Below are positions 1-64,000 of a stretch of DNA of 64,000 nt, piece by piece. The stretch spans positions 248,001 to 312,000 of the forward strand of contig NZ_BMKA01000003.1 of NCBI RefSeq assembly GCF_014643735.1. The letters run 5' to 3'. This DNA comes from Neptunicoccus cionae (lineage in GTDB: Bacteria; Pseudomonadota; Alphaproteobacteria; Rhodobacterales; Rhodobacteraceae). How positions within the stretch are numbered: position 1 is the stretch's first letter; each line of letters starts with the position of its first letter. The notes beneath the pieces were generated by a model that did no database searches, was not told the origin of the DNA, and saw nothing but the letters and a program-made list of their open reading frames with translations. Made by a program: the position numbers and the translations under genes.

Positions 1-1311
1 AGCGGTGATGACAAATACTTCGTTAACGGATTTGCCGGTGATTGGTCGATTATCACGGACACTTCTGGCATCGACACGCTGAATTTTGCGGGCGGTATTA
101 CAGGTGCGGACATCGACCTGTCGCCCGGTGCGCTATCTTATGTGGATGATCGCGTGATCGAAATTTCTGGCCTGAAAGACTCAGATCGGCCACTGGAACT
201 GGTGCTTTTACAAGACCTCTCCGGGTCCTTCTCTAATGACCTATTAACAGTGAACGGGCTGGTAGACGATCTGATCACTTCGGTCAGCGGCCTGGCGGAT
301 GACGTGCGCTTGGGATTGACGTCCTTTATCGACAAACCGATTTCACCTTTTGGATCGTCGACCGACCATGAATATAAGACGGAACTCGGCCTGACTGCCG
401 ACACCAATGCGTGGAAAACTGCGGTGACCGGTCTGTCCACAGGGGACGGTAGTGACCTCCCTGAGTCCCAAATGACGGGCTTGCTTCAGGTTGCTCTGCG
501 CACCTCGGAAGTCGGTTGGAGCTCCTCTGCACTCAAAGTTGTGGTGCTGACCACTGATGCTGTACCCCATTTTGCGGGCGACAATCCCAATACGCCTAAT
601 AACGGCGATGCCGTGCTTGACGGTCCGAGCGGCGATGGCACAAGCGAGGACTACCCGACAATCGAGATGGTGAAAGCTGCTCTCTTGGACGCTGGTATTA
701 TTCCGGTTTTTGCTGTCACAACCGATGTCACCTCTGATTATCAGGCTTTGGTCGATGCCTTCGGGTTTGGCACAGTTGTGCCGCTGAGTTCGGACAGTTC
801 GGACATCATCGCAGCATTTGAGGACGGAATCAGTGGTGCCGCTGATTCTTTGATCGAAAACGCGGTTGGGACTGCCTATAATGACGACATAATCGGCAAT
901 AGCGCGGACAACATGATCAAAGGCAAAGCCGGTAATGACGACATTCGCGGCGTTGGCGGTGATGACTATCTGAAAGGGAACAGAGGTAAGGACAAACTGG
1001 ATGGCGGCAAAGGTGACGACATGCTTGAAGGTGGCGCTGACAAGGACAAGCTGAACGGCGGTGATGGTGCCGATACCTTTGTCTTTGACATCTCACATCC
1101 GGACCATTCCCGCGACGTGGTCAAAGACTATGAAGACGGTGTCGACAAGATCATGGTGTTGGACGACACTCTTCTGTCTTTCGCAGACATCGACGTCACG
1201 CAAGCTGGCGGCAAAACAATCCTGTCCCACGACGGTGATGCCTTCGCCCTGCTGAAATCCACAAATTCTGCAAATATCGATGCCACTGACTTCATCTTTG
1301 ACATCGCCTGA
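1..1311 (+). CDS. RTX-repeat exported protein with VWA domain (5' end outside window)
   Basis: The reading frame is open from base 1, so the true start lies upstream; the GTG at 142 is internal. The visible part has a serralysin-like or RTX-like stretch, then a von Willebrand A domain with an integrin-type MIDAS motif DLSGS encoded at about 214-228. It ends with about eight glycine/aspartate-rich calcium-binding nonapeptides (GNDDIRG, GDDYLKG, GKDKLDG, GDDMLEG and similar, about 880-1075) and a C-terminal segment typical of type I secretion substrates. By family this is a calcium-folded protein secreted through a TolC-type channel, probably an adhesin or surface protein. No ABC exporter or HlyD gene is visible downstream. 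RTX identity is firm; the precise role is not. Confidence 0.85.
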   Translation, partial: SGDDKYFVNGFAGDWSIITDTSGIDTLNFAGGITGADIDLSPGALSYVDDRVIEISGLKDSDRPLELVLLQDLSGSFSNDLLTVNGLVDDLITSVSGLADDVRLGLTSFIDKPISPFGSSTDHEYKTELGLTADTNAWKTAVTGLSTGDGSDLPESQMTGLLQVALRTSEVGWSSSALKVVVLTTDAVPHFAGDNPNTPNNGDAVLDGPSGDGTSEDYPTIEMVKAALLDAGIIPVFAVTTDVTSDYQALVDAFGFGTVVPLSSDSSDIIAAFEDGISGAADSLIENAVGTAYNDDIIGNSADNMIKGKAGNDDIRGVGGDDYLKGNRGKDKLDGGKGDDMLEGGADKDKLNGGDGADTFVFDISHPDHSRDVVKDYEDGVDKIMVLDDTLLSFADIDVTQAGGKTILSHDGDAFALLKSTNSANIDATDFIFDIA

Positions 1312-1483
1312 TCGCTAACACAATCGGGTGCGTATTTACGGCCCATTACACTGTCCCTGCCTGCAGTTGCGGGTGGGGGCAGCGTCCATTTTATGTCTAG
1401 CTATAGAGCGCCTGAATTTTACCAATTGAAATCCTTTCTCCTTGGGGCTGGTCTTCGTCAACTTAACTGCCATATCTTAACAT

Positions 1484-2161
1484 ATGCTAAAACTGACCCC
1501 GATCCTTCTCGCCCTACTCTACGGCTTTGTTTATTATAGGTTTTCAATCTGGCGCACCCAATCGGAGCTGGATGCAAAATCCACGGAGCTGGCCGATCCG
1601 GTGCTGCGCAAACTGTGCGCACGCATGGCGGATTCTCTGGATCTGGCCCAAGTGAAAGTACATATTTACGAGATCGATCCAGTAAATGGACTCGCCGCGC
1701 CGGATGGGCGTATTTTCATCACCCGCGGCTTTTATCAAAAATATCAGAACGGTGATGTCAGCGCCGAAGAGATTGCCAGCGTGATTGCCCATGAACTTGG
1801 GCATGTCGCGCTTGGCCATTCGCGGCGTCGGATGATTGATTTTTCGGGACAAAATGCGATCCGTGTGGCGCTGGGGATGGTTCTGGGGCGGCTAATTCCC
1901 GGAGTTGGAGTGTGGCTTGCGGGGATGCTATCTGGGCTGCTGGCGGCCCGTTTGTCGCGGCAGGATGAATACGAAGCGGACGCTTATGCGGCGGCACTGT
2001 TAACCAAATCCGGCATCGGCATCGCGGCGCAAAAATCGCTATTCACCAAATTGGACGCTCTGGCCGGAAACAGCGGCCAGCCGCTCGCTTGGTTGATGAG
2101 CCATCCTAAAACGACCGAACGAATCGCTGCGATTGAGAAATTGGAACACCGCTGGCAATAA
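1484..2161 (+). CDS. M48-family membrane metalloprotease
   Basis: A 225-residue protein with an N-terminal hydrophobic segment (about residues 4-20). It has the zinc-binding HELGH motif at residues 103-107 inside a typical M48 helix (IAHELGHVALGH), a hydrophobic hairpin at about 125-157, and the third ligand in the EYEAD motif at 162-166. The SHPKTTERIAAI stretch near the C-terminus is also characteristic of M48 (HtpX/Oma1/LoiP-like) enzymes. The family degrades or processes membrane and periplasmic proteins. The protein is shorter than BepA or HtpX, and no TPR follows. The ATG at 1484 is chosen because it gives the N-terminal membrane anchor. Substrate unknown. Confidence 0.88.
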   Translation: MLKLTPILLALLYGFVYYRFSIWRTQSELDAKSTELADPVLRKLCARMADSLDLAQVKVHIYEIDPVNGLAAPDGRIFITRGFYQKYQNGDVSAEEIASVIAHELGHVALGHSRRRMIDFSGQNAIRVALGMVLGRLIPGVGVWLAGMLSGLLAARLSRQDEYEADAYAAALLTKSGIGIAAQKSLFTKLDALAGNSGQPLAWLMSHPKTTERIAAIEKLEHRWQ

Positions 2162-2241
2162 TCCCTGCCCGTTTACCATTATTTCACACTCACACCTTTA
2201 TGCTTCCTTAGAGAAAAGAATACCGCACGAAGGGGCAACGG

Positions 2242-2796
2242 ATGTTGAAACGGTTACACTACGAAAGCCGGATCACAGGACGGTTCGGACCGTTGGCATT
2301 GCTTACGCTGCAAAAGAAATGCCTGCGCCGAAATATTGAATCCGGCATCACCAGCTTTCTATTCCTTGACAGGCAACGGATTTTTCAAGTGCTTGAGGGG
2401 GAGATCGCCGATGTCGATGCCACGATGGAACGGATCATCTGCCATAGAATGCACAAGGAGATTAAGATTCGCGCAGTTATGCGGTGTTCGGATCGGAAAT
2501 TTAAAAGCTGGCCTTTCGGAGTCACTACCTTGCACGATTCGGAATTCAAGAGGGTGATGAACGCTGGCATGCAGCGGGACTTTTTCAGACTAGACGTTCT
2601 TCAGGCGGAACGGTTCTTGGGCATCATCGCGTCACGAAAACGAAGGGCGGTGCGGCCCGATGAATTTGAGATGACCGCGCGACGGTTTCACACGAAATCA
2701 AGGAACCAGTCGGCTGCATCGACCTTGCGCGGCCCCGATGGCAGCAGGGTTCATATTCCAGGGCATGACCAGAAGGAGAGAGCAGAGATTCGCTAG
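2242..2796 (+). CDS. BLUF-domain blue-light sensor with short C-terminal extension
   Basis: Residues 1-95 read as a BLUF domain. The flavin-photocycle tyrosine is Y7, the flavin-binding asparagine N31 lies in RRNIESGIT, the key glutamine Q49 lies in RIFQVLEGE, and the C-terminal tryptophan W90 lies in FKSWPFG. The usual GITGLLLY strand is degenerate (GITSFLFL), and the DxRH motif reads CHRMHKEI. Residues 100-184 form an arginine-rich tail without a recognised output domain, so this is a short BLUF that probably signals through a protein partner. The start follows AAGGGG at 2230-2235. All residues needed for the photocycle are present. The gene stands alone, with no EAL, GGDEF or cyclase gene next to it. 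Confidence 0.82.
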   Translation: MLKRLHYESRITGRFGPLALLTLQKKCLRRNIESGITSFLFLDRQRIFQVLEGEIADVDATMERIICHRMHKEIKIRAVMRCSDRKFKSWPFGVTTLHDSEFKRVMNAGMQRDFFRLDVLQAERFLGIIASRKRRAVRPDEFEMTARRFHTKSRNQSAASTLRGPDGSRVHIPGHDQKERAEIR

Positions 2797-3065
2797 TCCC
2801 TCCCTAAGCCCCCTGACTGCGTCCCTTTACCCAAGGTCGCCGCCGCCGCTGCTACCATTCCGGGGTGTTTAAGGACCACGGGCAGGTTTTCCACTTTCGG
2901 ACCGGGGATAGTCTTGACGTTCAGGATCGCAGGTTGTTGCGGTTTTTGTAATGGCGCCCAAATTGCCAGGCGCAGTCATGCCGCTGTGATGAAATTCATA
3001 GCGCAGCCTGAAACCGCGCGCGTTTTTTATCTTTTCACCGGATCAAATCTGCGTATAAAGGCTGC

Positions 3066-3149
3066 ATGATAACGCAGACACATACCCCTAATATTGCCAC
3101 CACTTTTGGTGCCACTGCTGCTGCGCTTCTACTACTTAGCCGCCTCTGA
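3066..3149 (+). CDS. leuL: leucine-rich leader peptide of leuA (putative attenuator)
   Basis: A 27-codon ORF starts at ATG 3066 behind AAAGG (3057-3061) and ends at TGA 3147-3149. Its codons 21-24 (3126-3137) are four consecutive leucines, CTT CTA CTA CTT, with a fifth leucine just before the stop. CTA is an uncommon leucine codon in this GC-rich genome, which suits a stalling sensor. The ORF lies 92 bases before leuA, and its stop codon sits in the 5' arm of a hairpin. This is the layout of ribosome-mediated attenuation of leucine biosynthesis: low charged tRNA-Leu would stall the ribosome in the run and change the downstream fold. Inference from layout. Confidence 0.75.
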   Translation: MITQTHTPNIATTFGATAAALLLLSRL

Positions 3150-3178
3150 GCGTGTCGGGGTCCGGCGCGTGCGCTCAG
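3146..3178 (+). promoter_or_regulatory. hairpin overlapping the leuA leader stop codon
   Basis: The arms CTGAGCG (3146-3152) and CGCTCAG (3172-3178) are perfectly complementary. The leader stop codon lies in the 5' arm, so ribosome position would decide whether the hairpin forms. No run of T follows, so it does not look like a simple intrinsic terminator; the mechanism is open. Confidence 0.5.
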
Positions 3179-3241
3179 GGGAGAGTGAAATCCGCGCTGG
3201 AATGAACCCGAAAAGCTAAGTTAAATTAAAGAGATACAGAT

Positions 3242-4792
3242 ATGACCGATACAGCAAAACAAGACCGCGTCTTGATTTTTGACACCACTTTGCGTGACGG
3301 GGAACAATCCCCCGGCGCCACGATGAGCCATGATGAAAAGCTGGAGATTGCCCAGTTGCTTGACGAAATGGGTGTCGACATCATCGAGGCCGGTTTCCCG
3401 ATCGCCAGCGAGGGGGATTTTAACGCGGTCAGCGAAATCGCCGCTCGTTCCCAAAATGCCGTGATTTGTGGCCTGTCCCGTGCGGATACGCGCGATATTG
3501 ATCGCTGCTGGGAGGCCGTGAAGCATGCCAAACAGCCACGCATTCATACTTTTATCGGCACGTCCCCCCTGCACCGCGCTATTCCGAACCTCAATCAGGA
3601 CGAAATGGTAGAACGGATTCACCAGACCGTGACCCATGCCCGCAACCTCTGTGACAATATCCAGTGGTCCCCGATGGATGCGACACGCACGGAAGAGGAT
3701 TACCTGTGTCGTGTGGTCGAAGTTGCGATCAAGGCTGGCGCGACCACGATCAATATCCCTGACACTGTGGGCTACACCGCCCCCCGTGAAAGCGCCGAGT
3801 TGATCCGGATGTTGCTGGAAAAAGTTCCGGGCGCAGATGACATCATCTTTGCGACCCACTGCCATAACGATCTGGGCATGGCGACTGCGAACTCCCTCGC
3901 AGCGGTAGAGGCTGGTGCGCGTCAGGTGGAATGTACCATCAACGGCTTGGGCGAACGGGCCGGTAATACGGCGTTGGAAGAAGTGGTCATGGCTTTGAAA
4001 GTGCGCAACGACATCATGCCATATCGCACCGATATCGACACCACCAAGATCATGAATATCAGCCGCCGTGTTGCCACCGTCAGCGGATTTCAGGTGCAAT
4101 ATAATAAAGCCATCGTCGGCAAGAACGCCTTTGCCCATGAAAGCGGCATTCATCAGGACGGGATGTTGAAGAACGCCGAGACCTTTGAGATCATGCGTCC
4201 CGAAGATGTGGGCTTGTCTGAAACCAACATCGTGCTTGGCAAACATTCGGGTCGCGCGGCATTGCGTGCCAAGTTGAAAGACCTCGGGTATGAGCTGGGC
4301 GACAATCAGTTGAAAGACGTGTTTGTCCGCTTCAAGGCTTTGGCCGACCGCAAGAAAGAAGTTTACGACGACGACTTGCTCGCGCTGATGAACGACGAGG
4401 GCACCAATGCGGCCAATGATCGTGTGCAGGTGAAATCCTTGCGGGTTGTTTGTGGGACAGACGGTCCACAGCAGGCCGATCTGACCCTGACTATCGACGG
4501 TGAAGACCACAGCGTTTCGGCCACAGGAGACGGTCCTGTAGATGCCTCTTTTAACGCGGTGAAACAGCTGTTCCCCCACAGCGCGACACTGCAATTGTAT
4601 AATGTGCACGCCGTAACTGAAGGCACTGATGCGCAGGCAACGGTGTCTGTGCGGATGGAGGAAGCTGGCAAGATCGTGGTCGGTCAATCCGCCGACACAG
4701 ATACCGTTGTAGCCAGTGCGCGGGCCTATGTGAACGCGTTGAACAAGCTGCTCGTGCGGCGTGAAAAGACGGCACCGGCGGCTACAGCCTGA
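3242..4792 (+). CDS. leuA: 2-isopropylmalate synthase
   Basis: This 516-residue enzyme condenses acetyl-CoA with 2-oxoisovalerate, the first committed step of leucine synthesis. The N-terminal TIM barrel begins with the family signature FDTTLRDGEQSPGATM (about residues 13-28), and the metal-binding HCHNDLG motif lies near residue 205. The C-terminal third (from about residue 390) is the regulatory domain for leucine feedback inhibition. Length is normal for the bacterial LeuA1 type. The ATG at 3242 follows an AAAGAG purine stretch. It is transcribed alone behind the leucine leader peptide and closed by a strong hairpin terminator, consistent with control both by attenuation and by product inhibition. 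Confidence 0.97.
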   Translation: MTDTAKQDRVLIFDTTLRDGEQSPGATMSHDEKLEIAQLLDEMGVDIIEAGFPIASEGDFNAVSEIAARSQNAVICGLSRADTRDIDRCWEAVKHAKQPRIHTFIGTSPLHRAIPNLNQDEMVERIHQTVTHARNLCDNIQWSPMDATRTEEDYLCRVVEVAIKAGATTINIPDTVGYTAPRESAELIRMLLEKVPGADDIIFATHCHNDLGMATANSLAAVEAGARQVECTINGLGERAGNTALEEVVMALKVRNDIMPYRTDIDTTKIMNISRRVATVSGFQVQYNKAIVGKNAFAHESGIHQDGMLKNAETFEIMRPEDVGLSETNIVLGKHSGRAALRAKLKDLGYELGDNQLKDVFVRFKALADRKKEVYDDDLLALMNDEGTNAANDRVQVKSLRVVCGTDGPQQADLTLTIDGEDHSVSATGDGPVDASFNAVKQLFPHSATLQLYNVHAVTEGTDAQATVSVRMEEAGKIVVGQSADTDTVVASARAYVNALNKLLVRREKTAPAATA

Positions 4793-4805
4793 TTCTTGGA
4801 ATAAT

Positions 4806-4840
4806 CAACGGGCAGGTTCCAAAAATCTGCCCGTTGTTCG
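4806..4840 (+). terminator. leuA terminator hairpin
   Basis: The perfect 10-bp stem CAACGGGCAG / CTGCCCGTTG (4806-4815 with 4827-4836) has an 11-base A-rich loop and is followed by a short T-rich stretch, 13 bases after the leuA stop. Confidence 0.8.
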
Positions 4841-4898
4841 TTATGTGCAAGTATTAAGTGAAAGAATGGCCGAGCGCCCCCTATTCTTGGCGCGATAA

Positions 4899-6053
<1,155 letters not shown>

Positions 6054-6071
6054 TGCCTGTGACGGATGTAA

Positions 6072-6965
6072 ATGGCTCATCAAAATGACAGCGAGGTCTA
6101 CTTTCGCCGCGTCGTAAGGCGCGTGTTGATCTCTGTCCTGCTGGTTTTTCTGGTGGCGATTTTCATGATCTGGCGCATCGACAATCCTCGCGCCGAACGC
6201 TTTCGCATGGCGATGATTGATCGTGTGGTGCCAAACCTTGAATGGGTGTTCGCCCCTGTTGCGCATATGTCCAACATGGTCTCTGACTTTCAAGCCTATT
6301 CACGGATATACCAGCAAAATCAAGAGCTTCGCCGCGAATTGCAACAGATGAAAGCCTGGAAAGAGGCCGCCATCCAGTTGGAGCAAAAGAACGCGAAGCT
6401 GCTGGATCTGAACAACGTCAAACTGAACCCTAAACTGACCTATACGACTGGCGTGGTCCTGACCGACAGCGGCAGCCCCTTCCGGCAAAGTGCGCTGATA
6501 AACATCGGGCGCCATGACGGTGTGGTCGATGGCTGGGCTGCGATGGACGGGCTTGGCCTTGTGGGGCGGATTTCCGGTGTAGGCAAAAACTCTTCTCGTG
6601 TGTTGTTCCTGACCGACAGTTCCAGCCGCATTCCGGTTGAGGTCACGCCCTCGGGCCAGAAGGCTATTCTGGCGGGAGACAACACGCCCCTGCCACCGCT
6701 TGAATTCATCGACGGCGTCGATCAGGTCCGCGCCGGTGACAGGGTGGTAACAACGGGCGACGGGGGCGTTTTTCCCCCCGGCTTGTTGGCGGGCACCGTA
6801 TTTCTGAGCGGTGACGGGCGGTTGCGGGTGAAACTGGCAGCGGATTACCGCCGGCTGGAATTCCTGCGCGTGATCCGCCATCTGCCCTCTGCACCGATCT
6901 CTGAACCCGGTCGTCTTGTCGGCCCAACCCTGCCCGGACAGGTGAGCGTGGGCAACGATGGATGA
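6072..6965 (+). CDS. mreC: cell-shape protein MreC
   Basis: A 297-residue inner-membrane protein with a short cytoplasmic tail, one transmembrane helix (about residues 15-33), a coiled coil (about 70-115) and the periplasmic paired beta-barrel region of MreC. The stretch GVVLTDSGSPFRQSALINIG and the GLVGRISGVG motif are typical. MreC links MreB filaments to PBP2 and RodA. It starts 18 bases after mreB and overlaps mreD by 8 bases, indicating one operon and coupled translation. Confidence 0.93.
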   Translation: MAHQNDSEVYFRRVVRRVLISVLLVFLVAIFMIWRIDNPRAERFRMAMIDRVVPNLEWVFAPVAHMSNMVSDFQAYSRIYQQNQELRRELQQMKAWKEAAIQLEQKNAKLLDLNNVKLNPKLTYTTGVVLTDSGSPFRQSALINIGRHDGVVDGWAAMDGLGLVGRISGVGKNSSRVLFLTDSSSRIPVEVTPSGQKAILAGDNTPLPPLEFIDGVDQVRAGDRVVTTGDGGVFPPGLLAGTVFLSGDGRLRVKLAADYRRLEFLRVIRHLPSAPISEPGRLVGPTLPGQVSVGNDG

Positions 6966-7497
6966 CGTATCACTGGTACATTTGTACGCCCGACGCTCGC
7001 TCTATATCGGGGCGGGTTTTGCCATCATCCTGTGGTCCATCGTCCCCTTTGATCTAAGCGCGGGCGCCCTGCCCGGTCCTGATATTCTTTACTGCATTAC
7101 AATGGCTTATGTGGTTCGCAAGCCTGAATGGGCGCCGGTTTGGGCGGTATTTCTGGTGTTTTTCTTCCGTGACATCCTCACCCTTGCGCCTCTTGGCTTG
7201 TTCACCCTGCTTATCGTGCTCGGCTCGGAAGTTGTGCGCTCTAACATTCAGGCGTTTCGCGAGTATAGTTTTGGTCTGGAATGGCTGTGGATGGGGACGA
7301 TCTTCTTCATCATCACCATCCTGCAACAGATCATTTTACTGCTGACCCTGACCCATACACCAAGATTTGTAGAGCAGTTCTATCTAATGGTTTTCACCAT
7401 CGCGCTCTATCCTGTTATTATAGGGGTGATGAAATTCGGTTTCGGCTTCCAGCGCCCCCGCCCGGGGGAGTTGGATGCTTGGGGGAAAAGACTATGA
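6958..7497 (+). CDS. mreD: rod-shape protein MreD
   Basis: A 179-residue polytopic membrane protein with five to six hydrophobic segments and few conserved motifs, as is usual for MreD. Identification rests on hydrophobicity, size and its place between mreC and the PBP2 gene. It overlaps mreC by 8 bases, and its stop shares ATGA with the start of mrdA at 7494, so translation is probably coupled. It works as an integral-membrane partner of MreC in the elongasome. Confidence 0.9.
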   Translation: MDDVSLVHLYARRSLYIGAGFAIILWSIVPFDLSAGALPGPDILYCITMAYVVRKPEWAPVWAVFLVFFFRDILTLAPLGLFTLLIVLGSEVVRSNIQAFREYSFGLEWLWMGTIFFIITILQQIILLLTLTHTPRFVEQFYLMVFTIALYPVIIGVMKFGFGFQRPRPGELDAWGKRL

Positions 7498-9392
7498 GAC
7501 GCCCAGCCAAACCCGGTCGCCTGCGCCAGATGCTGACACGCCGCACGATCCTGCTTGCCGGATTGCAGGCGGGTGTTATTGGCACGCTCGGGGTTCAGAT
7601 GCGCAGGATCGCGGTGGAGCAAAACCAGTCGTTCCGCCTGCTCGCCGAGGAAAACCGCGTCAACATACGCCTGATCCCCCCTGTGCGCGGCCTTGTGTTT
7701 GATCGCCTTGGAAAGCCGCTCGCCTATAACGAGCCTAACTACAAGATTGATATGGTGCGCGAACAGTCGGGCGATCCCGAAACCGTTCTGCGCCGCCTTG
7801 CCACCATCATCCCGATCACCGAAGAAGACATTGCCAGTGCGCTGGAAGAGATGAGCAAGCGGCGCGGTTTCGTGCCTGTCACTGTGGCGGAAGATCTCGA
7901 CTGGGAGCATATCGCCGCCGTCAGCGCGAATGCCCCTGCATTGCCCGGTATCACACCGGAGCTTGGCCACTATAGAATTTACCCGCAAGCCGATGATTTT
8001 GCACACATTTTAGGATTTGTCGGCCCCGTATCCGATTATGATCTCAGCCAAACGGACGATGATGATCCGCTGCTGTTGATACCCCGCTTCCAAATCGGCA
8101 AGAACGGCATCGAGCGACGTATCGAAAAACCGCTGCGTGGCAAATCGGGCGTTAAACGGATCGAGGTGAACTCCATCGGCCGCGTGATGCGTGTGCTCGG
8201 CCGCGAGGAAAGCCAGCCCGGCGCCAATGTGCAACTGACCATCGACAACCGGCTGCAACGCTATGCGATGGAGCGGCTTGGCAAGGAAAGTGCTGCTGCT
8301 GTGGTGATGGATGTGCGCAACGGCGATATTGTTGCGCTCGCCTCCGCGCCGAGTTTTGATCCTAATAAATTCGTGCGCGGGATCTCCACCACCGACTGGA
8401 ATGCGCTAAATACCGACACTTACAAGCCGATGTTGAACAAGACGGTCACCGGCACCTATCCCCCCGGTTCTACCTTCAAAATGGTAACAGCCCTCGCCGC
8501 GTTGAAAGGCGGGTTCGTCAAGCCAGACGACAAGGTCTATTGCGGCGGTTATCTCGAACTGCACAACCGGCGTTTTCACTGTTGGCGGCGCGGCGGGCAT
8601 GGCAAAGTTGACATGCACGACAGCCTTAAAAAATCCTGTGATGTCTACTACTACGAAGTCTGTCAGGAGGTCGGGATTGAGAATATTTCCGCGATGGCCA
8701 AGGAACTGGGCATCGGCGTTGAGCATGAACTGGAACTGCCTGCTGTACGCGAAGGTCTTGCCCCGACGAAGGACTGGAAAAAACGGCGCAGGGATGCGGA
8801 TTGGGTGATCGGGGACACACTGAACGCTTCGATCGGTCAGGGTTTTGTGCTCGCCTCGCCGATGCAGCTTGCGGTGATGACGGCGCGGATTGCCTCTGGC
8901 ACCAAGATTTCGCCGCGTCTCGTGAATGCCATCGACAACCGCCCCCATCCCGTCAAAGGTCGCGAGCCGCTTGATATTGATCCGGAACATCTCGATGTGG
9001 TGCGTAAGGGCATGTACGGCGTGGTGAACGAACGTGGCGGCACTGCCGGTCGCTCCCGTATTCGCAAGGAGGGCTGGGACATGGCAGGTAAAACCGGCAC
9101 CAGTCAGGTCCGCTTTATCACCAAGGAAGAGCGGGCGCGCGGCGTGATCCGTAACAGCGATCTGCCGTGGGAGCGTCGCGACCACGCGTTGTTTGTGGCC
9201 TATGCCCCTGCTGACAACCCGCGTTTTTCAATCTCGGTTGTGGTGGAACACGGCGGCGGTGGCTCGTCGGTCGCAGCCCCAATTGCAAAGGACATCATGC
9301 TCGAGGCGCTCGAACTGTCCGAGGACATGGACTACCGCTCCCTGCCCACTGACGTGCGCGCCGGACGGGAGCGCCCGGACGACAAAGCATGA
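7494..9392 (+). CDS. mrdA: penicillin-binding protein 2 (elongasome transpeptidase)
   Basis: A 632-residue class B PBP with a short cytoplasmic N-terminus, one membrane anchor (about residues 19-36), a dimerisation/pedestal domain opening with RLIPPVRGLVFDR, and a C-terminal transpeptidase. The active-site motifs are S326-T-F-K329, S381-C-D383 and K533-T-G535. It crosslinks peptidoglycan during elongation. A longer frame opens at 7281, but the ATG at 7494 overlaps the mreD stop and gives the family N-terminus. It overlaps rodA by 4 bases. The SCD in place of the usual SxN triad is also found in PBP2 proteins. Confidence 0.96.
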   Translation: MRRPAKPGRLRQMLTRRTILLAGLQAGVIGTLGVQMRRIAVEQNQSFRLLAEENRVNIRLIPPVRGLVFDRLGKPLAYNEPNYKIDMVREQSGDPETVLRRLATIIPITEEDIASALEEMSKRRGFVPVTVAEDLDWEHIAAVSANAPALPGITPELGHYRIYPQADDFAHILGFVGPVSDYDLSQTDDDDPLLLIPRFQIGKNGIERRIEKPLRGKSGVKRIEVNSIGRVMRVLGREESQPGANVQLTIDNRLQRYAMERLGKESAAAVVMDVRNGDIVALASAPSFDPNKFVRGISTTDWNALNTDTYKPMLNKTVTGTYPPGSTFKMVTALAALKGGFVKPDDKVYCGGYLELHNRRFHCWRRGGHGKVDMHDSLKKSCDVYYYEVCQEVGIENISAMAKELGIGVEHELELPAVREGLAPTKDWKKRRRDADWVIGDTLNASIGQGFVLASPMQLAVMTARIASGTKISPRLVNAIDNRPHPVKGREPLDIDPEHLDVVRKGMYGVVNERGGTAGRSRIRKEGWDMAGKTGTSQVRFITKEERARGVIRNSDLPWERRDHALFVAYAPADNPRFSISVVVEHGGGGSSVAAPIAKDIMLEALELSEDMDYRSLPTDVRAGRERPDDKA

Positions 9393-10528
9393 GCTATCTC
9401 GAACAGAATATCCGCACAATTCCCACCGGCCTGTCCAAAGTGCTCTACTTCAACTGGCCGTTGGCCCTGTTGCTGACAGCCGTGGCCTGCACCGGATTTC
9501 TGATGCTGTATTCCGTGTCGGGCGGCGATATCGAACGCTGGGCCCAGCCCCAGATCATCCGCTTTGCGCTCGGCATGGGTGTGATGATCTTCATGGCCTT
9601 TATCCCGATCAACTTCTGGCGTGAAATCAGTGCCTTCGCCTACATCCTTGGGATCGGGTTGTTGGTGGCGGTCCCTTACATCGGTGAAACCCGCGGCGGG
9701 GCGCAGCGCTGGATCGACCTGAAATTCATGACCTTGCAACCTTCCGAGTTGATGAAAGTGGCCGTGGTGATGGTGCTCGCGCTTTATTATGACTGGCTGG
9801 ACGAGCGCCGCGTCTCCAGACCGTTTTGGGTCGCCTTGCCGATCCTGTTGATCCTGCTGCCAACCTTTCTTGTACTTGGCCAGCCGGACCTTGGCACAGC
9901 GCTTCTGATCATGGCAGGCGGTGCGATTGTCATGTTCATTGCGGGGGTCAGTTTCTGGTATTTCGGTATCGCGATCCTCTCTATCGTTTTGCTGGTCACA
10001 GGGGTGTTCGCATCAAAAGACACTGAATACCAGATGCTTAAGGACTATCAGTATAAGCGGATTGAGACCTTCATCGATCCCTCCTCCGATCCGCTTGGAT
10101 CGGGCTATCACATCACCCAGTCCAAGATTGCGCTCGGGTCGGGCGGATTGACAGGGCGCGGCTTCATGCAAGGCACCCAGCAAAGGCTGAACTTTCTGCC
10201 AGAAAAACACACCGATTTTATCTTCACCACATTGGGCGAGGAGTTCGGCTTTGTCGGCGGTATCGTACTACTGGCGCTCTACGGGCTGATCCTGATCTTC
10301 TGTTATGTCTCTGCTCTGTCAAACAGGGATCGATACGGCTCGCTTGTAACGATCGGGGTTGGCACGACCTTCTTTTTCTACTTCGCGGTGAACATGTCGA
10401 TGGTCATGGGGCTGGCGCCTGTTGTCGGCGTGCCGTTGCCGTTGGTCAGCTATGGCGGCTCTGCGATGATGGTCTTGCTGATCGCTTTCGGACTGGTACA
10501 AAGTGCCCATGTCCATCGATCAAGATAA
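9389..10528 (+). CDS. rodA: peptidoglycan polymerase RodA (SEDS family)
   Basis: A 379-residue polytopic SEDS protein with about ten membrane helices. Typical stretches are GGAQRWIDL, LQPSELMKVAV, GQPDLGTALLI and the C-terminal VVGVPLPLVSYGGSAM. It polymerises lipid II into glycan strands together with PBP2. The start overlaps the mrdA stop by 4 bases (ATGA), completing the mreBCD-mrdA-rodA elongasome operon. Confidence 0.96.
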   Translation: MSYLEQNIRTIPTGLSKVLYFNWPLALLLTAVACTGFLMLYSVSGGDIERWAQPQIIRFALGMGVMIFMAFIPINFWREISAFAYILGIGLLVAVPYIGETRGGAQRWIDLKFMTLQPSELMKVAVVMVLALYYDWLDERRVSRPFWVALPILLILLPTFLVLGQPDLGTALLIMAGGAIVMFIAGVSFWYFGIAILSIVLLVTGVFASKDTEYQMLKDYQYKRIETFIDPSSDPLGSGYHITQSKIALGSGGLTGRGFMQGTQQRLNFLPEKHTDFIFTTLGEEFGFVGGIVLLALYGLILIFCYVSALSNRDRYGSLVTIGVGTTFFFYFAVNMSMVMGLAPVVGVPLPLVSYGGSAMMVLLIAFGLVQSAHVHRSR

Positions 10529-10537
10529 GGCCCTTCC

Positions 10538-11473
10538 ATGATTAACATCCTCTTCTCCGCACGCGCCGCACAGTGGCCCGTGTACCGCGCCCCGCTGGAA
10601 GCTGCTTTTGCTGCGAAAGGCCTTAAGGTCAATCTGACCGATCGCACAGACGCCCCCGAGACCGTAGACTATCTGGTTTACGCGCCAGCACGGGAGGACG
10701 ACGACCTGAGCGTTTACACGAACCTCAAGCTGATCCAAAGCCTGTGGGCCGGACCTGATAAGCTGTTGAAGAACAAGACACTGACCCAGCCTATGGCACG
10801 TATGGTCGATCCGGGCATGACCCAGGGAATGGTCGATTACGTCTTTGGCCATATCATGCGCCACCATTTGGAGGTCGACCGTTTCTCCAACGCCAAACCG
10901 GGCGCTTGGCTGACCGACTGGGCACCCCCACTGCCAGCGGACCGCACAGTCGCGATCCTTGGCATCGGTGCTCTGGGCATGGCTTGCGCCAAAGTTGCGC
11001 ACGGATACGGCTTTAATGTGATCGGCTGGAGCCGGACCCAAAAAGAAGGGGCACCATTCCCCTGCTACGCGGGTGTCGAGGGTCTGGAACAAACCCTCGC
11101 ACAGGCCGATATTATCGTAACGCTTCTGCCCAATACGCCCGCGACCGAAGGGCTGATCAACAAAGAAACGATTGCGCAGATGAAAGACGGCGCAGCGATC
11201 ATCAATCCGGGCCGGGGTCAGTTGATCGACGATGACGCGCTTCTTGCAGCGTTAAACAGCTCCAAGATCTCAGGCGCTACCCTTGATGTGTTCCATACCG
11301 AACCGCTCCCTGCAGAGCATCCCTACTGGCATCACCCGAATGTGCTGGTCACACCCCATGTCGCGTCCGAAACCCGCGCTACAACCGCAGCAGACATCGT
11401 CGCAGAAAACATCGCGCGCGTCGAAGAGGGCAAAGAAGCGCTTTACTTGATAGATCCAACGCTAAAGTATTGA
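10538..11473 (+). CDS. GhrA-type glyoxylate/hydroxypyruvate reductase (2-hydroxyacid dehydrogenase)
   Basis: A 311-residue member of the D-2-hydroxyacid dehydrogenase family, GhrA branch. The Rossmann motif GIGALGMACA (about residues 147-156), the arginine segment IINPGRGQLIDDDALL, the DVFHTEPLP segment and the catalytic histidine region VTPHVASET are visible. These enzymes reduce glyoxylate or hydroxypyruvate with NAD(P)H in the cytoplasm. It starts 9 bases after rodA on the same strand and may be co-transcribed, although its function is unrelated. Confidence 0.88.
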   Translation: MINILFSARAAQWPVYRAPLEAAFAAKGLKVNLTDRTDAPETVDYLVYAPAREDDDLSVYTNLKLIQSLWAGPDKLLKNKTLTQPMARMVDPGMTQGMVDYVFGHIMRHHLEVDRFSNAKPGAWLTDWAPPLPADRTVAILGIGALGMACAKVAHGYGFNVIGWSRTQKEGAPFPCYAGVEGLEQTLAQADIIVTLLPNTPATEGLINKETIAQMKDGAAIINPGRGQLIDDDALLAALNSSKISGATLDVFHTEPLPAEHPYWHHPNVLVTPHVASETRATTAADIVAENIARVEEGKEALYLIDPTLKY

Positions 11474-11483
11474 TCCGTCGGCG

Positions 11484-11564
11484 GGGGCAGTCTGCCCCTA
11501 CACCCCCTGAGGATATTTGCCCAAGAAGAGCGGTTTCAATGTTCCGATAGTACTCCCGCCGGAG
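11484..11564. repeat. intergenic hairpin plus dispersed Roseobacter-type motif
   Basis: This stretch holds the hairpin GGGGCA/TGCCCC (11484-11489 with 11493-11498), then CCCCTGAGGATATTTGCCC, a motif that from general knowledge recurs between genes in Rhodobacteraceae. It ends with TTCAATGTTCC followed by a TACTC block (11535-11555). A second copy of the last block, TTCAATGTTCC plus AAAAATACTC, lies at 38493-38513. Both sit directly after a coding region. Confidence 0.4.
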
Positions 11565-11573
11565 GCCACTGAC

Positions 11574-12356
11574 TTATCTCAGGATCGGTGGTTTGTCGGG
11601 GTTCGAGCCGGGTGCCTCTATGGTGCGGGATTTGGCCTGTTCCGGCTCGGGCAGGTCGAACCGTAACCCGTGTTTCGCCAGCGCTCCGCTCAGCGGGTTT
11701 TGCGCGCTCAGGAACACAACGTCGAGCGTTCCGGCCTCTATCCCTGAGAAAGTCAGCGCCTCGGATATGGCCGAAGCGATTGCGCTTTGGGCTTCGGGGA
11801 TTGCGTCGATGAAGGCCATGACATGGCTGCGCGGCCGGTTTTCATATTCGATTTGGGCGAGATAGGCGAATTTCGCCAGCCCGGCCATGCTCGCCAGCTT
11901 GGTATCAAGCGCTGTGACCAGTGTTTCGGGAAGCTGGCCCGGCGGGTAAATCGCGCTCGGCGTTGCTTCTTGCGCTTCCGGCCCGCTGCCAAGTGTTTCG
12001 TTCAGCCAGTCCACCGCAGTGTCAGGCAGCAGCATCGACGAGGGTGCGACCGCGAGGTTCAATCCAAGACCGATGCCCTGCCCCGCCAGCAGCGCAGTGA
12101 TCTGGCGGCCCGCCATCGCCAGAAACGGCGTGACCGATTGGGTGAACTCCCCCATGCGCTCTTCGGTATCGAACACCAGCGCGTATCGTGCGCCGTCCAC
12201 TTCGAAAACGGCGGGGGTGATGCGGTCGGCGACGGGCTCGGTTTCCAGCACCAAAAACAGCTCGCTGTCAGCCACACGTTCATAAAAGGCCATGCGTTTC
12301 GCGGTATCATCCGGCGCAGCTTCCATAGCGGCGTGGGCGGTATCAAGAAGGGTCAT
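11574..12356 (-). CDS. SseB-family protein
   Basis: A 260-residue protein whose N-terminal half matches the SseB N-terminal domain: a start of LDTAHAAMEAAPDD, a FLVLETEP strand, FEVDGARYALVFDTEERM and MAGRQITALL. The C-terminal half fits the SseB C-terminal domain. The biochemical role of SseB proteins is not established. The gene starts 4 bases inside the end of the upstream uracil-DNA glycosylase gene, so the two form an operon. No signal peptide; cytoplasmic. Confidence 0.8.
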   Translation of the reverse strand: MTLLDTAHAAMEAAPDDTAKRMAFYERVADSELFLVLETEPVADRITPAVFEVDGARYALVFDTEERMGEFTQSVTPFLAMAGRQITALLAGQGIGLGLNLAVAPSSMLLPDTAVDWLNETLGSGPEAQEATPSAIYPPGQLPETLVTALDTKLASMAGLAKFAYLAQIEYENRPRSHVMAFIDAIPEAQSAIASAISEALTFSGIEAGTLDVVFLSAQNPLSGALAKHGLRFDLPEPEQAKSRTIEAPGSNPDKPPILR

Positions 12357-12940
12357 AAAAGCTCCGTTACGCGTTGGCGCAGGTGGGGGATCAGGTCGGA
12401 TTCGAACCAGAGGTTCTTCTTAAGCCAACTGGTATTGCGCCAGCTCGGGTGTGGCAATGGTATAATGTCGGGGTCGTATTTCTGCCAGTTTTTGACCGTT
12501 TCCGTCATGGATTTCGTTCCTAAATGCCACTTTTGTGCATATCCGCCGATTAACAGTGTCAGCTTGATCTGCGGCATCAGGGCCAGAGTATCCGCCCGCC
12601 AGTGATCAGCGCAGACTTTTGGTGGTGGAAGGTCAGAGCCCTTGGCATCATATCCCGGAAAGCAGAAGGCCATCGGAAAGATCGCAATCCTGTCTTGATC
12701 GTAAAAGGTGTCTTCATCAATTCCCATCCACTGGCGCAGACGATCACCAGACGCATCGGTGAAGGGGCGGCCCGACGCATGGACCCGCGCACCGGGGGCC
12801 TGCCCCACCACCATTATCTGCGCGCTTTGGGACAGCCAGACAACGGGTCGCGGACGGTGGTTGGTCCTTGTGAGCGAGAATCGCTCTGCACATATGCGGC
12901 AGGCGCGGATCTTTTGGATATGGTCCTCAAAATTGGTCAT
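12353..12940 (-). CDS. uracil-DNA glycosylase family protein
   Basis: A 195-residue protein with the UDG-superfamily water-activating motif VVGQAPGARVHASGRPFTDASG (written here only to mark the region near residues 43-62) and the C-terminal PLPHPSWRN motif. It also has IAIFPMAFCFPG in the central sheet. The histidine-proline of the last motif is the DNA-intercalation site in this superfamily. It lacks the usual four-cysteine Fe-S cluster of family 4 but has an N-terminal CRIC pair. Probably a base-excision repair enzyme of the YkoT/UdgX-like branch; the substrate is uncertain. It is the first gene of a pair with the SseB-like gene. Confidence 0.8.
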   Translation of the reverse strand: MTNFEDHIQKIRACRICAERFSLTRTNHRPRPVVWLSQSAQIMVVGQAPGARVHASGRPFTDASGDRLRQWMGIDEDTFYDQDRIAIFPMAFCFPGYDAKGSDLPPPKVCADHWRADTLALMPQIKLTLLIGGYAQKWHLGTKSMTETVKNWQKYDPDIIPLPHPSWRNTSWLKKNLWFESDLIPHLRQRVTELL

Positions 12941-12992
12941 CTGTGGGCATTTAACAGGGAATTGGCCTGAGGCAAAGTTTAGCCGTGAAATC

Positions 12993-13050
12993 TATATTTC
13001 TAGCATTATTGAAATAATGGTTGATTAATTTCGATACATCTAGAAATATA
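12993..13050. promoter_or_regulatory. nested inverted repeats in front of the arsR gene (candidate operator)
   Basis: The perfect 11-bp inverted repeat TATATTTCTAG (12993-13003) and CTAGAAATATA (13040-13050) flanks a smaller palindrome CATTATT-GA-AATAATG (13004-13019). The right arm ends 5 bases before the arsR start. AT-rich palindromes at this position are the usual autoregulatory binding sites of ArsR/SmtB repressors. Confidence 0.6.
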
Positions 13051-13055
13051 ACCCC

Positions 13056-13409
13056 ATGACACATGGAATCGAAAAAGACATTAGTATCGAAGATGCGGCG
13101 CAGGCTTTCGCAGCGCTTGGATCGGAACAGCGCCTTGGCGTATTGCAGACCCTTGTGCGGGCCGGTCCTGAAGGGCTGTCGATGGGCGAGCTTGGCAAAC
13201 GCACGGGCGTTCCCGGATCAACACTGAACCACCACCTGCGCTTTCTGGTGCATGCGGGGTTGGTGGAACAGGCGAAACAGGGGCGCAGCGTGATTTGTTC
13301 CTCTGTGGCCTACGATATGACCCGCTCTCTTTCGAACTTCATTCTGAAAAACTGTTGTGCGGATGCAAATAATCCCGATGCGCATAACGCCAGCCAAGAG
13401 GACCGTTAA
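13056..13409 (+). CDS. ArsR/SmtB-family transcriptional regulator
   Basis: A 117-residue winged-helix protein. It has FAALGSEQRLGVLQTLV at the dimer/first helix, MGELGKRTGVPGSTLNHHLRFL as the DNA-recognition helix-turn-helix, and VICSSVAYDM in the wing strand. A CC pair (about residues 101-102) in the C-terminal helix is a possible thiol ligand site for arsenite or a related metal(loid). It lies one base ahead of a permease gene and behind nested inverted repeats, so it very probably represses both genes until the metal is bound. The ligand is not determined. Confidence 0.88.
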   Translation: MTHGIEKDISIEDAAQAFAALGSEQRLGVLQTLVRAGPEGLSMGELGKRTGVPGSTLNHHLRFLVHAGLVEQAKQGRSVICSSVAYDMTRSLSNFILKNCCADANNPDAHNASQEDR

Positions 13410-13410
13410 G

Positions 13411-14439
13411 ATGAGCGAATCGATCACAAACCCCGATTTCTGGCAGCGCTACAAACCGGACAAAGCCTGGATTGCCATTGCCCTGATCTTTGCCGCAGTG
13501 GCGGTTCTTGTGCCGAGTGATCTGCCGGGTGTAGGGCAAGATACGGTAACGTCAGTGCTGGGCACGGCCCCGTTCATCCTGTTCGCGGTGTTCATGGTGG
13601 CATACCTCAAAGCAACGGGTGCCGAGGGCATTGTCGCGCAGGCCTTTAAGGGCAGCCCTGCCCGTATGGTGGTTCTTGCGGCCCTTGTCGGGGGGATCGC
13701 ACCGTTTTGCTCTTGCGAGGTTATTCCCTTTGTGGCGGCCCTTCTTGCGATGGGTGTGCCGCTGGCGGCGGTGATGGCGTTCTGGCTCGCCTCGCCGATC
13801 ATGGACCCGCCGATGTTCATTATAACCAGCGCGGCGCTTGGGGTGGATTTTGCCATCGCCAAGACGATTGCGGCGGTTGGTTTCGGTCTGTTCGGGGGCT
13901 TTGTCGTGATGGCGTTCAGCCGCACTGCCCTGTTTACCGACCCTCTGCGCCCTGACGCCCAAGGGGGCGGCTGCGGGTGCAGTGCCAATCCCTTCACGGG
14001 CAAACCGGTCTGGAGCTTCTGGCAAGACTCTGACCGTTTGGCCCAGTTCAAAACCACTGCGGGCAACAATCTGGTGTTCCTGCTGAAATGGTTAACGCTA
14101 GCTTATACGGTAGAGGCTGTGATGGTGCGCTATGTGCCTGCTGAATGGATCGCCAACATCCTTGGCGGGGAAGGTTTCGGACCGATCCTGCTGGGCGCAT
14201 TGGTTGGCGGACCGGCCTATCTGAACGGCTATGCCGCGGCACCTTTGGTGGGCGGCTTGATCGAACAAGGCATGAGCCAGGGTGCCGCCATGAGCTTTAT
14301 GATGGCCGGATCGGTCAGCTGCATCCCTGCTGCCATTGCGGTCTGGGCGATTGTGAAGCCCAAGGTTTTTGGCGCATATATCGCGTTCGGCTTTACCGGC
14401 TCGTTGCTGGCTGGTCTGCTCTGGGCGGCTTGGGTCTGA
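13411..14439 (+). CDS. YraQ/ArsP-family permease
   Basis: A 342-residue membrane protein with about eight to ten helices. The conserved cysteine motif APFCSCEVIPF, a cytoplasmic loop GGGCGCSANPF, and the repeat GGPAYLNGYAAAPL / GSVSCIPAAIAVWA are typical of the DUF318 (ArsP/YraQ) permeases. Characterised members export trivalent organoarsenicals. The ATG at 13411 follows AGGA and lies one base after the arsR stop; a longer in-frame start at 13357 would overlap arsR and is rejected. An efflux role controlled by the preceding ArsR protein is likely; the substrate is an inference. Confidence 0.85.
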   Translation: MSESITNPDFWQRYKPDKAWIAIALIFAAVAVLVPSDLPGVGQDTVTSVLGTAPFILFAVFMVAYLKATGAEGIVAQAFKGSPARMVVLAALVGGIAPFCSCEVIPFVAALLAMGVPLAAVMAFWLASPIMDPPMFIITSAALGVDFAIAKTIAAVGFGLFGGFVVMAFSRTALFTDPLRPDAQGGGCGCSANPFTGKPVWSFWQDSDRLAQFKTTAGNNLVFLLKWLTLAYTVEAVMVRYVPAEWIANILGGEGFGPILLGALVGGPAYLNGYAAAPLVGGLIEQGMSQGAAMSFMMAGSVSCIPAAIAVWAIVKPKVFGAYIAFGFTGSLLAGLLWAAWV

Positions 14440-14443
14440 TGCA

Positions 14444-14471
14444 AAACGGGGCGGATCGACCCGCCCCGTTT
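14444..14471. terminator. bidirectional terminator between the permease gene and the Mrp operon
   Basis: The stem AAACGGGGCGG / CCGCCCCGTTT (14444-14454 with 14461-14471) has a 6-base loop. Short T runs occur on both strands, between two convergent transcription units. Confidence 0.85.
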
Positions 14472-14500
14472 CTTACAGAATACAAACCAGCTGTTGCGCC

Positions 14501-16195
14501 TTAGAGGAAGTTCACCAACAGCGCTGCGGCCAGCAGCACAGCCACCCACAACACCATTGACCCTGTTGGCCAGACCCGCGCAATGCGCCCTTCCGGTCCG
14601 TGGGTTTTGTAAAGTCCTGTAGCAACATCGGTGAGCTGACGCAGGGCAAAGCGAGTGATACCGGTCCAGATCCGCCCGATCATCAAGGCCGCATAGCCGA
14701 TGATTGCCGGCGCCATACGGCGATAACTCCAGTCCGTATCAAGGTAAACATTACGCGTCATAGTCGGATAGAGTCCGGTTTTCACCAGAACTACGTAGGA
14801 CAGCAATGCGAACGCCAGAAGCTGGAACTGGGTCACGATATGCGTCAGCGTGTATGGCGCATAATCCACATCGAACGGCAGCAACTCATAAAGCATCGAA
14901 GGAAAAATCCCGAGCGCGATGCACAGCGCAGCGGTGATCCCCATCGCCAGCAACATCTGCACCGGAGCCTCTTTCGGGCGCAACCCGCTGTCGCGGCCAA
15001 AGAACACGTTGTGCAGAATTTTCAGGCCGGAGTGATGCAACGTCACCGCGGAGGCAAGCAGCAGCACGGCCCAAATGATGTAATACCCGTCGTGGGACGC
15101 TGCCGAAAGGATCAGCGACTTGGAAATAAAGCCTGAGAACCACGGGAAGGCTGCGATAGACATGCCGCCGATCGCGATGAAGATCATCGTCAGTGGCATG
15201 GTTCTGTGCAGCCCGCCAAGATCAGAGGCTTTGGCGGTTCCGGTGCGGAACAGGACCGCGCCGACGCCCATAAACAGCAGTGCCTTATAAAGGATACCGG
15301 CAAACGCATGGGCCACGGTGCCGTTCAGCGACAGCTCTGTCCCGATGCCTACACCAACAATCATAAACCCAAGCTGGATGTTCAGAGAATAAGCGAGCAC
15401 CCGCCGCAAATCGTTTTCCAGCACCGCATAAAGTGTCGGCAGCAGCGTCATCACCGCGCCCACATAGATCAGCAGTTCGGTGCCCGGAAACCCCCGCGCC
15501 AGCGCATAGATCGCCAGTTTCGTGGTAAACGCGGACAGGATGACCGTCCCTGTCACAGTGGCCGCTGGGTAGGCATCGGACAACCAGTTGCCCATTAGCG
15601 GAAAGGCCGCTTTGACCCCGAAGGACAGCAACAGCAGCCAAGTTCCAAGACTGCCAAGTGTCATCGCTTCAAAGGTGAAAGAGCCGCTTTCCTGCCAGAT
15701 CAGCACGGTCCCCGCCAGCAGCATCACGCCCGACGACACCTGAATAATCAGATAACGCATCCCCGTGGCAAGCGCCCCTTCGGTGCGGCGGGCCCAGATC
15801 AGAAAGACCGACGTGATTGCCGTGCCTTCCCAGAACAGGAACAGCGCGATCAGATCACCGGCAAACACTGCGCCGATGGCAGAACCGGAATAGGCCAGCG
15901 CAGCCACCTGCTGCACGGTGTCTTTAACGTGCAACGCATAGAGATTGGCCAGAAAGGCCGCGATACAGAAGATGATTGCGAAGATGCGGGACAGACGATC
16001 CACCCGCATCAGTTCCAGTTCCACATTCAGCAGTTGCGCCGAAAACAGATTGCCCTCTGGCAGGTTCCAGATCAGGTAAAGCGCGACCAGCGGAACCAGC
16101 AGCAACACCCCTGCCCGCAACGCCCCTTTGGGCAGCAGCGCCAGCAATGCGGCACCGGCGAAGAACAGAAAAGCAATGGGGAAGGCTTCAACCAT
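14501..16195 (-). CDS. third MrpD/NuoL-like antiporter subunit
   Basis: A 564-residue polytopic protein of the proton-conducting quinone oxidoreductase/Mrp antiporter family. The key glutamate lies in FLFWEGTAIT, the channel lysine in FGVKAAFPLMGNWLSDAYP, and a second lysine in TTKLAIYAL, so the ion-pumping residues are conserved. It has about 14 helices plus a C-terminal extension with two or three more. It is the last gene of the eleven-gene operon and overlaps the preceding small gene by 8 bases. A complex with three such large subunits is more than standard Mrp (MrpA and MrpD) has. Confidence 0.85.
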   Translation of the reverse strand: MVEAFPIAFLFFAGAALLALLPKGALRAGVLLLVPLVALYLIWNLPEGNLFSAQLLNVELELMRVDRLSRIFAIIFCIAAFLANLYALHVKDTVQQVAALAYSGSAIGAVFAGDLIALFLFWEGTAITSVFLIWARRTEGALATGMRYLIIQVSSGVMLLAGTVLIWQESGSFTFEAMTLGSLGTWLLLLSFGVKAAFPLMGNWLSDAYPAATVTGTVILSAFTTKLAIYALARGFPGTELLIYVGAVMTLLPTLYAVLENDLRRVLAYSLNIQLGFMIVGVGIGTELSLNGTVAHAFAGILYKALLFMGVGAVLFRTGTAKASDLGGLHRTMPLTMIFIAIGGMSIAAFPWFSGFISKSLILSAASHDGYYIIWAVLLLASAVTLHHSGLKILHNVFFGRDSGLRPKEAPVQMLLAMGITAALCIALGIFPSMLYELLPFDVDYAPYTLTHIVTQFQLLAFALLSYVVLVKTGLYPTMTRNVYLDTDWSYRRMAPAIIGYAALMIGRIWTGITRFALRQLTDVATGLYKTHGPEGRIARVWPTGSMVLWVAVLLAAALLVNFL

Positions 16196-16598
16196 TTTGG
16201 TGCTCCTCGTCCAGTTCGTCTTGGGGAAAGGCTTCGGCGTCTACATCATTCGGAGCGTAGTAATCCTCGGGGCGGCGAACCCAGTTGCCCCAGATTTTTG
16301 CCAGCAGCACCAGTCCGGCTGTGATGATAAATCCGTAAAGCGCATAGAAACCGGGGATGTTTTCAACAGCGACATAGGTGTATTTTTTGTAGAAGAAATC
16401 CGCGAGGAACAGCCCGACACACAGCACAACCAAAGCGTAAAACAGCGTTTTGGCCGCTTTGGGCGCGGATAGCGCAGTGAAGACACGCCCCAACGCCGGA
16501 GTGCCGGAGGTGTCCTCCCGCCCGCTGTGGGGAGAGTGGTGTACCCCGTCGCTGGCAGCGTCCGGGGCGGCAGGCTCGGTTTGCTGTTGATCAGACAT
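16188..16598 (-). CDS. small two-helix membrane protein of the Mrp-like operon
   Basis: A 136-residue protein not recognised as a named family. Residues 1-45 are polar and probably disordered. Two hydrophobic segments follow (about 50-67 and 83-101), and the C-terminus is acidic. Spacing to its neighbours (2 bases upstream, 8-base overlap downstream) makes it a genuine operon member. Probably an accessory subunit that links the last antiporter-type subunit to the complex; this is inference from context. Confidence 0.7.
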   Translation of the reverse strand: MSDQQQTEPAAPDAASDGVHHSPHSGREDTSGTPALGRVFTALSAPKAAKTLFYALVVLCVGLFLADFFYKKYTYVAVENIPGFYALYGFIITAGLVLLAKIWGNWVRRPEDYYAPNDVDAEAFPQDELDEEHQNG

Positions 16599-16600
16599 AG

Positions 16601-16930
16601 TTACCCTTTGTCCTCTGCGGCAATGATCTTTTTGGCCCAGCCCCGTGCTTCGTCCTTGGGGATCGTCAGGGTCTGGGCGATTTTATAAGCGAAACGCGCT
16701 TCGGTCAGCGCCGGAAAGCGGGAGCGCAGCACGTTCAGTTCATACCCTCGGGCACGGTTCAGGCTGGCGCAGGTTTCGATCACCTCTTCGATGGTCATAT
16801 CGAAATGGGCGCGCAGGGCCTTGCGGATGTAAATCTCCCGCTGGCCTTCCTGTTCCAACCGTTTGGCATAGGTCAGGTCAGTATCATCAGCACGCGGGAT
16901 GTCTGTTTCAAAATCTTTGTGTTTGCTCAT
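16601..16930 (-). CDS. small soluble protein of the Mrp-like operon
   Basis: A 109-residue charged, mainly helical protein without signal peptide or membrane segment and without a family I recognise. The ATG at 16930 overlaps the stop of the upstream antiporter gene by 4 bases; the longer frame to 16999 is rejected because it runs further into that gene. Its conserved operon position between two large membrane subunits suggests a cytoplasmic accessory or regulatory subunit. Confidence 0.65.
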   Translation of the reverse strand: MSKHKDFETDIPRADDTDLTYAKRLEQEGQREIYIRKALRAHFDMTIEEVIETCASLNRARGYELNVLRSRFPALTEARFAYKIAQTLTIPKDEARGWAKKIIAAEDKG

Positions 16931-18393
16931 TGGGGCACTCCAAGCATGGGCGTGAGGAATTCCACCAATGTGCCTGCGTAAAGGAACAGGATCACGCAAC
17001 CGATGGCCGTGAAGACGGGGGGAATATAGCAGAAAGCGGGGGCTTCCTTGATCCCGTTATAAGGATTGTCGGGCGAGGAACTGAAGAAGCCTTGTGCCAC
17101 AACAGGCAGCAGGTAGCTTAGGCTGAGCAAAGAGGACGCCATCAGAACGCCGATCATGATCTGGTGATCCGCATCTGCGGCCCCCACCATCAGCAACCAT
17201 TTTGACCAACTCCCGCCAAGGGGCGGCAGGCCGATGATCGACAGCGCGCCGATCAGGAAGGCGATATAGGTGAACGGCATACTGCGCCCCAAGCCTTTCA
17301 TCTGGCTGATGTTGCTTTTGTGGGTGGCCACATAGATCGCACCGGCGCACATAAACAGGGTGATCTTGCCCATCGCGTGCATGGCGATCTGAAGGGCTCC
17401 GCCCATGACGCCCATCTGCGTCGCCAGCGCCAGACCAAGCGTCACATAGCTCAGCTGGGAGACCGTCGAATAGGCCAGACGCCGTTTCAGATTGTCCTGC
17501 TGATAGGCGACAATAGAGCTGGCCAGAATGGTATAGGCCGCAATCCACATCAGCCAGTCAGACGCACCCGTATCGGCCAGAAAGTCGATCCCGAAGGTGT
17601 AAACGCCCACCTTCAGCATGGTGAACACACCCGCCTTCACAACCGCCACCGCGTGCAGCAGTGCGGACACTGGCGTGGGTGCCACCATCGCAGCGGGCAG
17701 CCAGCGGTGGAACGGCATCAGGGCCGCTTTGCCGATACCAAAGGCAAACAGACCTAGCAGGATCGGCACCAGCAGACCCTCGACTTTGCCTTGCAGGATG
17801 CCACCGGGCACAAAGTCTAGCGTTCCGGCCAGCGTATAGGTCCAGATGATCGCCGTCAGGAACAGCGCGATGGATGTGCCGATCAACACGCCAAGATAGG
17901 TGCGCGCGCCGCGGATCGCCTCGGGCGTGCCTTTATGGGCCACCAGTGGATAGGTAGAAACGGTCAGCACCTCGTAGAACAGGAACAGCGTCAGCAGGTT
18001 CGCGGAAAAGGCAATGCCGATCGCCGCAGAAATTGCGACCGAAAAGCAGGCGAAAAAACGGGCGTGGTGTTTCTCGTTGTTGCCGCGCATGTAGCCAAGG
18101 CCGTAGATGTGCGTCACGATCCACAGGCCAGAGGCCACCAGCGCAAACATCAGCCCAAGCGGTTCGACCTGAAGCGCGATTTGCAGGCCGGGCAGCATTT
18201 CCAACAGAACGATTTCTTGGGATGTGCTGTTGCCCAGATTGGCAAGAACACCCAGCACCGCGCCGAAAGTCAGAACGGCGCAGACAAAGGTAAACCCGTC
18301 CCGCAGGTTGTCTTGTTTGGCAAAAGCCATATTGCCAAACATCGCCAACACAGGCAGCAGCAAGGCCAGAAAGATGAGCGTGTTCGTGTCCAT
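16927..18393 (-). CDS. NuoL/MrpA-N-like antiporter subunit
   Basis: A 488-residue polytopic protein. The HIYGLGYM motif and a NEKHHARFF segment are reminiscent of NuoL and the N-terminal half of MrpA. The pumping residues are in LFLFYEVLTVSTYPLV (glutamate) and FGIGKAALMPFHRWLPAAM (lysine), with VVKAGVFTML further on. It may supply the part of MrpA that is missing from the split MrpA gene of this operon. It starts 9 bases after the mrpD-like gene and overlaps the next small gene by 4 bases. Confidence 0.85.
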   Translation of the reverse strand: MDTNTLIFLALLLPVLAMFGNMAFAKQDNLRDGFTFVCAVLTFGAVLGVLANLGNSTSQEIVLLEMLPGLQIALQVEPLGLMFALVASGLWIVTHIYGLGYMRGNNEKHHARFFACFSVAISAAIGIAFSANLLTLFLFYEVLTVSTYPLVAHKGTPEAIRGARTYLGVLIGTSIALFLTAIIWTYTLAGTLDFVPGGILQGKVEGLLVPILLGLFAFGIGKAALMPFHRWLPAAMVAPTPVSALLHAVAVVKAGVFTMLKVGVYTFGIDFLADTGASDWLMWIAAYTILASSIVAYQQDNLKRRLAYSTVSQLSYVTLGLALATQMGVMGGALQIAMHAMGKITLFMCAGAIYVATHKSNISQMKGLGRSMPFTYIAFLIGALSIIGLPPLGGSWSKWLLMVGAADADHQIMIGVLMASSLLSLSYLLPVVAQGFFSSSPDNPYNGIKEAPAFCYIPPVFTAIGCVILFLYAGTLVEFLTPMLGVPQ

Positions 18394-18402
18394 GTTCCTA
18401 CC

Positions 18403-19971
18403 CTAATGCCCCGTTCCAAGAAGTCCGCCCACCGTGGGCGTAAGTGCCATACCGTCAGTACCGCCCATCAATCCGATTGCCGCTGTATTGGCAGCGCCCA
18501 TTGTCAGGCTGGTATCAATCCCGAACCACACACAGGCCCCTGCTGCAATCCACATCGGGATCACCATGCTAAGGGGCGCTTCCTTGTGGATCGCTTCGGG
18601 GTGCGGGGTGTGGAGGTAAAGCACCTCAATCACGCGCCACATATAAATCACGGCCAACAGCGACGAGGCTACGATCAGCAGTGCGACCCACCACAGGTCT
18701 GCCTCGAATGCGGCTTGCACCAGCACCCATTTGGAAATGAACCCCGCCGTACCGGGCACACCGATCAGGGACAGACCACCCAACACCACAGCGGCGCCGG
18801 TCAGTGGCATCACCCGTCCCATGCCTTCGATCCGGTCGTAAAACGTATTTCCGGACCGCAGCACCAGCGCACCAACAGCCATAAACAGCGCTGCTTTGGT
18901 AATGCCGTGGTTGAACAGATGCACCATCGTTGCGCTGAGCCCTGTGACCGAAAACAACGAAATGCCAAGCAGCATATAGCCGATCTGCGCGATGGAACTA
19001 TAGGCCAGCATCCGTTTGAAATTGGTCTGGAACACCGCAATCAGGCTGGCCGCAAACATCGCCAGCAGCGCGAATGGCGCGAGGATCCACAACAACAGGT
19101 TGGTGTCAAAGACGAACTCCGGCTGGAAGACCGAGAACATGAACCGAAGCAACACATACATGGCCGCTTTGGTCGACGTCGCCGCTAGAAACACAGTCAC
19201 AGCCGAAGGCGCATAGTTATAGGCGGCGGGCAGCCACAGATGCAGCGGATAAATCGCCACTTTCAGCCCCATACCCACAACGATAAAGGCAAAAGCCGCC
19301 TGAACCGTGCGGTTGTCGCCCTGCCCGACCAGTCGCTCTGCCATGTCAGCCATGTTAAGAGTGCCGGTGGTCATATACAAAAAGCCGATGCCGATCACAA
19401 AGAAGGTCGCACCAATCGTGCCCATGATCAGATAGTCATAGGCTGCACTGAGCGCACGTTTGTCACGATAAAGCCCCTGAGACACCAGCACGTAGGTGGC
19501 CAGAGACGAAATCTCTAGGAACACAAAGACGTTAAAGGCATCGCCTGTGGCCACAACCCCAAGAAGGCCGGTCAGCACCAGTGTGAAACAGGCATAAAAC
19601 AGTGTGTGGCTGCGGGCCGGGATTTCGTCCGCGACAGATCGTAAGGCGAACGGCAAAACCAGCGTCGCCGTCAAAGAGATCAGCAGCAGCACAAAAGCAT
19701 TCGCCGCATCAATCCGGTATTCAATCCCGATCGGCGGCGCCCAGCCACCAAGGTGATAGCTGATAAAGCTGCCATCCATCACCTGCATCAGCAGCAGGAA
19801 GGACACAACCAGCGACAGAACGGCGGCAAGAAAGGCCAGCCCCCACGCGATGCGGCGATCCCCGAGCAGCACAATAAGGGGCGCGGTGCAAAGGGGCACC
19901 AGCACCTGAAGAATCGGCAGATGGTCCCGCAGGGTCAGCGCGATATGCGGGGTCTCGGACGCAGTGGCCAT
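18403..19971 (-). CDS. mrpD: Na+/H+ antiporter subunit MrpD
   Basis: A 522-residue MrpD/MbhH-type subunit with about 14 helices. FNVFVFLEISSLATYVLV holds the glutamate pair partner, GMGLKVAIYPLHLWLPAAYNYAP the lysine, and TSTKAAMYVLLR and LFNHGITKAALFM further charged helix residues. It overlaps the mrpC start/stop by one base. It is expected to conduct protons coupled to Na+ or another monovalent cation across the inner membrane. Confidence 0.9.
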   Translation of the reverse strand: MATASETPHIALTLRDHLPILQVLVPLCTAPLIVLLGDRRIAWGLAFLAAVLSLVVSFLLLMQVMDGSFISYHLGGWAPPIGIEYRIDAANAFVLLLISLTATLVLPFALRSVADEIPARSHTLFYACFTLVLTGLLGVVATGDAFNVFVFLEISSLATYVLVSQGLYRDKRALSAAYDYLIMGTIGATFFVIGIGFLYMTTGTLNMADMAERLVGQGDNRTVQAAFAFIVVGMGLKVAIYPLHLWLPAAYNYAPSAVTVFLAATSTKAAMYVLLRFMFSVFQPEFVFDTNLLLWILAPFALLAMFAASLIAVFQTNFKRMLAYSSIAQIGYMLLGISLFSVTGLSATMVHLFNHGITKAALFMAVGALVLRSGNTFYDRIEGMGRVMPLTGAAVVLGGLSLIGVPGTAGFISKWVLVQAAFEADLWWVALLIVASSLLAVIYMWRVIEVLYLHTPHPEAIHKEAPLSMVIPMWIAAGACVWFGIDTSLTMGAANTAAIGLMGGTDGMALTPTVGGLLGTGH

Positions 19972-20408
19972 TACGCGCGCCCCCCCATGGCTTCACCGTG
20001 GATGATGTTCTCGGCGCGGGCGGTTCTGGCGTCGATCTCTAGAATATCGTCTTCCTCAATCGTGTTATAGGCTTCCCGGATACGCACGATCAGCGCCAGC
20101 GCCAGCGACGTGGTGGCAATGCCCACAACAATCGCGGTCAGGATCAGAACGTGGGGCAGCGGGTTGGAATAGACGATCTCGGGGTCGGCTTTGATCTTGC
20201 CCATCATGTCAGTCGGGAAGATTGGCGCAGTGCCGCCCGTGACCTTACCAATAGAGATATAAAGCATGAAAACCGCCACCTGAAAGATGTTCAGCCCGAC
20301 GACCTTTTTCACCAGATTGCCCGCAGAGACCACGATGTAAAATCCGGTCATCATCAGCACGATGAACAGCCAGTAATTGATGTGGCCGATAAAGAATTCC
20401 AGTGTCAT
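19971..20408 (-). CDS. mrpC: Na+/H+ antiporter subunit MrpC (NuoK-like)
   Basis: A 145-residue three-helix protein with the MrpC/NuoK pattern: GFYIVVSAGNLVKKVVGLNI in the second helix region, and PLPHVLILTAIVVGIATTSLALALIVRI in the third. An unusually long loop between helices 2 and 3 (VTGGTAPIFPTDMMGKIKADPEIVY) resembles archaeal MbhG-type subunits. The C-terminal tail is acidic. It belongs to the mrp operon, 6 bases after the MrpB gene. Confidence 0.88.
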   Translation of the reverse strand: MTLEFFIGHINYWLFIVLMMTGFYIVVSAGNLVKKVVGLNIFQVAVFMLYISIGKVTGGTAPIFPTDMMGKIKADPEIVYSNPLPHVLILTAIVVGIATTSLALALIVRIREAYNTIEEDDILEIDARTARAENIIHGEAMGGRA

Positions 20409-20414
20409 TGCGCC

Positions 20415-20858
20415 CTACCAGTCATCATTGCCAAGACGCGGCGTGCGTCCGGCAAAAGCGTAATAAATTGCCACCATGACACCGGTCACAGTGATGCCAA
20501 CTCCGGCTTCGACGTAAAGAATACCGCTGTGCTGGCCGTGGGACATGTGATCAGGCGTGAAGCTGCCGTAGTGCAGGAATTCATACCCCAAAAACATGTT
20601 CCAGATCCCCGTGCCCGCATAGACCAGCACCCCGAGAGCTACCAGTTTGTGAACCACCCAAGCAGGCAGGACGCGCTGGACTTCATGCAGGCCGAACACA
20701 ATCCCGTAGAGGATAAAGGCCACAGCCATGATCACACCCGCCTGAAAGCCGCCACCGGGTGAAAAATCCCCGTGGAACTGCACATAAAAGGCGAAAAGGA
20801 TGATGGTGCCGACCAGTGATTTGGTCACGACACGCAGGATCAGATGGTGCTCTTTCAT
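20415..20858 (-). CDS. mrpB: Na+/H+ antiporter subunit MrpB (MnhB domain)
   Basis: A 147-residue protein with four hydrophobic segments. The MnhB signature YVQFHGDFSPGGGFQAGVI (about residues 25-43) and a GVGITVTGVMVAIYY helix near the end are visible. A part of the membrane arm of the Mrp complex. It overlaps the upstream split MrpA gene by 4 bases. Confidence 0.9.
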   Translation of the reverse strand: MKEHHLILRVVTKSLVGTIILFAFYVQFHGDFSPGGGFQAGVIMAVAFILYGIVFGLHEVQRVLPAWVVHKLVALGVLVYAGTGIWNMFLGYEFLHYGSFTPDHMSHGQHSGILYVEAGVGITVTGVMVAIYYAFAGRTPRLGNDDW

Positions 20859-21418
20859 GCGTCTTCTTCCTCTTCCTCGTCCTTGCGGCGGCGGTGGCGC
20901 AGGCCTGACAGGATCATCAAAACACCAATACCAGCAGCAAAAACCACGGCGGTTTCGCCCAGTGTGTCAAAGCCCCGATAGCTTGCGAGGATGCTTGTCA
21001 CCACGTTGGGCACGTCGATTTCTTCGATAGAGTTGGTCAGGTAGTGGGGCGACAAATGCACGTTTGCAGGTGCATTCGGATCGCCAAAATTCGGCATGTC
21101 GAGCGTGCCGTAAACCAGCCCCGCCCCTGTCACCAGAACCACCAGCAGCGGCAGCGTCTGGGGCCGCGAGGCGGGCTTGGCCCCCCGCGATGTCAGCGCG
21201 ATGGTGCCAAGCATCAGAACGGTTGAAATCCCCGCACCCACAGCGGCCTCGGTAAAGGCCACGTCCACAGCGTCCAATGCGACGAACAACATGGCTGTCA
21301 GCAGGGAAAATACGCTTGCCAGCATGACAATCGTGAACAGACGGTCCTGCCTCACGATGGCAAATGCGGTGATGACCAGCATGGAAAACAGAATAAAGTT
21401 AACGATAGTCTCGGTCAT
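20855..21418 (-). CDS. split MrpA C-terminal subunit (DUF4040 / MbhD-MbhE-like)
   Basis: A 187-residue protein corresponding to only the C-terminal part of canonical MrpA. An N-terminal DUF4040-like region reads AIVRQDRLFTIVMLASVFSLLTA and DVAFTEAAVGAGISTVLMLG. A second, MbhE-like region follows with NVVTSILASYRGFDTLGETAVVF. It ends in an acidic tail. In canonical Mrp these segments are fused behind a NuoL-like half; here they stand alone as in archaeal membrane-bound hydrogenases. Overlaps of 4 bases with both neighbours tie it to the operon. Confidence 0.85.
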   Translation of the reverse strand: MTETIVNFILFSMLVITAFAIVRQDRLFTIVMLASVFSLLTAMLFVALDAVDVAFTEAAVGAGISTVLMLGTIALTSRGAKPASRPQTLPLLVVLVTGAGLVYGTLDMPNFGDPNAPANVHLSPHYLTNSIEEIDVPNVVTSILASYRGFDTLGETAVVFAAGIGVLMILSGLRHRRRKDEEEEEDA

Positions 21419-21792
21419 TGGCCACGCACCGTCGGTTCGGGCAGATCGGAATAGGGTACGCCTGTTTCAGGCTCCAAATCCGCTGCTGTTTTCGGACGCC
21501 AGCCTGTCACCAACGCCGCATTTGCAACGGCATGGGTGGCGGTCGGACCAGTGATGATCAGGAAAATCCCCATAATAATCAGCTTCACGGTGATCAGCGT
21601 CAGCCCGCTTTGCAAGCACATGCCAAGGATCAGCAGGATCATCCCGCCACTATCCCCGACAGAGGCCGCATGGGTGCGGGACCAGAAATCAGGAAAGCGC
21701 AACATGCCGATGCCGCTGACGATCATCAGGAAACTGCCGACGACAATGCTGGCCCAAGACAGGATTTCAACGATAAGTGCAGGTATATCCAT
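21415..21792 (-). CDS. mrpG: Na+/H+ antiporter subunit MrpG (MnhG/PhaG)
   Basis: A 125-residue protein with three helices and the MrpG hallmark GIGMLRFPDFWSRTHAASVGDSGG (residues about 27-50, quoted only in part of the motif elsewhere), followed by LITVKLIIMGIFLIITGPTATHA. The C-terminal 30 residues are polar. It is translated two bases after mrpF and overlaps the split MrpA gene by 4 bases. Confidence 0.9.
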   Translation of the reverse strand: MDIPALIVEILSWASIVVGSFLMIVSGIGMLRFPDFWSRTHAASVGDSGGMILLILGMCLQSGLTLITVKLIIMGIFLIITGPTATHAVANAALVTGWRPKTAADLEPETGVPYSDLPEPTVRGQ

Positions 21793-21794
21793 GA

Positions 21795-22091
21795 TTAACG
21801 CTCCTCGCCCGGATGGGCTGGCATCTGCGGAATATCCCCGAGCGCACGGTAGCGGAAGAACTTCAGCACAGCGATGGTGCCGACGAAGTTGATCAACGCA
21901 TACAACAGCGCAATGTCGAGGAAGTCCGGACGGCCGGTCAAAAAGCCGAGCACAGCAATGAACAGCACAGTCGCCGTCCCAAAGGAATTTACCGCAAGCA
22001 CCCTATCATAGACGATTGGCCCTGCGTAAAGGCGCACCAGAATAAGGACCATCGTGACAAACAGCGCAACGGCTGCCACCAGAAACATCAT
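21795..22091 (-). CDS. mrpF: Na+/H+ antiporter subunit MrpF (PhaF)
   Basis: A 98-residue three-helix protein with the MrpF motif RLYAGPIVYDRVLAVNSFGT and DIALLYALINFVGTIAVLKFFRYR near the end. The pattern and size are standard for MrpF. It overlaps mrpE by 4 bases. Confidence 0.9.
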   Translation of the reverse strand: MMFLVAAVALFVTMVLILVRLYAGPIVYDRVLAVNSFGTATVLFIAVLGFLTGRPDFLDIALLYALINFVGTIAVLKFFRYRALGDIPQMPAHPGEER

Positions 22092-22567
22092 GCTGCCCCC
22101 GTTTCAAATGAAGTGACCCGCCGGTCCATATCCGCCAATGCCTCATGGTCGCTTTCATCAAAGCTGACGGCGTGAACCCAGAATGCATCGCCTTCGGTTT
22201 CTACCGTGATCGTGCCGGGTGTCAGGGTGATGGAATTGGCAAAGATTACTTCAGCCAGTTCGGATTTCTGCGTGTTTGGCACGCGGAAAATATGCTGACG
22301 CAAGTTCAGATCCGGCGCGAGAATCAGCTTCGTCAAAGTGACGTTGGATTTCACAACCTCCCAGACGAGCCAGACCGCATAGGTGATAAAACGGAACGGT
22401 TTCAAAGGAACCTTCAGGTGATCCTGATCAACGCGGTCCATCCGACGCACCATATAGACGGCAAAAATTGCGGAAGCAGCGCCAAGCCCTATGATCAGGG
22501 TTTTGTAGACCCCTGACATCAGCAGCCACAGGCCGAACAGCGCCAAAGCAGACAAAATTGTTCGCAT
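22088..22567 (-). CDS. mrpE: Na+/H+ antiporter subunit MrpE
   Basis: A 159-residue protein with two N-terminal hydrophobic segments and the MnhE domain: LVWEVVKSNVTLTKLIL, then LRQHIFRVP, then the strand region ANSITLTPGTITVE, and a C-terminal regulatory-like fold HAVSFDESDHEALADM. It is the first gene of the eleven-gene minus-strand operon, whose promoter must lie in the 375-bp gap shared with the capsule export gene. Confidence 0.9.
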   Translation of the reverse strand: MRTILSALALFGLWLLMSGVYKTLIIGLGAASAIFAVYMVRRMDRVDQDHLKVPLKPFRFITYAVWLVWEVVKSNVTLTKLILAPDLNLRQHIFRVPNTQKSELAEVIFANSITLTPGTITVETEGDAFWVHAVSFDESDHEALADMDRRVTSFETGAA

Positions 22568-22942
22568 CAGTGTTCAGTCTCCCCAGCTGTAATTCTTCGG
22601 GCGGTTATATCAACAGGGAGACCCTAGGAAAACCGCAATCGGAACTGTGCGATAGGCTATTTTAGCGCACCTCTCCTGCGCTGCACGCCCCACCTTTGGA
22701 AACAACACCTCTGGCAAACCCCTGACATTTGGCGTGGAACCTGACGCCATAGTCAGTGTTTCGGCAACGATCCGCCGCCTATCTTGAAATAATTAACCAT
22801 ATTTTATTGCATTCCCACAACAGTAACAGGCATATTGCCTTAAACGGGTTACAGGACGGCGGGCACATGTGCTCCGGTCACAAAAAAGCCTGAAGAAGCG
22901 TGTTAAACGTGGTTCGATTGAGGTAGCCAGGGGCGTCCCCGG
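22568..22942. promoter_or_regulatory. divergent intergenic region between mrpE and kpsT
   Basis: This 375-base gap has no convincing gene on either strand and must hold promoters for the Mrp operon (left) and the capsule genes (right). The notable feature is TTAACCAT at 22793-22800, followed by ATT and TTAT. This matches the classical CtrA half-site and is one base short of a full TTAA-N7-TTAA site. Confidence 0.45.
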
Positions 22943-23596
22943 ATGATTGAGTTTAGAAATGTCAGCAAGTCCTTCTGGACGGGCACGCAGCGCAAGGTCA
23001 TTCTGGATCAGGCGTCTTTCCGCATTAACCTTGGCGGTTCTGTTGGCATTCTTGCGCCCAATGGCACCGGTAAAACCACGCTGATCAATATGATGTCCGG
23101 TCTGGAAAAGCCTGATGAAGGCGAAATCCTGCGCTCTTCGCGGATTTCCTTCCCGCTGGGGTACATGGGCGGCGTGCTGCCCAAGCTGAACGCGGTGGAA
23201 AATTCCCGCTACATCGCGCGGCTTTACGGGTTGGATCCGGATTACATCGAAAGTTTCTGCCGCTATATCTGCGGCTTGGAAGAATACTTTGAGATGCCGA
23301 TCGCGACGTATTCCAAAGGGATGCGCGCGCGCTTTATGATGGCGTTGTTGCTGGCGCTGGAATTTGATATCTACTTGATTGACGAAGGCATGCCGTCTTC
23401 CACCGATGCAGAGTTCAACCGCAAGGCCGGTTCGGTACTGCGGGAACGCTTGCAAAAGGCCACAGTCGTGATTGTATCGCACCAAACGGATATTCTGGAA
23501 AAATTCTGCCAAAGCGCGGCAGTGCTGCGCAATGGACGACTGACGATGTATGACTCCTTGGAAGAGGCAAAACAGGTTTACAACTATGCCCAATAG
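22943..23596 (+). CDS. kpsT: capsule polysaccharide export ATP-binding protein (KpsT-like)
   Basis: A 217-residue ABC ATPase of the ABC-2 polysaccharide exporter type. It has Walker A APNGTGKTT (38-46), signature YSKGMRAR and Walker B FDIYLIDEGM. These proteins power export of capsule or other polysaccharide across the inner membrane with a KpsM permease. No KpsM gene is present in this window, which is odd because kpsM usually precedes kpsT. It overlaps the next gene by 11 bases. Confidence 0.9.
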   Translation: MIEFRNVSKSFWTGTQRKVILDQASFRINLGGSVGILAPNGTGKTTLINMMSGLEKPDEGEILRSSRISFPLGYMGGVLPKLNAVENSRYIARLYGLDPDYIESFCRYICGLEEYFEMPIATYSKGMRARFMMALLLALEFDIYLIDEGMPSSTDAEFNRKAGSVLRERLQKATVVIVSHQTDILEKFCQSAAVLRNGRLTMYDSLEEAKQVYNYAQ

Positions 23597-25253
23597 CCCA
23601 AAGAACTTTCGGATTTTGCGCGGCGGCAGCCAGCCAAACGGCAATGATCCTGCAAGCACCTCTGGCGAAGGGGCGGACAGCACGGCACCCCAACAACAGA
23701 TCCAGATGCGTCAGCAGCGTCAGGCCGATGCGGAGCGTCATCACATGTCCTCGGATGACGCCGATTTTAACCGGCAAGGCAACCAGCAAGTGATGAACGC
23801 GGCCGGAGCCCGAGAGTTGACAGCCCGTGAAGAAATCGAACAGATCAAGAAAGAAAACCTGACAGGGCGTCAGTTGCGCATTGCACGGCGTCTGGCCCAG
23901 CGGAACAACCTGTCCCCGACTTCGGATCTGGACGCGGTGCGCCTGCTGCGCCGTCAGGGGGTTGATCCCTTCGGGCGTCAGGACATGGCCAATGTGCTGA
24001 CCCCTGTTGAAGGCGCAGATGAACCCGGACCGGGCGTAGCGCTGCCTGCCACCGTGCGCAAAACGCCGGTATCAGATCACAAACCCCAAGTGATCGACGA
24101 CGACAGCCGCGAACAGGAAGTGCGCAAAATCCAGCGCGATCTGGTGAAACGCCGCCGCAAACGGCTGGGCATCCTGTTCATCAAACTCGCCTGCTATGTT
24201 TTTCTGCCAACGCTTCTGGCCGGATATTACTTTTATAAAGTGGCGACACCGATGTACGCCACTTACACCGAATTTGTCATCCAAAGCGCAGATGCGCCCG
24301 GTGTGACCGGGGCGTCGGGTCTGTTCTCCGGCTCCCCGCTGGAAACGGTTACAGACAGCATCACCGTTCAGGGTTATCTGACCTCGCGCGATGCCATGCT
24401 GCGTCTTGATGAAGATCCCGGTTTCCGCCAGCTGTTTCAGGCCGAAAGCATCGACGTGCTGCAACGGCTTGAAGCAGACGCAACGAATGAAGACGCTTAC
24501 AAAGTGTATAAGAAACGGGTGATCATCGGCTTTGATCCCACAGAAGGCGTCATTAAAATGGAGGTGGTTGCCCCCTCCCCTGAAGCGTCCAAAGCAATTT
24601 CACAGGCGCTGATTGGTTATGCCGAGGAACAGGTCGACCAGTTGACCGCCCGACTGCGCGGCGACCAGATGACCGGCGCGCGGGAGATCTACGAAGAGGC
24701 GGAGGCCAAGATGGAGGCCGCCTATGACGAGGTCGCGCGCCTGCAACGCCAGACTGCAACCCTTGATACGGCTGGTGAAAACGCCCTGATCATGAGCCAG
24801 ATCGGAGAACTGGAAAGCCAGCTTACCGCCAAACAGTTGGAACTGGCCCGCCTGACAGCCAACACCCGCCCCAATGTCACAAAAGTGCGCGTTCTTGAGG
24901 ATGAAATCACACTTTTACAGGGCAAAGTGGATGAAAAGCGCAATGAAGTCTCTCAGGGGGTCGGCAACAACGAATCCTTGGTGGACATCAACGCCGAACT
25001 GAACAAGGCCCAAAGCAAATTGGTCGTGCGCCAGCAACTCGTGGCCGCCGCCTTGCAAAACCTTGAAAGCGCGCGGGTTGAGGCAAGCCGCCAGACCCGC
25101 TACATCTCGCGCGGGGTGTCTCCGGTGACGCCGGATAAGGCCACCTACCCCCGTGCCTTTGAAAACACCCTTCTGGCTCTCATCGTGTTTGCCGGAATTT
25201 ATCTGATGCTGTCCCTGACTGTCAGCATCCTAAGAGAACAGGTAACGACATAA
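23586..25253 (+). CDS. kpsE: capsule polysaccharide export inner-membrane protein (KpsE-like, PCP-3)
   Basis: A 555-residue protein with a long polar, glutamine- and arginine-rich cytoplasmic extension (about 1-195), one transmembrane helix (about 200-218), a Wzz-like periplasmic domain, a long coiled coil (about 360-510) and a second C-terminal helix (about 530-550). This is the polysaccharide co-polymerase/KpsE layout that bridges the exporter and the outer-membrane channel. The N-terminal extension is much longer than in E. coli KpsE (about 380 residues). The ATG at 23586 overlaps the end of kpsT; the longer frame to 23550 is rejected. Its stop directly abuts kdsA. Confidence 0.85.
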   Translation: MPNSPKNFRILRGGSQPNGNDPASTSGEGADSTAPQQQIQMRQQRQADAERHHMSSDDADFNRQGNQQVMNAAGARELTAREEIEQIKKENLTGRQLRIARRLAQRNNLSPTSDLDAVRLLRRQGVDPFGRQDMANVLTPVEGADEPGPGVALPATVRKTPVSDHKPQVIDDDSREQEVRKIQRDLVKRRRKRLGILFIKLACYVFLPTLLAGYYFYKVATPMYATYTEFVIQSADAPGVTGASGLFSGSPLETVTDSITVQGYLTSRDAMLRLDEDPGFRQLFQAESIDVLQRLEADATNEDAYKVYKKRVIIGFDPTEGVIKMEVVAPSPEASKAISQALIGYAEEQVDQLTARLRGDQMTGAREIYEEAEAKMEAAYDEVARLQRQTATLDTAGENALIMSQIGELESQLTAKQLELARLTANTRPNVTKVRVLEDEITLLQGKVDEKRNEVSQGVGNNESLVDINAELNKAQSKLVVRQQLVAAALQNLESARVEASRQTRYISRGVSPVTPDKATYPRAFENTLLALIVFAGIYLMLSLTVSILREQVTT

Positions 25254-26087
25254 ATGCAAAGTTTTGACATCGGAAATGTGGCGGTCGGCAACGATCAGCC
25301 TTTGGTGGTGATCGCTGGCCCCTGCCAGTTGGAAAGCAGCGAACACGCGCTGATGATCGCGACGGAAATGGCACAAGCCTGCGCCGCCGCTGGTGCCGGT
25401 TTCATCTTCAAAGGGTCTTTTGACAAGGCCAACCGCACCTCGCTCAGCGGAAAACGCGGGCTTGGGATCGAAGCGGGTTTGCAGGTGATGGCTGACGTGA
25501 AATCAAAAGTCGGCTGTCCAGTGATCACCGATGTGCATTTGCCCGACCAGTGTGCCCCTGTGGCCGAAGTGGTGGACGTGCTGCAAATCCCCGCCTTCCT
25601 GTGCCGCCAGACCGATCTGTTGCTGGCTGCAGGCAATACGGGCGCGGCGATCAACGTGAAAAAGGGCCAGTTCCTCAGCCCTTGGGAAATGCCAAATGTG
25701 CTCGAAAAAGTCAGCAGCACTGGCAATAAACGGGTCATGGCGTGTGAGCGGGGCACATCGTTTGGCTATAACACCCTTGTCGCGGACATGCGCGGCCTGC
25801 CCCAAATGGCAGCCACAGGACATCCGGTTATCATGGACGCAACCCATTCCGTCCAACAACCGGGCGGTCAGGGCGGCTCCACCGGCGGACAGCGCGAATT
25901 TGCACCGCTGATGGCGCGCTGCGCGGTCAGCACCGGAATTGCCGGCGTGTTCATCGAAACCCACGAAGACCCCGACAGCGCCCCTTCTGATGGGCCGAAT
26001 ATGATCCCGCTTGACCGGATGGGCGCGCTGCTGGAAAGCCTTATGGCTTTTGACCGGCTTGCCAAATCCGATCCTTTCCGACTTTAA
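25254..26087 (+). CDS. kdsA: 3-deoxy-8-phosphooctulonate synthase
   Basis: A 277-residue TIM-barrel enzyme that joins arabinose-5-phosphate and phosphoenolpyruvate to make Kdo-8-phosphate. VIAGPCQLES, KGSFDKANRTS, ITDVHLPDQC, QIPAFLCRQTDLL and MDATHSVQQPGG are family signatures. Kdo is needed for lipopolysaccharide and for the poly-Kdo linker of ABC-exported capsules, which fits its location immediately after kpsE with no gap. Confidence 0.96.
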   Translation: MQSFDIGNVAVGNDQPLVVIAGPCQLESSEHALMIATEMAQACAAAGAGFIFKGSFDKANRTSLSGKRGLGIEAGLQVMADVKSKVGCPVITDVHLPDQCAPVAEVVDVLQIPAFLCRQTDLLLAAGNTGAAINVKKGQFLSPWEMPNVLEKVSSTGNKRVMACERGTSFGYNTLVADMRGLPQMAATGHPVIMDATHSVQQPGGQGGSTGGQREFAPLMARCAVSTGIAGVFIETHEDPDSAPSDGPNMIPLDRMGALLESLMAFDRLAKSDPFRL

Positions 26088-26114
26088 TCTCTCAGTAATA
26101 TTGGAGCCTTTTCC

Positions 26115-27611
26115 ATGACGAAACCTGCGGCAACAGTGGCCCAGAACACGTGGGAATTCCTGCGCGACCCGATGATCACCCCAACGGGTTTTCGCGAATA
26201 TGACGCCCGCTGGAAATACCCCGACGACATCAACCTGCCCGGCATTACTGCGCTTGGGATGGGTCTTGGCACCCAGATGTATGAAGCTGGAATTGAACCG
26301 GTTATCGCCGTTGGAAACGACTATCGCGATTATTCCCTAACGATCAAAAACGCATTGATGCTGGGCCTGATGCGCGCCGGTATCCGCGTGCGCGACATCG
26401 GTCCTGCGCTGTCGCCAATGGCCTATTTCAGCCAGTTCCATCTGGATGCACCCGCCGTGGCGATGGTCACTGCCAGCCACAATCCGAACGGTTGGACCGG
26501 CGTGAAAATGGGGTTTGAACGCCCCCTCACCCACGGACCCGACGAAATGGGACGCCTGCGCGAAATCGTTCTGAACGGTGAACAAGTGGCCCGCGAGGGT
26601 GGGTCTTATGAATTTGTTGACGGCGTGCGCGAAGCCTACATCGACGATTTGTGCGGCGATTTCAAAATGTCCCGCAAGCTGCGGGTTGTCTGCGCGACTG
26701 GCAATGGCACCGCCAGCGCCTTTGCCCCGATGATTCTGGAACGGATCGGCGTAGAGGTTGTCCCCTCTCACAATCAACTGGATTACAATTTCCCCCATTA
26801 CAATCCGAACCCCGAAGCGATGGAAATGCTGCACGATATGGCAGCTTCGGTTAAGGAAAGCGGCGCGGATCTGGCCCTTGGCTTCGACGGCGACGGTGAT
26901 CGTTGCGGTGTCGTGGACAATGAGGGCGAGGAAATCTTCGCCGATAAAGTGGGCGTTATCATGGCCCGCGATCTGTCCAAGCTCTACCCCGGATCAACCT
27001 TTGTGGCGGATGTGAAATCCACCGGCCTGTTCGCCAGCGATCCGGAGCTGAAAAAGCACGGCGCGAAGGCGGATTACTGGAAGACCGGCCACAGCCACAT
27101 GAAACGGCGGGTTAAGGAACTCGGCGCGCTGGCGGGCTTTGAAAAATCCGGTCACTACTTCCTCGCAGAACCGATTGGTCGCGGGTATGACTGCGGCATG
27201 CGTGTAGCGGTGGAAATGTGCAAATTGCTGGACCGTAATCCCGATATGTCTATGGCCGACCTGCGCCGCGCGCTGCCTGTGACCTATGCCACACCAACCA
27301 TGTCACCCTATTGTTCTGACACGGAAAAATACGATGTTCTGGAACGGCTGGTGCAAAAACTGGTCGCGCTTGCAGATGACGGAGGCAGCCTTGGTGGCCG
27401 CAAGATTACCAATGTTGTCACCGTAAATGGTGCCCGTGTAATGCTGGAAAATGGGGCTTGGGGGCTGGTCCGGGCCTCTTCTAACACTCCGAATCTGGTG
27501 GTGGTCTGCGAAAGCCCCGAAAGTGATGCGGAAATGCGCGCGATCTTTGCCGATCTGGACGCAGTGATCCGCACGGAACCAGCGGTTGGCGATTACGACC
27601 AAACGATCTGA
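26115..27611 (+). CDS. phosphomannomutase/phosphoglucomutase
   Basis: A 498-residue alpha-D-phosphohexomutase. The catalytic phosphoserine is S121 in TASHNPNGW, the metal-binding loop is GFDGDGDRCG, the sugar-binding loop is EKSGHYF, and the C-terminal phosphate-binding region is near RASSNTPNLVV. It converts hexose-6-phosphate to hexose-1-phosphate for nucleotide-sugar synthesis. The position behind kpsT-kpsE-kdsA suggests it feeds capsule or LPS production. It is somewhat longer than AlgC (463 residues). A strong terminator follows. Confidence 0.93.
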   Translation: MTKPAATVAQNTWEFLRDPMITPTGFREYDARWKYPDDINLPGITALGMGLGTQMYEAGIEPVIAVGNDYRDYSLTIKNALMLGLMRAGIRVRDIGPALSPMAYFSQFHLDAPAVAMVTASHNPNGWTGVKMGFERPLTHGPDEMGRLREIVLNGEQVAREGGSYEFVDGVREAYIDDLCGDFKMSRKLRVVCATGNGTASAFAPMILERIGVEVVPSHNQLDYNFPHYNPNPEAMEMLHDMAASVKESGADLALGFDGDGDRCGVVDNEGEEIFADKVGVIMARDLSKLYPGSTFVADVKSTGLFASDPELKKHGAKADYWKTGHSHMKRRVKELGALAGFEKSGHYFLAEPIGRGYDCGMRVAVEMCKLLDRNPDMSMADLRRALPVTYATPTMSPYCSDTEKYDVLERLVQKLVALADDGGSLGGRKITNVVTVNGARVMLENGAWGLVRASSNTPNLVVVCESPESDAEMRAIFADLDAVIRTEPAVGDYDQTI

Positions 27612-27631
27612 TCACCGATACCATAGCTTTG

Positions 27632-27662
27632 AAGGCCGCCCGTTCATTCCGGCGGCCTTTTT
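27632..27662 (+). terminator. terminator after the capsule/phosphohexomutase genes
   Basis: The stem AAGGCCGCC / GGCGGCCTT (27632-27640 with 27651-27659) is followed by TTTTT (27658-27662). Confidence 0.9.
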
Positions 27663-27733
27663 CATTCGCCTGTTTGACTTTTCGCCGTGATATGCAAGGT
27701 TTTCTTAAACATATTGGATTAAAGAGACTCCCG

Positions 27734-29077
27734 ATGCGTAATGTCCTGCTGCTTCCATTCCTGATTGCGATGATCTTTGCTGCGCCGGCTACGTCACAGA
27801 CCGCCGAAAGTGATCAACCCGCGGGGCAAATCGCGGTGGAAGACAATGCTGCGACCGATGCCGCCATTGCGACCCGCATCCGCGATATTCTGGAGGAGCT
27901 TGATGTTTACTCCAAGGTCACGGTCAGCGTCAGCAACGGAATCGTATTGCTGCGCGGCACCACGCTTGATGCGGCCTCCGTTCTTGCCGTTGAAGAACTG
28001 GTCAGCCGCGTTGAAGGGGTCGTAGCGGTGGAAAACCGCGTGATTGAAAGCACCGATCTGATAGAACGGCTCGATCCTTTGATGGAGCGTTTCAGCGACA
28101 GGATGCAACGCAGCATCGCCTATCTGCCTCTGTTGCTGGTCGCGCTGGCGGCTTTTGTCATCGTTGCCGCGCTTGGCATTCTTTTGGCGCGGATGAAACA
28201 GCCGTGGGATCGGCTCGCCCCGAATATGTTCATCGCGGATATCTATCGCCAGATCATCCGGCTGGTGTTCGTAATTGCTGGTCTGGTGGTGGCGCTCGAC
28301 ATATTGAACGCAACCGCGCTGTTGTCGACAATTCTGGGCGCGGCAGGGATCATCGGTCTGGCCATCGGCTTTGCGGTGCGTGACACGGTAGAAAATTTCA
28401 TCGCCTCGATCATGTTGTCGATCCGCCAGCCGTTTCGCCCCAATGACAGCATCGAGATTAACGGGGATGAGGGTATGGTGATCCGCCTGACCAGCCGCGC
28501 CACGATCCTTTTATCCTTTGATGGCAACCACATACGCATCCCCAATTCCACCGTCTTCAAAAGCCGGATCGTCAATTATTCGCGCAATGCAGAGCGCCGG
28601 TTCGTGATTGATTTTGGCGTGGCCGGAGACACCGACCTGACGCAGGCCCGCCAGATTGCACTCACCGCGCTGAAGAACCTGCCCTTTGTGATCGACGCCC
28701 CTGCACCGGGAGTTTGGGTCGAAGGATTGGGCGACAGCACCATCACGTTGCGCTGTGCCGGATGGGTTAACCAACAGGACAGCTCGCTCGTTCTTGCACG
28801 GGGAGAGGCGATCGAAGTGATCAAAACCGCGCTGGAGGATGCGGGGGTCGAGATGCCAGAGCCGACATACCGGCTCGTTTCACAATACGCGGGCGGTTCT
28901 GCACCGGCACCGGAAACGCCATCTGTGGGAAAATCCAAACCGGCGACTGGCAAGACGCCGGAACAGGTAGATTTGAAAGATGTCAGCGCGGATGAAGCAC
29001 TGGATGACATCGTGAACGAGGAACGGGATGCCCGACAGGACAATGATTTGTTAACCCGTCAGGCCCCTGAGGAATAG
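27734..29077 (+). CDS. mechanosensitive channel of the MscS family with BON domain
   Basis: A 447-residue protein with a signal peptide (residues 1-22), a periplasmic BON-like domain (about 37-105: ATRIRDILEELDVYSKVTVSV), three membrane helices (about 130-245) and the MscS core. The pore-lining helix is rich in glycine and alanine (STILGAAGIIGLAIGFAVRDTVENF), then comes the beta domain RLTSRATILLSFDGNHIRIPNS. A charged tail ends the protein. The channel opens under membrane tension to release solutes. The upstream in-frame start at 27629 would overlap the terminator, so 27734 is chosen. BON in front of MscS is a recognised but minority architecture. Confidence 0.9.
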   Translation: MRNVLLLPFLIAMIFAAPATSQTAESDQPAGQIAVEDNAATDAAIATRIRDILEELDVYSKVTVSVSNGIVLLRGTTLDAASVLAVEELVSRVEGVVAVENRVIESTDLIERLDPLMERFSDRMQRSIAYLPLLLVALAAFVIVAALGILLARMKQPWDRLAPNMFIADIYRQIIRLVFVIAGLVVALDILNATALLSTILGAAGIIGLAIGFAVRDTVENFIASIMLSIRQPFRPNDSIEINGDEGMVIRLTSRATILLSFDGNHIRIPNSTVFKSRIVNYSRNAERRFVIDFGVAGDTDLTQARQIALTALKNLPFVIDAPAPGVWVEGLGDSTITLRCAGWVNQQDSSLVLARGEAIEVIKTALEDAGVEMPEPTYRLVSQYAGGSAPAPETPSVGKSKPATGKTPEQVDLKDVSADEALDDIVNEERDARQDNDLLTRQAPEE

Positions 29078-29081
29078 CGCC

Positions 29082-30257
29082 CTAGGCCACCTGCCCCGCC
29101 GCCCAACCTGACGACCACGCCCATTGGAAATTGTACCCGCCAAGCCAACCGGTCACGTCCACCACCTCGCCAATAAAAAACAGGTTTGGAATTTTCCGCA
29201 CCGCCATCGTTTTTGCATCCAACGCAGCCGTATCTACCCCGCCCAGCGTCACCTCCGCCGTGCGATAACCTTCCGATCCGACGGGTTTCACCGCCCAACG
29301 GTGAACGCGGTCGTGCAAAAGTTGCAGGCTCGCATCGCTTTGATCCGCTAAATTCCCTTTCAACGGCACATCGCCAAGAACCTGTTCCGCCAGTCGCGAA
29401 GGCACGATCTGCGCTAGCGCTTTGCCCAGCGAAACACGCCCCTTCTGGCTACGCGCAGACCGAAGCGTCTCAAAGGTGTTGGACCCAGCGGCGAGGTCGA
29501 CAAAAATACCCTCCCCCTCCCGCCAGTAAGACGAGATTTGCAAAATGGAGGGTCCGGACAGCCCGCGATGGGTAAACAGCAGCCCTTCGTCAAAGCCAAT
29601 CTGCGGCGTGCTTACCCGTGCTTGCACCGAAACGCCTGCGAGCGGTTTGGTCTGCTGCAACTCTTGCTCTGCAAAAGTCAGCGGCACAAGGCCGGGTCGG
29701 GTTTCCACCAATGGCAGGTCGAACTGGCGGGCAATCTGATAGCCCCAGCCCGTCGCGCCCATCTTCGGAATCGATTTCCCGCCCGTGGCAATCACCAGCG
29801 ATTCCACAGCGATTGCGCCCCCCGTCGTCTTCAGCGTAAAGCCTTCGTCTTTAGAAACCTCCTCAACCGAGGTGTTCAGGCGCAACACAACCCCAGCTTC
29901 ACGCGCCTCCTCCAGTAGCATAGCGATTATGTCTTTGGCGGAGACGTCGCAGAACAACTGGCCGAGCGTTTTTTCGTGGTAGGGAATGTTGTGACTGGCG
30001 ACCTTGTCGATGAAATCGTACTGGGTGTAACGGCTGAGCGCCGATTTCGCGAAATGAGGATTGTTCGACAAAAACCGCTCGGGCCGGATGTCCAGATTGG
30101 TAAAATTACAGCGCCCCCCGCCGGAAATACGGATTTTCTCTGCCGGAGCCTTGCTGTGATCAAGCAAAACAACTGACCGCCCGCGGCGACCCGATTCAAT
30201 CGCGCACATCAGCCCCGCTGCGCCCGCCCCTACGATACAAACGTCAAATTTTTCCAT
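29082..30257 (-). CDS. NAD(P)/FAD-dependent oxidoreductase of the HI0933/YhiN family
   Basis: A 391-residue flavoprotein. It has the dinucleotide-binding motif CIVGAGAAGLMCAIESGRRG (about 6-25), ISGGGRCNFTN (about 45-55), VIATGGKSIPKMGATGWGY, GLLFTHRGLSGPSIL, and the C-terminal FAD segment GEVVDVTGWLGGYNFQWAWSSG, all typical of YhiN. The reaction of this family is not settled. The ATG at 30257 (MEKFDVC) is preferred to the frame start at 30308, which adds non-homologous residues. It is convergent with the MscS gene, with only 4 bases between the stops. Confidence 0.9.
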   Translation of the reverse strand: MEKFDVCIVGAGAAGLMCAIESGRRGRSVVLLDHSKAPAEKIRISGGGRCNFTNLDIRPERFLSNNPHFAKSALSRYTQYDFIDKVASHNIPYHEKTLGQLFCDVSAKDIIAMLLEEAREAGVVLRLNTSVEEVSKDEGFTLKTTGGAIAVESLVIATGGKSIPKMGATGWGYQIARQFDLPLVETRPGLVPLTFAEQELQQTKPLAGVSVQARVSTPQIGFDEGLLFTHRGLSGPSILQISSYWREGEGIFVDLAAGSNTFETLRSARSQKGRVSLGKALAQIVPSRLAEQVLGDVPLKGNLADQSDASLQLLHDRVHRWAVKPVGSEGYRTAEVTLGGVDTAALDAKTMAVRKIPNLFFIGEVVDVTGWLGGYNFQWAWSSGWAAGQVA

Positions 30258-30355
30258 GCCCTGCCTTATCCAGCAGGCCCGCGCAAAACAAGTGGTGCTT
30301 TTTCGCAATTTACCCTTTGCAGACCGACAAGGTTAAGGTTAAACAGCGCCCCAGT

Positions 30356-30430
30356 TGGGACGTGGCCTAGTGGTAGGGCAACGCTTTTTGGTAGCGCAGA
30401 TCGTAGGTTCGAATCCTACCGTCCCAGCCA
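30356..30430 (+). tRNA. tRNA-Gln (UUG)
   Basis: The 75-base cloverleaf has the acceptor stem TGGGACG/CGTCCCA, D arm GCCT..GGGC, anticodon loop TTTTGGT giving TTG, T arm GTAGG-TTCGAAT-CCTAC and an encoded CCA. The TTTTTGGT anticodon arm is typical of bacterial tRNA-Gln. An identical copy lies inverted at 31524-31598. Confidence 0.95.
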
Positions 30431-30589
30431 ACTTATTCATCACATCGCTGATCTAACCGACGTTCGATCGTGCCCAGTCTCTTGCGACCTACTAGAAACC
30501 TGCGAATCGTTCGATTCAGGCTGTTGAGCACCCATAAACTCTGGGATAGGTTGCAACGCAGTCTGATTTCCAGAGAGAACCCCGATACT

Positions 30590-31444
30590 ATGTCCGAGAC
30601 CACCCAAGCGGCCACGAGCCCGCATGAGACCAAAGTTTACAGCACAGTTCAAGAGATCCCAACTGGCACAGCAGGCTTGGTGGAAGGGCAATACATATGG
30701 AAAGGAGAAGACCCCTCCAGGGTTTTCATATTTTTCTGCGGCGCTGTAAGCGGCAAGTTGATTCCAATGTCCCCAATTTTCCAGCGCTGGAAATGGGTGG
30801 AACGGTTTTCTCATTCCGTCGTTATCGCCCACGACCCTTTAATAAAAAGCACCGGCTCTCTACAACTTGCCTGGTATACCGGAACGAACAACGGTCCGGA
30901 CTTTGACGAAATAATTTCCGTTCCGTTGCGCCTTGCCCGCAGTCTGTCTGACGGGGAAGTTTGCGCCTTTGGCAGTTCTGGTGGCGGCTTTGCATCCCTT
31001 ATGGCTACAGTACGCAATCATGTTGACAGCACCCTTGTGATCAATCCCCAGACCAATGTGCTCCGGTATCAACCCCACATGCGCGATGCGTTCTTGAAGA
31101 CTTATCTCGAAGATCCCAAAACCCTTCAGCATGCAGACCACGAGCGATTGTCGATTAGCGGGTCTCTTTGGCGTTATTACGACAAGTGCAGGACCCAAGT
31201 GGTTGTGAATTCCCATGATTCTCTGCACTACAATTCACATGTGCTGCCCCTTCAGCGGGCCGTCCGTCGGCAAAACTTCAAAAGTATAACTTTCGACCAA
31301 TATGACGATAAGAAAAACGGGCACAATCCCCCGTCCATGAACAGAACGCTATGGCTGATTAACCGTTGGTGGCCCAAAGCGATTGCAGGGCCTTACCGAA
31401 GCGAAGTGCAGGGAATGAAATCCCTCAAGACTTTGAAAAGATAG
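30590..31444 (+). CDS. unknown alpha/beta-hydrolase-like protein between inverted tRNA-Gln genes
   Basis: A 284-residue protein, family not recognised with confidence. The motif CAFGSSGGGFASLMA (near residue 125) looks like a nucleophile elbow, with GSSGGG in place of GxSxG. FIFFCGAVS and VVIAHDP are likely core strands, and HDSLHYNSHVLPL and NGHNPPS supply candidate late histidines. No signal peptide or membrane segment. The ATG at 30590 is preferred, because the upstream 40 codons of the frame start within 40 bases of the tRNA and look non-coding. It is the only gene in the tRNA-bracketed segment and is more AT-rich than its neighbours, which hints at acquisition. Confidence 0.75.
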   Translation: MSETTQAATSPHETKVYSTVQEIPTGTAGLVEGQYIWKGEDPSRVFIFFCGAVSGKLIPMSPIFQRWKWVERFSHSVVIAHDPLIKSTGSLQLAWYTGTNNGPDFDEIISVPLRLARSLSDGEVCAFGSSGGGFASLMATVRNHVDSTLVINPQTNVLRYQPHMRDAFLKTYLEDPKTLQHADHERLSISGSLWRYYDKCRTQVVVNSHDSLHYNSHVLPLQRAVRRQNFKSITFDQYDDKKNGHNPPSMNRTLWLINRWWPKAIAGPYRSEVQGMKSLKTLKR

Positions 31445-31523
31445 GACGCTGTCCGGTGTTCTAAAGTTGTCAACAATTTGCATATACCAGCAAAGATGCG
31501 CGAACTTGTCTAACTTTGGAAGT

Positions 31524-31598
31524 TGGCTGGGACGGTAGGATTCGAACCTACGATCTGCGCTACCAAAAAGCGTTGCCCTACCACTAGGCCACGTCCCA
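31524..31598 (-). tRNA. tRNA-Gln (UUG), second identical copy
   Basis: The reverse complement of 31524-31598 is identical base for base to the tRNA at 30356-30430, including the encoded CCA and the TTG anticodon. Confidence 0.95.
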
Positions 31599-31820
31599 AC
31601 TGAGGCTGTATTTAGCGCCACAGCTTTCGGGCTGCAAGTATAAAATTGAGAAAATATCGGCTCCTTTCGCCGGTCATTTCGGACAATCTTCCAGAGTTAT
31701 CCTCTGGTTCGCGCCCGCAACCTTCGATGCCGCGATTTCACAATGCCGTGGCTGATCTATGCAGATCAGCATTGCGCGGGCATTCTGTCTGCTATCGCGT
31801 AATCTATGGGGAGTAGAGAG

Positions 31821-32792
31821 ATGCACCGATTGATACCACTGTTTGTCGCCGCTGTGCTGGTGGCTGCGCCGGCCTTGTCCGAGCCTGCTAACTGGAAACG
31901 GGAATGGCCCGGAACGGACTTTAGCAGGACAAACATCGAAAGCTGGGGGGAAATCCAATCCGGTGGTCCGCCAAGGGATGGTATCCCTGCCGTGGATGCG
32001 CCGGAGTTTTACAAATCCTCTGCCGAAAACACCCTGAAACCTAATGAGCCAGTGCTGACAGTTGCGATGGACGGCCAGTCCGAACGCGCCTATCCGATCC
32101 GCTATCTGATCTGGCACGAAATTGTAAACGATGCGATTGGCGGTATTCCTATAGCCGTAACATTCTGCCCATTGTGCAATTCCGGCGTGACCTTTGACCG
32201 GCGGACAAAGCACGGCGTTCTTACCTTCGGGGTATCGGGAAAATTGCGCAAATCGGATATGGTGATGTTCGACCGCGAGACCGAAAGCTGGTGGCAACAG
32301 GCCGTCGGCAAGGCAATTGTTGGGGATCTGACAGGGGCTGAACTGAAAATGCTACCGAGCTGGATGGAAAGCTGGAGCCAGTTCAAGGCGCGCAATGGTC
32401 GTGAAGGTCTGGTTATGAAGCAACCCGATGGTCGGCGTCCCTATGGGCGCAATCCCTATCAAGGATACGACAGTTCTTCCCGTCCGTTTCTTTACAACGG
32501 AGAAATGCCGCCCCATGGCATTTCCCCTGTGGCCCGAGTTGTCAGGGTTGGGGATAAAGCATGGCCCGTAGCCCGTGTTCGCAAAGCAGGAGGCGTTAGC
32601 GAGGCCGGTGTGCGCATCAGTTGGGAAGCGGGCCAAGCCTCGGCTTTGGATACAGGGGAAATCGCCCGTGGCAAAGACGTCGGAACGATCCGCGTACGCG
32701 ATGCGCAGGGCCGCGATGTTGTGCACGATGTGATGTTCGCCTTCGCGTTTCACGCCTTTTGGCCTGACGGTCAATGGATGATCGCACCCTAG
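31821..32792 (+). CDS. DUF3179-domain exported protein
   Basis: A 323-residue protein with a signal peptide (residues 1-20, cleavage after PALS). The DUF3179 hallmarks are NDAIGGIPIAVTFCPLCNSGVTFDR, with a CxxC pair, and LTFGVSGKLRKSDMVMFDRETESWW further on. The family is widespread and of unknown function; the cysteine pair suggests metal or redox chemistry in the periplasm. The ATG at 31821 is chosen over 31806 because GGAG at 31808-31812 sits at the right distance and gives a clean signal peptide. Monocistronic. Confidence 0.85.
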   Translation: MHRLIPLFVAAVLVAAPALSEPANWKREWPGTDFSRTNIESWGEIQSGGPPRDGIPAVDAPEFYKSSAENTLKPNEPVLTVAMDGQSERAYPIRYLIWHEIVNDAIGGIPIAVTFCPLCNSGVTFDRRTKHGVLTFGVSGKLRKSDMVMFDRETESWWQQAVGKAIVGDLTGAELKMLPSWMESWSQFKARNGREGLVMKQPDGRRPYGRNPYQGYDSSSRPFLYNGEMPPHGISPVARVVRVGDKAWPVARVRKAGGVSEAGVRISWEAGQASALDTGEIARGKDVGTIRVRDAQGRDVVHDVMFAFAFHAFWPDGQWMIAP

Positions 32793-32839
32793 GTGGTGGC
32801 GGCAAGATGCAGCCACCGCCGGTTTGTAGTGCACTGCGC

Positions 32840-32944
32840 TTAAAGCAAATCCAGTGCCAGCTGGCCGAGCCCGACCAGTAGAGCCATCACCACGATGCTC
32901 AGAATCCAGGACGCGAGGATATGCGCCCGACTGTTGTCTTTCAT
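32840..32944 (-). CDS. small single-helix membrane protein, 34 residues
   Basis: An ORF of 34 codons encodes a polar start MKDNSRAHIL, one long hydrophobic helix (about residues 11-34: ASWILSIVVMALLVGLGQLA) and a stop. It has a clean single-pass design with basic/polar residues on the N-terminal side. The upstream Shine-Dalgarno is weak (GAAAGAAAA). No family recognised. Plausible as a real small protein because the surrounding 220 bases hold nothing else. Confidence 0.4.
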   Translation of the reverse strand: MKDNSRAHILASWILSIVVMALLVGLGQLALDLL

Positions 32945-33019
32945 GTGTTTTCTTTCAACTGTGTGATCAGGTTGCGCCGGACGCCAAAGTGTCCGGCTGC
33001 GATCCCCATAAAGGGGCGA

Positions 33020-33382
33020 TTACACGGACGGAGGTGGCGCGCGGATTGGGGCTTGCAGGTAGAGGCGCGCGCCCCGCAATGCTGTATTGCTGATTGATTT
33101 TGAAAGACGGGCAGGATGCGAAGGGGTAAAACCTGACAACGCGACCATGTCTGACAGGGGATCATCCCCGCCCTGCACGTCATCGCCCGCCAGCGCCAAC
33201 ACAGCCTGTCTGCTGCCCTGCGTAGTATTGCGCTCCGACGTGTCCAACCGCTCTATCAGGGTCGCGCGGGCCGCGTCGTCCCATCCGGTACCCGCGCCAA
33301 AGCTCCCCGCCAGTGCAAAAGCCAAAATCAACAGGGAGAGCACGCGAAGATAGCGCAGGGAAATGGAACCGAAGGTCATCAT
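33020..33382 (-). CDS. hypothetical exported small protein
   Basis: A 120-residue protein with a signal peptide or anchor (ISLRYLRVLSLLILAFALAGS, about residues 5-25) and a polar remainder without recognisable domain, ending in a proline-rich segment. The ATG at 33382 is chosen over the frame start at 33403 because it begins closer to the hydrophobic segment. It lies on the same strand as the 34-residue ORF, 75 bases downstream of which it would not be co-translated. Coding status is moderately supported by the signal peptide only. Confidence 0.5.
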   Translation of the reverse strand: MMTFGSISLRYLRVLSLLILAFALAGSFGAGTGWDDAARATLIERLDTSERNTTQGSRQAVLALAGDDVQGGDDPLSDMVALSGFTPSHPARLSKSISNTALRGARLYLQAPIRAPPPSV

Positions 33383-33595
33383 GGTATGACTATCGGTCCG
33401 CAATAGCGTGGGAACAAGTGTAGATTAATGCAGTTCGGTCATGCAGGTTACGCATAACACAGGCGCCCTGCCCCAGTCCGGAACTTGGTAGAACCAAGCG
33501 AATTTCGAGTTTTAAGTCGAATTTGACAGCGCTGCTCTTTCCGTGATTTCCTGAAATCGTAAATTCAATCGATCGAATGTGGCGTAGGGTTATTC

Positions 33596-34201
33596 ATGGC
33601 TGAAGACGACAATGACGATGATCTGGAGTGTTGGATTGGGCTTTTCAACAAGGGACATGGCTATGCCGGAATTTTCAATTCCGACGACAACGATGCACAG
33701 CGCGTGGTGGAAAAGTTCACTATTGGAGAATGGCGCAATTCGATGAAAGCGGAATTTGGCATTGAGATGGATGAGCCACAGCCCAACCCGAATGATCCAC
33801 CCGATTTTTCCGTTGCGATCAAAGATCAAGAGTTCGCTGTTGAGCTCGTACAACTCGTCGAACAAGAACACAAAATAAGGGCCGCAAAGGGCGAAACGCC
33901 ATTCGCGGGCCAATTATTTTCGGATATGCAATGGTCGGAAGAAAGATTACTTGCGAAGTTGCATGACGTGATCTCAAAGAAAGAAAAGAAGTACAGAAAA
34001 GCTGAAGTTGAAATCGATGTGCTACTTATTCACGCGGCCGAGCCTTGGCTAAATTCGACCGAAGCGCGGAAGTGGATAGAAGGTGGGACCATCAATAAAT
34101 TCCCAAGCATCCACTCTGTTTTTCTTCTCTTCGAATATGAGCCTAGTAGCGGTCTAGATCATTGGCCTGTAGTTCCTGTCTACGGTGAGCTAACTAAATA
34201 G
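33596..34201 (+). CDS. orphan protein with PD-(D/E)XK-nuclease-like core
   Basis: A 201-residue soluble protein, family not recognised. The pattern PPDFSVAIKDQEFAVELVQL (residues 68-87) has an aspartate (D70) and a glutamate (E83) spaced as in PD-(D/E)XK nucleases, although the last catalytic lysine is replaced by glutamine (Q86). A second core strand may be VEIDVLLIHA. The acidic N-terminus (MAEDDNDDDLE) is unusual. Base composition is more AT-rich than the neighbouring genes, and it has no operon partner. Nuclease activity is therefore a hypothesis; it could be an inactive relative or a restriction/defence remnant. Confidence 0.7.
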   Translation: MAEDDNDDDLECWIGLFNKGHGYAGIFNSDDNDAQRVVEKFTIGEWRNSMKAEFGIEMDEPQPNPNDPPDFSVAIKDQEFAVELVQLVEQEHKIRAAKGETPFAGQLFSDMQWSEERLLAKLHDVISKKEKKYRKAEVEIDVLLIHAAEPWLNSTEARKWIEGGTINKFPSIHSVFLLFEYEPSSGLDHWPVVPVYGELTK

Positions 34202-34329
34202 CTAAATTTCACTTCTTCCCTCCAAGCCGACCTACAAAGCATAATGCTCCCGAACTTTCCTTCGGAAGCCTTATTAACCATGCCGCCAAGCAAACCGGCC
34301 TCGCGCAACAGTCTCGCTGTAGAAACCGA

Positions 34330-35244
34330 TCAGCTGACAATATCCATAAACTCGCGCCATTCTCGTGCGCTCATGCCGACGTCTGCGGCTTCGACCTTTT
34401 CGCCTTTTAACATCTTTCGCAGGGCTTCTACCGCGGGCTGGGACAGTTGTGCGCCGCCGAGGCGGTAATCCTCGAACGCTTTGTAAGCGTAGGGCACCCA
34501 ATCGGCCACGAGGCGGCAGATTTCTTCGGCGTAGACGCGGATTTCGTACTGGGCGTGGGAATCAGCCCGCAGACGCAGGAAGTGGAACAGGTTGTGCAGG
34601 TCCACCTTCCAATACCACTGGGTATAAATATTGGCCGGAAGGTTCATCCGCGCCAGTTCACGGGCGAGCGCAATGCCGTTGCCGTCCTCGCCCTCGTCTA
34701 TCATCGTGGCGTAATTGTCATAGGCCCGCGCGCTGTCCGCCTTGAGCATTTCCAGCACACGCTGCGCATCTTCCCCGACCAGCGTATCGCCGCGCCCCTG
34801 ATTGTTAATCACGCTCTGCTTGGCGAGATGTTCTTCTGCCGGAATGTAAAACTCACGGTCGAGAATCGAATACCGCGCGGAATATTCGTTCACATTGGCG
34901 GTCCGGTGGCGAATCCACTGGCGGGCCACGAAAACAGGCAGTTTGACGTGCAGCTTGATCTCGCACATTTCAAACGGGGTGGAATGCCAGTGCCGCATCA
35001 GATAGCGGATCAGACCTTCGTCATTCTGCACCGCTTTTGTGCCCTTGCCATAAGACACACGGGCCGCCTGCGTGATCGCCGCATCGTCGCCCATATAGTC
35101 GATCACCCGCACAAATCCGTGGTCCAGAACCGGCTGCGCGGTATAGAGGTGCTGCTCCATTCCCGGTGCAACCACACGGCGGGTCGGCGCGGATTGCGCC
35201 CGTTGTTCGCTGATTTCGGCCTGCTGTTCGGGGGTAAGTGGCAT
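34330..35244 (-). CDS. thyX: flavin-dependent thymidylate synthase
   Basis: A 304-residue enzyme that methylates dUMP to dTMP using methylenetetrahydrofolate, FAD and NADPH. The ThyX motif [14 protein letters not shown] lies at residues 112-125, with a further conserved [14 protein letters not shown] region that binds flavin and substrate. Its presence means the strain may not depend on ThyA. Monocistronic on the minus strand, with the ATG at 35244. Confidence 0.96.
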
Positions 35245-35470
35245 CTGGTGTGTTCCTGTGTTCCTGACTCGCTGGCCACTATATCTAGAAGAGTCCGTTC
35301 AATAAATACGATATCTGGCGGAATTGGAGGATTTTTCCAAAGCCACAGCACGCGATAGTTTTGCAACAGGTTCGCCGTGTGAGAGTTTGAAAAGATTGAC
35401 AGAATCCGCAGCTTTCCGGTTAGTGGGGACAACGAGGCAGTTCAAAAACAAAAAAAAGCAGGAATTGAAA

Positions 35471-36319
35471 ATGAGATTCTCATTGGCAGCAGCAGCGTCC
35501 GTGGCTGTGTTCTTATCCGCATGTGGTGGCTCAACCGACAGCGCGTCCGATGAAACAGGTGACACAACCGGCGGCACCGACGGTGGCACCGAGGAAGAAG
35601 TTGTCGTGGATACCGGACCGGCCCAGATCCTGCTGGAAGGCGACAATCAGGCAACGCGTCTGGAATATGACAGCGATGCAGATCAGATCATTGTAGAAGA
35701 CATTCCCTTCGATGATGAAGTTTTTGAAAGCCGCCTCGACCGCACAGCCAGCCGCGATGAAAGCGCCTATCGCGCTTATTCCAGTGAACGTGGCTTTGAC
35801 GATTACACCGCTTACACCCGCGAAACCGACAGCGGTGCGGTTTCTGTAATTGTGGTGAACAGCGGCGAATACAAAGATCACGGTTATAGCGGTGCCGCGT
35901 ATTCCCGCACTGGCACCACTACCCTGCCCACCGAAAACCAACGCGCCTTTTACGAAGGTGAATACCTTGGCACCCGCACGAGCGAGGAAAGCGGCGGTAT
36001 GGACGTGATCGTCGGCGATGCAGAGTTGGCGGCAGATTTCTCTGATGACACCATTCGCGGCATAATCACCAAACGCCGCGTGACCGAGGATGAACTGGGT
36101 GTGGGCGCGGGAACGGATATTACGCTGGCCAACACCTCGATCGACCGCGCCTCAGGCGTTTTCAACGGCACCGCCTCTCAAACAAACGAAGACGTCACCT
36201 CGGATGGCACGTATTCCGGCATTCTTGGCGGTGACAACGCCGATGAAACGGCCGGCTATTTGATTCTGGAACGGGACTCCACCCGTGAACTGGGTGTGTT
36301 TACTGCCGTCGAACGCTGA
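35471..36319 (+). CDS. surface lipoprotein with TbpB-like beta-barrel domain, partner of a Slam-like protein
   Basis: A 282-residue lipoprotein: signal peptide 1-17 with lipobox LSAC (C18), then a D/E/T/G-rich linker (about 19-45). The C-terminal part carries DRASGVFNGTASQTNEDVTSDGTY and GILGGDNADETAGYLILE, which resemble the barrel of TbpB-type surface lipoproteins. The ATG at 35471 follows a purine-rich stretch and starts the only plausible lipoprotein signal; the frame start at 35324 is rejected. It lies 20 bases upstream of a TPR/DUF560 outer-membrane protein, the Slam arrangement, in which the lipoprotein is the exported cargo. No TonB receptor is next to it, so a transferrin-like role is not implied. 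Confidence 0.78.
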   Translation: MRFSLAAAASVAVFLSACGGSTDSASDETGDTTGGTDGGTEEEVVVDTGPAQILLEGDNQATRLEYDSDADQIIVEDIPFDDEVFESRLDRTASRDESAYRAYSSERGFDDYTAYTRETDSGAVSVIVVNSGEYKDHGYSGAAYSRTGTTTLPTENQRAFYEGEYLGTRTSEESGGMDVIVGDAELAADFSDDTIRGIITKRRVTEDELGVGAGTDITLANTSIDRASGVFNGTASQTNEDVTSDGTYSGILGGDNADETAGYLILERDSTRELGVFTAVER

Positions 36320-36339
36320 TCATAAGGGACCGCGCGGGG

Positions 36340-37719
36340 ATGCGGCGTTTACTTACCAGACTTGTGACACTTGGAACGGTCAGCCTCGGGTTGGCCGTTT
36401 CTGTCGGTTTTGCCGCCCCCCTGTCCATGTCCCCCGAGGAGGCTCGCGCTTTTGCGTGGCGCTCTCTCCAAAATAACCGGCCCCACATCACCCTGCAAAT
36501 CGCTGATGCGTTGAACAAGCGTGATCCCGACAGTTTTGAGGCAAACCTGTTGCGCGGTGAGGCTCTGCGCAGCCTGCAACAGCCCAAAGCCGCCAAGGGC
36601 GCTGCGCTGAAGGCATGGGCGCTTGCACAGACGTCCGAACACCGGTTTAACGCCGCCCATCTGGTGGCCAAAAGCTATTTTGCGGACGGGGCCAAGCTGC
36701 GCGCACAGTTCTGGTTGCGTCGTGCTGCACAAAATGCGCCGGATGCTAAGGCGCGGCGGTTGGCACGGCGGGATTTCAACTTTGTGCGCCGCAGCAAACC
36801 ACTTTCTACTGCTCTATCGTTTTCGGTATTCCCCTCCTCCAATATCAACAACGGCTCCACCAATGACGCGCTGGTGATCGGTGGGCTGCCTTTCCGCGTG
36901 CCTGCTTCTGGCCAACCCCATTCTGGGACTGGGTTCCGGCTTGGGGTTCACACACGTTATAACAAGGCGCTGAATGACACCACTTTGCTGCGGCTCGGGT
37001 TCAGTGCGACAGGCACCACCTATAGGTTGTCCAGCGATTCCAAAGCACTCGGTTCTGGTAAAACCGGCTCAGATTTCGCTTATGGCGCGGTGGAGGTTCA
37101 GGCCGGTGTAACGCTTTATCCTGACAGCGGCCAAACGCCGGGCTTTGGTGCTTCACGCTTTGATCTCGCGCTTGGGCGGAGCTGGTATGGCGGCAGCCCC
37201 CTGTCCAATTATTTACGCGCCAGTGCGGGGCAGGATTACCACTTCTCAAAAACCGCGAGGCTGCGCGGCACGCTGCAACTGGAACGTCAGAACCGTCTTG
37301 ATGCAGCCATTTCTTCCGCCAATATCGCCAGCTTGAACTTGGAAATGCAGCACCGGTTCAAAAACCGCGCTCGTGTGGGCTATGGCATTTACCTGCGCGA
37401 TACGTCCTCACGTTCTAATCTGGTGGAAAGCCGCGTTGCGGGGGGACAGGTCACTTATACTCCGCCGCCCCTGCCTATTGATGTGGTGCCGACCTTCTCC
37501 CTTTCAGCAGAGCGCACGGATTACCCCCGCCTGAACATAGGGGGCGTCCAACGGGTGGATGAGCGGGCCCGCGCAGCGGTTTCGCTTTTGTTTCCGAAGG
37601 TGAATTACTATGGCTTTGCCCCGACACTGAACCTCAGCGCGAGCAGAACAAATTCCACCATTCCGATCTATTCCACCAAGGATCTGCGGATGAACATCGG
37701 CTTTAAGTCCACCTTTTAA
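36340..37719 (+). CDS. Slam-like surface lipoprotein assembly modifier (TPR + DUF560 barrel)
   Basis: A 459-residue protein: signal peptide 1-26, an N-terminal TPR-like helical domain (about 30-150), and a C-terminal DUF560 outer-membrane barrel. The barrel begins SFSVFPSSNINNGST and GLPFRVPASGQPHSGTGFRLGV and ends with the outer-membrane signature phenylalanine. Size and order of parts match Neisseria Slam1/Slam2, which move lipoproteins from the periplasm to the cell surface. It is encoded 20 bases after its probable cargo lipoprotein. Assignment rests on architecture and motifs, not on a search. Confidence 0.82.
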   Translation: MRRLLTRLVTLGTVSLGLAVSVGFAAPLSMSPEEARAFAWRSLQNNRPHITLQIADALNKRDPDSFEANLLRGEALRSLQQPKAAKGAALKAWALAQTSEHRFNAAHLVAKSYFADGAKLRAQFWLRRAAQNAPDAKARRLARRDFNFVRRSKPLSTALSFSVFPSSNINNGSTNDALVIGGLPFRVPASGQPHSGTGFRLGVHTRYNKALNDTTLLRLGFSATGTTYRLSSDSKALGSGKTGSDFAYGAVEVQAGVTLYPDSGQTPGFGASRFDLALGRSWYGGSPLSNYLRASAGQDYHFSKTARLRGTLQLERQNRLDAAISSANIASLNLEMQHRFKNRARVGYGIYLRDTSSRSNLVESRVAGGQVTYTPPPLPIDVVPTFSLSAERTDYPRLNIGGVQRVDERARAAVSLLFPKVNYYGFAPTLNLSASRTNSTIPIYSTKDLRMNIGFKSTF

Positions 37720-37783
37720 TCCGACGGGTTTGCCGCAAAGCACAATGCAGGCTAAACTGGCCCCGAACTTAAGAGGGGCGCTG

Positions 37784-38485
37784 ATGGAAACAGCCCGCCA
37801 CCACTTCTACGCCTTATCGCTCGCTGCCGTGACGTGGCTGGCTGCTCCGATGGCACAGGCCTGCGGCATTGCGCTGGCATTGGCGGTGGATGTATCCGGC
37901 TCGGTTGATGATCGAGAGTACGATCTGCAGATGGGCGGGCTCGCCGCTGCCTTGCGGGACGGATTGGTTGCGGATGCCCTTCTTGCCGAAGAGGCCGCAG
38001 TGATGGTGGTTCTATGGTCTGGCAGTTCACGCCAAACAGTAGTGGTGGATTGGCAGCGCCTTATGACGCCCGAGGATGTCGAACGTCTTGCCAAATCCGT
38101 TGAACGTGTCCCCCGCCAGTGGCGCAACTTTTCAACCGGCATCGGAGAAGCGCTTATCTTCACCGCAAACCGGTTCGGCCCTGTTGCAGATTGCGCCCGC
38201 CGCGTAATCGACGTGTCCGGCGATGGCACTTCAAACGAAGGCGCGCCCCCTGAAGAAATCAAGGAAATCCTTGCCGCAGCGGGCTATGTCATAAACGGGC
38301 TATCCATCGAAGGCGAAACCGCCCAGCTTACGGAATATTACCGCAAAAACGTGATCGCTGGTCCAAATGCTTTCGTCCTGCCAGCCTTCGGCTTTTTCGA
38401 CTACCCCGAAAAGATCCGCAGAAAGCTGATCCGCGAAGTCACCAAGCAAGTCGCCCAAGGGTCGGACACAAAAGAAGACGGATAA
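37784..38485 (+). CDS. DUF1194 exported protein with VWA-like fold
   Basis: A 233-residue protein with a signal peptide (residues 1-26, ending MAQA) and a VWA-like domain whose MIDAS motif is DVSGSVD (about 37-43); VIDVSGDGTSNEGAPP is the second conserved block. DUF1194 proteins are common in Rhodobacteraceae and of unknown function. The ATG at 37784 is chosen because AAGAGGGG precedes it and it gives the signal peptide; the frame start at 37730 is rejected. It follows the Slam-like gene by 64 bases and might be co-transcribed with it, but no functional link is evident. Confidence 0.85.
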   Translation: METARHHFYALSLAAVTWLAAPMAQACGIALALAVDVSGSVDDREYDLQMGGLAAALRDGLVADALLAEEAAVMVVLWSGSSRQTVVVDWQRLMTPEDVERLAKSVERVPRQWRNFSTGIGEALIFTANRFGPVADCARRVIDVSGDGTSNEGAPPEEIKEILAAAGYVINGLSIEGETAQLTEYYRKNVIAGPNAFVLPAFGFFDYPEKIRRKLIREVTKQVAQGSDTKEDG

Positions 38486-38533
38486 ATCCGCCTTCAATGT
38501 TCCAAAAATACTCAATACCCACGCTTCACAGGC

Positions 38534-39367
38534 TCAATGCGTCCCCGCGTTCCCCGCACCATTAGGGAAGAACAACTGCTGCCCGTCCCGCGTGTAAGCC
38601 GCTATCAGCGATTGGCCCGCTTCCGAAAGCATCCAGTGAAGAAACATCTGCGCCCCTTGTGCGTTCACATGGGGATGGCGTTCGGGATTGACGGCGATGA
38701 TGCCATATTGATTGAACAGCGCAGCGTCTCCGGCGAACAGAATGTCGTGCTGGTCCTTTCCGGCAAAGGCGATCCATGTGGCGCGGTCGGTCAGGGTGTA
38801 ACCCTCGGATTCCACAGCAATCCTTAGGGTCGCGCCCATGCCCGCACCGGTTTCGCGGTACCATTGGCCATCAGCGCTTTCAACATCTACACCGGCATCA
38901 GCCCAGAGACTGCGCTCTTTCTTGTGGGTGCCGCTGTCATCGCCACGGGAAAAGAACGGCGTGCCACTGACGGCAATCTTTCCCAGCAGATCCGGCAAGG
39001 TTTCGACCACCCGCAGCCCGTCAGGGTCGGTCTTTGGCCCCACCAGCACAAAATCATTATACATCAAATCGAACCGCTCCACTCCGTAACCATCGGCTAC
39101 GAAAGCCTCCTCTGCAGCTTTGGCATGAACCAGCAACACATCCGCATCCCCGTTCCGCGCGTTGTTGATCGCCTGACCGGTTCCAACCGAAACAACGTCT
39201 ACGCGCAGACCGGTTTCGGCCTCAAACAGAGGGAGGAGATAGGCATAGAGGCCGGAATTTTCTGTCGAAGTGGTGGATTGCACCAGAACCCGCGCCGGAT
39301 CGGCCAGAACGAGGTTGCCAGCAACAGCAAACACCGCAAGACTGCCAAGGAATTTGAAAATACGCAT
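38534..39367 (-). CDS. tupA: tungstate-type ABC transporter substrate-binding protein (TupA-like)
   Basis: A 277-residue periplasmic binding protein: signal peptide 1-22, then VQSTTSTENSGLYAYLLPLFE, which marks the oxyanion-binding TupA/WtpA group. PFFSRGDDSGTHKKE (central) and ETGAGMGATLRIA complete the anion pocket. By family it delivers tungstate (or molybdate) to a TupB/TupC transporter. Neither tupB nor tupC is in the window downstream, so the gene is an orphan here. It is divergent from a ModE-like regulator across a perfect palindrome, which probably controls both. Confidence 0.88.
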   Translation of the reverse strand: MRIFKFLGSLAVFAVAGNLVLADPARVLVQSTTSTENSGLYAYLLPLFEAETGLRVDVVSVGTGQAINNARNGDADVLLVHAKAAEEAFVADGYGVERFDLMYNDFVLVGPKTDPDGLRVVETLPDLLGKIAVSGTPFFSRGDDSGTHKKERSLWADAGVDVESADGQWYRETGAGMGATLRIAVESEGYTLTDRATWIAFAGKDQHDILFAGDAALFNQYGIIAVNPERHPHVNAQGAQMFLHWMLSEAGQSLIAAYTRDGQQLFFPNGAGNAGTH

Positions 39368-39389
39368 GGAGCGCCTCCGCTGAAGAATC

Positions 39390-39413
39390 CAATGTGCTAA
39401 TTTTAGCACATTG
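39390..39413. promoter_or_regulatory. 24-bp palindromic operator between tupA and the ModE-like gene
   Basis: The arms CAATGTGCTAA (39390-39400) and TTAGCACATTG (39403-39413) are perfect inverted repeats with a 2-base spacer. It lies 22 bases upstream of the tupA start and 46 bases upstream of the regulator start, in the position expected for an operator controlling both. ModE-type boxes are also AT-rich palindromes, but this sequence is not the E. coli ModE consensus. Confidence 0.75.
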
Positions 39414-39459
39414 CACAATCGGTAGCCCCTGCCCCCGTCACACGCAAGCCTGAAGACCA

Positions 39460-39870
39460 ATGAGCACAAAGAAAAACAACCGCCGCGCAGAACGGATCGC
39501 ACAAACACCTCAGTTGCGGGCGAAAGTTCTGGTACGCAATGACATGATTGGCGCCGGTAAAATCGAATTGCTGCGCCGCATTGGGGACACAGGCTCGATC
39601 AGTGCTGCCGCCAAGGACATGGGGCTCGGCTATCGCCGCGCACTGTTTTTGATCGAAACGACCCAGCGCATGTTTGACAGCCCTTTGTTAATTACCGAAC
39701 GGGGCGGCAGCAGTGCAGGCAGCAGGCTGACCCCGCTTGGCCGCGCATTGGTTGAACGTCACGGGGCTTTTGAAGACGCACTCGCCGACAGTGCCGCCGG
39801 TTTTCTGGACTGGCTGGAGGAACACCAAAACCGCGACCCCCTGAGCGAGCCGAAACCTGAACCCCCTTGA
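39460..39870 (+). CDS. ModE-like winged-helix regulator (N-terminal DNA-binding domain only)
   Basis: A 136-residue protein with the ModE/LysR-type helix-turn-helix: GAGKIELLRRIGDTGSISAAAKDMGLGYRRALFLIETTQRMF (about 30-72), then the wing LLITERGGSSAGSRLTPLGRALV. It lacks the molbindin domains of full ModE, so it cannot sense oxyanion the way E. coli ModE does by the known route. It is divergent from tupA, with the palindrome between. A repressor/activator of tungstate or molybdate uptake is the likely role. Confidence 0.85.
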   Translation: MSTKKNNRRAERIAQTPQLRAKVLVRNDMIGAGKIELLRRIGDTGSISAAAKDMGLGYRRALFLIETTQRMFDSPLLITERGGSSAGSRLTPLGRALVERHGAFEDALADSAAGFLDWLEEHQNRDPLSEPKPEPP

Positions 39871-39928
39871 AAGACCCGCAGGCTGCGCCTATATCAGTCA
39901 TGTTCCGCTTGCGGGACTATGGTGATAA

Positions 39929-40219
39929 ACGCGCATGTAATAAACGGATCGGACCCGGGGGCGGTACCCGGCGACTCCACCAAAACACCTGTCTTTGCAG
40001 GGGGTACGGGGTCGAAACAGGATCGACGGACGTCTAAAGATGTTAGCTTTTACTCGGTGAGTTACCACCGTTATCGGTACATTTAAGCTAGTTGCAAATG
40101 ACAACAGAGCTCCAGTTGCCCTCGCTGCGTAAGCAGTGCGGAATACTGAAAACTTAGTCCTAGGCTTTGCAGCCTAGGCGGGGTCCGCAGGCACCTGGCA
40201 ACAGAAGCCTGCACTTTCA
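39929..40219 (+). ncRNA. ssrA: transfer-messenger RNA, circularly permuted two-piece form
   Basis: The acceptor piece comes first: a T-arm-like hairpin CCGGG/CCCGG (39955-39971) and CGACTCC plus ACCA ending at 39982. The coding piece starts at GGGGTCG (40008-40014), which pairs fully with CGACTCC to rebuild the acceptor stem; GGATCGACGG follows as in other tmRNAs. The tag frame at 40094-40132 reads ANDNRAPVALAA and stops at TAA. A hairpin CCTAGGC/GCCTAGG (40159-40178) and the GCAGGC/GCCTGC pairing (40187-40212) close the coding piece. Outer ends are approximate. The intervening loop 39983-40007 is removed in alphaproteobacteria. The encoded tag marks stalled polypeptides for ClpXP. Confidence 0.9.
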
Positions 40220-40334
40220 TCTCAGTTTGGTATCCCAGCAGCGTCCGGCACGGCCCCGCCTATCCCGGCTTTGACGTTTTGCTACGCAAACCGCACAGGT
40301 CCGCAGGCACCTGGCAACAGAAGCCTGCACTTTC
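40182..40334 (+). repeat. 37-bp direct repeat of the tmRNA 3' segment
   Basis: The last 37 bases of the tmRNA coding piece (40182-40218, starting GGTCCGCAGGCACCTGG) recur exactly at 40298-40334, after 79 bases of unrelated sequence. Such a duplication is what an attachment site or a slipped duplication would leave at a tmRNA gene. Confidence 0.85.
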
Positions 40335-40481
40335 TCCCCCTCATTGTCGTTTCCAATTGCCCTTTGCTGCCACAGTCGTGTTTTTTCGGGCGCTAACGCA
40401 ATTCTTCGCCAAGTTGCACTTTCCATAGTGGCTGAACCAGCTATTGTAAGGGAAAGACCCTAAAACCGCTTGGCAGACCAC

Positions 40482-40973
40482 ATGACAGATACCATTCCTT
40501 ACGGCCAGTTGATGCACCGCGCCATGCGGGGGCTGATGCGAGAGTTGTTGATCGACATTTCCAAAGCGGGGCATCTTCCCGGCGAACACCATTTCTTCAT
40601 CACATTCGACACCAACCATCCAGGCGTGGATATCGCGGATTGGCTGCGGGAACGCTATCCCGAGGATATGACCGTGGTCATGCAGCACTGGTTTGACAAT
40701 CTCGTGGTCAGCGAAGATCGGTTTGCTGTGACGTTGAATTTTGGCGACCAACCAGAACCGCTGGTTATTCCGTTTGACGCCATTCGTACCTTTGTGGATC
40801 CGTCGGTGGAATTCGGACTGCGCTTTGAAACCCACGAGGATGACGAAGACGACGATTTCGACGATGTGCCAGAAAGCCCGATGATCGTCATTGACGAAGA
40901 TGAAGACGACACAGAAGAGCCGCCCAAAGGCGAAGCAGAAATCGTGTCGCTCGACAGTTTCCGCAAACAGTAA
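40482..40973 (+). CDS. sspB: ClpXP adaptor SspB, alphaproteobacterial type
   Basis: A 163-residue protein with the SspB fold region (about 1-110: LPGEHHFFITFDTNHPGVDIADWLRERYPEDMTVVMQHWFDNL) and an acidic linker (about 118-145). A short C-terminal tail (EIVSLDSFRKQ) is in the position of the ClpX-binding peptide. SspB binds the ssrA tag and hands tagged proteins to ClpXP. It lies about 260 bases after the tmRNA gene, joining tag and adaptor. The ATG at 40482 is chosen (MTDTIPYGQL), since the frame start at 40470 is a TTG with no better ribosome site. Confidence 0.92.
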   Translation: MTDTIPYGQLMHRAMRGLMRELLIDISKAGHLPGEHHFFITFDTNHPGVDIADWLRERYPEDMTVVMQHWFDNLVVSEDRFAVTLNFGDQPEPLVIPFDAIRTFVDPSVEFGLRFETHEDDEDDDFDDVPESPMIVIDEDEDDTEEPPKGEAEIVSLDSFRKQ

Positions 40974-41006
40974 TTTCGCCTAACAGGCGCCGGTACTGAT
41001 ATTTCC

Positions 41007-41030
41007 AAAGGGGCCGTGAGGCCCCTTTTC
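41007..41030. terminator. bidirectional terminator between sspB and the TPR gene
   Basis: The stem AAAGGGGCC / GGCCCCTTT (41007-41015 with 41020-41028) has a 4-base loop and a T run on the + strand, 33 bases after the sspB stop and 14 bases past the convergent TPR gene. Confidence 0.85.
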
Positions 41031-41042
41031 TCTGCGCTGGTC

Positions 41043-42680
41043 CTAGTGCTCCAACCGGCAAAAGCAGGAAGCGCGGATCGGCTGGTCGGCGCGGGCGTTG
41101 GCAATGTCGAGCCGCTGCTTGATCAGATGCGCCTCTGCCGCTTGTCCGGTTTTCATCAGGCATTCATGCAACCCGTGTAGCGCCCAGACGTTATCGGGAT
41201 TTTGACAGGCTCGTGAAAGCTTGCCATCGAGTCCCAGATCGGCGCGGTATACCGCTTCGGCCTCTTCCACCCTGCCCTGTTCCAACAGCAGCGCCCCAAG
41301 CGCGTGGCGGCTTGGTTGCATCCAGCCCCATGGCTCTTCATAGGGTAGATTATCATCCAGCTCGACCGAGCGGCGCAGGTGCGCAAAGGCCGTGTCGTAC
41401 TCCCCTTTGCGATAGGCCAGTTCCCCTTCCAGCATTTCCGTTCCGATGTTTAGAATATCCGAGCACAAGTTGTTAAACAGCACCCGCGTTTCTGGCACTG
41501 CGGCTTTGGCCGGATAAAAGGCGGCGCGGTGGTGTTCAGCGCCAGCGACATCCCCGCTGGCCGCACAAGCCACTGCCTTGGCATAGGCTGTCAACGCGTG
41601 GGTGAAGGCAAAAAGTTCTGCATCTTCGGGCGGCGTGTAGGCTTTGATCGCGTCCCACTGCCCAAACCGGATCAACGCGTGCAGGCGCATTGGGAAATAG
41701 CTTTCAATCCAATCCGCCGCAGGTTCAATCACCTCGGGTGTCAGCAAGGTTTCAAGGTGATCCGCTGCCTCCAGTGCAGGTCCGATCTGGCCAAGGAACA
41801 TCGCACCATAAAGCTGAAAATGCAGGTTGTGGCACATATAGGTGGTGTAAAACGTAAAGGGACCGTGTTCTGCCAGATACTTTTGATCCGCCTGCCACGC
41901 CCGCCGGTTTCGCAAAACCACGTTGCTGTATTCTCCGCAAAGCACATCAATATGGGTCGCCATATGCTGCAAATGCCCCGCATCAGGCACCAGTCCTGTC
42001 AGCGCATCCCCCGCCTTAAGCGCCTTTTCAGGATGGGGCGACATTTCCATGAGGTGGATATACATATGCAGCAGCCCCGGATGGATCATCGCCACCGGAT
42101 CATTGGCGAAGGCGGTTTCCATCAGGGTCATCGCTTCTGCCGTGCTTGCGTTTTGGGCAGGCGCGCCTGACTTCAAATCCCAAAGCATCCAAGGCGTGCG
42201 GCCCATCAGCGCCTCGGCCGTCAGAGCGCAAATATCGAGATCGGTGGGAAACTGCTGGTAAACCTCGCGCATCGCTTGTGCGTAAGATTCTGTATAGGGT
42301 TGGAAATCTTCAATCTCGGCCTGCTCCACATTGCGGGCTGCCAATGCGCGCACCAGTGCCTGTTCTTCGGGCGAGGCCTGTTCCACCCCCGCCAAGGCCG
42401 CCGCGTAGTGCTGGTTAAACAGCGCCACCGCTTTCTGTTTCTCACTGAAAGGGTAATCCGGCCACGTATAGTTATAGTTGGGCCCGATGGCGTAGCAGAT
42501 GCCCCAATGGGCCATGACACAGGCAGGATCATACTCCAGCGCCCTCTGAAAACAGGCGATGGCCTCGTTGTGGTTAAACCCGAAGGTCCAGTTCAGCCCG
42601 CGATCAAACCAGCGTTGGGCCTGTTCTGACGGGGTGGCAATGGCGCGGCTGTGGGCGCCCAGATCAAAATAGCTGTCCAT
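41043..42680 (-). CDS. tetratricopeptide-repeat protein
   Basis: A 545-residue soluble protein built of TPR-like helical pairs. The first ones are WFDRGLNWTFGFNHNEAIACFQRALEYDPACVMAHWGICYAIG, and the last are GALLLEQGRVEEAEAVYRADLG and NPDNVWALHGLHECLMKTGQ. A histidine- and methionine-rich central region (HPGLLHMYIHLMEMSPHPEKAL) is conserved in this family of unknown function. The frame extends far upstream to 43166, but MDSYFDLG at 42680 is the plausible start because the rest is antisense to fumC. It is divergent from fumC. Confidence 0.85.
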   Translation of the reverse strand: MDSYFDLGAHSRAIATPSEQAQRWFDRGLNWTFGFNHNEAIACFQRALEYDPACVMAHWGICYAIGPNYNYTWPDYPFSEKQKAVALFNQHYAAALAGVEQASPEEQALVRALAARNVEQAEIEDFQPYTESYAQAMREVYQQFPTDLDICALTAEALMGRTPWMLWDLKSGAPAQNASTAEAMTLMETAFANDPVAMIHPGLLHMYIHLMEMSPHPEKALKAGDALTGLVPDAGHLQHMATHIDVLCGEYSNVVLRNRRAWQADQKYLAEHGPFTFYTTYMCHNLHFQLYGAMFLGQIGPALEAADHLETLLTPEVIEPAADWIESYFPMRLHALIRFGQWDAIKAYTPPEDAELFAFTHALTAYAKAVACAASGDVAGAEHHRAAFYPAKAAVPETRVLFNNLCSDILNIGTEMLEGELAYRKGEYDTAFAHLRRSVELDDNLPYEEPWGWMQPSRHALGALLLEQGRVEEAEAVYRADLGLDGKLSRACQNPDNVWALHGLHECLMKTGQAAEAHLIKQRLDIANARADQPIRASCFCRLEH

Positions 42681-42767
42681 TGCACTACAGTGGAATGACT
42701 TTTGGACGTTGGCAAGGGCCATCCCGCCCAGTATATGGAAGCCAACTTTTTCACACAGGAGCCCAAC

Positions 42768-44159
42768 ATGAGCGACACCCGCACAGAAACCGACAGTTTT
42801 GGCCCGTTGGAAGTTCCTTCCGACAAATATTGGGGCGCACAAACCCAGCGCAGCCTGAAAAACTTCCCGATTGGCTGGGAAAAACAACCGGTTGCCGTGG
42901 TTCGCGCCCTTGGTGTGATCAAACAAGCCTGTGCGCAGGCGAATAAGGAACTGGGCAAAATTCCCGCCGAACTGGCCGATGCGATGATCGCAGCCGCTGG
43001 TGAAGTGGTAGAGGGCAAGCTGGACGATCACTTCCCGCTGGTGGTTTGGCAGACAGGTTCGGGCACCCAGTCCAACATGAACGCGAACGAAGTTGTTTCC
43101 AACCGCGCGATCGAAATGCTGGGCGGTGAACTGGGCAGCAAAACACCTGTTCACCCCAACGATCACTGCAACATGGGGCAGTCTTCAAACGACACTTTCC
43201 CGACAGCGATGCATATTTCGGCGGCGATGACCGCCCATGACGTGCTGATCCCCGGTCTGGAAAAGCTGCACGCGGCACTGGCTGCCAAAGCCGAGGCCTT
43301 CAAGGACATCATCAAGATCGGTCGCACCCACACGCAGGACGCGACTCCGCTGACACTGGGTCAGGAATTTGGTGGCTATGCCTATCAGGTCGAACAAGGC
43401 ATCAAGCGGGTGAAACACGCGCTGGAAAACATCTATCCGCTGGCCCAAGGCGGCACGGCTGTTGGCACAGGTTTGAACACGCCCAAGGGCTGGGGTGAAA
43501 TGGTTGCCAAGAATATGGCTGACATCACCGGCCTGCCCTTTGTCACCGCTCCGAATAAGTTTGAGGCGCTCGCCGCCCATGACGCCCATGTGGAAATGTC
43601 TGGTGCGCTGAAGGTTGTTGCGGCGTCCCTGTTCAAGATTGCCAATGACATCCGCTTGCTCGGCTCTGGCCCGCGTTGTGGACTGGGCGAACTGATGTTG
43701 CCCGAGAATGAGCCCGGCTCCAGCATCATGCCTGGCAAAGTGAACCCGACCCAATGCGAAGCGCTGACACAGGTTTGCGCCCATGTGTTCGGGAATGACG
43801 CGGCGGTTGGTTTTGCCGGTTCGCAGGGCCATTTTGAGCTGAACGTCTACAAGCCGATGATGGCTTATAACGTGTTGCAATCCATGCAACTTTTGGGCGA
43901 TGCGTCGGTGGCCTTTACTGACAATTGCGTGGACGGGATCGAAGCCGACGAAGAGCGGATTTCAAACCTGATGTGGGAAAGCCTGATGCTGGTCACTGCG
44001 CTGGCCCCTGAAATCGGGTATGACAACGCGACCAAAGTGGCCAAGACAGCCCACAAAAACCGCACCACACTGAAGGAAGAGGCCGTGAAGCTTGGCTTTG
44101 TTACTGCCGAACGGTTTGACGAAGTGGTGCAGCCTGCGGATATGATCGGCCCGAAATGA
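42768..44159 (+). CDS. fumC: class II fumarate hydratase
   Basis: A 463-residue homotetrameric TCA-cycle enzyme that interconverts fumarate and malate. The signature [15 protein letters not shown] and the active-site region [17 protein letters not shown] are present, as is [18 protein letters not shown]. The ATG at 42768 follows AGGAG at 42757-42761; the longer frame start at 42702 is rejected. Followed by a strong terminator. Confidence 0.97.
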
Positions 44160-44184
44160 GCGCCCTTCCCGCACCAGAACGATC

Positions 44185-44219
44185 AGAGCCGCCCTGCCCC
44201 GCGCAGTGGCGGCTCTTTT
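44185..44219 (+). terminator. fumC terminator
   Basis: The stem AGAGCCGCC / GGCGGCTCT (44185-44193 with 44208-44216) is followed by TTTA, 25 bases after fumC. Confidence 0.85.
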
Positions 44220-44717
44220 AATAAAAACCGAAATACTATGAATTTGCGCATTTACTAAATCCACAGCAGAACACTGTTAAGACCAAGGTGATTACAACAG
44301 TCAAAACGGGGTGGACCGATGAAATTAAATTACAGCTATGCATCAAAAACAGATGACCGCACAGGCAGGGAAGACTATCCCTGTGACAACACATGTGCGC
44401 GGGACCGTGACAACTCGGGCAAGCCGCTGGCGCCTTCTGCGTCACAGGATGCGGACTGGCTTGGCACTGGCGTCTTACGCGATGAATTCGCCACCAAAAG
44501 CGCCGCTTTCGCCTATCGCGCGGCCCACAGGCATCGGGCGTTGGCGTATCAGGCGTCTGCTACGGGTTGAATTACTAGCGACCGCTCCGCTCCACCCAAG
44601 GTAGATCGCACCATTTACAGCCATCCGCACAGTCCGAAAATAGTGATTTTTATGCCGATTCGAGCAATGTTTACGGGCTCTTGCGGGTTTAGTTCTTGTG
44701 TAGACCCTCCAGTTAAC

Positions 44718-44732
44718 TTAACCTTTTCTTAA
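44718..44732. promoter_or_regulatory. CtrA binding site TTAA-N7-TTAA
   Basis: TTAA at 44718-44721, seven bases (CCTTTTC), then TTAA at 44729-44732 is a perfect match to the CtrA full-site pattern of alphaproteobacteria. Another TTAA precedes it at 44713. It lies 106 bases before the Hint gene start, suitable for promoter control. CtrA regulates motility, gene transfer agents and quorum sensing in related bacteria. Confidence 0.65.
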
Positions 44733-44772
44733 CAACCTAAGCTTCCGTCAGAGAAGCAAAAGGTGAAGAGGC

Positions 44773-44835
44773 GGGCAGCGGATAACATCACCAGCATAAG
44801 GTGGGAGTCTATCTGCCCAAGGGTATCGGGCAGGT
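44773..44835 (+). promoter_or_regulatory. leader with mutually exclusive hairpins covering the Hint gene ribosome site
   Basis: GGGCAG occurs twice (44773-44778 and 44828-44833), and one CTGCCC (44813-44818) between them can pair with either. With the downstream copy the pairing grows to ATCTGCCC/GGGCAGGT and covers the AGGT ribosome site next to the TTG start at 44839. With the upstream copy it leaves it free. This is the layout of a translational switch; it is inferred from pairing only. Confidence 0.4.
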
Positions 44836-44838
44836 AAA

Positions 44839-45903
44839 TTGGCATATTTTACCTTTTATGAGGTTAACGGCGATCCGTTAAACAGCAGCCATCTCCGTCT
44901 GGGGTCCAGTGGACGTGCCTATATCGAAGATAACGACGGCTTTCTAGAATCCGGTGCAGATGACACCGGGGTGCAATTCTCCATCGACGGCGAAGATTTC
45001 TATTCTTCTGCCTGGCCCGATTACACCTCAACAGGTGATAAGGTTGAAATATTTTCGGCCACCGTGCGCATCCAAGGATCGGAAGAGACCGTTACCTTTG
45101 CCTATCTCACTTCCGAAAGGGATGGTGTAGATGACAGGGTCGATCGGATTGTCCAGCTTTCCGGCCCCGAATTCAGCCCGAGGATGCGGCTGCGCGACAT
45201 CGAGCTAGAAACGGGGAATGACAATGTCCCTTACAATTCAATCCCCTCGATCATCTGCTTTACACCAGACGCCATGATCACCACCCCGCGTGGGCAGGTG
45301 GCCGTGCAGGATTTGCAGGTGGGTGATCTGGTGATCACAGCTGACAACGGTTTGCAAGCCATCCGCTGGATCGGACGCAAACGGATGAGCGGCGCGCGCC
45401 TTCAGGCCTATCCGGAGTTGCGCCCCGTGCGCATTCGCAAAGATGCCTTTGGGCCAGGACAACCGACACGCGATCTCTGGGTATCGCCCCAGCACCGAAT
45501 GCTGGTGCGTTCCGAACGGGCGGCGCTGGATTTTGGCGAAACCGAGATGCTTCTCCCTGCCAAGGGCCTGTTGAACGACAGCTCTATCACGGTGGATTAC
45601 GGTATGCGGGAGACGGATTACATCCATATTCTGTTCGATCGCCATGAGGTGATTTTTGCCAATGGCACACCCAGCGAAAGCTTTCATCCAGGTCACCATG
45701 CAATTGACACGATCGACGACGAAGCCCGCACCGAACTGTTTGAGATATTCCCCGAACTCGAGACCACACCAACGGATTACGGCCCTACAGCGCGGCTTAG
45801 CCTCAAGGTGCGGGAAACCCGTGCATTCCTACGTCGAGGTGGTGGGGGCAGAGCGGGATCGATAAGGAAATTTCGTAACGACTCCAACCGCTTCGCAATG
45901 TGA
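44839..45903 (+). CDS. Hint-domain protein (first of two)
   Basis: A 354-residue protein with N-terminal ~135 residues of unknown fold (FTFYEVNGDPLNSSHLRLG) and a Hint domain starting at C140 (CFTPDAMITTPRGQVAVQDLQVGDLV). It holds the late Hint histidine region WVSPQHRML and ends with HILFDRHEVIFANGTPSESFHPG. Such Hint_2 proteins are common in Rhodobacteraceae, with unknown function; self-cleavage is possible but not shown. It begins with TTG; no ATG fits, and the second Hint protein has a similar N-terminus (ITFYETLG), which supports this start. Regulation: CtrA site and structured leader upstream. Confidence 0.85.
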   Translation: MAYFTFYEVNGDPLNSSHLRLGSSGRAYIEDNDGFLESGADDTGVQFSIDGEDFYSSAWPDYTSTGDKVEIFSATVRIQGSEETVTFAYLTSERDGVDDRVDRIVQLSGPEFSPRMRLRDIELETGNDNVPYNSIPSIICFTPDAMITTPRGQVAVQDLQVGDLVITADNGLQAIRWIGRKRMSGARLQAYPELRPVRIRKDAFGPGQPTRDLWVSPQHRMLVRSERAALDFGETEMLLPAKGLLNDSSITVDYGMRETDYIHILFDRHEVIFANGTPSESFHPGHHAIDTIDDEARTELFEIFPELETTPTDYGPTARLSLKVRETRAFLRRGGGGRAGSIRKFRNDSNRFAM

Positions 45904-46034
45904 CCAGAAAGACTCAATCAGATGAAAACACATGCGATCCGTGATTAACAGAATTGAACACCATCCCGCCATGCCGCAGGATGGGTTCATAAAACGATCC
46001 GGCAAAAGCTGGACAGACATGAGGCAGGCGATAA

Positions 46035-46058
46035 CGTCCCCGCGACGAGGCGGGGACG
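46035..46058 (+). other. GC-rich hairpin before the second Hint gene
   Basis: The arms CGTCCCCGC (46035-46043) and GCGGGGACG (46050-46058) form a 9-bp stem with a 6-base loop, 24 bases before the GTG start. No T run follows, so it is not a plain terminator. Confidence 0.5.
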
Positions 46059-46082
46059 GCATCCCGAACAAACAGGTGTGAT

Positions 46083-47039
46083 GTGAACATCACCTTTTAC
46101 GAAACGCTCGGGCGCCCCGGGGCTGACCCTGATTGCACAATTTTATCAACGGGAACCGCGGAACTGGCGGTGGCCCAAGACACGCTGCTGAACGCAGTGG
46201 CACCACAGGCGCGCTGTCAGATTGACGGCGTGGACTATCAAATTTGCGGACCCGATGCCGATTCAGTCTGGATGGGTACGATTAATCCGGACCGTCGGGA
46301 CCAGCGATCGGTTGAATTTGCCGAACTGCGCCGCGAAGACGGCCAGCGCAGCCCGCCCCGCATCGTTTTGATTAAAGGACACGTTGCACGGGGCGAGGCG
46401 ATTTGCGAGCTTTCCCCAAGCAATGAAACTGCCGCATTTGATGCGGATGGCATGGTGTGTTTTACCCAAGGGTGCCGTATCCTGACGGCCTTTGGCGATT
46501 TGCCGGTGGAGCACCTGCGCGTCGGGGATCTGGTTCATACGGTTGACCACGGTTTGCAACCGATCCGCTGGATCGGCGCGCGCGCGGTTTCACGGTCTCG
46601 TATTGATATGGCCGGACATCTGTGCCCTGTCATTATCCGGCGTGACAGCTTTGGCCCCGGTCTGCCGTCAAACGATATACGGGTCTCTCAGAAGCATCGT
46701 ATCTTGCTGGAAACGCCAGAGATCACTCAAGCATTTGGCGAGGGTGGCATATTCGCGCCCGCATCGGTTCTGGCGGGTGAAGGCACCGTCCTTTTGGACC
46801 CTGCACCGAAAGACACCCGCTATATCCATCTGCTGTTTGACGAACATCAGGTGATTTTTGCAGACGGCATCCCGACCGAAAGCTTTTATCCCTGCACCAA
46901 CGGGTTGATGTCCCTAACGCCGCAGGATCGAACCGAAATCTTTTCTATCATGCCCGATCTGGCCGAACACCCGCTGCGCTATGGTCCGTGCGCGCGTCCT
47001 TTGTTGCCCAGTCAGCTAAAGCAGATCCTTGCTGCGTGA
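46083..47039 (+). CDS. Hint-domain protein (second of two)
   Basis: A 318-residue paralogue of the upstream gene. The N-terminal domain starts ITFYETLGRPG, and the Hint domain begins at C126 (CFTQGCRILTAFGDLPVEHLRVGDLV). Conserved blocks are DSFGPGLPSNDIRVSQKHRIL and LLFDEHQVIFADGIPTESF. It starts with GTG behind AGG at 46074-46076. Its stop overlaps the start of the RHH gene by one base (TGATG), so translation is probably coupled. Both Hint genes use weak start codons, which suggests low expression. Confidence 0.85.
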   Translation: MNITFYETLGRPGADPDCTILSTGTAELAVAQDTLLNAVAPQARCQIDGVDYQICGPDADSVWMGTINPDRRDQRSVEFAELRREDGQRSPPRIVLIKGHVARGEAICELSPSNETAAFDADGMVCFTQGCRILTAFGDLPVEHLRVGDLVHTVDHGLQPIRWIGARAVSRSRIDMAGHLCPVIIRRDSFGPGLPSNDIRVSQKHRILLETPEITQAFGEGGIFAPASVLAGEGTVLLDPAPKDTRYIHLLFDEHQVIFADGIPTESFYPCTNGLMSLTPQDRTEIFSIMPDLAEHPLRYGPCARPLLPSQLKQILAA

Positions 47040-47272
47040 TGGATTATGATCGCCCGCGCAAACATTCCCTGTCCCTGAAAGGACACCGCACCAGCGTTTC
47101 GCTGGAGCAGGAGTTCTGGGACGCGTTCCGCGCCATCGCACAGGCCGAAGGTGTGGCGCTGAACGCATTGGCGGCGCGCATTGACGGGGAACGGGGGATG
47201 GATTGCGGGCTCGCCTCTGCTATCCGGTTGTTTGTGTTCCGCTGGTATCGGGATCACGGGGCGTCAGACTAA
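47039..47272 (+). CDS. ribbon-helix-helix domain protein
   Basis: A 77-residue protein of the RHH_4 type, with KHSLSLKGHRTSVSLEQEFWDAFRAIA as the DNA-binding strand and helix. RHH proteins bind DNA as dimers. In related genomes this gene usually follows fumC directly; here two Hint genes lie between, suggesting an insertion. It starts one base inside the second Hint gene and overlaps the convergent P450 gene by 53 bases at its 3' end. Confidence 0.85.
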   Translation: MDYDRPRKHSLSLKGHRTSVSLEQEFWDAFRAIAQAEGVALNALAARIDGERGMDCGLASAIRLFVFRWYRDHGASD

Positions 47273-48623
47273 GGTGGATACCATCCTGCGCGCGTACGGT
47301 CAGATGGGCCGCAGGCACAGGGATTTTCCCTGGCACAGCTTCAAACCGGAAAGATTTGACCAGCATCGCCAGCAGCAACACGCCTTCCACCATCGCAAAA
47401 CCGGCACCGGTGCAAACGCGCGGACCCGATGAAAACGGAATATACGCTTCACGTGCGGGGGTTTTGGTTTCCGGCCTGTCCCAGCGATCCGGATCAAACA
47501 CATCCGGCTTGTCCCAGAACCGCTGATGCCGCCCTAGATGCCACGGAGAGATCACGATCTGGCTGCCAACCTTGATACTGCGCTTGCGAAAGGTCTCCGG
47601 CTTTAGATTCTCGCGTACCATCATCGGCACAGGGGGATAAAGCCGCAGTGCCTCGCGAAAGACGTTGCGGGTAAAGGGCATTTTCGACAGGTTTTTGAAA
47701 GTGAAATCACCGTCCGCGCTGGCGGCTTCAGCCTCGGCCGCGACACGGTTTTGCGCTTCAGGGTCCATCGCCAGCAGGTAAAGTGTCCACGCCAACGCCG
47801 AAGCTGAGGTTTCATGCCCCGCTAAAAAGAAAATCGCCACCTGATCCACCATTTCAGCGCCGGTGAACTTCTCTCCGGTCAGGGGATCAGCGGTTGTCAT
47901 AATTTTCGTGGCCAGATCCTGAGGCGCGGTGCCAGCGGCAATCGCGGCCGTGCGCTCATCGGTCAGCTTGGTCAACAGCGCGCGGATTTTCGCGCTGGTT
48001 TCCTTGGTGCTGCTGCGCTGGAAGGCCGGCATCCAGCGGGGCATTTTAAAGAAACTCGCCACATTCATCAGCGGCTGGGTGCGCTGGTAGTCGCGAAAGT
48101 TCTCAAACACACTACTGGCGTCGTCATCGGTGATGGGAATGGAAAACAGGGTCCGGAAAATCACATCCGCCGCAAGCTTGGAGGTCTGCGCTTCAATTTC
48201 CAGCGGTGCGCCGGTTGCAAGCGGTGTCAGGCGAGCGATCGCGTCATGGCCCGCATCGCGCATGGACGGGAACACATCCCGCAGGCGACCGCCTTCAAAG
48301 GCGGGGTCGATGATACGTCGCTGGCGCTTCCATTTTTCGCCGTTCGATACAAACACCCCGTCCCCAAGCAAGGAATACAGCGCACCGCGAATGATCTCTG
48401 ATTTGGGAAAATCATCGGGACGCTCATTCAGCACGGTTTTGACCAACTCCGGCTGGTTCACGAAGTAGCTGCGAAAGAAGGGCATCCGGAATTCAGCCAT
48501 CCACGCGCGATAAAGGCGTTCCGGTTGGCTGGCGAAGATATCCTTTCGGAACAATTGCACATGCTGCCAGAGCGAGACTTTTTCAGGCCGTGAAGCCGGT
48601 TTGGGGGGCGTGTAATCTGTCAT
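47220..48623 (-). CDS. cytochrome P450
   Basis: A 467-residue haem monooxygenase. It has the I-helix oxygen motif AGHETSASALAWTL, the K-helix EALR, and the haem-cysteine loop FSSGPRVCTGAGFAMVE. No membrane anchor, so it is a soluble bacterial type that needs ferredoxin electron donors; a 2Fe-2S ferredoxin is encoded at 57026. The ATG at 48623 (MTDYTPPK) gives the usual length. It overlaps the upstream hydrolase-like gene by 4 bases. Substrate unknown; fatty-acid or terpenoid hydroxylation would be guesses. Confidence 0.93.
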   Translation of the reverse strand: MTDYTPPKPASRPEKVSLWQHVQLFRKDIFASQPERLYRAWMAEFRMPFFRSYFVNQPELVKTVLNERPDDFPKSEIIRGALYSLLGDGVFVSNGEKWKRQRRIIDPAFEGGRLRDVFPSMRDAGHDAIARLTPLATGAPLEIEAQTSKLAADVIFRTLFSIPITDDDASSVFENFRDYQRTQPLMNVASFFKMPRWMPAFQRSSTKETSAKIRALLTKLTDERTAAIAAGTAPQDLATKIMTTADPLTGEKFTGAEMVDQVAIFFLAGHETSASALAWTLYLLAMDPEAQNRVAAEAEAASADGDFTFKNLSKMPFTRNVFREALRLYPPVPMMVRENLKPETFRKRSIKVGSQIVISPWHLGRHQRFWDKPDVFDPDRWDRPETKTPAREAYIPFSSGPRVCTGAGFAMVEGVLLLAMLVKSFRFEAVPGKIPVPAAHLTVRAQDGIHLSLTPRDPDTSGTQTTG

Positions 48624-49840
48624 CTGGACTGGCTGGTATGGGGATTCACCGCGCGGGTAATCCGCGACGGCGAATGGCCGCGATTGGCAAAACGGTCCCC
48701 CAGAAACTGCGGGCCGGCGGTAACTTTGAAGTAATCGTAATCCTTGGGCTGGTCGAATGCGCAAAGATACTGGAAATGCAGGCGGAAAAACCGGCGGTTC
48801 AACTCCTTGCGCTTGGCCTCTGACAGGGTTTGTGTGAAGGCGGCGGACAGGACCAGCGGATGCAACTGGCCGGTTTCAGGGGCCACGCCCGACACAGCCA
48901 CCGGATCACACAGCGCAAAGGTCGCGCCATCGCCGGGGGCAGAGACATCGACCCAAGACAAGCGGTCCTGCTGGCAAAGATAGTTCAGATCACCCCGCAA
49001 TCGCGCGGCATTGCGCAGGAAACTGACCATCGGGATCACCTGCCCCAAAGTCAGCAACCCAAGGCGCGGGCCATCGGCAGGCACCCTGCCCTGTCGCAAC
49101 AGATCCGCAAGGATGCTCACCGCGAGATGCGCGCCAGAGGAATGCCCCACCACCAGAACCTCGTCCACGTCAGATTGCATCGCGTCTGCAATCCGGTCGG
49201 TGAATTCGGCCATGCGGGTTTCCAGTTCCGGCGAGTTTTCCCCCTTAAACCGCGCGGAATAGCCGTAGTCATGCATCAGGTAGTAGGCGAAGAGTTTGGC
49301 ATCCTTACGTTTGAACCAGATCAGAACGCCGCACAGGATTGCCGCGCCCAGCAGCAGCCCGACGGACCAATGAAGATAGGTGGCTGACAGGAAATAAGCC
49401 GCACCGCCTAGGGCGATGGCCAGCAACAGTTGCAACAGCAACATCGCAACAGGGTAAAGGGCAGCCAGCACCGGACCGATCCGCAGCTTCATCAGGCCAA
49501 ATAATGCGCCTGTGCCGATGTATTCCCACGCCGTTGTCAGCAACAGCAAATAGGTGCGCGGAATATTCTGATCCATCGAGCTTTGGACGATATCCGCCCA
49601 GAACAGGATTTCCGCCTGCGTTTCAACGGATTGGCCGTCGATCTTTGCGTGTATACCCCAGCCGAAATTCTTCACGCCCTTGGATTTGGGTGTCATTTCA
49701 AGGGAGTAGCCAGAGATCGCCGCCTGCTCCGCGCCCTCTTTGCGATACAACTCGCGGTAGCGGCGGGGCGGCACGGGATCGTAGCCGGGGATATAGAACA
49801 ACTGGCGTGTTTGGACCGTGCGCTGTGCCTCTTCGGGCAT
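48620..49840 (-). CDS. membrane-anchored alpha/beta hydrolase-like protein
   Basis: A 406-residue protein, family not firmly identified. The N-terminal part starts RQLFYIPGYDPVPPRRYRELYRKEG, and two or three hydrophobic helices follow (about 100-170). The C-terminal half has VLVVGHSSGAHLAVSIL, a G-x-S-x-G nucleophile elbow, so it is probably a serine hydrolase domain facing the cytoplasm. It overlaps the P450 gene by 4 bases (same strand), implying one operon and perhaps one pathway. The YIPGYDP motif resembles lipase-like proteins of the DUF900/PGAP class. Confidence 0.75.
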   Translation of the reverse strand: MPEEAQRTVQTRQLFYIPGYDPVPPRRYRELYRKEGAEQAAISGYSLEMTPKSKGVKNFGWGIHAKIDGQSVETQAEILFWADIVQSSMDQNIPRTYLLLLTTAWEYIGTGALFGLMKLRIGPVLAALYPVAMLLLQLLLAIALGGAAYFLSATYLHWSVGLLLGAAILCGVLIWFKRKDAKLFAYYLMHDYGYSARFKGENSPELETRMAEFTDRIADAMQSDVDEVLVVGHSSGAHLAVSILADLLRQGRVPADGPRLGLLTLGQVIPMVSFLRNAARLRGDLNYLCQQDRLSWVDVSAPGDGATFALCDPVAVSGVAPETGQLHPLVLSAAFTQTLSEAKRKELNRRFFRLHFQYLCAFDQPKDYDYFKVTAGPQFLGDRFANRGHSPSRITRAVNPHTSQSR

Positions 49841-49905
49841 TTTGAAAACCTGATACTGCTAGACTCCTACCACTATAGCGGCAAAATCCAGCGAAACTAA
49901 GGCAT

Positions 49906-50658
49906 TTATCCGATCCGCGCCAATGCGGGAAAGGTTTCAAGCAGCCAGTAGGAAAACACAGAGAAGAGATCAAAGACCAGCATCAGACCCACGCCAATCA
50001 GCAGGGCGCCCATGATTTTTTCGATCAACGCCATGTGGCGTTTAAAGCGGTTCATGATGACAACGGCACGGTTGATATAGACAGCGGCCAAGATGAACGG
50101 CAAGCCAAGGCCGAGCGCGTAAAACCCCATCAGCGTTGTGCCCCGCGCGATGGAGCCGTCTTGCGCTGCAACCGACAGGATCGCGCCAAGAATTGGTCCG
50201 ATACAAGGGGTCCAGCCAAAGGCAAAGGCAAGGCCAAGAATATAGGCACCAAAGGCGCTGCCGCCCTGATCGCCTGCATCTATGCGGGCTTCGCGGTACA
50301 GGAATGGCAAGCGGATCAAGCCGATAAAATGCAGGCCGAACAGGATGATAACAGCACCAGCTGTGATGCCAAACGCCCGCTGGTTCTGCAAAAACATCTG
50401 CCCCAGCAGGGAAGACGTGAAGCCAAGGAAGATAAAGACCGTCGACAGCCCAAGGGCGAAAAAGATCGCGGCGGTGATCACCGGTCGGCGGGATTGTTTG
50501 CCTTCGGTCATATCCGCCATGGAAATCCCGCCCATATAGGCGATGTAAGGCGGCACGATGGGCAAAACACACGGGCTGAGAAAGGAGATCACACCGGCCA
50601 GCAGCGCGACCAGAAGCGAGGGCAGCAGGGCTGCGTCTATGACATCTATACCAAACAT
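49906..50658 (-). CDS. ccdA: cytochrome c biogenesis protein CcdA
   Basis: A 250-residue protein with six membrane helices. The two redox cysteines are in ISFLSPCVLPIVPPYIAY and GWTPCIGPILGAIL. CcdA passes reducing equivalents from thioredoxin across the inner membrane for cytochrome c haem ligation. Divergent from tusA. Confidence 0.93.
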   Translation of the reverse strand: MFGIDVIDAALLPSLLVALLAGVISFLSPCVLPIVPPYIAYMGGISMADMTEGKQSRRPVITAAIFFALGLSTVFIFLGFTSSLLGQMFLQNQRAFGITAGAVIILFGLHFIGLIRLPFLYREARIDAGDQGGSAFGAYILGLAFAFGWTPCIGPILGAILSVAAQDGSIARGTTLMGFYALGLGLPFILAAVYINRAVVIMNRFKRHMALIEKIMGALLIGVGLMLVFDLFSVFSYWLLETFPALARIG

Positions 50659-50750
50659 ATCCCTGCTCTACGCGAAGCGCAGGCTTGCGTCATCCATCAT
50701 TTGATCACGCTTGCGTGGACTTTTGCAACAAAGCGGACTATCTGGCGGTT

Positions 50751-50990
50751 ATGGAATTTGATGACCAACTAGATGCAACCGGATTGCTGTGTCCTTTGCC
50801 AGTGCTAAAGGCGCGAAAACGGCTGTTGGCGTTGCAATCGGGTCAGGTTTTGAAGGTCTGTGCGGATGATCCCGCCGCGGTGATCGACATGCCCCATTTT
50901 TGCGCCGAACAAGGGCATGACCTTGTCGCCAGCACAGAAGAGACCAGCGCCGCTGGCGCGATTCAGGTTTATTTCATCGCCAAAGGCTAA
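50751..50990 (+). CDS. tusA: sulfurtransferase TusA-family protein
   Basis: A 79-residue protein with the TusA motif LCPLPVLKAR around C14, and ADDPAAVIDMPHFC and ADD-type helix segments. TusA-family proteins carry sulfur from a cysteine desulfurase to acceptors such as tRNA thiolation, or to redox sulfur transfer. The ATG at 50751 is chosen because it starts the domain; the frame start at 50685 adds non-homologous residues. It ends 4 bases into a convergent Lrp gene. Confidence 0.88.
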   Translation: MEFDDQLDATGLLCPLPVLKARKRLLALQSGQVLKVCADDPAAVIDMPHFCAEQGHDLVASTEETSAAGAIQVYFIAKG

Positions 50991-51438
50991 AGCAGTAACG
51001 GGCTGGTTTCCTCGCTTAGCAGGACATTGGAATCCACCGCGCCTGCCCCAGGTAACGTCATGATCCGGCGGCGCAGCACCCGTTCAAAATCGGCAATATC
51101 GCGGGCAACGACCTTTAAACGGTAATCATAAAGCCCCAAGACATGCTGAACCACTTGAACTTCGGGGATGGCGATAACGGCGCGTTCAAAATCCTCAACG
51201 CTGACGCGGCCCCGTGTGGCGAGCTTGATGCCAAGGAACACCGTCACACCAAAACCCAGCGCCTCTTGGTTCAGGCGGATACTGCGCCCGCTGATAACGC
51301 CACTGTCCTCCAGCTTGCGAATCCGGCGCCAGCAGGCGGGTTGGGACAGACCGACCCGTTTGGCCACCGCTGCTGCATTGAGCGATCCGTCTTTTTGAAG
51401 GCTGCGCAAAATCGCGCGGTCGGTATCATCCAGATCCA

Positions 51439-51442
<4 letters not shown>
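50987..51442 (-). CDS. Lrp/AsnC-family regulator (downstream copy)
   Basis: A 151-residue protein with an N-terminal helix-turn-helix (DDTDRAILRSLQKDGSLNAAAVAKRVGLSQPACWRRIRKLEDSG) and a C-terminal RAM effector domain (VQVVQHVLGLYDYRLKVVARD). It overlaps its upstream paralogue by 4 bases, so the pair is co-expressed. Such proteins usually sense amino acids; the adjacent ilvC suggests branched-chain amino acids. Confidence 0.9.
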
Positions 51443-53053
<1,611 letters not shown>

Positions 53054-53084
53054 ACGCGGGATTAACGTGTTTGGAATAAACGGG

Positions 53085-53112
53085 AAGGGCATCGCAAGCG
53101 GTGCCCTTTTTG
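53085..53112 (+). terminator. ilvC terminator
   Basis: The stem AAGGGCATCGC / GCGGTGCCCTT (with one bulge) spans 53085-53108 and is followed by TTTT, 32 bases after the ilvC stop. Confidence 0.85.
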
Positions 53113-53206
53113 CCTTTTGGGTCCACCCGAATAGATTAAAGACACCTTTAGACAGTTATTAGCAACGCATTCACAATGCACCAGCACGTCCTTTACATGG
53201 AATAAC

Positions 53207-54124
53207 ATGACCCCTTCCCCGCAGAACCCCGGCCTGATCAACTGGCTGTCCATCATTGCCCTTGGCGCCATTTGGGGCGGTGCCTTTCTGTCTACAAAAC
53301 TGGCGCTTGACGGGTTTGGCCCGTGGTGGGTTGCCTCTGGGCGTGTGGGGATCGCTGCGGTGGCGATTACGATTCTTGGCACGCTGATGGGTCAGGGATT
53401 GCATCAGATCAAAGGGATGCGGAACTGGCTGTTTATCATTGCATTCGGGCTAACCTCGGTTGCGGCCGGCATGGCGTTGCTGGCTTTCGGGCAGCAATAT
53501 GTGCCATCGGCCTTTGCTGGAATTTCTATGGGCGCTGTTCCGTTGCTGATCCTGCCGCTCGCTGCGGTATTTTCCAAAGAGGAAGGCATCGGGCCGAGAC
53601 GGATTGCGGGATTTGTCGTCGGGTTTATCGGGCTGATTGTATTGATGGGTCCGAAAGCCTTGTCGTCAACGGGCCGTGATCTGGAGACTTTGGGCCAACT
53701 GGCGTGTGTTGGGACCGCTGCGATGTATGCAATCGGGTCCATAATCACGCGGCGCAGCCCGCCCATGCCTCAGCTTGCGTTTGCGGCTGCTACTCTTTGG
53801 GTCGGAACCATCGTGTTGGTTCCTATTGCCATCGTGCTAGAGGGCGTACCCCAAAGCCTTGCGACACCCGCCGGTTATGCCCTGCTTTACGCGGCCCTGA
53901 TCCCCACAGCTGTCGGGGCTGTGATGCGCGTGCGTATCATCAAGTCCGCCGGTTCAGTATTTATGAGCCTGACCAGCTATATGGTTCCGCTCTGGTCCGT
54001 AGCCTTCGGGGCTTTGTTGCTCGGCGAGACAATAACCCTGTCGATGTATCTGGGCATGGGGTTGGTTCTTGGGGGAATCGCGATCAGCCAGAGCCGCGCT
54101 TTGATTGCATTTTGGAGAAAATAG
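53207..54124 (+). CDS. EamA-family drug/metabolite transporter (first copy)
   Basis: A 305-residue membrane protein with ten hydrophobic helices in two EamA repeats (LNWLSIIALGAIWGGAFLSTKLALDGF in the first; RSPPMPQLAFAAATLWVGTIV in the second). DMT proteins export metabolites such as amino acids. A close relative at 55363 has the same length and conserved blocks (IGSIITR, PVW/PLWSVAFG), so the two genes are paralogues flanking a LysR gene. Confidence 0.88.
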   Translation: MTPSPQNPGLINWLSIIALGAIWGGAFLSTKLALDGFGPWWVASGRVGIAAVAITILGTLMGQGLHQIKGMRNWLFIIAFGLTSVAAGMALLAFGQQYVPSAFAGISMGAVPLLILPLAAVFSKEEGIGPRRIAGFVVGFIGLIVLMGPKALSSTGRDLETLGQLACVGTAAMYAIGSIITRRSPPMPQLAFAAATLWVGTIVLVPIAIVLEGVPQSLATPAGYALLYAALIPTAVGAVMRVRIIKSAGSVFMSLTSYMVPLWSVAFGALLLGETITLSMYLGMGLVLGGIAISQSRALIAFWRK

Positions 54125-54154
54125 CCCTCCCGTGGGAGGAGGATACGGGAGGGC
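54124..54154 (+). terminator. hairpin at the end of the first EamA gene
   Basis: The perfect 10-bp stem GCCCTCCCGT / ACGGGAGGGC (54124-54133 with 54145-54154) starts within the EamA stop codon. No T run follows, so termination strength is uncertain. Confidence 0.5.
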
Positions 54155-54356
54155 CACTTAGAACAAACGACATCCGGGAGGAGGTGGATGCGTTTGTATT
54201 CTGCATTCTATTTCAGCGTTGCGAAGGTCGGTGCCTCCATTTTATGCTGCGCCGCAGAAATCTCTGCTGCAATGCAGTAATATCGTGGGACATCTGACAA
54301 AACAACACTAGATGTTGTCACAACGGGTTTGCCATTTTGGAAACAGGTCAAGAGAC

Positions 54357-55244
54357 ATGGATACGGCAGGATTAATGGTGGTTTTCGCGAAAGTTGTCGA
54401 CAGCGGCAGCTTTTCAGGGGCTGCGCGCAGCTTGGGGCGGACGCCTTCTTCGGTCAGCAAACAGATCAGCCAGCTGGAAGACCGGATGCACACGCGATTG
54501 CTCCACCGCACGAAAGACGGCATTCTGCTGACGGACACGGGGCGGGATTTCTATGCGAAATGCGCCGAGATCGCTGCACTGGTCCGCGATGCTACCGAGG
54601 AGGTGGATGAGGCCGAAGGACAACCCCGCGGTTTGTTGAAAGTCATCAGTTCGGTCGCATTCGGCAAAGCCCGCCTGATCCCCCTGATGCCGGAGTTTCT
54701 GGACCTTTACCCAGAGGTGTCGCTGCAACTGGAACTGTCAGATCGCAGTGCTGACATAGAAGCAGAGGATCTCGACGCTGCGGTGCGTTTTGCAGAGCAG
54801 ATGGACAATCCAAACGTGATCGCGCGGCGGATCTTTACCAACGAGCGAATGATCTGTGCATCGCGCGAGTATCTTGACCACTACGGGATGCCGGAAACGC
54901 TGGAACAACTGGCCCAGCACAACTGTCTGCAAGTCACCAAAATCCGGCGACGCAACACGTGGGAAATGATTGGACCCGATGGGCCGGAGAAGATTGAGGT
55001 GACGGGTAATTTCTTTGGCAACTCCGCCGATGTGATCTACCGCGCCACGCTCAACGGGTTGGGGGTCTCGCGGCTGTCGACTTTTATCGTGGATAAGGAT
55101 CTGGAAACGGGCCGTCTGGTGCGGGTTTTGCCGGATTACGTACAGCCCCACGCGGATGTCGCGGTGATTTACGCGGAAAAACGGAATCTGGCGCCAAAGA
55201 TCAGGGTTTTCGTGGACTTCCTGTCAGAGAAGCTGTCCCGATAG
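54357..55244 (+). CDS. LysR-family transcriptional regulator
   Basis: A 295-residue regulator with an N-terminal helix-turn-helix (DTAGLMVVFAKVVDSGSFSGAARSLGRTPSSVSKQISQLE) and a periplasmic-binding-protein-like effector domain. It lies between two paralogous EamA transporters, all on the + strand, and may control the one after it. The ATG at 54357 matches the family start. Confidence 0.9.
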   Translation: MDTAGLMVVFAKVVDSGSFSGAARSLGRTPSSVSKQISQLEDRMHTRLLHRTKDGILLTDTGRDFYAKCAEIAALVRDATEEVDEAEGQPRGLLKVISSVAFGKARLIPLMPEFLDLYPEVSLQLELSDRSADIEAEDLDAAVRFAEQMDNPNVIARRIFTNERMICASREYLDHYGMPETLEQLAQHNCLQVTKIRRRNTWEMIGPDGPEKIEVTGNFFGNSADVIYRATLNGLGVSRLSTFIVDKDLETGRLVRVLPDYVQPHADVAVIYAEKRNLAPKIRVFVDFLSEKLSR

Positions 55245-55362
55245 GGATATGTCGGGAATGAGTATTTCGGGATCATTGAAGCTGTTTTCTACAGGAGTAC
55301 AAAAAGGGATGCGCCCGGAGGATTAGGGCGTTATGTGGTAGTCTTAATTTAAGGATATTGCC

Positions 55363-56273
55363 ATGACAGCCCCTCACTCCCGCGGCCTTTTGAATTGGAG
55401 CCTTCTGCTGCTGTTGGGCATGATCTGGGGCGCTTCCTTTATGGGGTCCAAATTTGCGCTTTCCGGGTTCGGGCCATTTACGGTTGCTGCGCTGCGGATC
55501 GCGCTCGGGGCGGTTGCGCTGACGGTGATGATCTATGCGCTGGGGCGGACGTTGCCTGCGTGGTCGGGGCCGAACGGAAAACGGATCTGGCTGCATTGTC
55601 TGGGTATGGCGTTGTTTTCAAACGCAATTCCCTTCACCCTGCTAAGCTGGGGGCAACTGCGGGTGACGTCAGGGTTTGCGGGGATCACCATGGCAGTCGT
55701 GCCATTGCTGGTTCTGCCGCTCGCATTTCTGTTGGTGCCCGGAGAGCAGATGAGCCTGCGTAAAATCATCGGGTTTTGTGTTGGTTTCGCAGGAACAATT
55801 GTGCTGATCGGGATTGACGCGCTGAGCCTGTCAGGTGCTGATCTGGAAGGGATTGCGCGGCTTGCCTGTGTCGCGGCTGCGAGCTGTTATGCGATCGGGT
55901 CTATCATCACACGCCTTTGTCCGCCCGTGTCGAACATGGGGTTTGCGGCTGGCGCCCTTCTGCTGGCCAGCGGCATCATGGTGCCTTTGGCCTTCTTGAT
56001 TGAAGGGGTGCCACATGCGCCAACTGGTGAGGCGATCTGGGGTGTCCTATATCTTGGAGTGTTTCCGACAGCACTGGCAACAATCATGCTGGTGACTGTG
56101 ATTAACTCTGCCGGGCCCAGCTTTCTGTCGATGGTGAATTACCAGGTTCCGGTCTGGGCCGTTGTCTTTGGCGTATTGTTGCTGGGCGAGCCCCTGCCCG
56201 GCCAGTTCCTATGGGCCTTGGGATTGATCCTGCTGGGACTTGCCATCAGCCAAGTCCGCTTTCGCAGAATTGT

Positions 56274-56277
<4 letters not shown>
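55363..56277 (+). CDS. EamA-family drug/metabolite transporter (second copy)
   Basis: A 304-residue ten-helix DMT protein. It starts LLNWSLLLLLGMIWGASFMGSKFALSGFG and shares conserved segments with the protein encoded at 53207. Ends 4 bases inside a convergent exported FG-GAP gene. Confidence 0.88.
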
Positions 56278-57394
<1,117 letters not shown>

Positions 57395-57462
57395 TCAGCG
57401 AAAGATTTGAGGACCAGTGCTTTTCACATCTCCACGCGGTTTATTGCGCGCGTCGACTAAAT

Positions 57463-57477
57463 GTTCTATATTTGTTC
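57463..57477 (+). promoter_or_regulatory. LexA/SOS box GTTC-N7-GTTC
   Basis: GTTC (57463-57466), seven bases TATATTT, GTTC (57474-57477) is an exact match to the alphaproteobacterial LexA box. It ends 2 bases before the next ATG at 57480, so LexA binding would block transcription or translation initiation of that gene. Confidence 0.75.
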
Positions 57478-57479
57478 TT

Positions 57480-57860
57480 ATGCGCAAATCCAATCTCTGG
57501 CCCCGACCACCCCATGCCCTGCCCCATAACCGCCTGAAAGAGCCTCCTCAAGGCGCGTTGATCTGTGTGGCGGGGCTGGTTCTGGTGCGTCAAAGGCCTG
57601 GGACAGCTAAGGGCGTCATTTTCATAACCCTCGAAGATGAAACAGGAATTTGCAATGTCATCGTCTGGCAGAATGTCTACCAACGCTTCCGCCGTGCCGT
57701 GGTTGCGGGCCGGCTTTTGCGTGTAACGGGCAAAATCCAGCGCGAGGGGAAAGTGGTGCATGTGATTGCCCAGCATATTGAAGACATCTCTGGCCTGCTG
57801 GACCGACTGACGGGGCCCGACGACATCACCGCAACAAAAGCCGCCGAAAACCGGGGCTGA
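57480..57860 (+). CDS. stand-alone OB-fold protein equal to the C-terminus of DnaE2
   Basis: A 126-residue protein. Residues 27-105 (GLVLVRQRPGTAKGVIFITLEDETG, then NVIVWQNVYQRFRRAVVAGRLLRVTGKIQREGKVVHVIAQHIEDIS) match the OB-fold at the C-terminal end of the error-prone polymerase DnaE2. The polymerase, PHP and fingers domains are absent. An SOS box lies just before the ATG, exactly where the imuA-imuB-dnaE2 cassette of related species is controlled. Either an internal deletion left promoter and tail, or it is a small SOS-induced nucleic-acid-binding protein. The ATG at 57480 is chosen because of the SOS box; the frame start at 57417 would put the box inside the coding region. Confidence 0.78.
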   Translation: MRKSNLWPRPPHALPHNRLKEPPQGALICVAGLVLVRQRPGTAKGVIFITLEDETGICNVIVWQNVYQRFRRAVVAGRLLRVTGKIQREGKVVHVIAQHIEDISGLLDRLTGPDDITATKAAENRG

Positions 57861-57921
57861 GTCACAAAACGCTTGTCTTAATGGTCGACCCGTTTAATTT
57901 CCAACAAAAACGAGACCGCAG

Positions 57922-58473
57922 ATGGCACACCGCAGGCATATTCTTTCTTTGACCACGCTGGCCATGTTGTCCTGTGCCACCGTCGCGCAAGGCGGACAGA
58001 TCGTGTCCAGACTGACCCATCCCGATCATGCCAAACTGCCTAAAAATGCCGGACCCACCGACTGTTTCGGGCATGAATTTACGCCCGCAGTGATAGAGAC
58101 CGTCACCGAGAAGATACCGCTCAAACCTGCCCGTCTGGCGGTTGATCTGGAAACCGGTAAAACCACAATCATTCGCAAGGCCACATTCAAAACGATGACC
58201 ATGCAGCGGATCGTTACCCCCCGAAGCGAGCAATGGTTTCCGGCGGTGTGTCCTCATAAATATACGGAAAATTTTGTGCAAAGTCTGCAACGCGCGCTTA
58301 AAGCACGGGGATTCTATTCCGGTACTTTGACAGGCTGGATGGATGAAGAAACCAAAATTGCGGTCAAACTATACCAGCGCAAACTAAACCTAGACTCTGG
58401 GATTGTCGCCAAAACAACGGCAGAAGAATTCGGACTGGTCTCTCATAGTGACTTTGATGGCATAAAAAATTAG
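57922..58473 (+). CDS. exported protein with peptidoglycan-binding domain
   Basis: A 183-residue protein with a signal peptide (residues 1-24, ending AQGG) and a C-terminal peptidoglycan-binding fold: SLQRALKARGFYSGTLTGWMDEETKIAVKLYQRKLNL. The middle region (about 40-110) contains two cysteines and resembles no domain I know. Likely periplasmic or surface anchored. Independent of its neighbours by orientation and spacing. Confidence 0.8.
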   Translation: MAHRRHILSLTTLAMLSCATVAQGGQIVSRLTHPDHAKLPKNAGPTDCFGHEFTPAVIETVTEKIPLKPARLAVDLETGKTTIIRKATFKTMTMQRIVTPRSEQWFPAVCPHKYTENFVQSLQRALKARGFYSGTLTGWMDEETKIAVKLYQRKLNLDSGIVAKTTAEEFGLVSHSDFDGIKN

Positions 58474-58500
58474 GCGCCACCCAATTGCGGAAGCGCCTAA
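58462..58500 (-). terminator. cysE terminator (minus strand)
   Basis: The arms TTAGGCGC (58470-58477) and GCGCCTAA (58493-58500) form an 8-bp stem, followed on the minus strand by a run of T (58464-58469). It lies 39 bases past the cysE stop. Confidence 0.8.
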
Positions 58501-58538
58501 CATTATAACAACACTTTCAATATGTTGCATTGCGAAGC

Positions 58539-59345
58539 TTACTGATAATTCAGCAATTGATCCATTGACTGCGATGGCTGTGAACAACCGGCCTCTCCGA
58601 CAATCTTGGCCGGAACCCCGGCAACTGTCTTGCAGGGCGGAATTTCCTGAAGCACCACAGAACCCGCTGCGATCCGGCTGCAATACCCGATGCGAATATT
58701 GCCAAGCACTTTGGCACCGGCCCCGATCAACACGCCGTTTTCGATCTTGGGATGCCGGTCACCATCCGCTTTGCCCGTACCGCCAAGCGTCACGGAATGC
58801 AGCATAGAAACATTGTCCCCGACCACAGCCGTTTCGCCAATCACGATCGAATGGGCGTGATCAATCATGATCCCACGTCCAACAACCGCGCCCGGATGAA
58901 TATCCACTCCGAACACCTCGGATGACCGCATCTGGAAGAACTGGGCCATTCCGTGGCGGTTGTTCATCCACAACCAATGGGCCACGCGGTAAACCTGAAC
59001 CGCCTGAAATCCTTTAAAGAAAAGGATCGGCTGTATCAGTCGATGGCAGGCAGGGTCCCGTTCAAAAACCGCTGTCAGGTCCGCACGCGCCGCCTCTCCC
59101 AAGGTGGGATCGCTGGCGTAAGCCTCGTCAATCAGTTCGCGCAGGATCTGCGTCGGCATCTCGTCAGACGAAATCTTCAGCGCCATGCGATAGCTGAGAA
59201 CTTTTTCAAGGGAGTTGTGGTGCAGCACGCCGGAATGGACAAGACCGCCGAGAATTGGTTCTTCCTCGACCATTTGCGCTGCATCGGTGCGGATACGGGA
59301 CCAAACCGGGTCAAGTTCCGCGATTTTCTGGGCATTTTGTGTCAT
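58539..59345 (-). CDS. cysE: serine O-acetyltransferase
   Basis: A 268-residue enzyme that acetylates L-serine to O-acetylserine, the first step of cysteine synthesis. It has an N-terminal helical domain (DPVWSRIRTDAAQMVEEEP) and a C-terminal left-handed beta helix of hexapeptide repeats (GVDIHPGAVVGRGIMIDHAHSIVIGETAVVGDN), including the catalytic DHAH motif. Followed by a clear terminator. Confidence 0.95.
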   Translation of the reverse strand: MTQNAQKIAELDPVWSRIRTDAAQMVEEEPILGGLVHSGVLHHNSLEKVLSYRMALKISSDEMPTQILRELIDEAYASDPTLGEAARADLTAVFERDPACHRLIQPILFFKGFQAVQVYRVAHWLWMNNRHGMAQFFQMRSSEVFGVDIHPGAVVGRGIMIDHAHSIVIGETAVVGDNVSMLHSVTLGGTGKADGDRHPKIENGVLIGAGAKVLGNIRIGYCSRIAAGSVVLQEIPPCKTVAGVPAKIVGEAGCSQPSQSMDQLLNYQ

Positions 59346-59475
59346 TTTTTGATCTCGCGTAAAAGCTGGTTACTTCAGACCTACGCGACATTCCCGCCAA
59401 ATACAATTTTGGATTTGTGATGGAGGTCATCACAATATCGGGTGTTTTAACAACTTCGCCCTGTGTCCATACGGT

Positions 59476-59775
59476 TTAACCGCTGTTGGCGAGTCCGGCG
59501 CGGAACGCCAAAACGGTTTCCAAAGCACGGATCAAACAGTCCCCGTAATCAGGGTCATCCAATCGCCGCTCTTGCGCTTTGGGGACCGACTGGCAACAGG
59601 ACTGTAGCGTCCCGTTGCCATAGAGTGGATGCGCGCGGCCTTTGCATTTCCGATACCGGTCCGCACGCGCCGTAAAGGCCACGATACGCCTCGCAGCGCA
59701 TTTACGCTGCGCGCTCGGAAGAGCCAGCAGACAGCAGGCTAGCGCGACAATGTCCTGATGCAACACAGCCCGCAT
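59476..59775 (-). CDS. small protein next to the gene transfer agent cluster
   Basis: A 99-residue protein, related to small proteins usually encoded right after the GTA tail genes in Rhodobacteraceae, by my recollection of the neighbourhood. It has a conserved DPDYGDCLIRALETVLAFRAG end and a central RADRYRKCKGRAHPLYGNG. No membrane segment. Function unknown. It starts 17 bases after the large GTA gene, suggesting the same transcript. Confidence 0.65.
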   Translation of the reverse strand: MRAVLHQDIVALACCLLALPSAQRKCAARRIVAFTARADRYRKCKGRAHPLYGNGTLQSCCQSVPKAQERRLDDPDYGDCLIRALETVLAFRAGLANSG

Positions 59776-59792
59776 AACATCCTCCTGATCCG

Positions 59793-62700
59793 TTAAATCT
59801 GCACAGTTAAGGTCGAGATTGCCCCGACACCGAATTTCTCGGACACCTGCGCAACTTGGACGAACACCTCACTTGAAACCCCGTCCTCAACCTGCATCGC
59901 AGCGGAGTAACCCCATTCGGCGGTCTCAACCAATTCGCTGCGAACAACCTCCGAACCACTAAGAATTTCAACGCGGTAAAGCTCCTGTGCCTCTCCCAAG
60001 GACACGTCGAGCCCTTCCCAACTGTCCCCGTCGATTCGTGTACGCCTGATCCAGCTTACATGGATGGTATCCGAACTGTCCCGCATCCCTTGCAGATGCA
60101 CCGGAGACAGGGGCCGCAGCGCCACCAAATCAAAGCTCTCGGTCCGCGTAGCATAGGTCGGATCTCCGACAGGCTTACCAGTCGGCCCACTTCGGTAGTA
60201 TTTCTCGATCCCGCGATCCGCTTCCCGATGCTGCAGCTGGTCGGGTATCCGGTCCAGAAACACCAGTTCGGACCCTTGCGGCCAAACGTCCGGCATCTCG
60301 GCATCGCTGCCCAACTGCCCCCGCAACAAACCGCGCAAAATATAACTGCCGTCGGTTTGTAGCTCAGCGTCGCGGTATTGGAACAACTCCCACCCCACCG
60401 CCGCTCCCGTCCCGATTGCGACACCGTTCGAACCGTTCAGCACGTCCAACGCGCTACGTCCGTCCAAGGCACCGCTTGAAATCTTTACCCGAACCGAATT
60501 CACCTCATCCCAAAGCCCCACAGGCCCGCAGGGAAGATCTGTCAATGTCCGCCCGATCCTTGCGGGCGTTTCAATCACGGTATCAAGCACATAGCCTTCA
60601 TCGCTTGCAGATTTGAACACCGCCACACTGTCCGGCCAAGGCGCCCCTGCAGCCACCACGTAAGGCGCGGTAGACTCCTGATCGGCCTCAAGTATCGGCA
60701 AATCCAGAAAGCGCAGCACGACACCCCGCGTTGGTTGAAGCACCGAAACCATCCCGATGGTGGAACTTGCGTCTTTCTGTTTATAAACAGACTGTTCAAC
60801 CCGCACCGCCTCTACTTCGCGCGCGCCCTGCTCTGCGATCCGCTCAATTCTGTAGGTCCCAACCGTTCCCCCATCCTCAAGTTTGATGACATCACCTGCA
60901 ACCAGCCCCAGCACACTTGGCGGTAAGGACAGCTTTATTTCATCCTGCGCCACCCGCGCCGACACCAGCCAGCGGCTCGCCAGATTGGCCCCCGCACCCG
61001 GCCGCAGCGCGACAGGAAGCGACACATGGGACGTGGAGCGGCTGATATCATCCGACAGAATAAATTCGGACGTGGCAGTCTGGTAATCCCGCGTTTCATC
61101 CCAGAACGAAACCCGCACACGCCCCGCAGTTTCAGCCTCCGGCGCACGGGTTTTAGCGATGACCGAAGCCCCCCCCACCACCACGAGATCTGAGGGCACC
61201 GCAGTGAAAGCAATCTGCTCGCTCCGGTTTTTAAAGCCCAGCTTACCGTCGACTTCAGCGCAAGAAAAATCATACGCCAGCATCAGGGGCTGCAAGCTCT
61301 GCCGTCCTGTCTCTACCGAGGTCATGGCAAAGCCGATAGTCGACCCGTAAAGCTCTGATACATCAATGTTTTGCTGTCCTGAAATTTCGCAGACTTCAGA
61401 CACAATCGCCCCCAACGACTGATCCGAAAACCGCCCCGTGATCCAATGCCCGCGCCCGTGATTGTCACCATCGCTCCACACATCCAGCCGGTTCGGAAAA
61501 TCCGGCCAGGGCCGCGCGTCCCATGCCCAGACATGGCTGTTCACAATATCCACCATCGGCCCGAAATACACGTCCGACACGGGGTTATTACCGGCCTCCA
61601 GCCAATGCCCGTAGGTGGCGCGCAAGTACTGTGCCTGCATCAAAGTATCGACTGCCCCGTCCGAATAATACGGCAACGCGGATTCTGATGATTTCGGATC
61701 GAAAAACACATTCGGCTGGTTCGCTCCCTTGTCCACCGCAGGACATCCCAGTTCGGTAAAGCGGATCGGCTTGGATTTGCGCTGCCAGTTTGTCGGAACG
61801 CTCTGCCGGACACCGCCCAAACGGTTGTAATGCTCCTTGCTCCACCAACTGACCAAATCCTTGTAGCGGAACACCCAAGGCTCTCCGTAAGTGCCATCCG
61901 TTATCGGAATGCGGTCCTGCGCGTCCCGCCCAGCCGCATCGGCATAATACCAGTCAAACCCCTCACCACCCGCTACATTCTTGCGCAGATAGTCCACGGA
62001 ATAGATGGAGCCCTCGCCCTCATCCAGATGACCCAATTCATCCCGCCAATCCGCCAGCGGCATGTAATTATCGATCCCGATATAGTCGATCTCTGCCTGC
62101 GCCCAAAGCGGATCAAGGTGGAATAATACATCCCCCGATCCGTCAGCCGGATGATAGCCGAAGTACTCCGACCAATCCGCTGCATAGCCGATCTTGACCT
62201 CAGCCCCCAACACCGCCCGCACATCCTGTGCCAGCTGCTGCAAGGCCAGCACAGCGGGAAAACTGTTCACACCATCCCTGATCCGCGTCAAGCCGCGCAT
62301 TTCCGAACCAATGTTGAAGGCCTCGACCCCGCCCGCCGCAAGACACAGATGGGCGTAATGCAGAATAAACCGGCGATAACTCCACTCCGCAGGGCCGCTG
62401 TAATTCACAGCCCCTTCGACGACAGAAAAATCCGAAACAGCCGCAGTCCCGAAGAAGGCAGCAACCTCCGCCTCTGCCGCTGGTGTTTTGTCACTGGTGC
62501 CGTCCTGACCAGCCGCTTTCGCCGTCGTAATCCGTCCGCGCCAAGGCATCACAGGCTGGTCAGGATCATCGGAATATGGATCAGGCAACCCGTTCCCATC
62601 CTGAACATCCATCAGGATAAAAGGGTAGAAAACAACACTCTGCCCAACTTCTTTCATGTGTTCGATCGCTTCCAACACCGCCCCGTCCGCAGGCGTCCCA

Positions 62701-63716
62701 CCATAGGCAGGCCGCCCCCCGTCAAAACTGACCAGACTGGCTGCCGAACGGGGCACGCCAGAGACCACCCAAGGCATCGGATCGCCGTCCACCTCCGTCT
62801 GCTCCACACGGGGCGTCAGGCTACAAGACCCGCACCTCAGGTCATCTCCGAACCAGCTCACCACGAGCGAAACAGAAGCGATATTCGGCACGTCCTGCGC
62901 CAGATCCTCCAGCGCATGTACCAGATCGGTGTCCCCCCGCGGAGAGTTCACATTGGCAAAAGCCCCGTCCCCGAAATCGCCCGGATATTCCACTGGCGTC
63001 ACCGCCAGCGAATACTCCCCCGTACCCGGTATCAGACAAACACCGGTAATATCCCGCGACGGATCATCCAGCGTTGCGTGTTCAGGCTGTGCCTTGCGAA
63101 ACACCTCGAAGTTAAACTGGGGAATCCGGTTTCCGAACGGCCCGAGATCAAGGTCTTCAAACACAATATACGCCGTCCCGCGATAGCTTGGCGCATTCTC
63201 AAGCCCCTCAATCGCCGCAATGGTCGGATCAGGCGCCTGCGTTTCATCTCCGCGATAAAACGCAATCGACAGACCATCGCGGCTGACCTCCTGCCCGTCC
63301 GCCCAAATCCGTCCGATTTTATCCACAACGCCTTCGCCCAGCGCAAACGCAACATTGACCGTATAGGAATAAGCCTTCGTCGTTACCTTAGCCCCGCCTG
63401 AACCCTTGCCACCGCCCGATGTTTGCGTGTTCACATGTTCCTCAAACCGGCTCGCCCAGATCAGATGCCCCGCAATCCGCGCGCGTCCCATGACCCGTGG
63501 CACAGCCGCGCCCTCGCTCACCCCTTGCAGACGGAAACTCTCCAAACGTCCGGTCTCGACCACCTGACTGCCAGAGCCGAGGATTTTCTGGTCGATTACC
63601 CCGCCAAGGCTTGCCCCGACAGCCTTGCCAATCGCCGCCCCCGTTAAACCCAGCACAGTGCCCCCGAAAGTGCCACCGATCGCAGCACCCGCTGCTGATA
63701 ACAATATCGTCGCCAT
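59793..63716 (-). CDS. gene transfer agent tail/baseplate multidomain protein
   Basis: A 1307-residue protein of the Rcc01698/gp15 type. It has an N-terminal glycine-rich hydrophobic segment (ILLSAAGAAIGGTFGGTVLGLTGAAIGK), a GTA TIM-barrel domain (about 430-770: FNIGSEMRGLTRIR, IGYAADWSEYFGYHPADGSGDVLFHLDPLWA, and IDYIGIDNYMPLADW), phage-tail-like domains and a C-terminal adhesion-like domain with WIRRTRIDGDSWEG. In gene transfer agents this large protein forms part of the tail tip/baseplate that contacts recipients. The ATG at 63716 (MATILLS) is preferred to the frame start at 63767 because it overlaps the preceding gene's stop by one base. Confidence 0.92.
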   Translation of the reverse strand: MATILLSAAGAAIGGTFGGTVLGLTGAAIGKAVGASLGGVIDQKILGSGSQVVETGRLESFRLQGVSEGAAVPRVMGRARIAGHLIWASRFEEHVNTQTSGGGKGSGGAKVTTKAYSYTVNVAFALGEGVVDKIGRIWADGQEVSRDGLSIAFYRGDETQAPDPTIAAIEGLENAPSYRGTAYIVFEDLDLGPFGNRIPQFNFEVFRKAQPEHATLDDPSRDITGVCLIPGTGEYSLAVTPVEYPGDFGDGAFANVNSPRGDTDLVHALEDLAQDVPNIASVSLVVSWFGDDLRCGSCSLTPRVEQTEVDGDPMPWVVSGVPRSAASLVSFDGGRPAYGGTPADGAVLEAIEHMKEVGQSVVFYPFILMDVQDGNGLPDPYSDDPDQPVMPWRGRITTAKAAGQDGTSDKTPAAEAEVAAFFGTAAVSDFSVVEGAVNYSGPAEWSYRRFILHYAHLCLAAGGVEAFNIGSEMRGLTRIRDGVNSFPAVLALQQLAQDVRAVLGAEVKIGYAADWSEYFGYHPADGSGDVLFHLDPLWAQAEIDYIGIDNYMPLADWRDELGHLDEGEGSIYSVDYLRKNVAGGEGFDWYYADAAGRDAQDRIPITDGTYGEPWVFRYKDLVSWWSKEHYNRLGGVRQSVPTNWQRKSKPIRFTELGCPAVDKGANQPNVFFDPKSSESALPYYSDGAVDTLMQAQYLRATYGHWLEAGNNPVSDVYFGPMVDIVNSHVWAWDARPWPDFPNRLDVWSDGDNHGRGHWITGRFSDQSLGAIVSEVCEISGQQNIDVSELYGSTIGFAMTSVETGRQSLQPLMLAYDFSCAEVDGKLGFKNRSEQIAFTAVPSDLVVVGGASVIAKTRAPEAETAGRVRVSFWDETRDYQTATSEFILSDDISRSTSHVSLPVALRPGAGANLASRWLVSARVAQDEIKLSLPPSVLGLVAGDVIKLEDGGTVGTYRIERIAEQGAREVEAVRVEQSVYKQKDASSTIGMVSVLQPTRGVVLRFLDLPILEADQESTAPYVVAAGAPWPDSVAVFKSASDEGYVLDTVIETPARIGRTLTDLPCGPVGLWDEVNSVRVKISSGALDGRSALDVLNGSNGVAIGTGAAVGWELFQYRDAELQTDGSYILRGLLRGQLGSDAEMPDVWPQGSELVFLDRIPDQLQHREADRGIEKYYRSGPTGKPVGDPTYATRTESFDLVALRPLSPVHLQGMRDSSDTIHVSWIRRTRIDGDSWEGLDVSLGEAQELYRVEILSGSEVVRSELVETAEWGYSAAMQVEDGVSSEVFVQVAQVSEKFGVGAISTLTVQI

Positions 63717-64000
63717 TAGCCCCTCCTCTCGGGAAATTCGAATTGCGCTACGATCCGACGGGACCAAGCGCGCGTCAGAGGCGTTTCAACCACCCCCTTG
63801 CCACTGTAGGCATGTAAAACCGTTGGCAGACCCGCCTTGGCTGGCCCCAGAAAACCCAGATGCTTGGCCACTCCACGCCGACGCATCCGGAACAACACCA
63901 CATCGCCAGCCCGTGCAGGACAGACAGGCACAGCCACCAAATGCCGCCGCGCCACGCGCCACAACCGTTCCTGCCCCGAAGGTTCCGACCAATCCGCAGT
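63716..64000 (-). CDS. gene transfer agent NlpC/P60 peptidase (5' end outside window)
   Basis: The visible 94 residues of a GTA gp14-type protein, read to the window edge with no start. It has RPxHLVAV, ARAGDVVLFRMRRRGVAKHLGFL and VLHAYSGKGVVETPLTRAWSRRI, typical of the NlpC/P60 cell-wall peptidase in GTA tails. The His in KHLG is the active-site histidine position. The stop overlaps the start of the next gene (TAATG). Confidence 0.85.
   Translation of the reverse strand, partial: TADWSEPSGQERLWRVARRHLVAVPVCPARAGDVVLFRMRRRGVAKHLGFLGPAKAGLPTVLHAYSGKGVVETPLTRAWSRRIVAQFEFPERRG

Follow-up and report, generated by a model that had tools for sequence, protein, structure and literature searches.

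The Slam systems of Neisseria, Moraxella and Haemophilus, with TbpB or HpuA as cargo, combine an outer membrane protein (OMP) of TPR and DUF560 parts with a lipidated cargo that carries an eight-stranded barrel, as described in PMC5449769 and PMC9090332. The genes are neighbours in many species, and 185 of 353 Slam genes adjoin a gene for a lipobox protein (PMC5449769). Liposomes containing Slam1 have been used to reconstitute the export of Moraxella TbpB, which required Skp (PMC9090332). In marine bacteria, Grossman et al. 2025 (PMC12282271) described a cluster 3 locus of the type 11 secretion system (T11SS) in 11 Rhodobacteraceae/Roseobacteraceae strains, and in 10 of them the cargo lipoprotein (282-375 aa) is present. 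Cargos including IEX10_RS12250 of A. cionae were modelled there and a barrel was reported in the models; the A. cionae protein is a putative orthologue of the cargo studied here. For 145 OMP genes the same work gave 0.21 predicted cargo per OMP, TbpBBD being present in 8 loci. Its authors suggested that the exporters are seldom near their cargo, that the cargo lies below the similarity threshold, or that the cargo has been lost (PMC12282271).

We analysed a window of Neptunicoccus cionae DNA (the whole stretch under analysis, 64 kb) that contains a lipoprotein gene followed by a T11SS OMP gene. This pair is probably an instance of the published marine cluster 3 locus and not a new kind of system. 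It comes from the same family and shares ThyX, the cargo lipoprotein, the T11SS OMP and DUF1194 with it. It differs in that GloA, present in all 11 published loci, was not found in the window, and in that linked cargo, called rare in PMC12282271, was found here in 65 of 71 loci as part of an apparently swapped cassette. Compared with the Slam systems of Neisseria, Moraxella and Haemophilus, the window cargo is only weakly similar, the host is a marine bacterium, and no transferrin or haem partner was seen. In the open-licence literature, judged by titles and the starts of abstracts, we found neither other work on the marine members nor a report of a Slam surface-lipoprotein cassette or of its horizontal exchange. 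Near-universal linkage and the proposed cassette exchange are new relative to the literature searched. Our results suggested that this is very probably a type 11 (Slam-type) secretion pair, whose OMP and cargo are matched to each other and apparently replaced in their slot as one cassette.

The lipoprotein and exporter genes of the window

The pair and its flanking genes have the following features.

34330..35244, minus strand: ThyX, flavin-dependent thymidylate synthase, upstream of the cargo; left border of the slot
35471..36319, plus strand: cargo lipoprotein, 282 aa, MRFSLAAAASVAVFLSAC, with SPII-type signal, tether, N-terminal region and C-terminal TbpB-type barrel region
35513..35524, plus strand: lipobox LSAC with the predicted lipidated Cys18, read from the sequence
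35936..36307, plus strand: TbpB_B_D (PF01298) region of the cargo, residues 156-279, by Pfam match
36340..37719, plus strand: T11SS (Slam-type) outer membrane protein, 459 aa, with signal peptide, TPR and DUF560
36433..36792, plus strand: periplasmic TPR region of the exporter, residues 32-151, by AlphaFold helices and by match of the family profile to solved TPR proteins
36817..37716, plus strand: DUF560/SlipAM beta-barrel region of the exporter, residues 160-459, by Pfam match
37784..38485, plus strand: DUF1194 (vWA-like) protein (217 bits) with a DxSxS motif at 37889-37903; frequent neighbour downstream of the exporter

The cargo carries a signal of 17 residues together with the lipobox LSAC that the first-pass annotation had noted, with Cys18 as its cysteine. 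The stretch behind Cys18 is an acidic tether rich in Asp, Glu, Gly and Thr. A signal with a lipobox-like Cys was found in 64 of 65 related cargos and the classical pattern in 61, by a home-made rule that is not SignalP and was run without a shuffled control. The TbpB-like C-terminus proposed in the same annotation has marginal support: TbpB_B_D matched residues 156-279 with 27.3 bits, barely above the cut-off of 26. The NCBIfam model slam_lipo matched the window cargo with an E-value of 1.7e-7, yet reached only 31.7 of 80 bits, and FHBP_C (factor H binding protein C-terminus) gave a weaker match; both likenesses concern the C-terminal part and stay under cut-off. PDB searches with the cargo sequence and profile found no TbpB-type solved structure.

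In the exporter, SlipAM (PF04575) matched residues 160-459 with 28.9 bits against a cut-off of 22, and the family profile matched TPR structures in the PDB. PF04575 also matched 50 of 50 aligned OMP relatives (E up to 0.01), which had originally been collected with this same model. The signal peptide was read by eye. Thus the 459-residue protein has the order of signal peptide, TPR and DUF560 that had been ascribed to it, and profile searches put both members of the pair over their Pfam cut-offs, the exporter for DUF560 and the cargo for the TbpB family. Structure prediction with AlphaFold, from four near-identical sequences, served one part of the pair. The model was confident for the TPR helices within residues 32-151 (pLDDT block means 75-89) and not for the exporter barrel (mean pLDDT of the whole exporter 42.5); the cargo model was unusable (35.3).

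The cargo stop and the exporter ATG (36340) are 20 bases apart. Three related genomes carry exporters that are 92, 91 or 89% identical to that of the window: Amylibacter cionae, Neptunicoccus sediminis and a Rhodobacteraceae metagenome bin. Around the pair, the DNA of these relatives shares 84-85% identity with the window. On a different contig of the A. cionae relative lies a second DUF560 protein that is clearly distinct (G001:C13:308961-309818, L066), with 36.5 bits to the window OMP.

Among 71 orthologous loci the frequent neighbours of the pair were GloA (lactoylglutathione lyase; 64 loci), ThyX (52) and DUF1194 (47). The description of the pair as a self-contained two-gene system holds for the pair itself, although these three genes recur nearby. 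ThyX is probably not part of the function of the pair. GloA usually lies directly downstream of the exporter; no tblastn match to it was obtained in the 64-kb window. The locus L092, a near-duplicate of the window, likewise gave no GloA match. Eight further window proteins were scanned, of which two matched no family, and none was a TonB receptor or haem protein, as the annotation had said of the neighbourhood.

Two other features of the window were recorded. At 38534-39870 a solute-binding protein (PBP_like_2) and a small HTH protein (HTH_1 under cut-off) lie back to back, a pair that may be an oxyanion (tungstate/molybdate) uptake protein with its regulator. The protein at 44839-45903 carries a motif of the Hint-like domain (CFTPDAMITTPRG...); Hint-like domain proteins are common in Rhodobacteraceae.

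Linkage of cargo and exporter across the family

PF04575 was searched in 296 genomes of the family; 108 had a match, and 128 listed places were compared with the window OMP. The scores fell into two groups, 70 places having more than 75 bits and the next 61. These 70 places together with the window were taken as the 71 orthologous loci. A cargo profile, seeded from the window lipoprotein alone and then iterated, matched 45 of the 71 loci in the first round and 65 after iteration. On 58 non-orthologous loci it gave no first-round match and three weak ones in the last round. The first-pass annotation had placed the lipoprotein directly before the exporter, and this order recurred in the 65 loci. 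Together with the closely similar exporters in three relatives, it indicates that the pair is not a chance match.

In 64 of the 65 cargo-bearing loci both frames lie on one strand and that of the cargo begins upstream. In the exception, L153, a long stop-to-stop OMP frame starts before the cargo, and the profile coordinates put the cargo first (~12 bp). Of 63 pairs, 44 had a cargo-OMP gap between -4 and +20 bp, with starts chosen by our own rule. When an OMP profile was run on the 296 genomes, 134 of 150 OMPs had a cargo match directly upstream among the matches listed, which covered 145 of 176 matching genomes; by genome, 134 of these 145 had an adjacent cargo. The OMP set A2 was built only from OMPs with cargo and could favour paired OMPs, a bias of which the count of 65 of 71 is free. 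The sets A1 and A2 consisted of 54 loci picked for diversity (<52% OMP identity), with L087, L122, L151 and L153 left out of A2.

Standard models recognised few of these cargos. Even with E-values of up to 1 allowed, Pfam TbpB_B_D picked up only 13 of the 54 diverse cargos, and at the same limit FHBP_C and slam_lipo gave weak matches to the C-terminal part in 16 and 22 of 54. The low cargo count in print would be explained by the small number that TbpB_B_D matches. The published work left the question of whether marine T11SS exporters stand apart from their cargo, have cargo that is too diverged, or have changed function; our results showed a cargo that, within the data set used, is usually present and lies below the sensitivity of standard models.

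An adjacent cargo match was absent for 16 of the 150 listed OMPs. In four of the 71 loci (L108, L131, L141 and L147) the OMP is still near ThyX and the slot contains no cargo match, so these are possible natural cases of cargo loss. Eleven genomes have only cargo-less OMPs, and three of them (G058, G059 and G264) carry a divergent cargo elsewhere. Five genomes (G122, G149, G221, G240 and G298) have an extra cargo beside a complete pair, and four (G109, G159, G201 and G257) have a cargo-like match with no listed OMP match; weaker OMP matches exist in G109 and G257, and none was among the matches listed for G159 and G201. At L164-L167, L169, L171, L172 and L176 we observed divergent cargo-like lipoproteins with no exporter match in the fetched 7.5-12.9 kb. 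The unlinked divergent cargos may be additional clients of the exporter of the same genome. Their neighbours (10 proteins at 7 loci) had no common theme and included no TonB receptor. In a draw at class level the cargo profile matched 5 of 289 genomes; two of the matches were weak, and three of the genomes (G001, G072 and G264) were also in the family draw.

Joint change of exporter and cargo

The distances between OMPs and between their cargos were correlated (r 0.664, n=62), and the largest value in 1000 permutations was 0.136. On tree distances r was 0.706, and the partial correlation given RpoB was 0.690 (n=57). The RpoB sequences came from 60 of 61 paired genomes that were queried, three of which gave none, with frames picked by what we take to be an RpoB motif. 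Three OMPs longer than 520 aa from the chosen start (818-852 aa) were excluded from the distance work, among them those of L122 and L153, which carry cargo; L125 has no recognisable N-terminus and was kept as it was. In the same 57 genomes the species marker was tracked only weakly by OMP (OMP-RpoB r 0.207) and cargo (cargo-RpoB r 0.275). The correlations of the OMP with ThyX, GloA and DUF1194 were also low (r 0.16-0.33), and the flanking genes followed RpoB with r 0.669 for ThyX (41 loci) and 0.492 for GloA (54 loci). OMP and cargo thus change together, as members of a matched pair. Among the part-to-part correlations that of the TPR region with the cargo barrel was the strongest (0.588; the others were 0.541, 0.474 and 0.457, so the differences are small), a result in line with a periplasmic domain that recognises the barrel.

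The OMP tree has a deep split (support 94) between two types, found in 25 and 32 genomes. The type changes 3 times on the cargo tree and 14 times on the RpoB tree, where 200 shuffles gave a mean of 18.8 and a minimum of 13; the species signal is thus weak and not absent. Nearest neighbours were shared by OMP and cargo in 26 of 57 genomes and by OMP and RpoB in 9 (1.0 by chance). In a set of 43 loci with a similar OMP split (17 versus 26) there were 3 changes on the cargo tree. AU tests on this set rejected a single clade for the split, both on the ThyX+GloA tree (p 6e-7) and on the cargo tree (p 3e-27). The latter rejection points to occasional re-pairing, so that the lock is imperfect. The loci L137 and L128 look like examples of re-pairing.

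The pattern was also visible at the DNA level. Of 137 pairs with an RpoB distance up to 0.2, 62 had at least one unaligned flank and were excluded. In the remaining 75 pairs, which reuse genomes and are not independent, the cassette was unaligned in 56, the OMP was aligned in 7, and 12 were between; the cargo was aligned with an unaligned OMP in 2. At the median breakpoints homology ends 193 bp before the cargo and returns 74 bp after the OMP. The closest pair, L158/L103, has flanks that are 74-81% identical around a cassette that cannot be aligned, and between L116 and L129 the alignment runs straight through the cassette. Composition did not support a foreign origin of the cassette, its GC being a median of 2 points above that of the flanks and lower in 15 of 57. 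Exchange would have to be among relatives.

The same pattern could be produced by very fast evolution, or by ancient duplicates sorted by loss, instead of replacement in the slot. Such an origin would suit the median identity between species, which is only ~29% for the OMP and ~28% for the cargo and means that the trees are deep, as well as the second strong OMP match in several genomes (G147, G119, G264 and G123). Some of the unaligned count may also reflect divergence and not exchange of type, since 19 of the 56 pairs belong to one broad type. Three comparisons speak against it and led us to regard it as unlikely. The closest species pair, with an RpoB distance of 0.075, differs in type at an OMP distance of 3.0, whereas five other pairs at 0.09-0.14 have OMP distances of only 0.45-0.77 (three one-type pairs in this range exceed 3). 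In 55 of 57 genomes the nearest cargo neighbour shares the OMP type, versus 38 of 57 for the nearest RpoB neighbour (~28 expected). Finally, in the 43-locus set the OMP type would have to change 13 times on the ThyX+GloA tree, close to the shuffled mean of 13.8.

We infer cassette replacement from the weak tracking of species marker and flanks together with the occurrence of non-alignable versions in one slot. It appears probable, with some reserve, that in Rhodobacteraceae the exporter and its lipoprotein form one recombining unit, of which at least two deep matched types swap in a fixed ThyX-GloA slot, so that close species display unrelated versions of one surface protein.

Proposed export route and possible meaning of a cassette exchange

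Homology with the systems of Neisseria, Moraxella and Haemophilus suggests that the cargo is exported by Sec and then lipidated. Lol would carry it towards the outer membrane, and a chaperone such as Skp would keep it unfolded. The periplasmic part of the OMP may recognise the cargo through its C-terminal barrel; the cargo would then pass the DUF560 barrel, and the lipid would tether it to the cell surface, where the lipoprotein is predicted to be exposed. The pair as a whole would be replaced as a single cassette via recombination in the flanks. Homology, gene order and co-evolution agree with the Slam-like reading made in the first-pass annotation, under which surface exposure is predicted.

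As in several host-associated systems, the cargo could bind a nutrient (a metal, haem or a cofactor), with its TonB partner elsewhere in the genome. Nickel, cobalamin or molybdopterin were considered by the authors of PMC12282271, who report association with metal and haem for cluster 1 only. The eight window neighbours that were scanned contained no TonB or haem gene. Upstream of 64 cargos no iron box was enriched (iron-rhodo box 2 versus 3.2 expected; ICE half-site 2 versus 1.1; Fur-like 0 and Zur-like 0 with almost zero expected), in what is a weak test. These counts are weak evidence against iron regulation of the cargo. A nutrient-binding role is accordingly doubtful, and the earlier remark that the cargo is probably not an iron receptor fits the lack of an iron link among the eight neighbours and in the weak motif count. 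A lipoprotein that remains periplasmic, beside an OMP that exports other proteins such as DUF1194, is very improbable: DUF1194 occurs in 102 of 145 published neighbourhoods (PMC12282271), and the four loci with ThyX near the OMP do lack a cargo match, but DUF1194 is found in 47 of the 71 loci versus 65 for the cargo, and in the same 32 loci its distances correlate with those of the OMP with r 0.19 versus 0.72 for the cargo.

With the lipoprotein as the exported cargo, exchange of whole pairs fits a surface protein under diversifying selection by phage, grazers, hosts or recognition, and the pair would behave like a lock-and-key cassette for surface display. The dozens of natural exporter-cargo pairs offer a series for direct tests of the specificity of this secretion system. 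If cassette exchange is true, the locus would be the environmental equivalent of one for antigen variation or recognition, with the secretion machine and its substrate swapped as one. These results point to a protein that changes fast, is probably exposed on the surface, and may play a part in the dealings of roseobacters with phages, grazers or algae.
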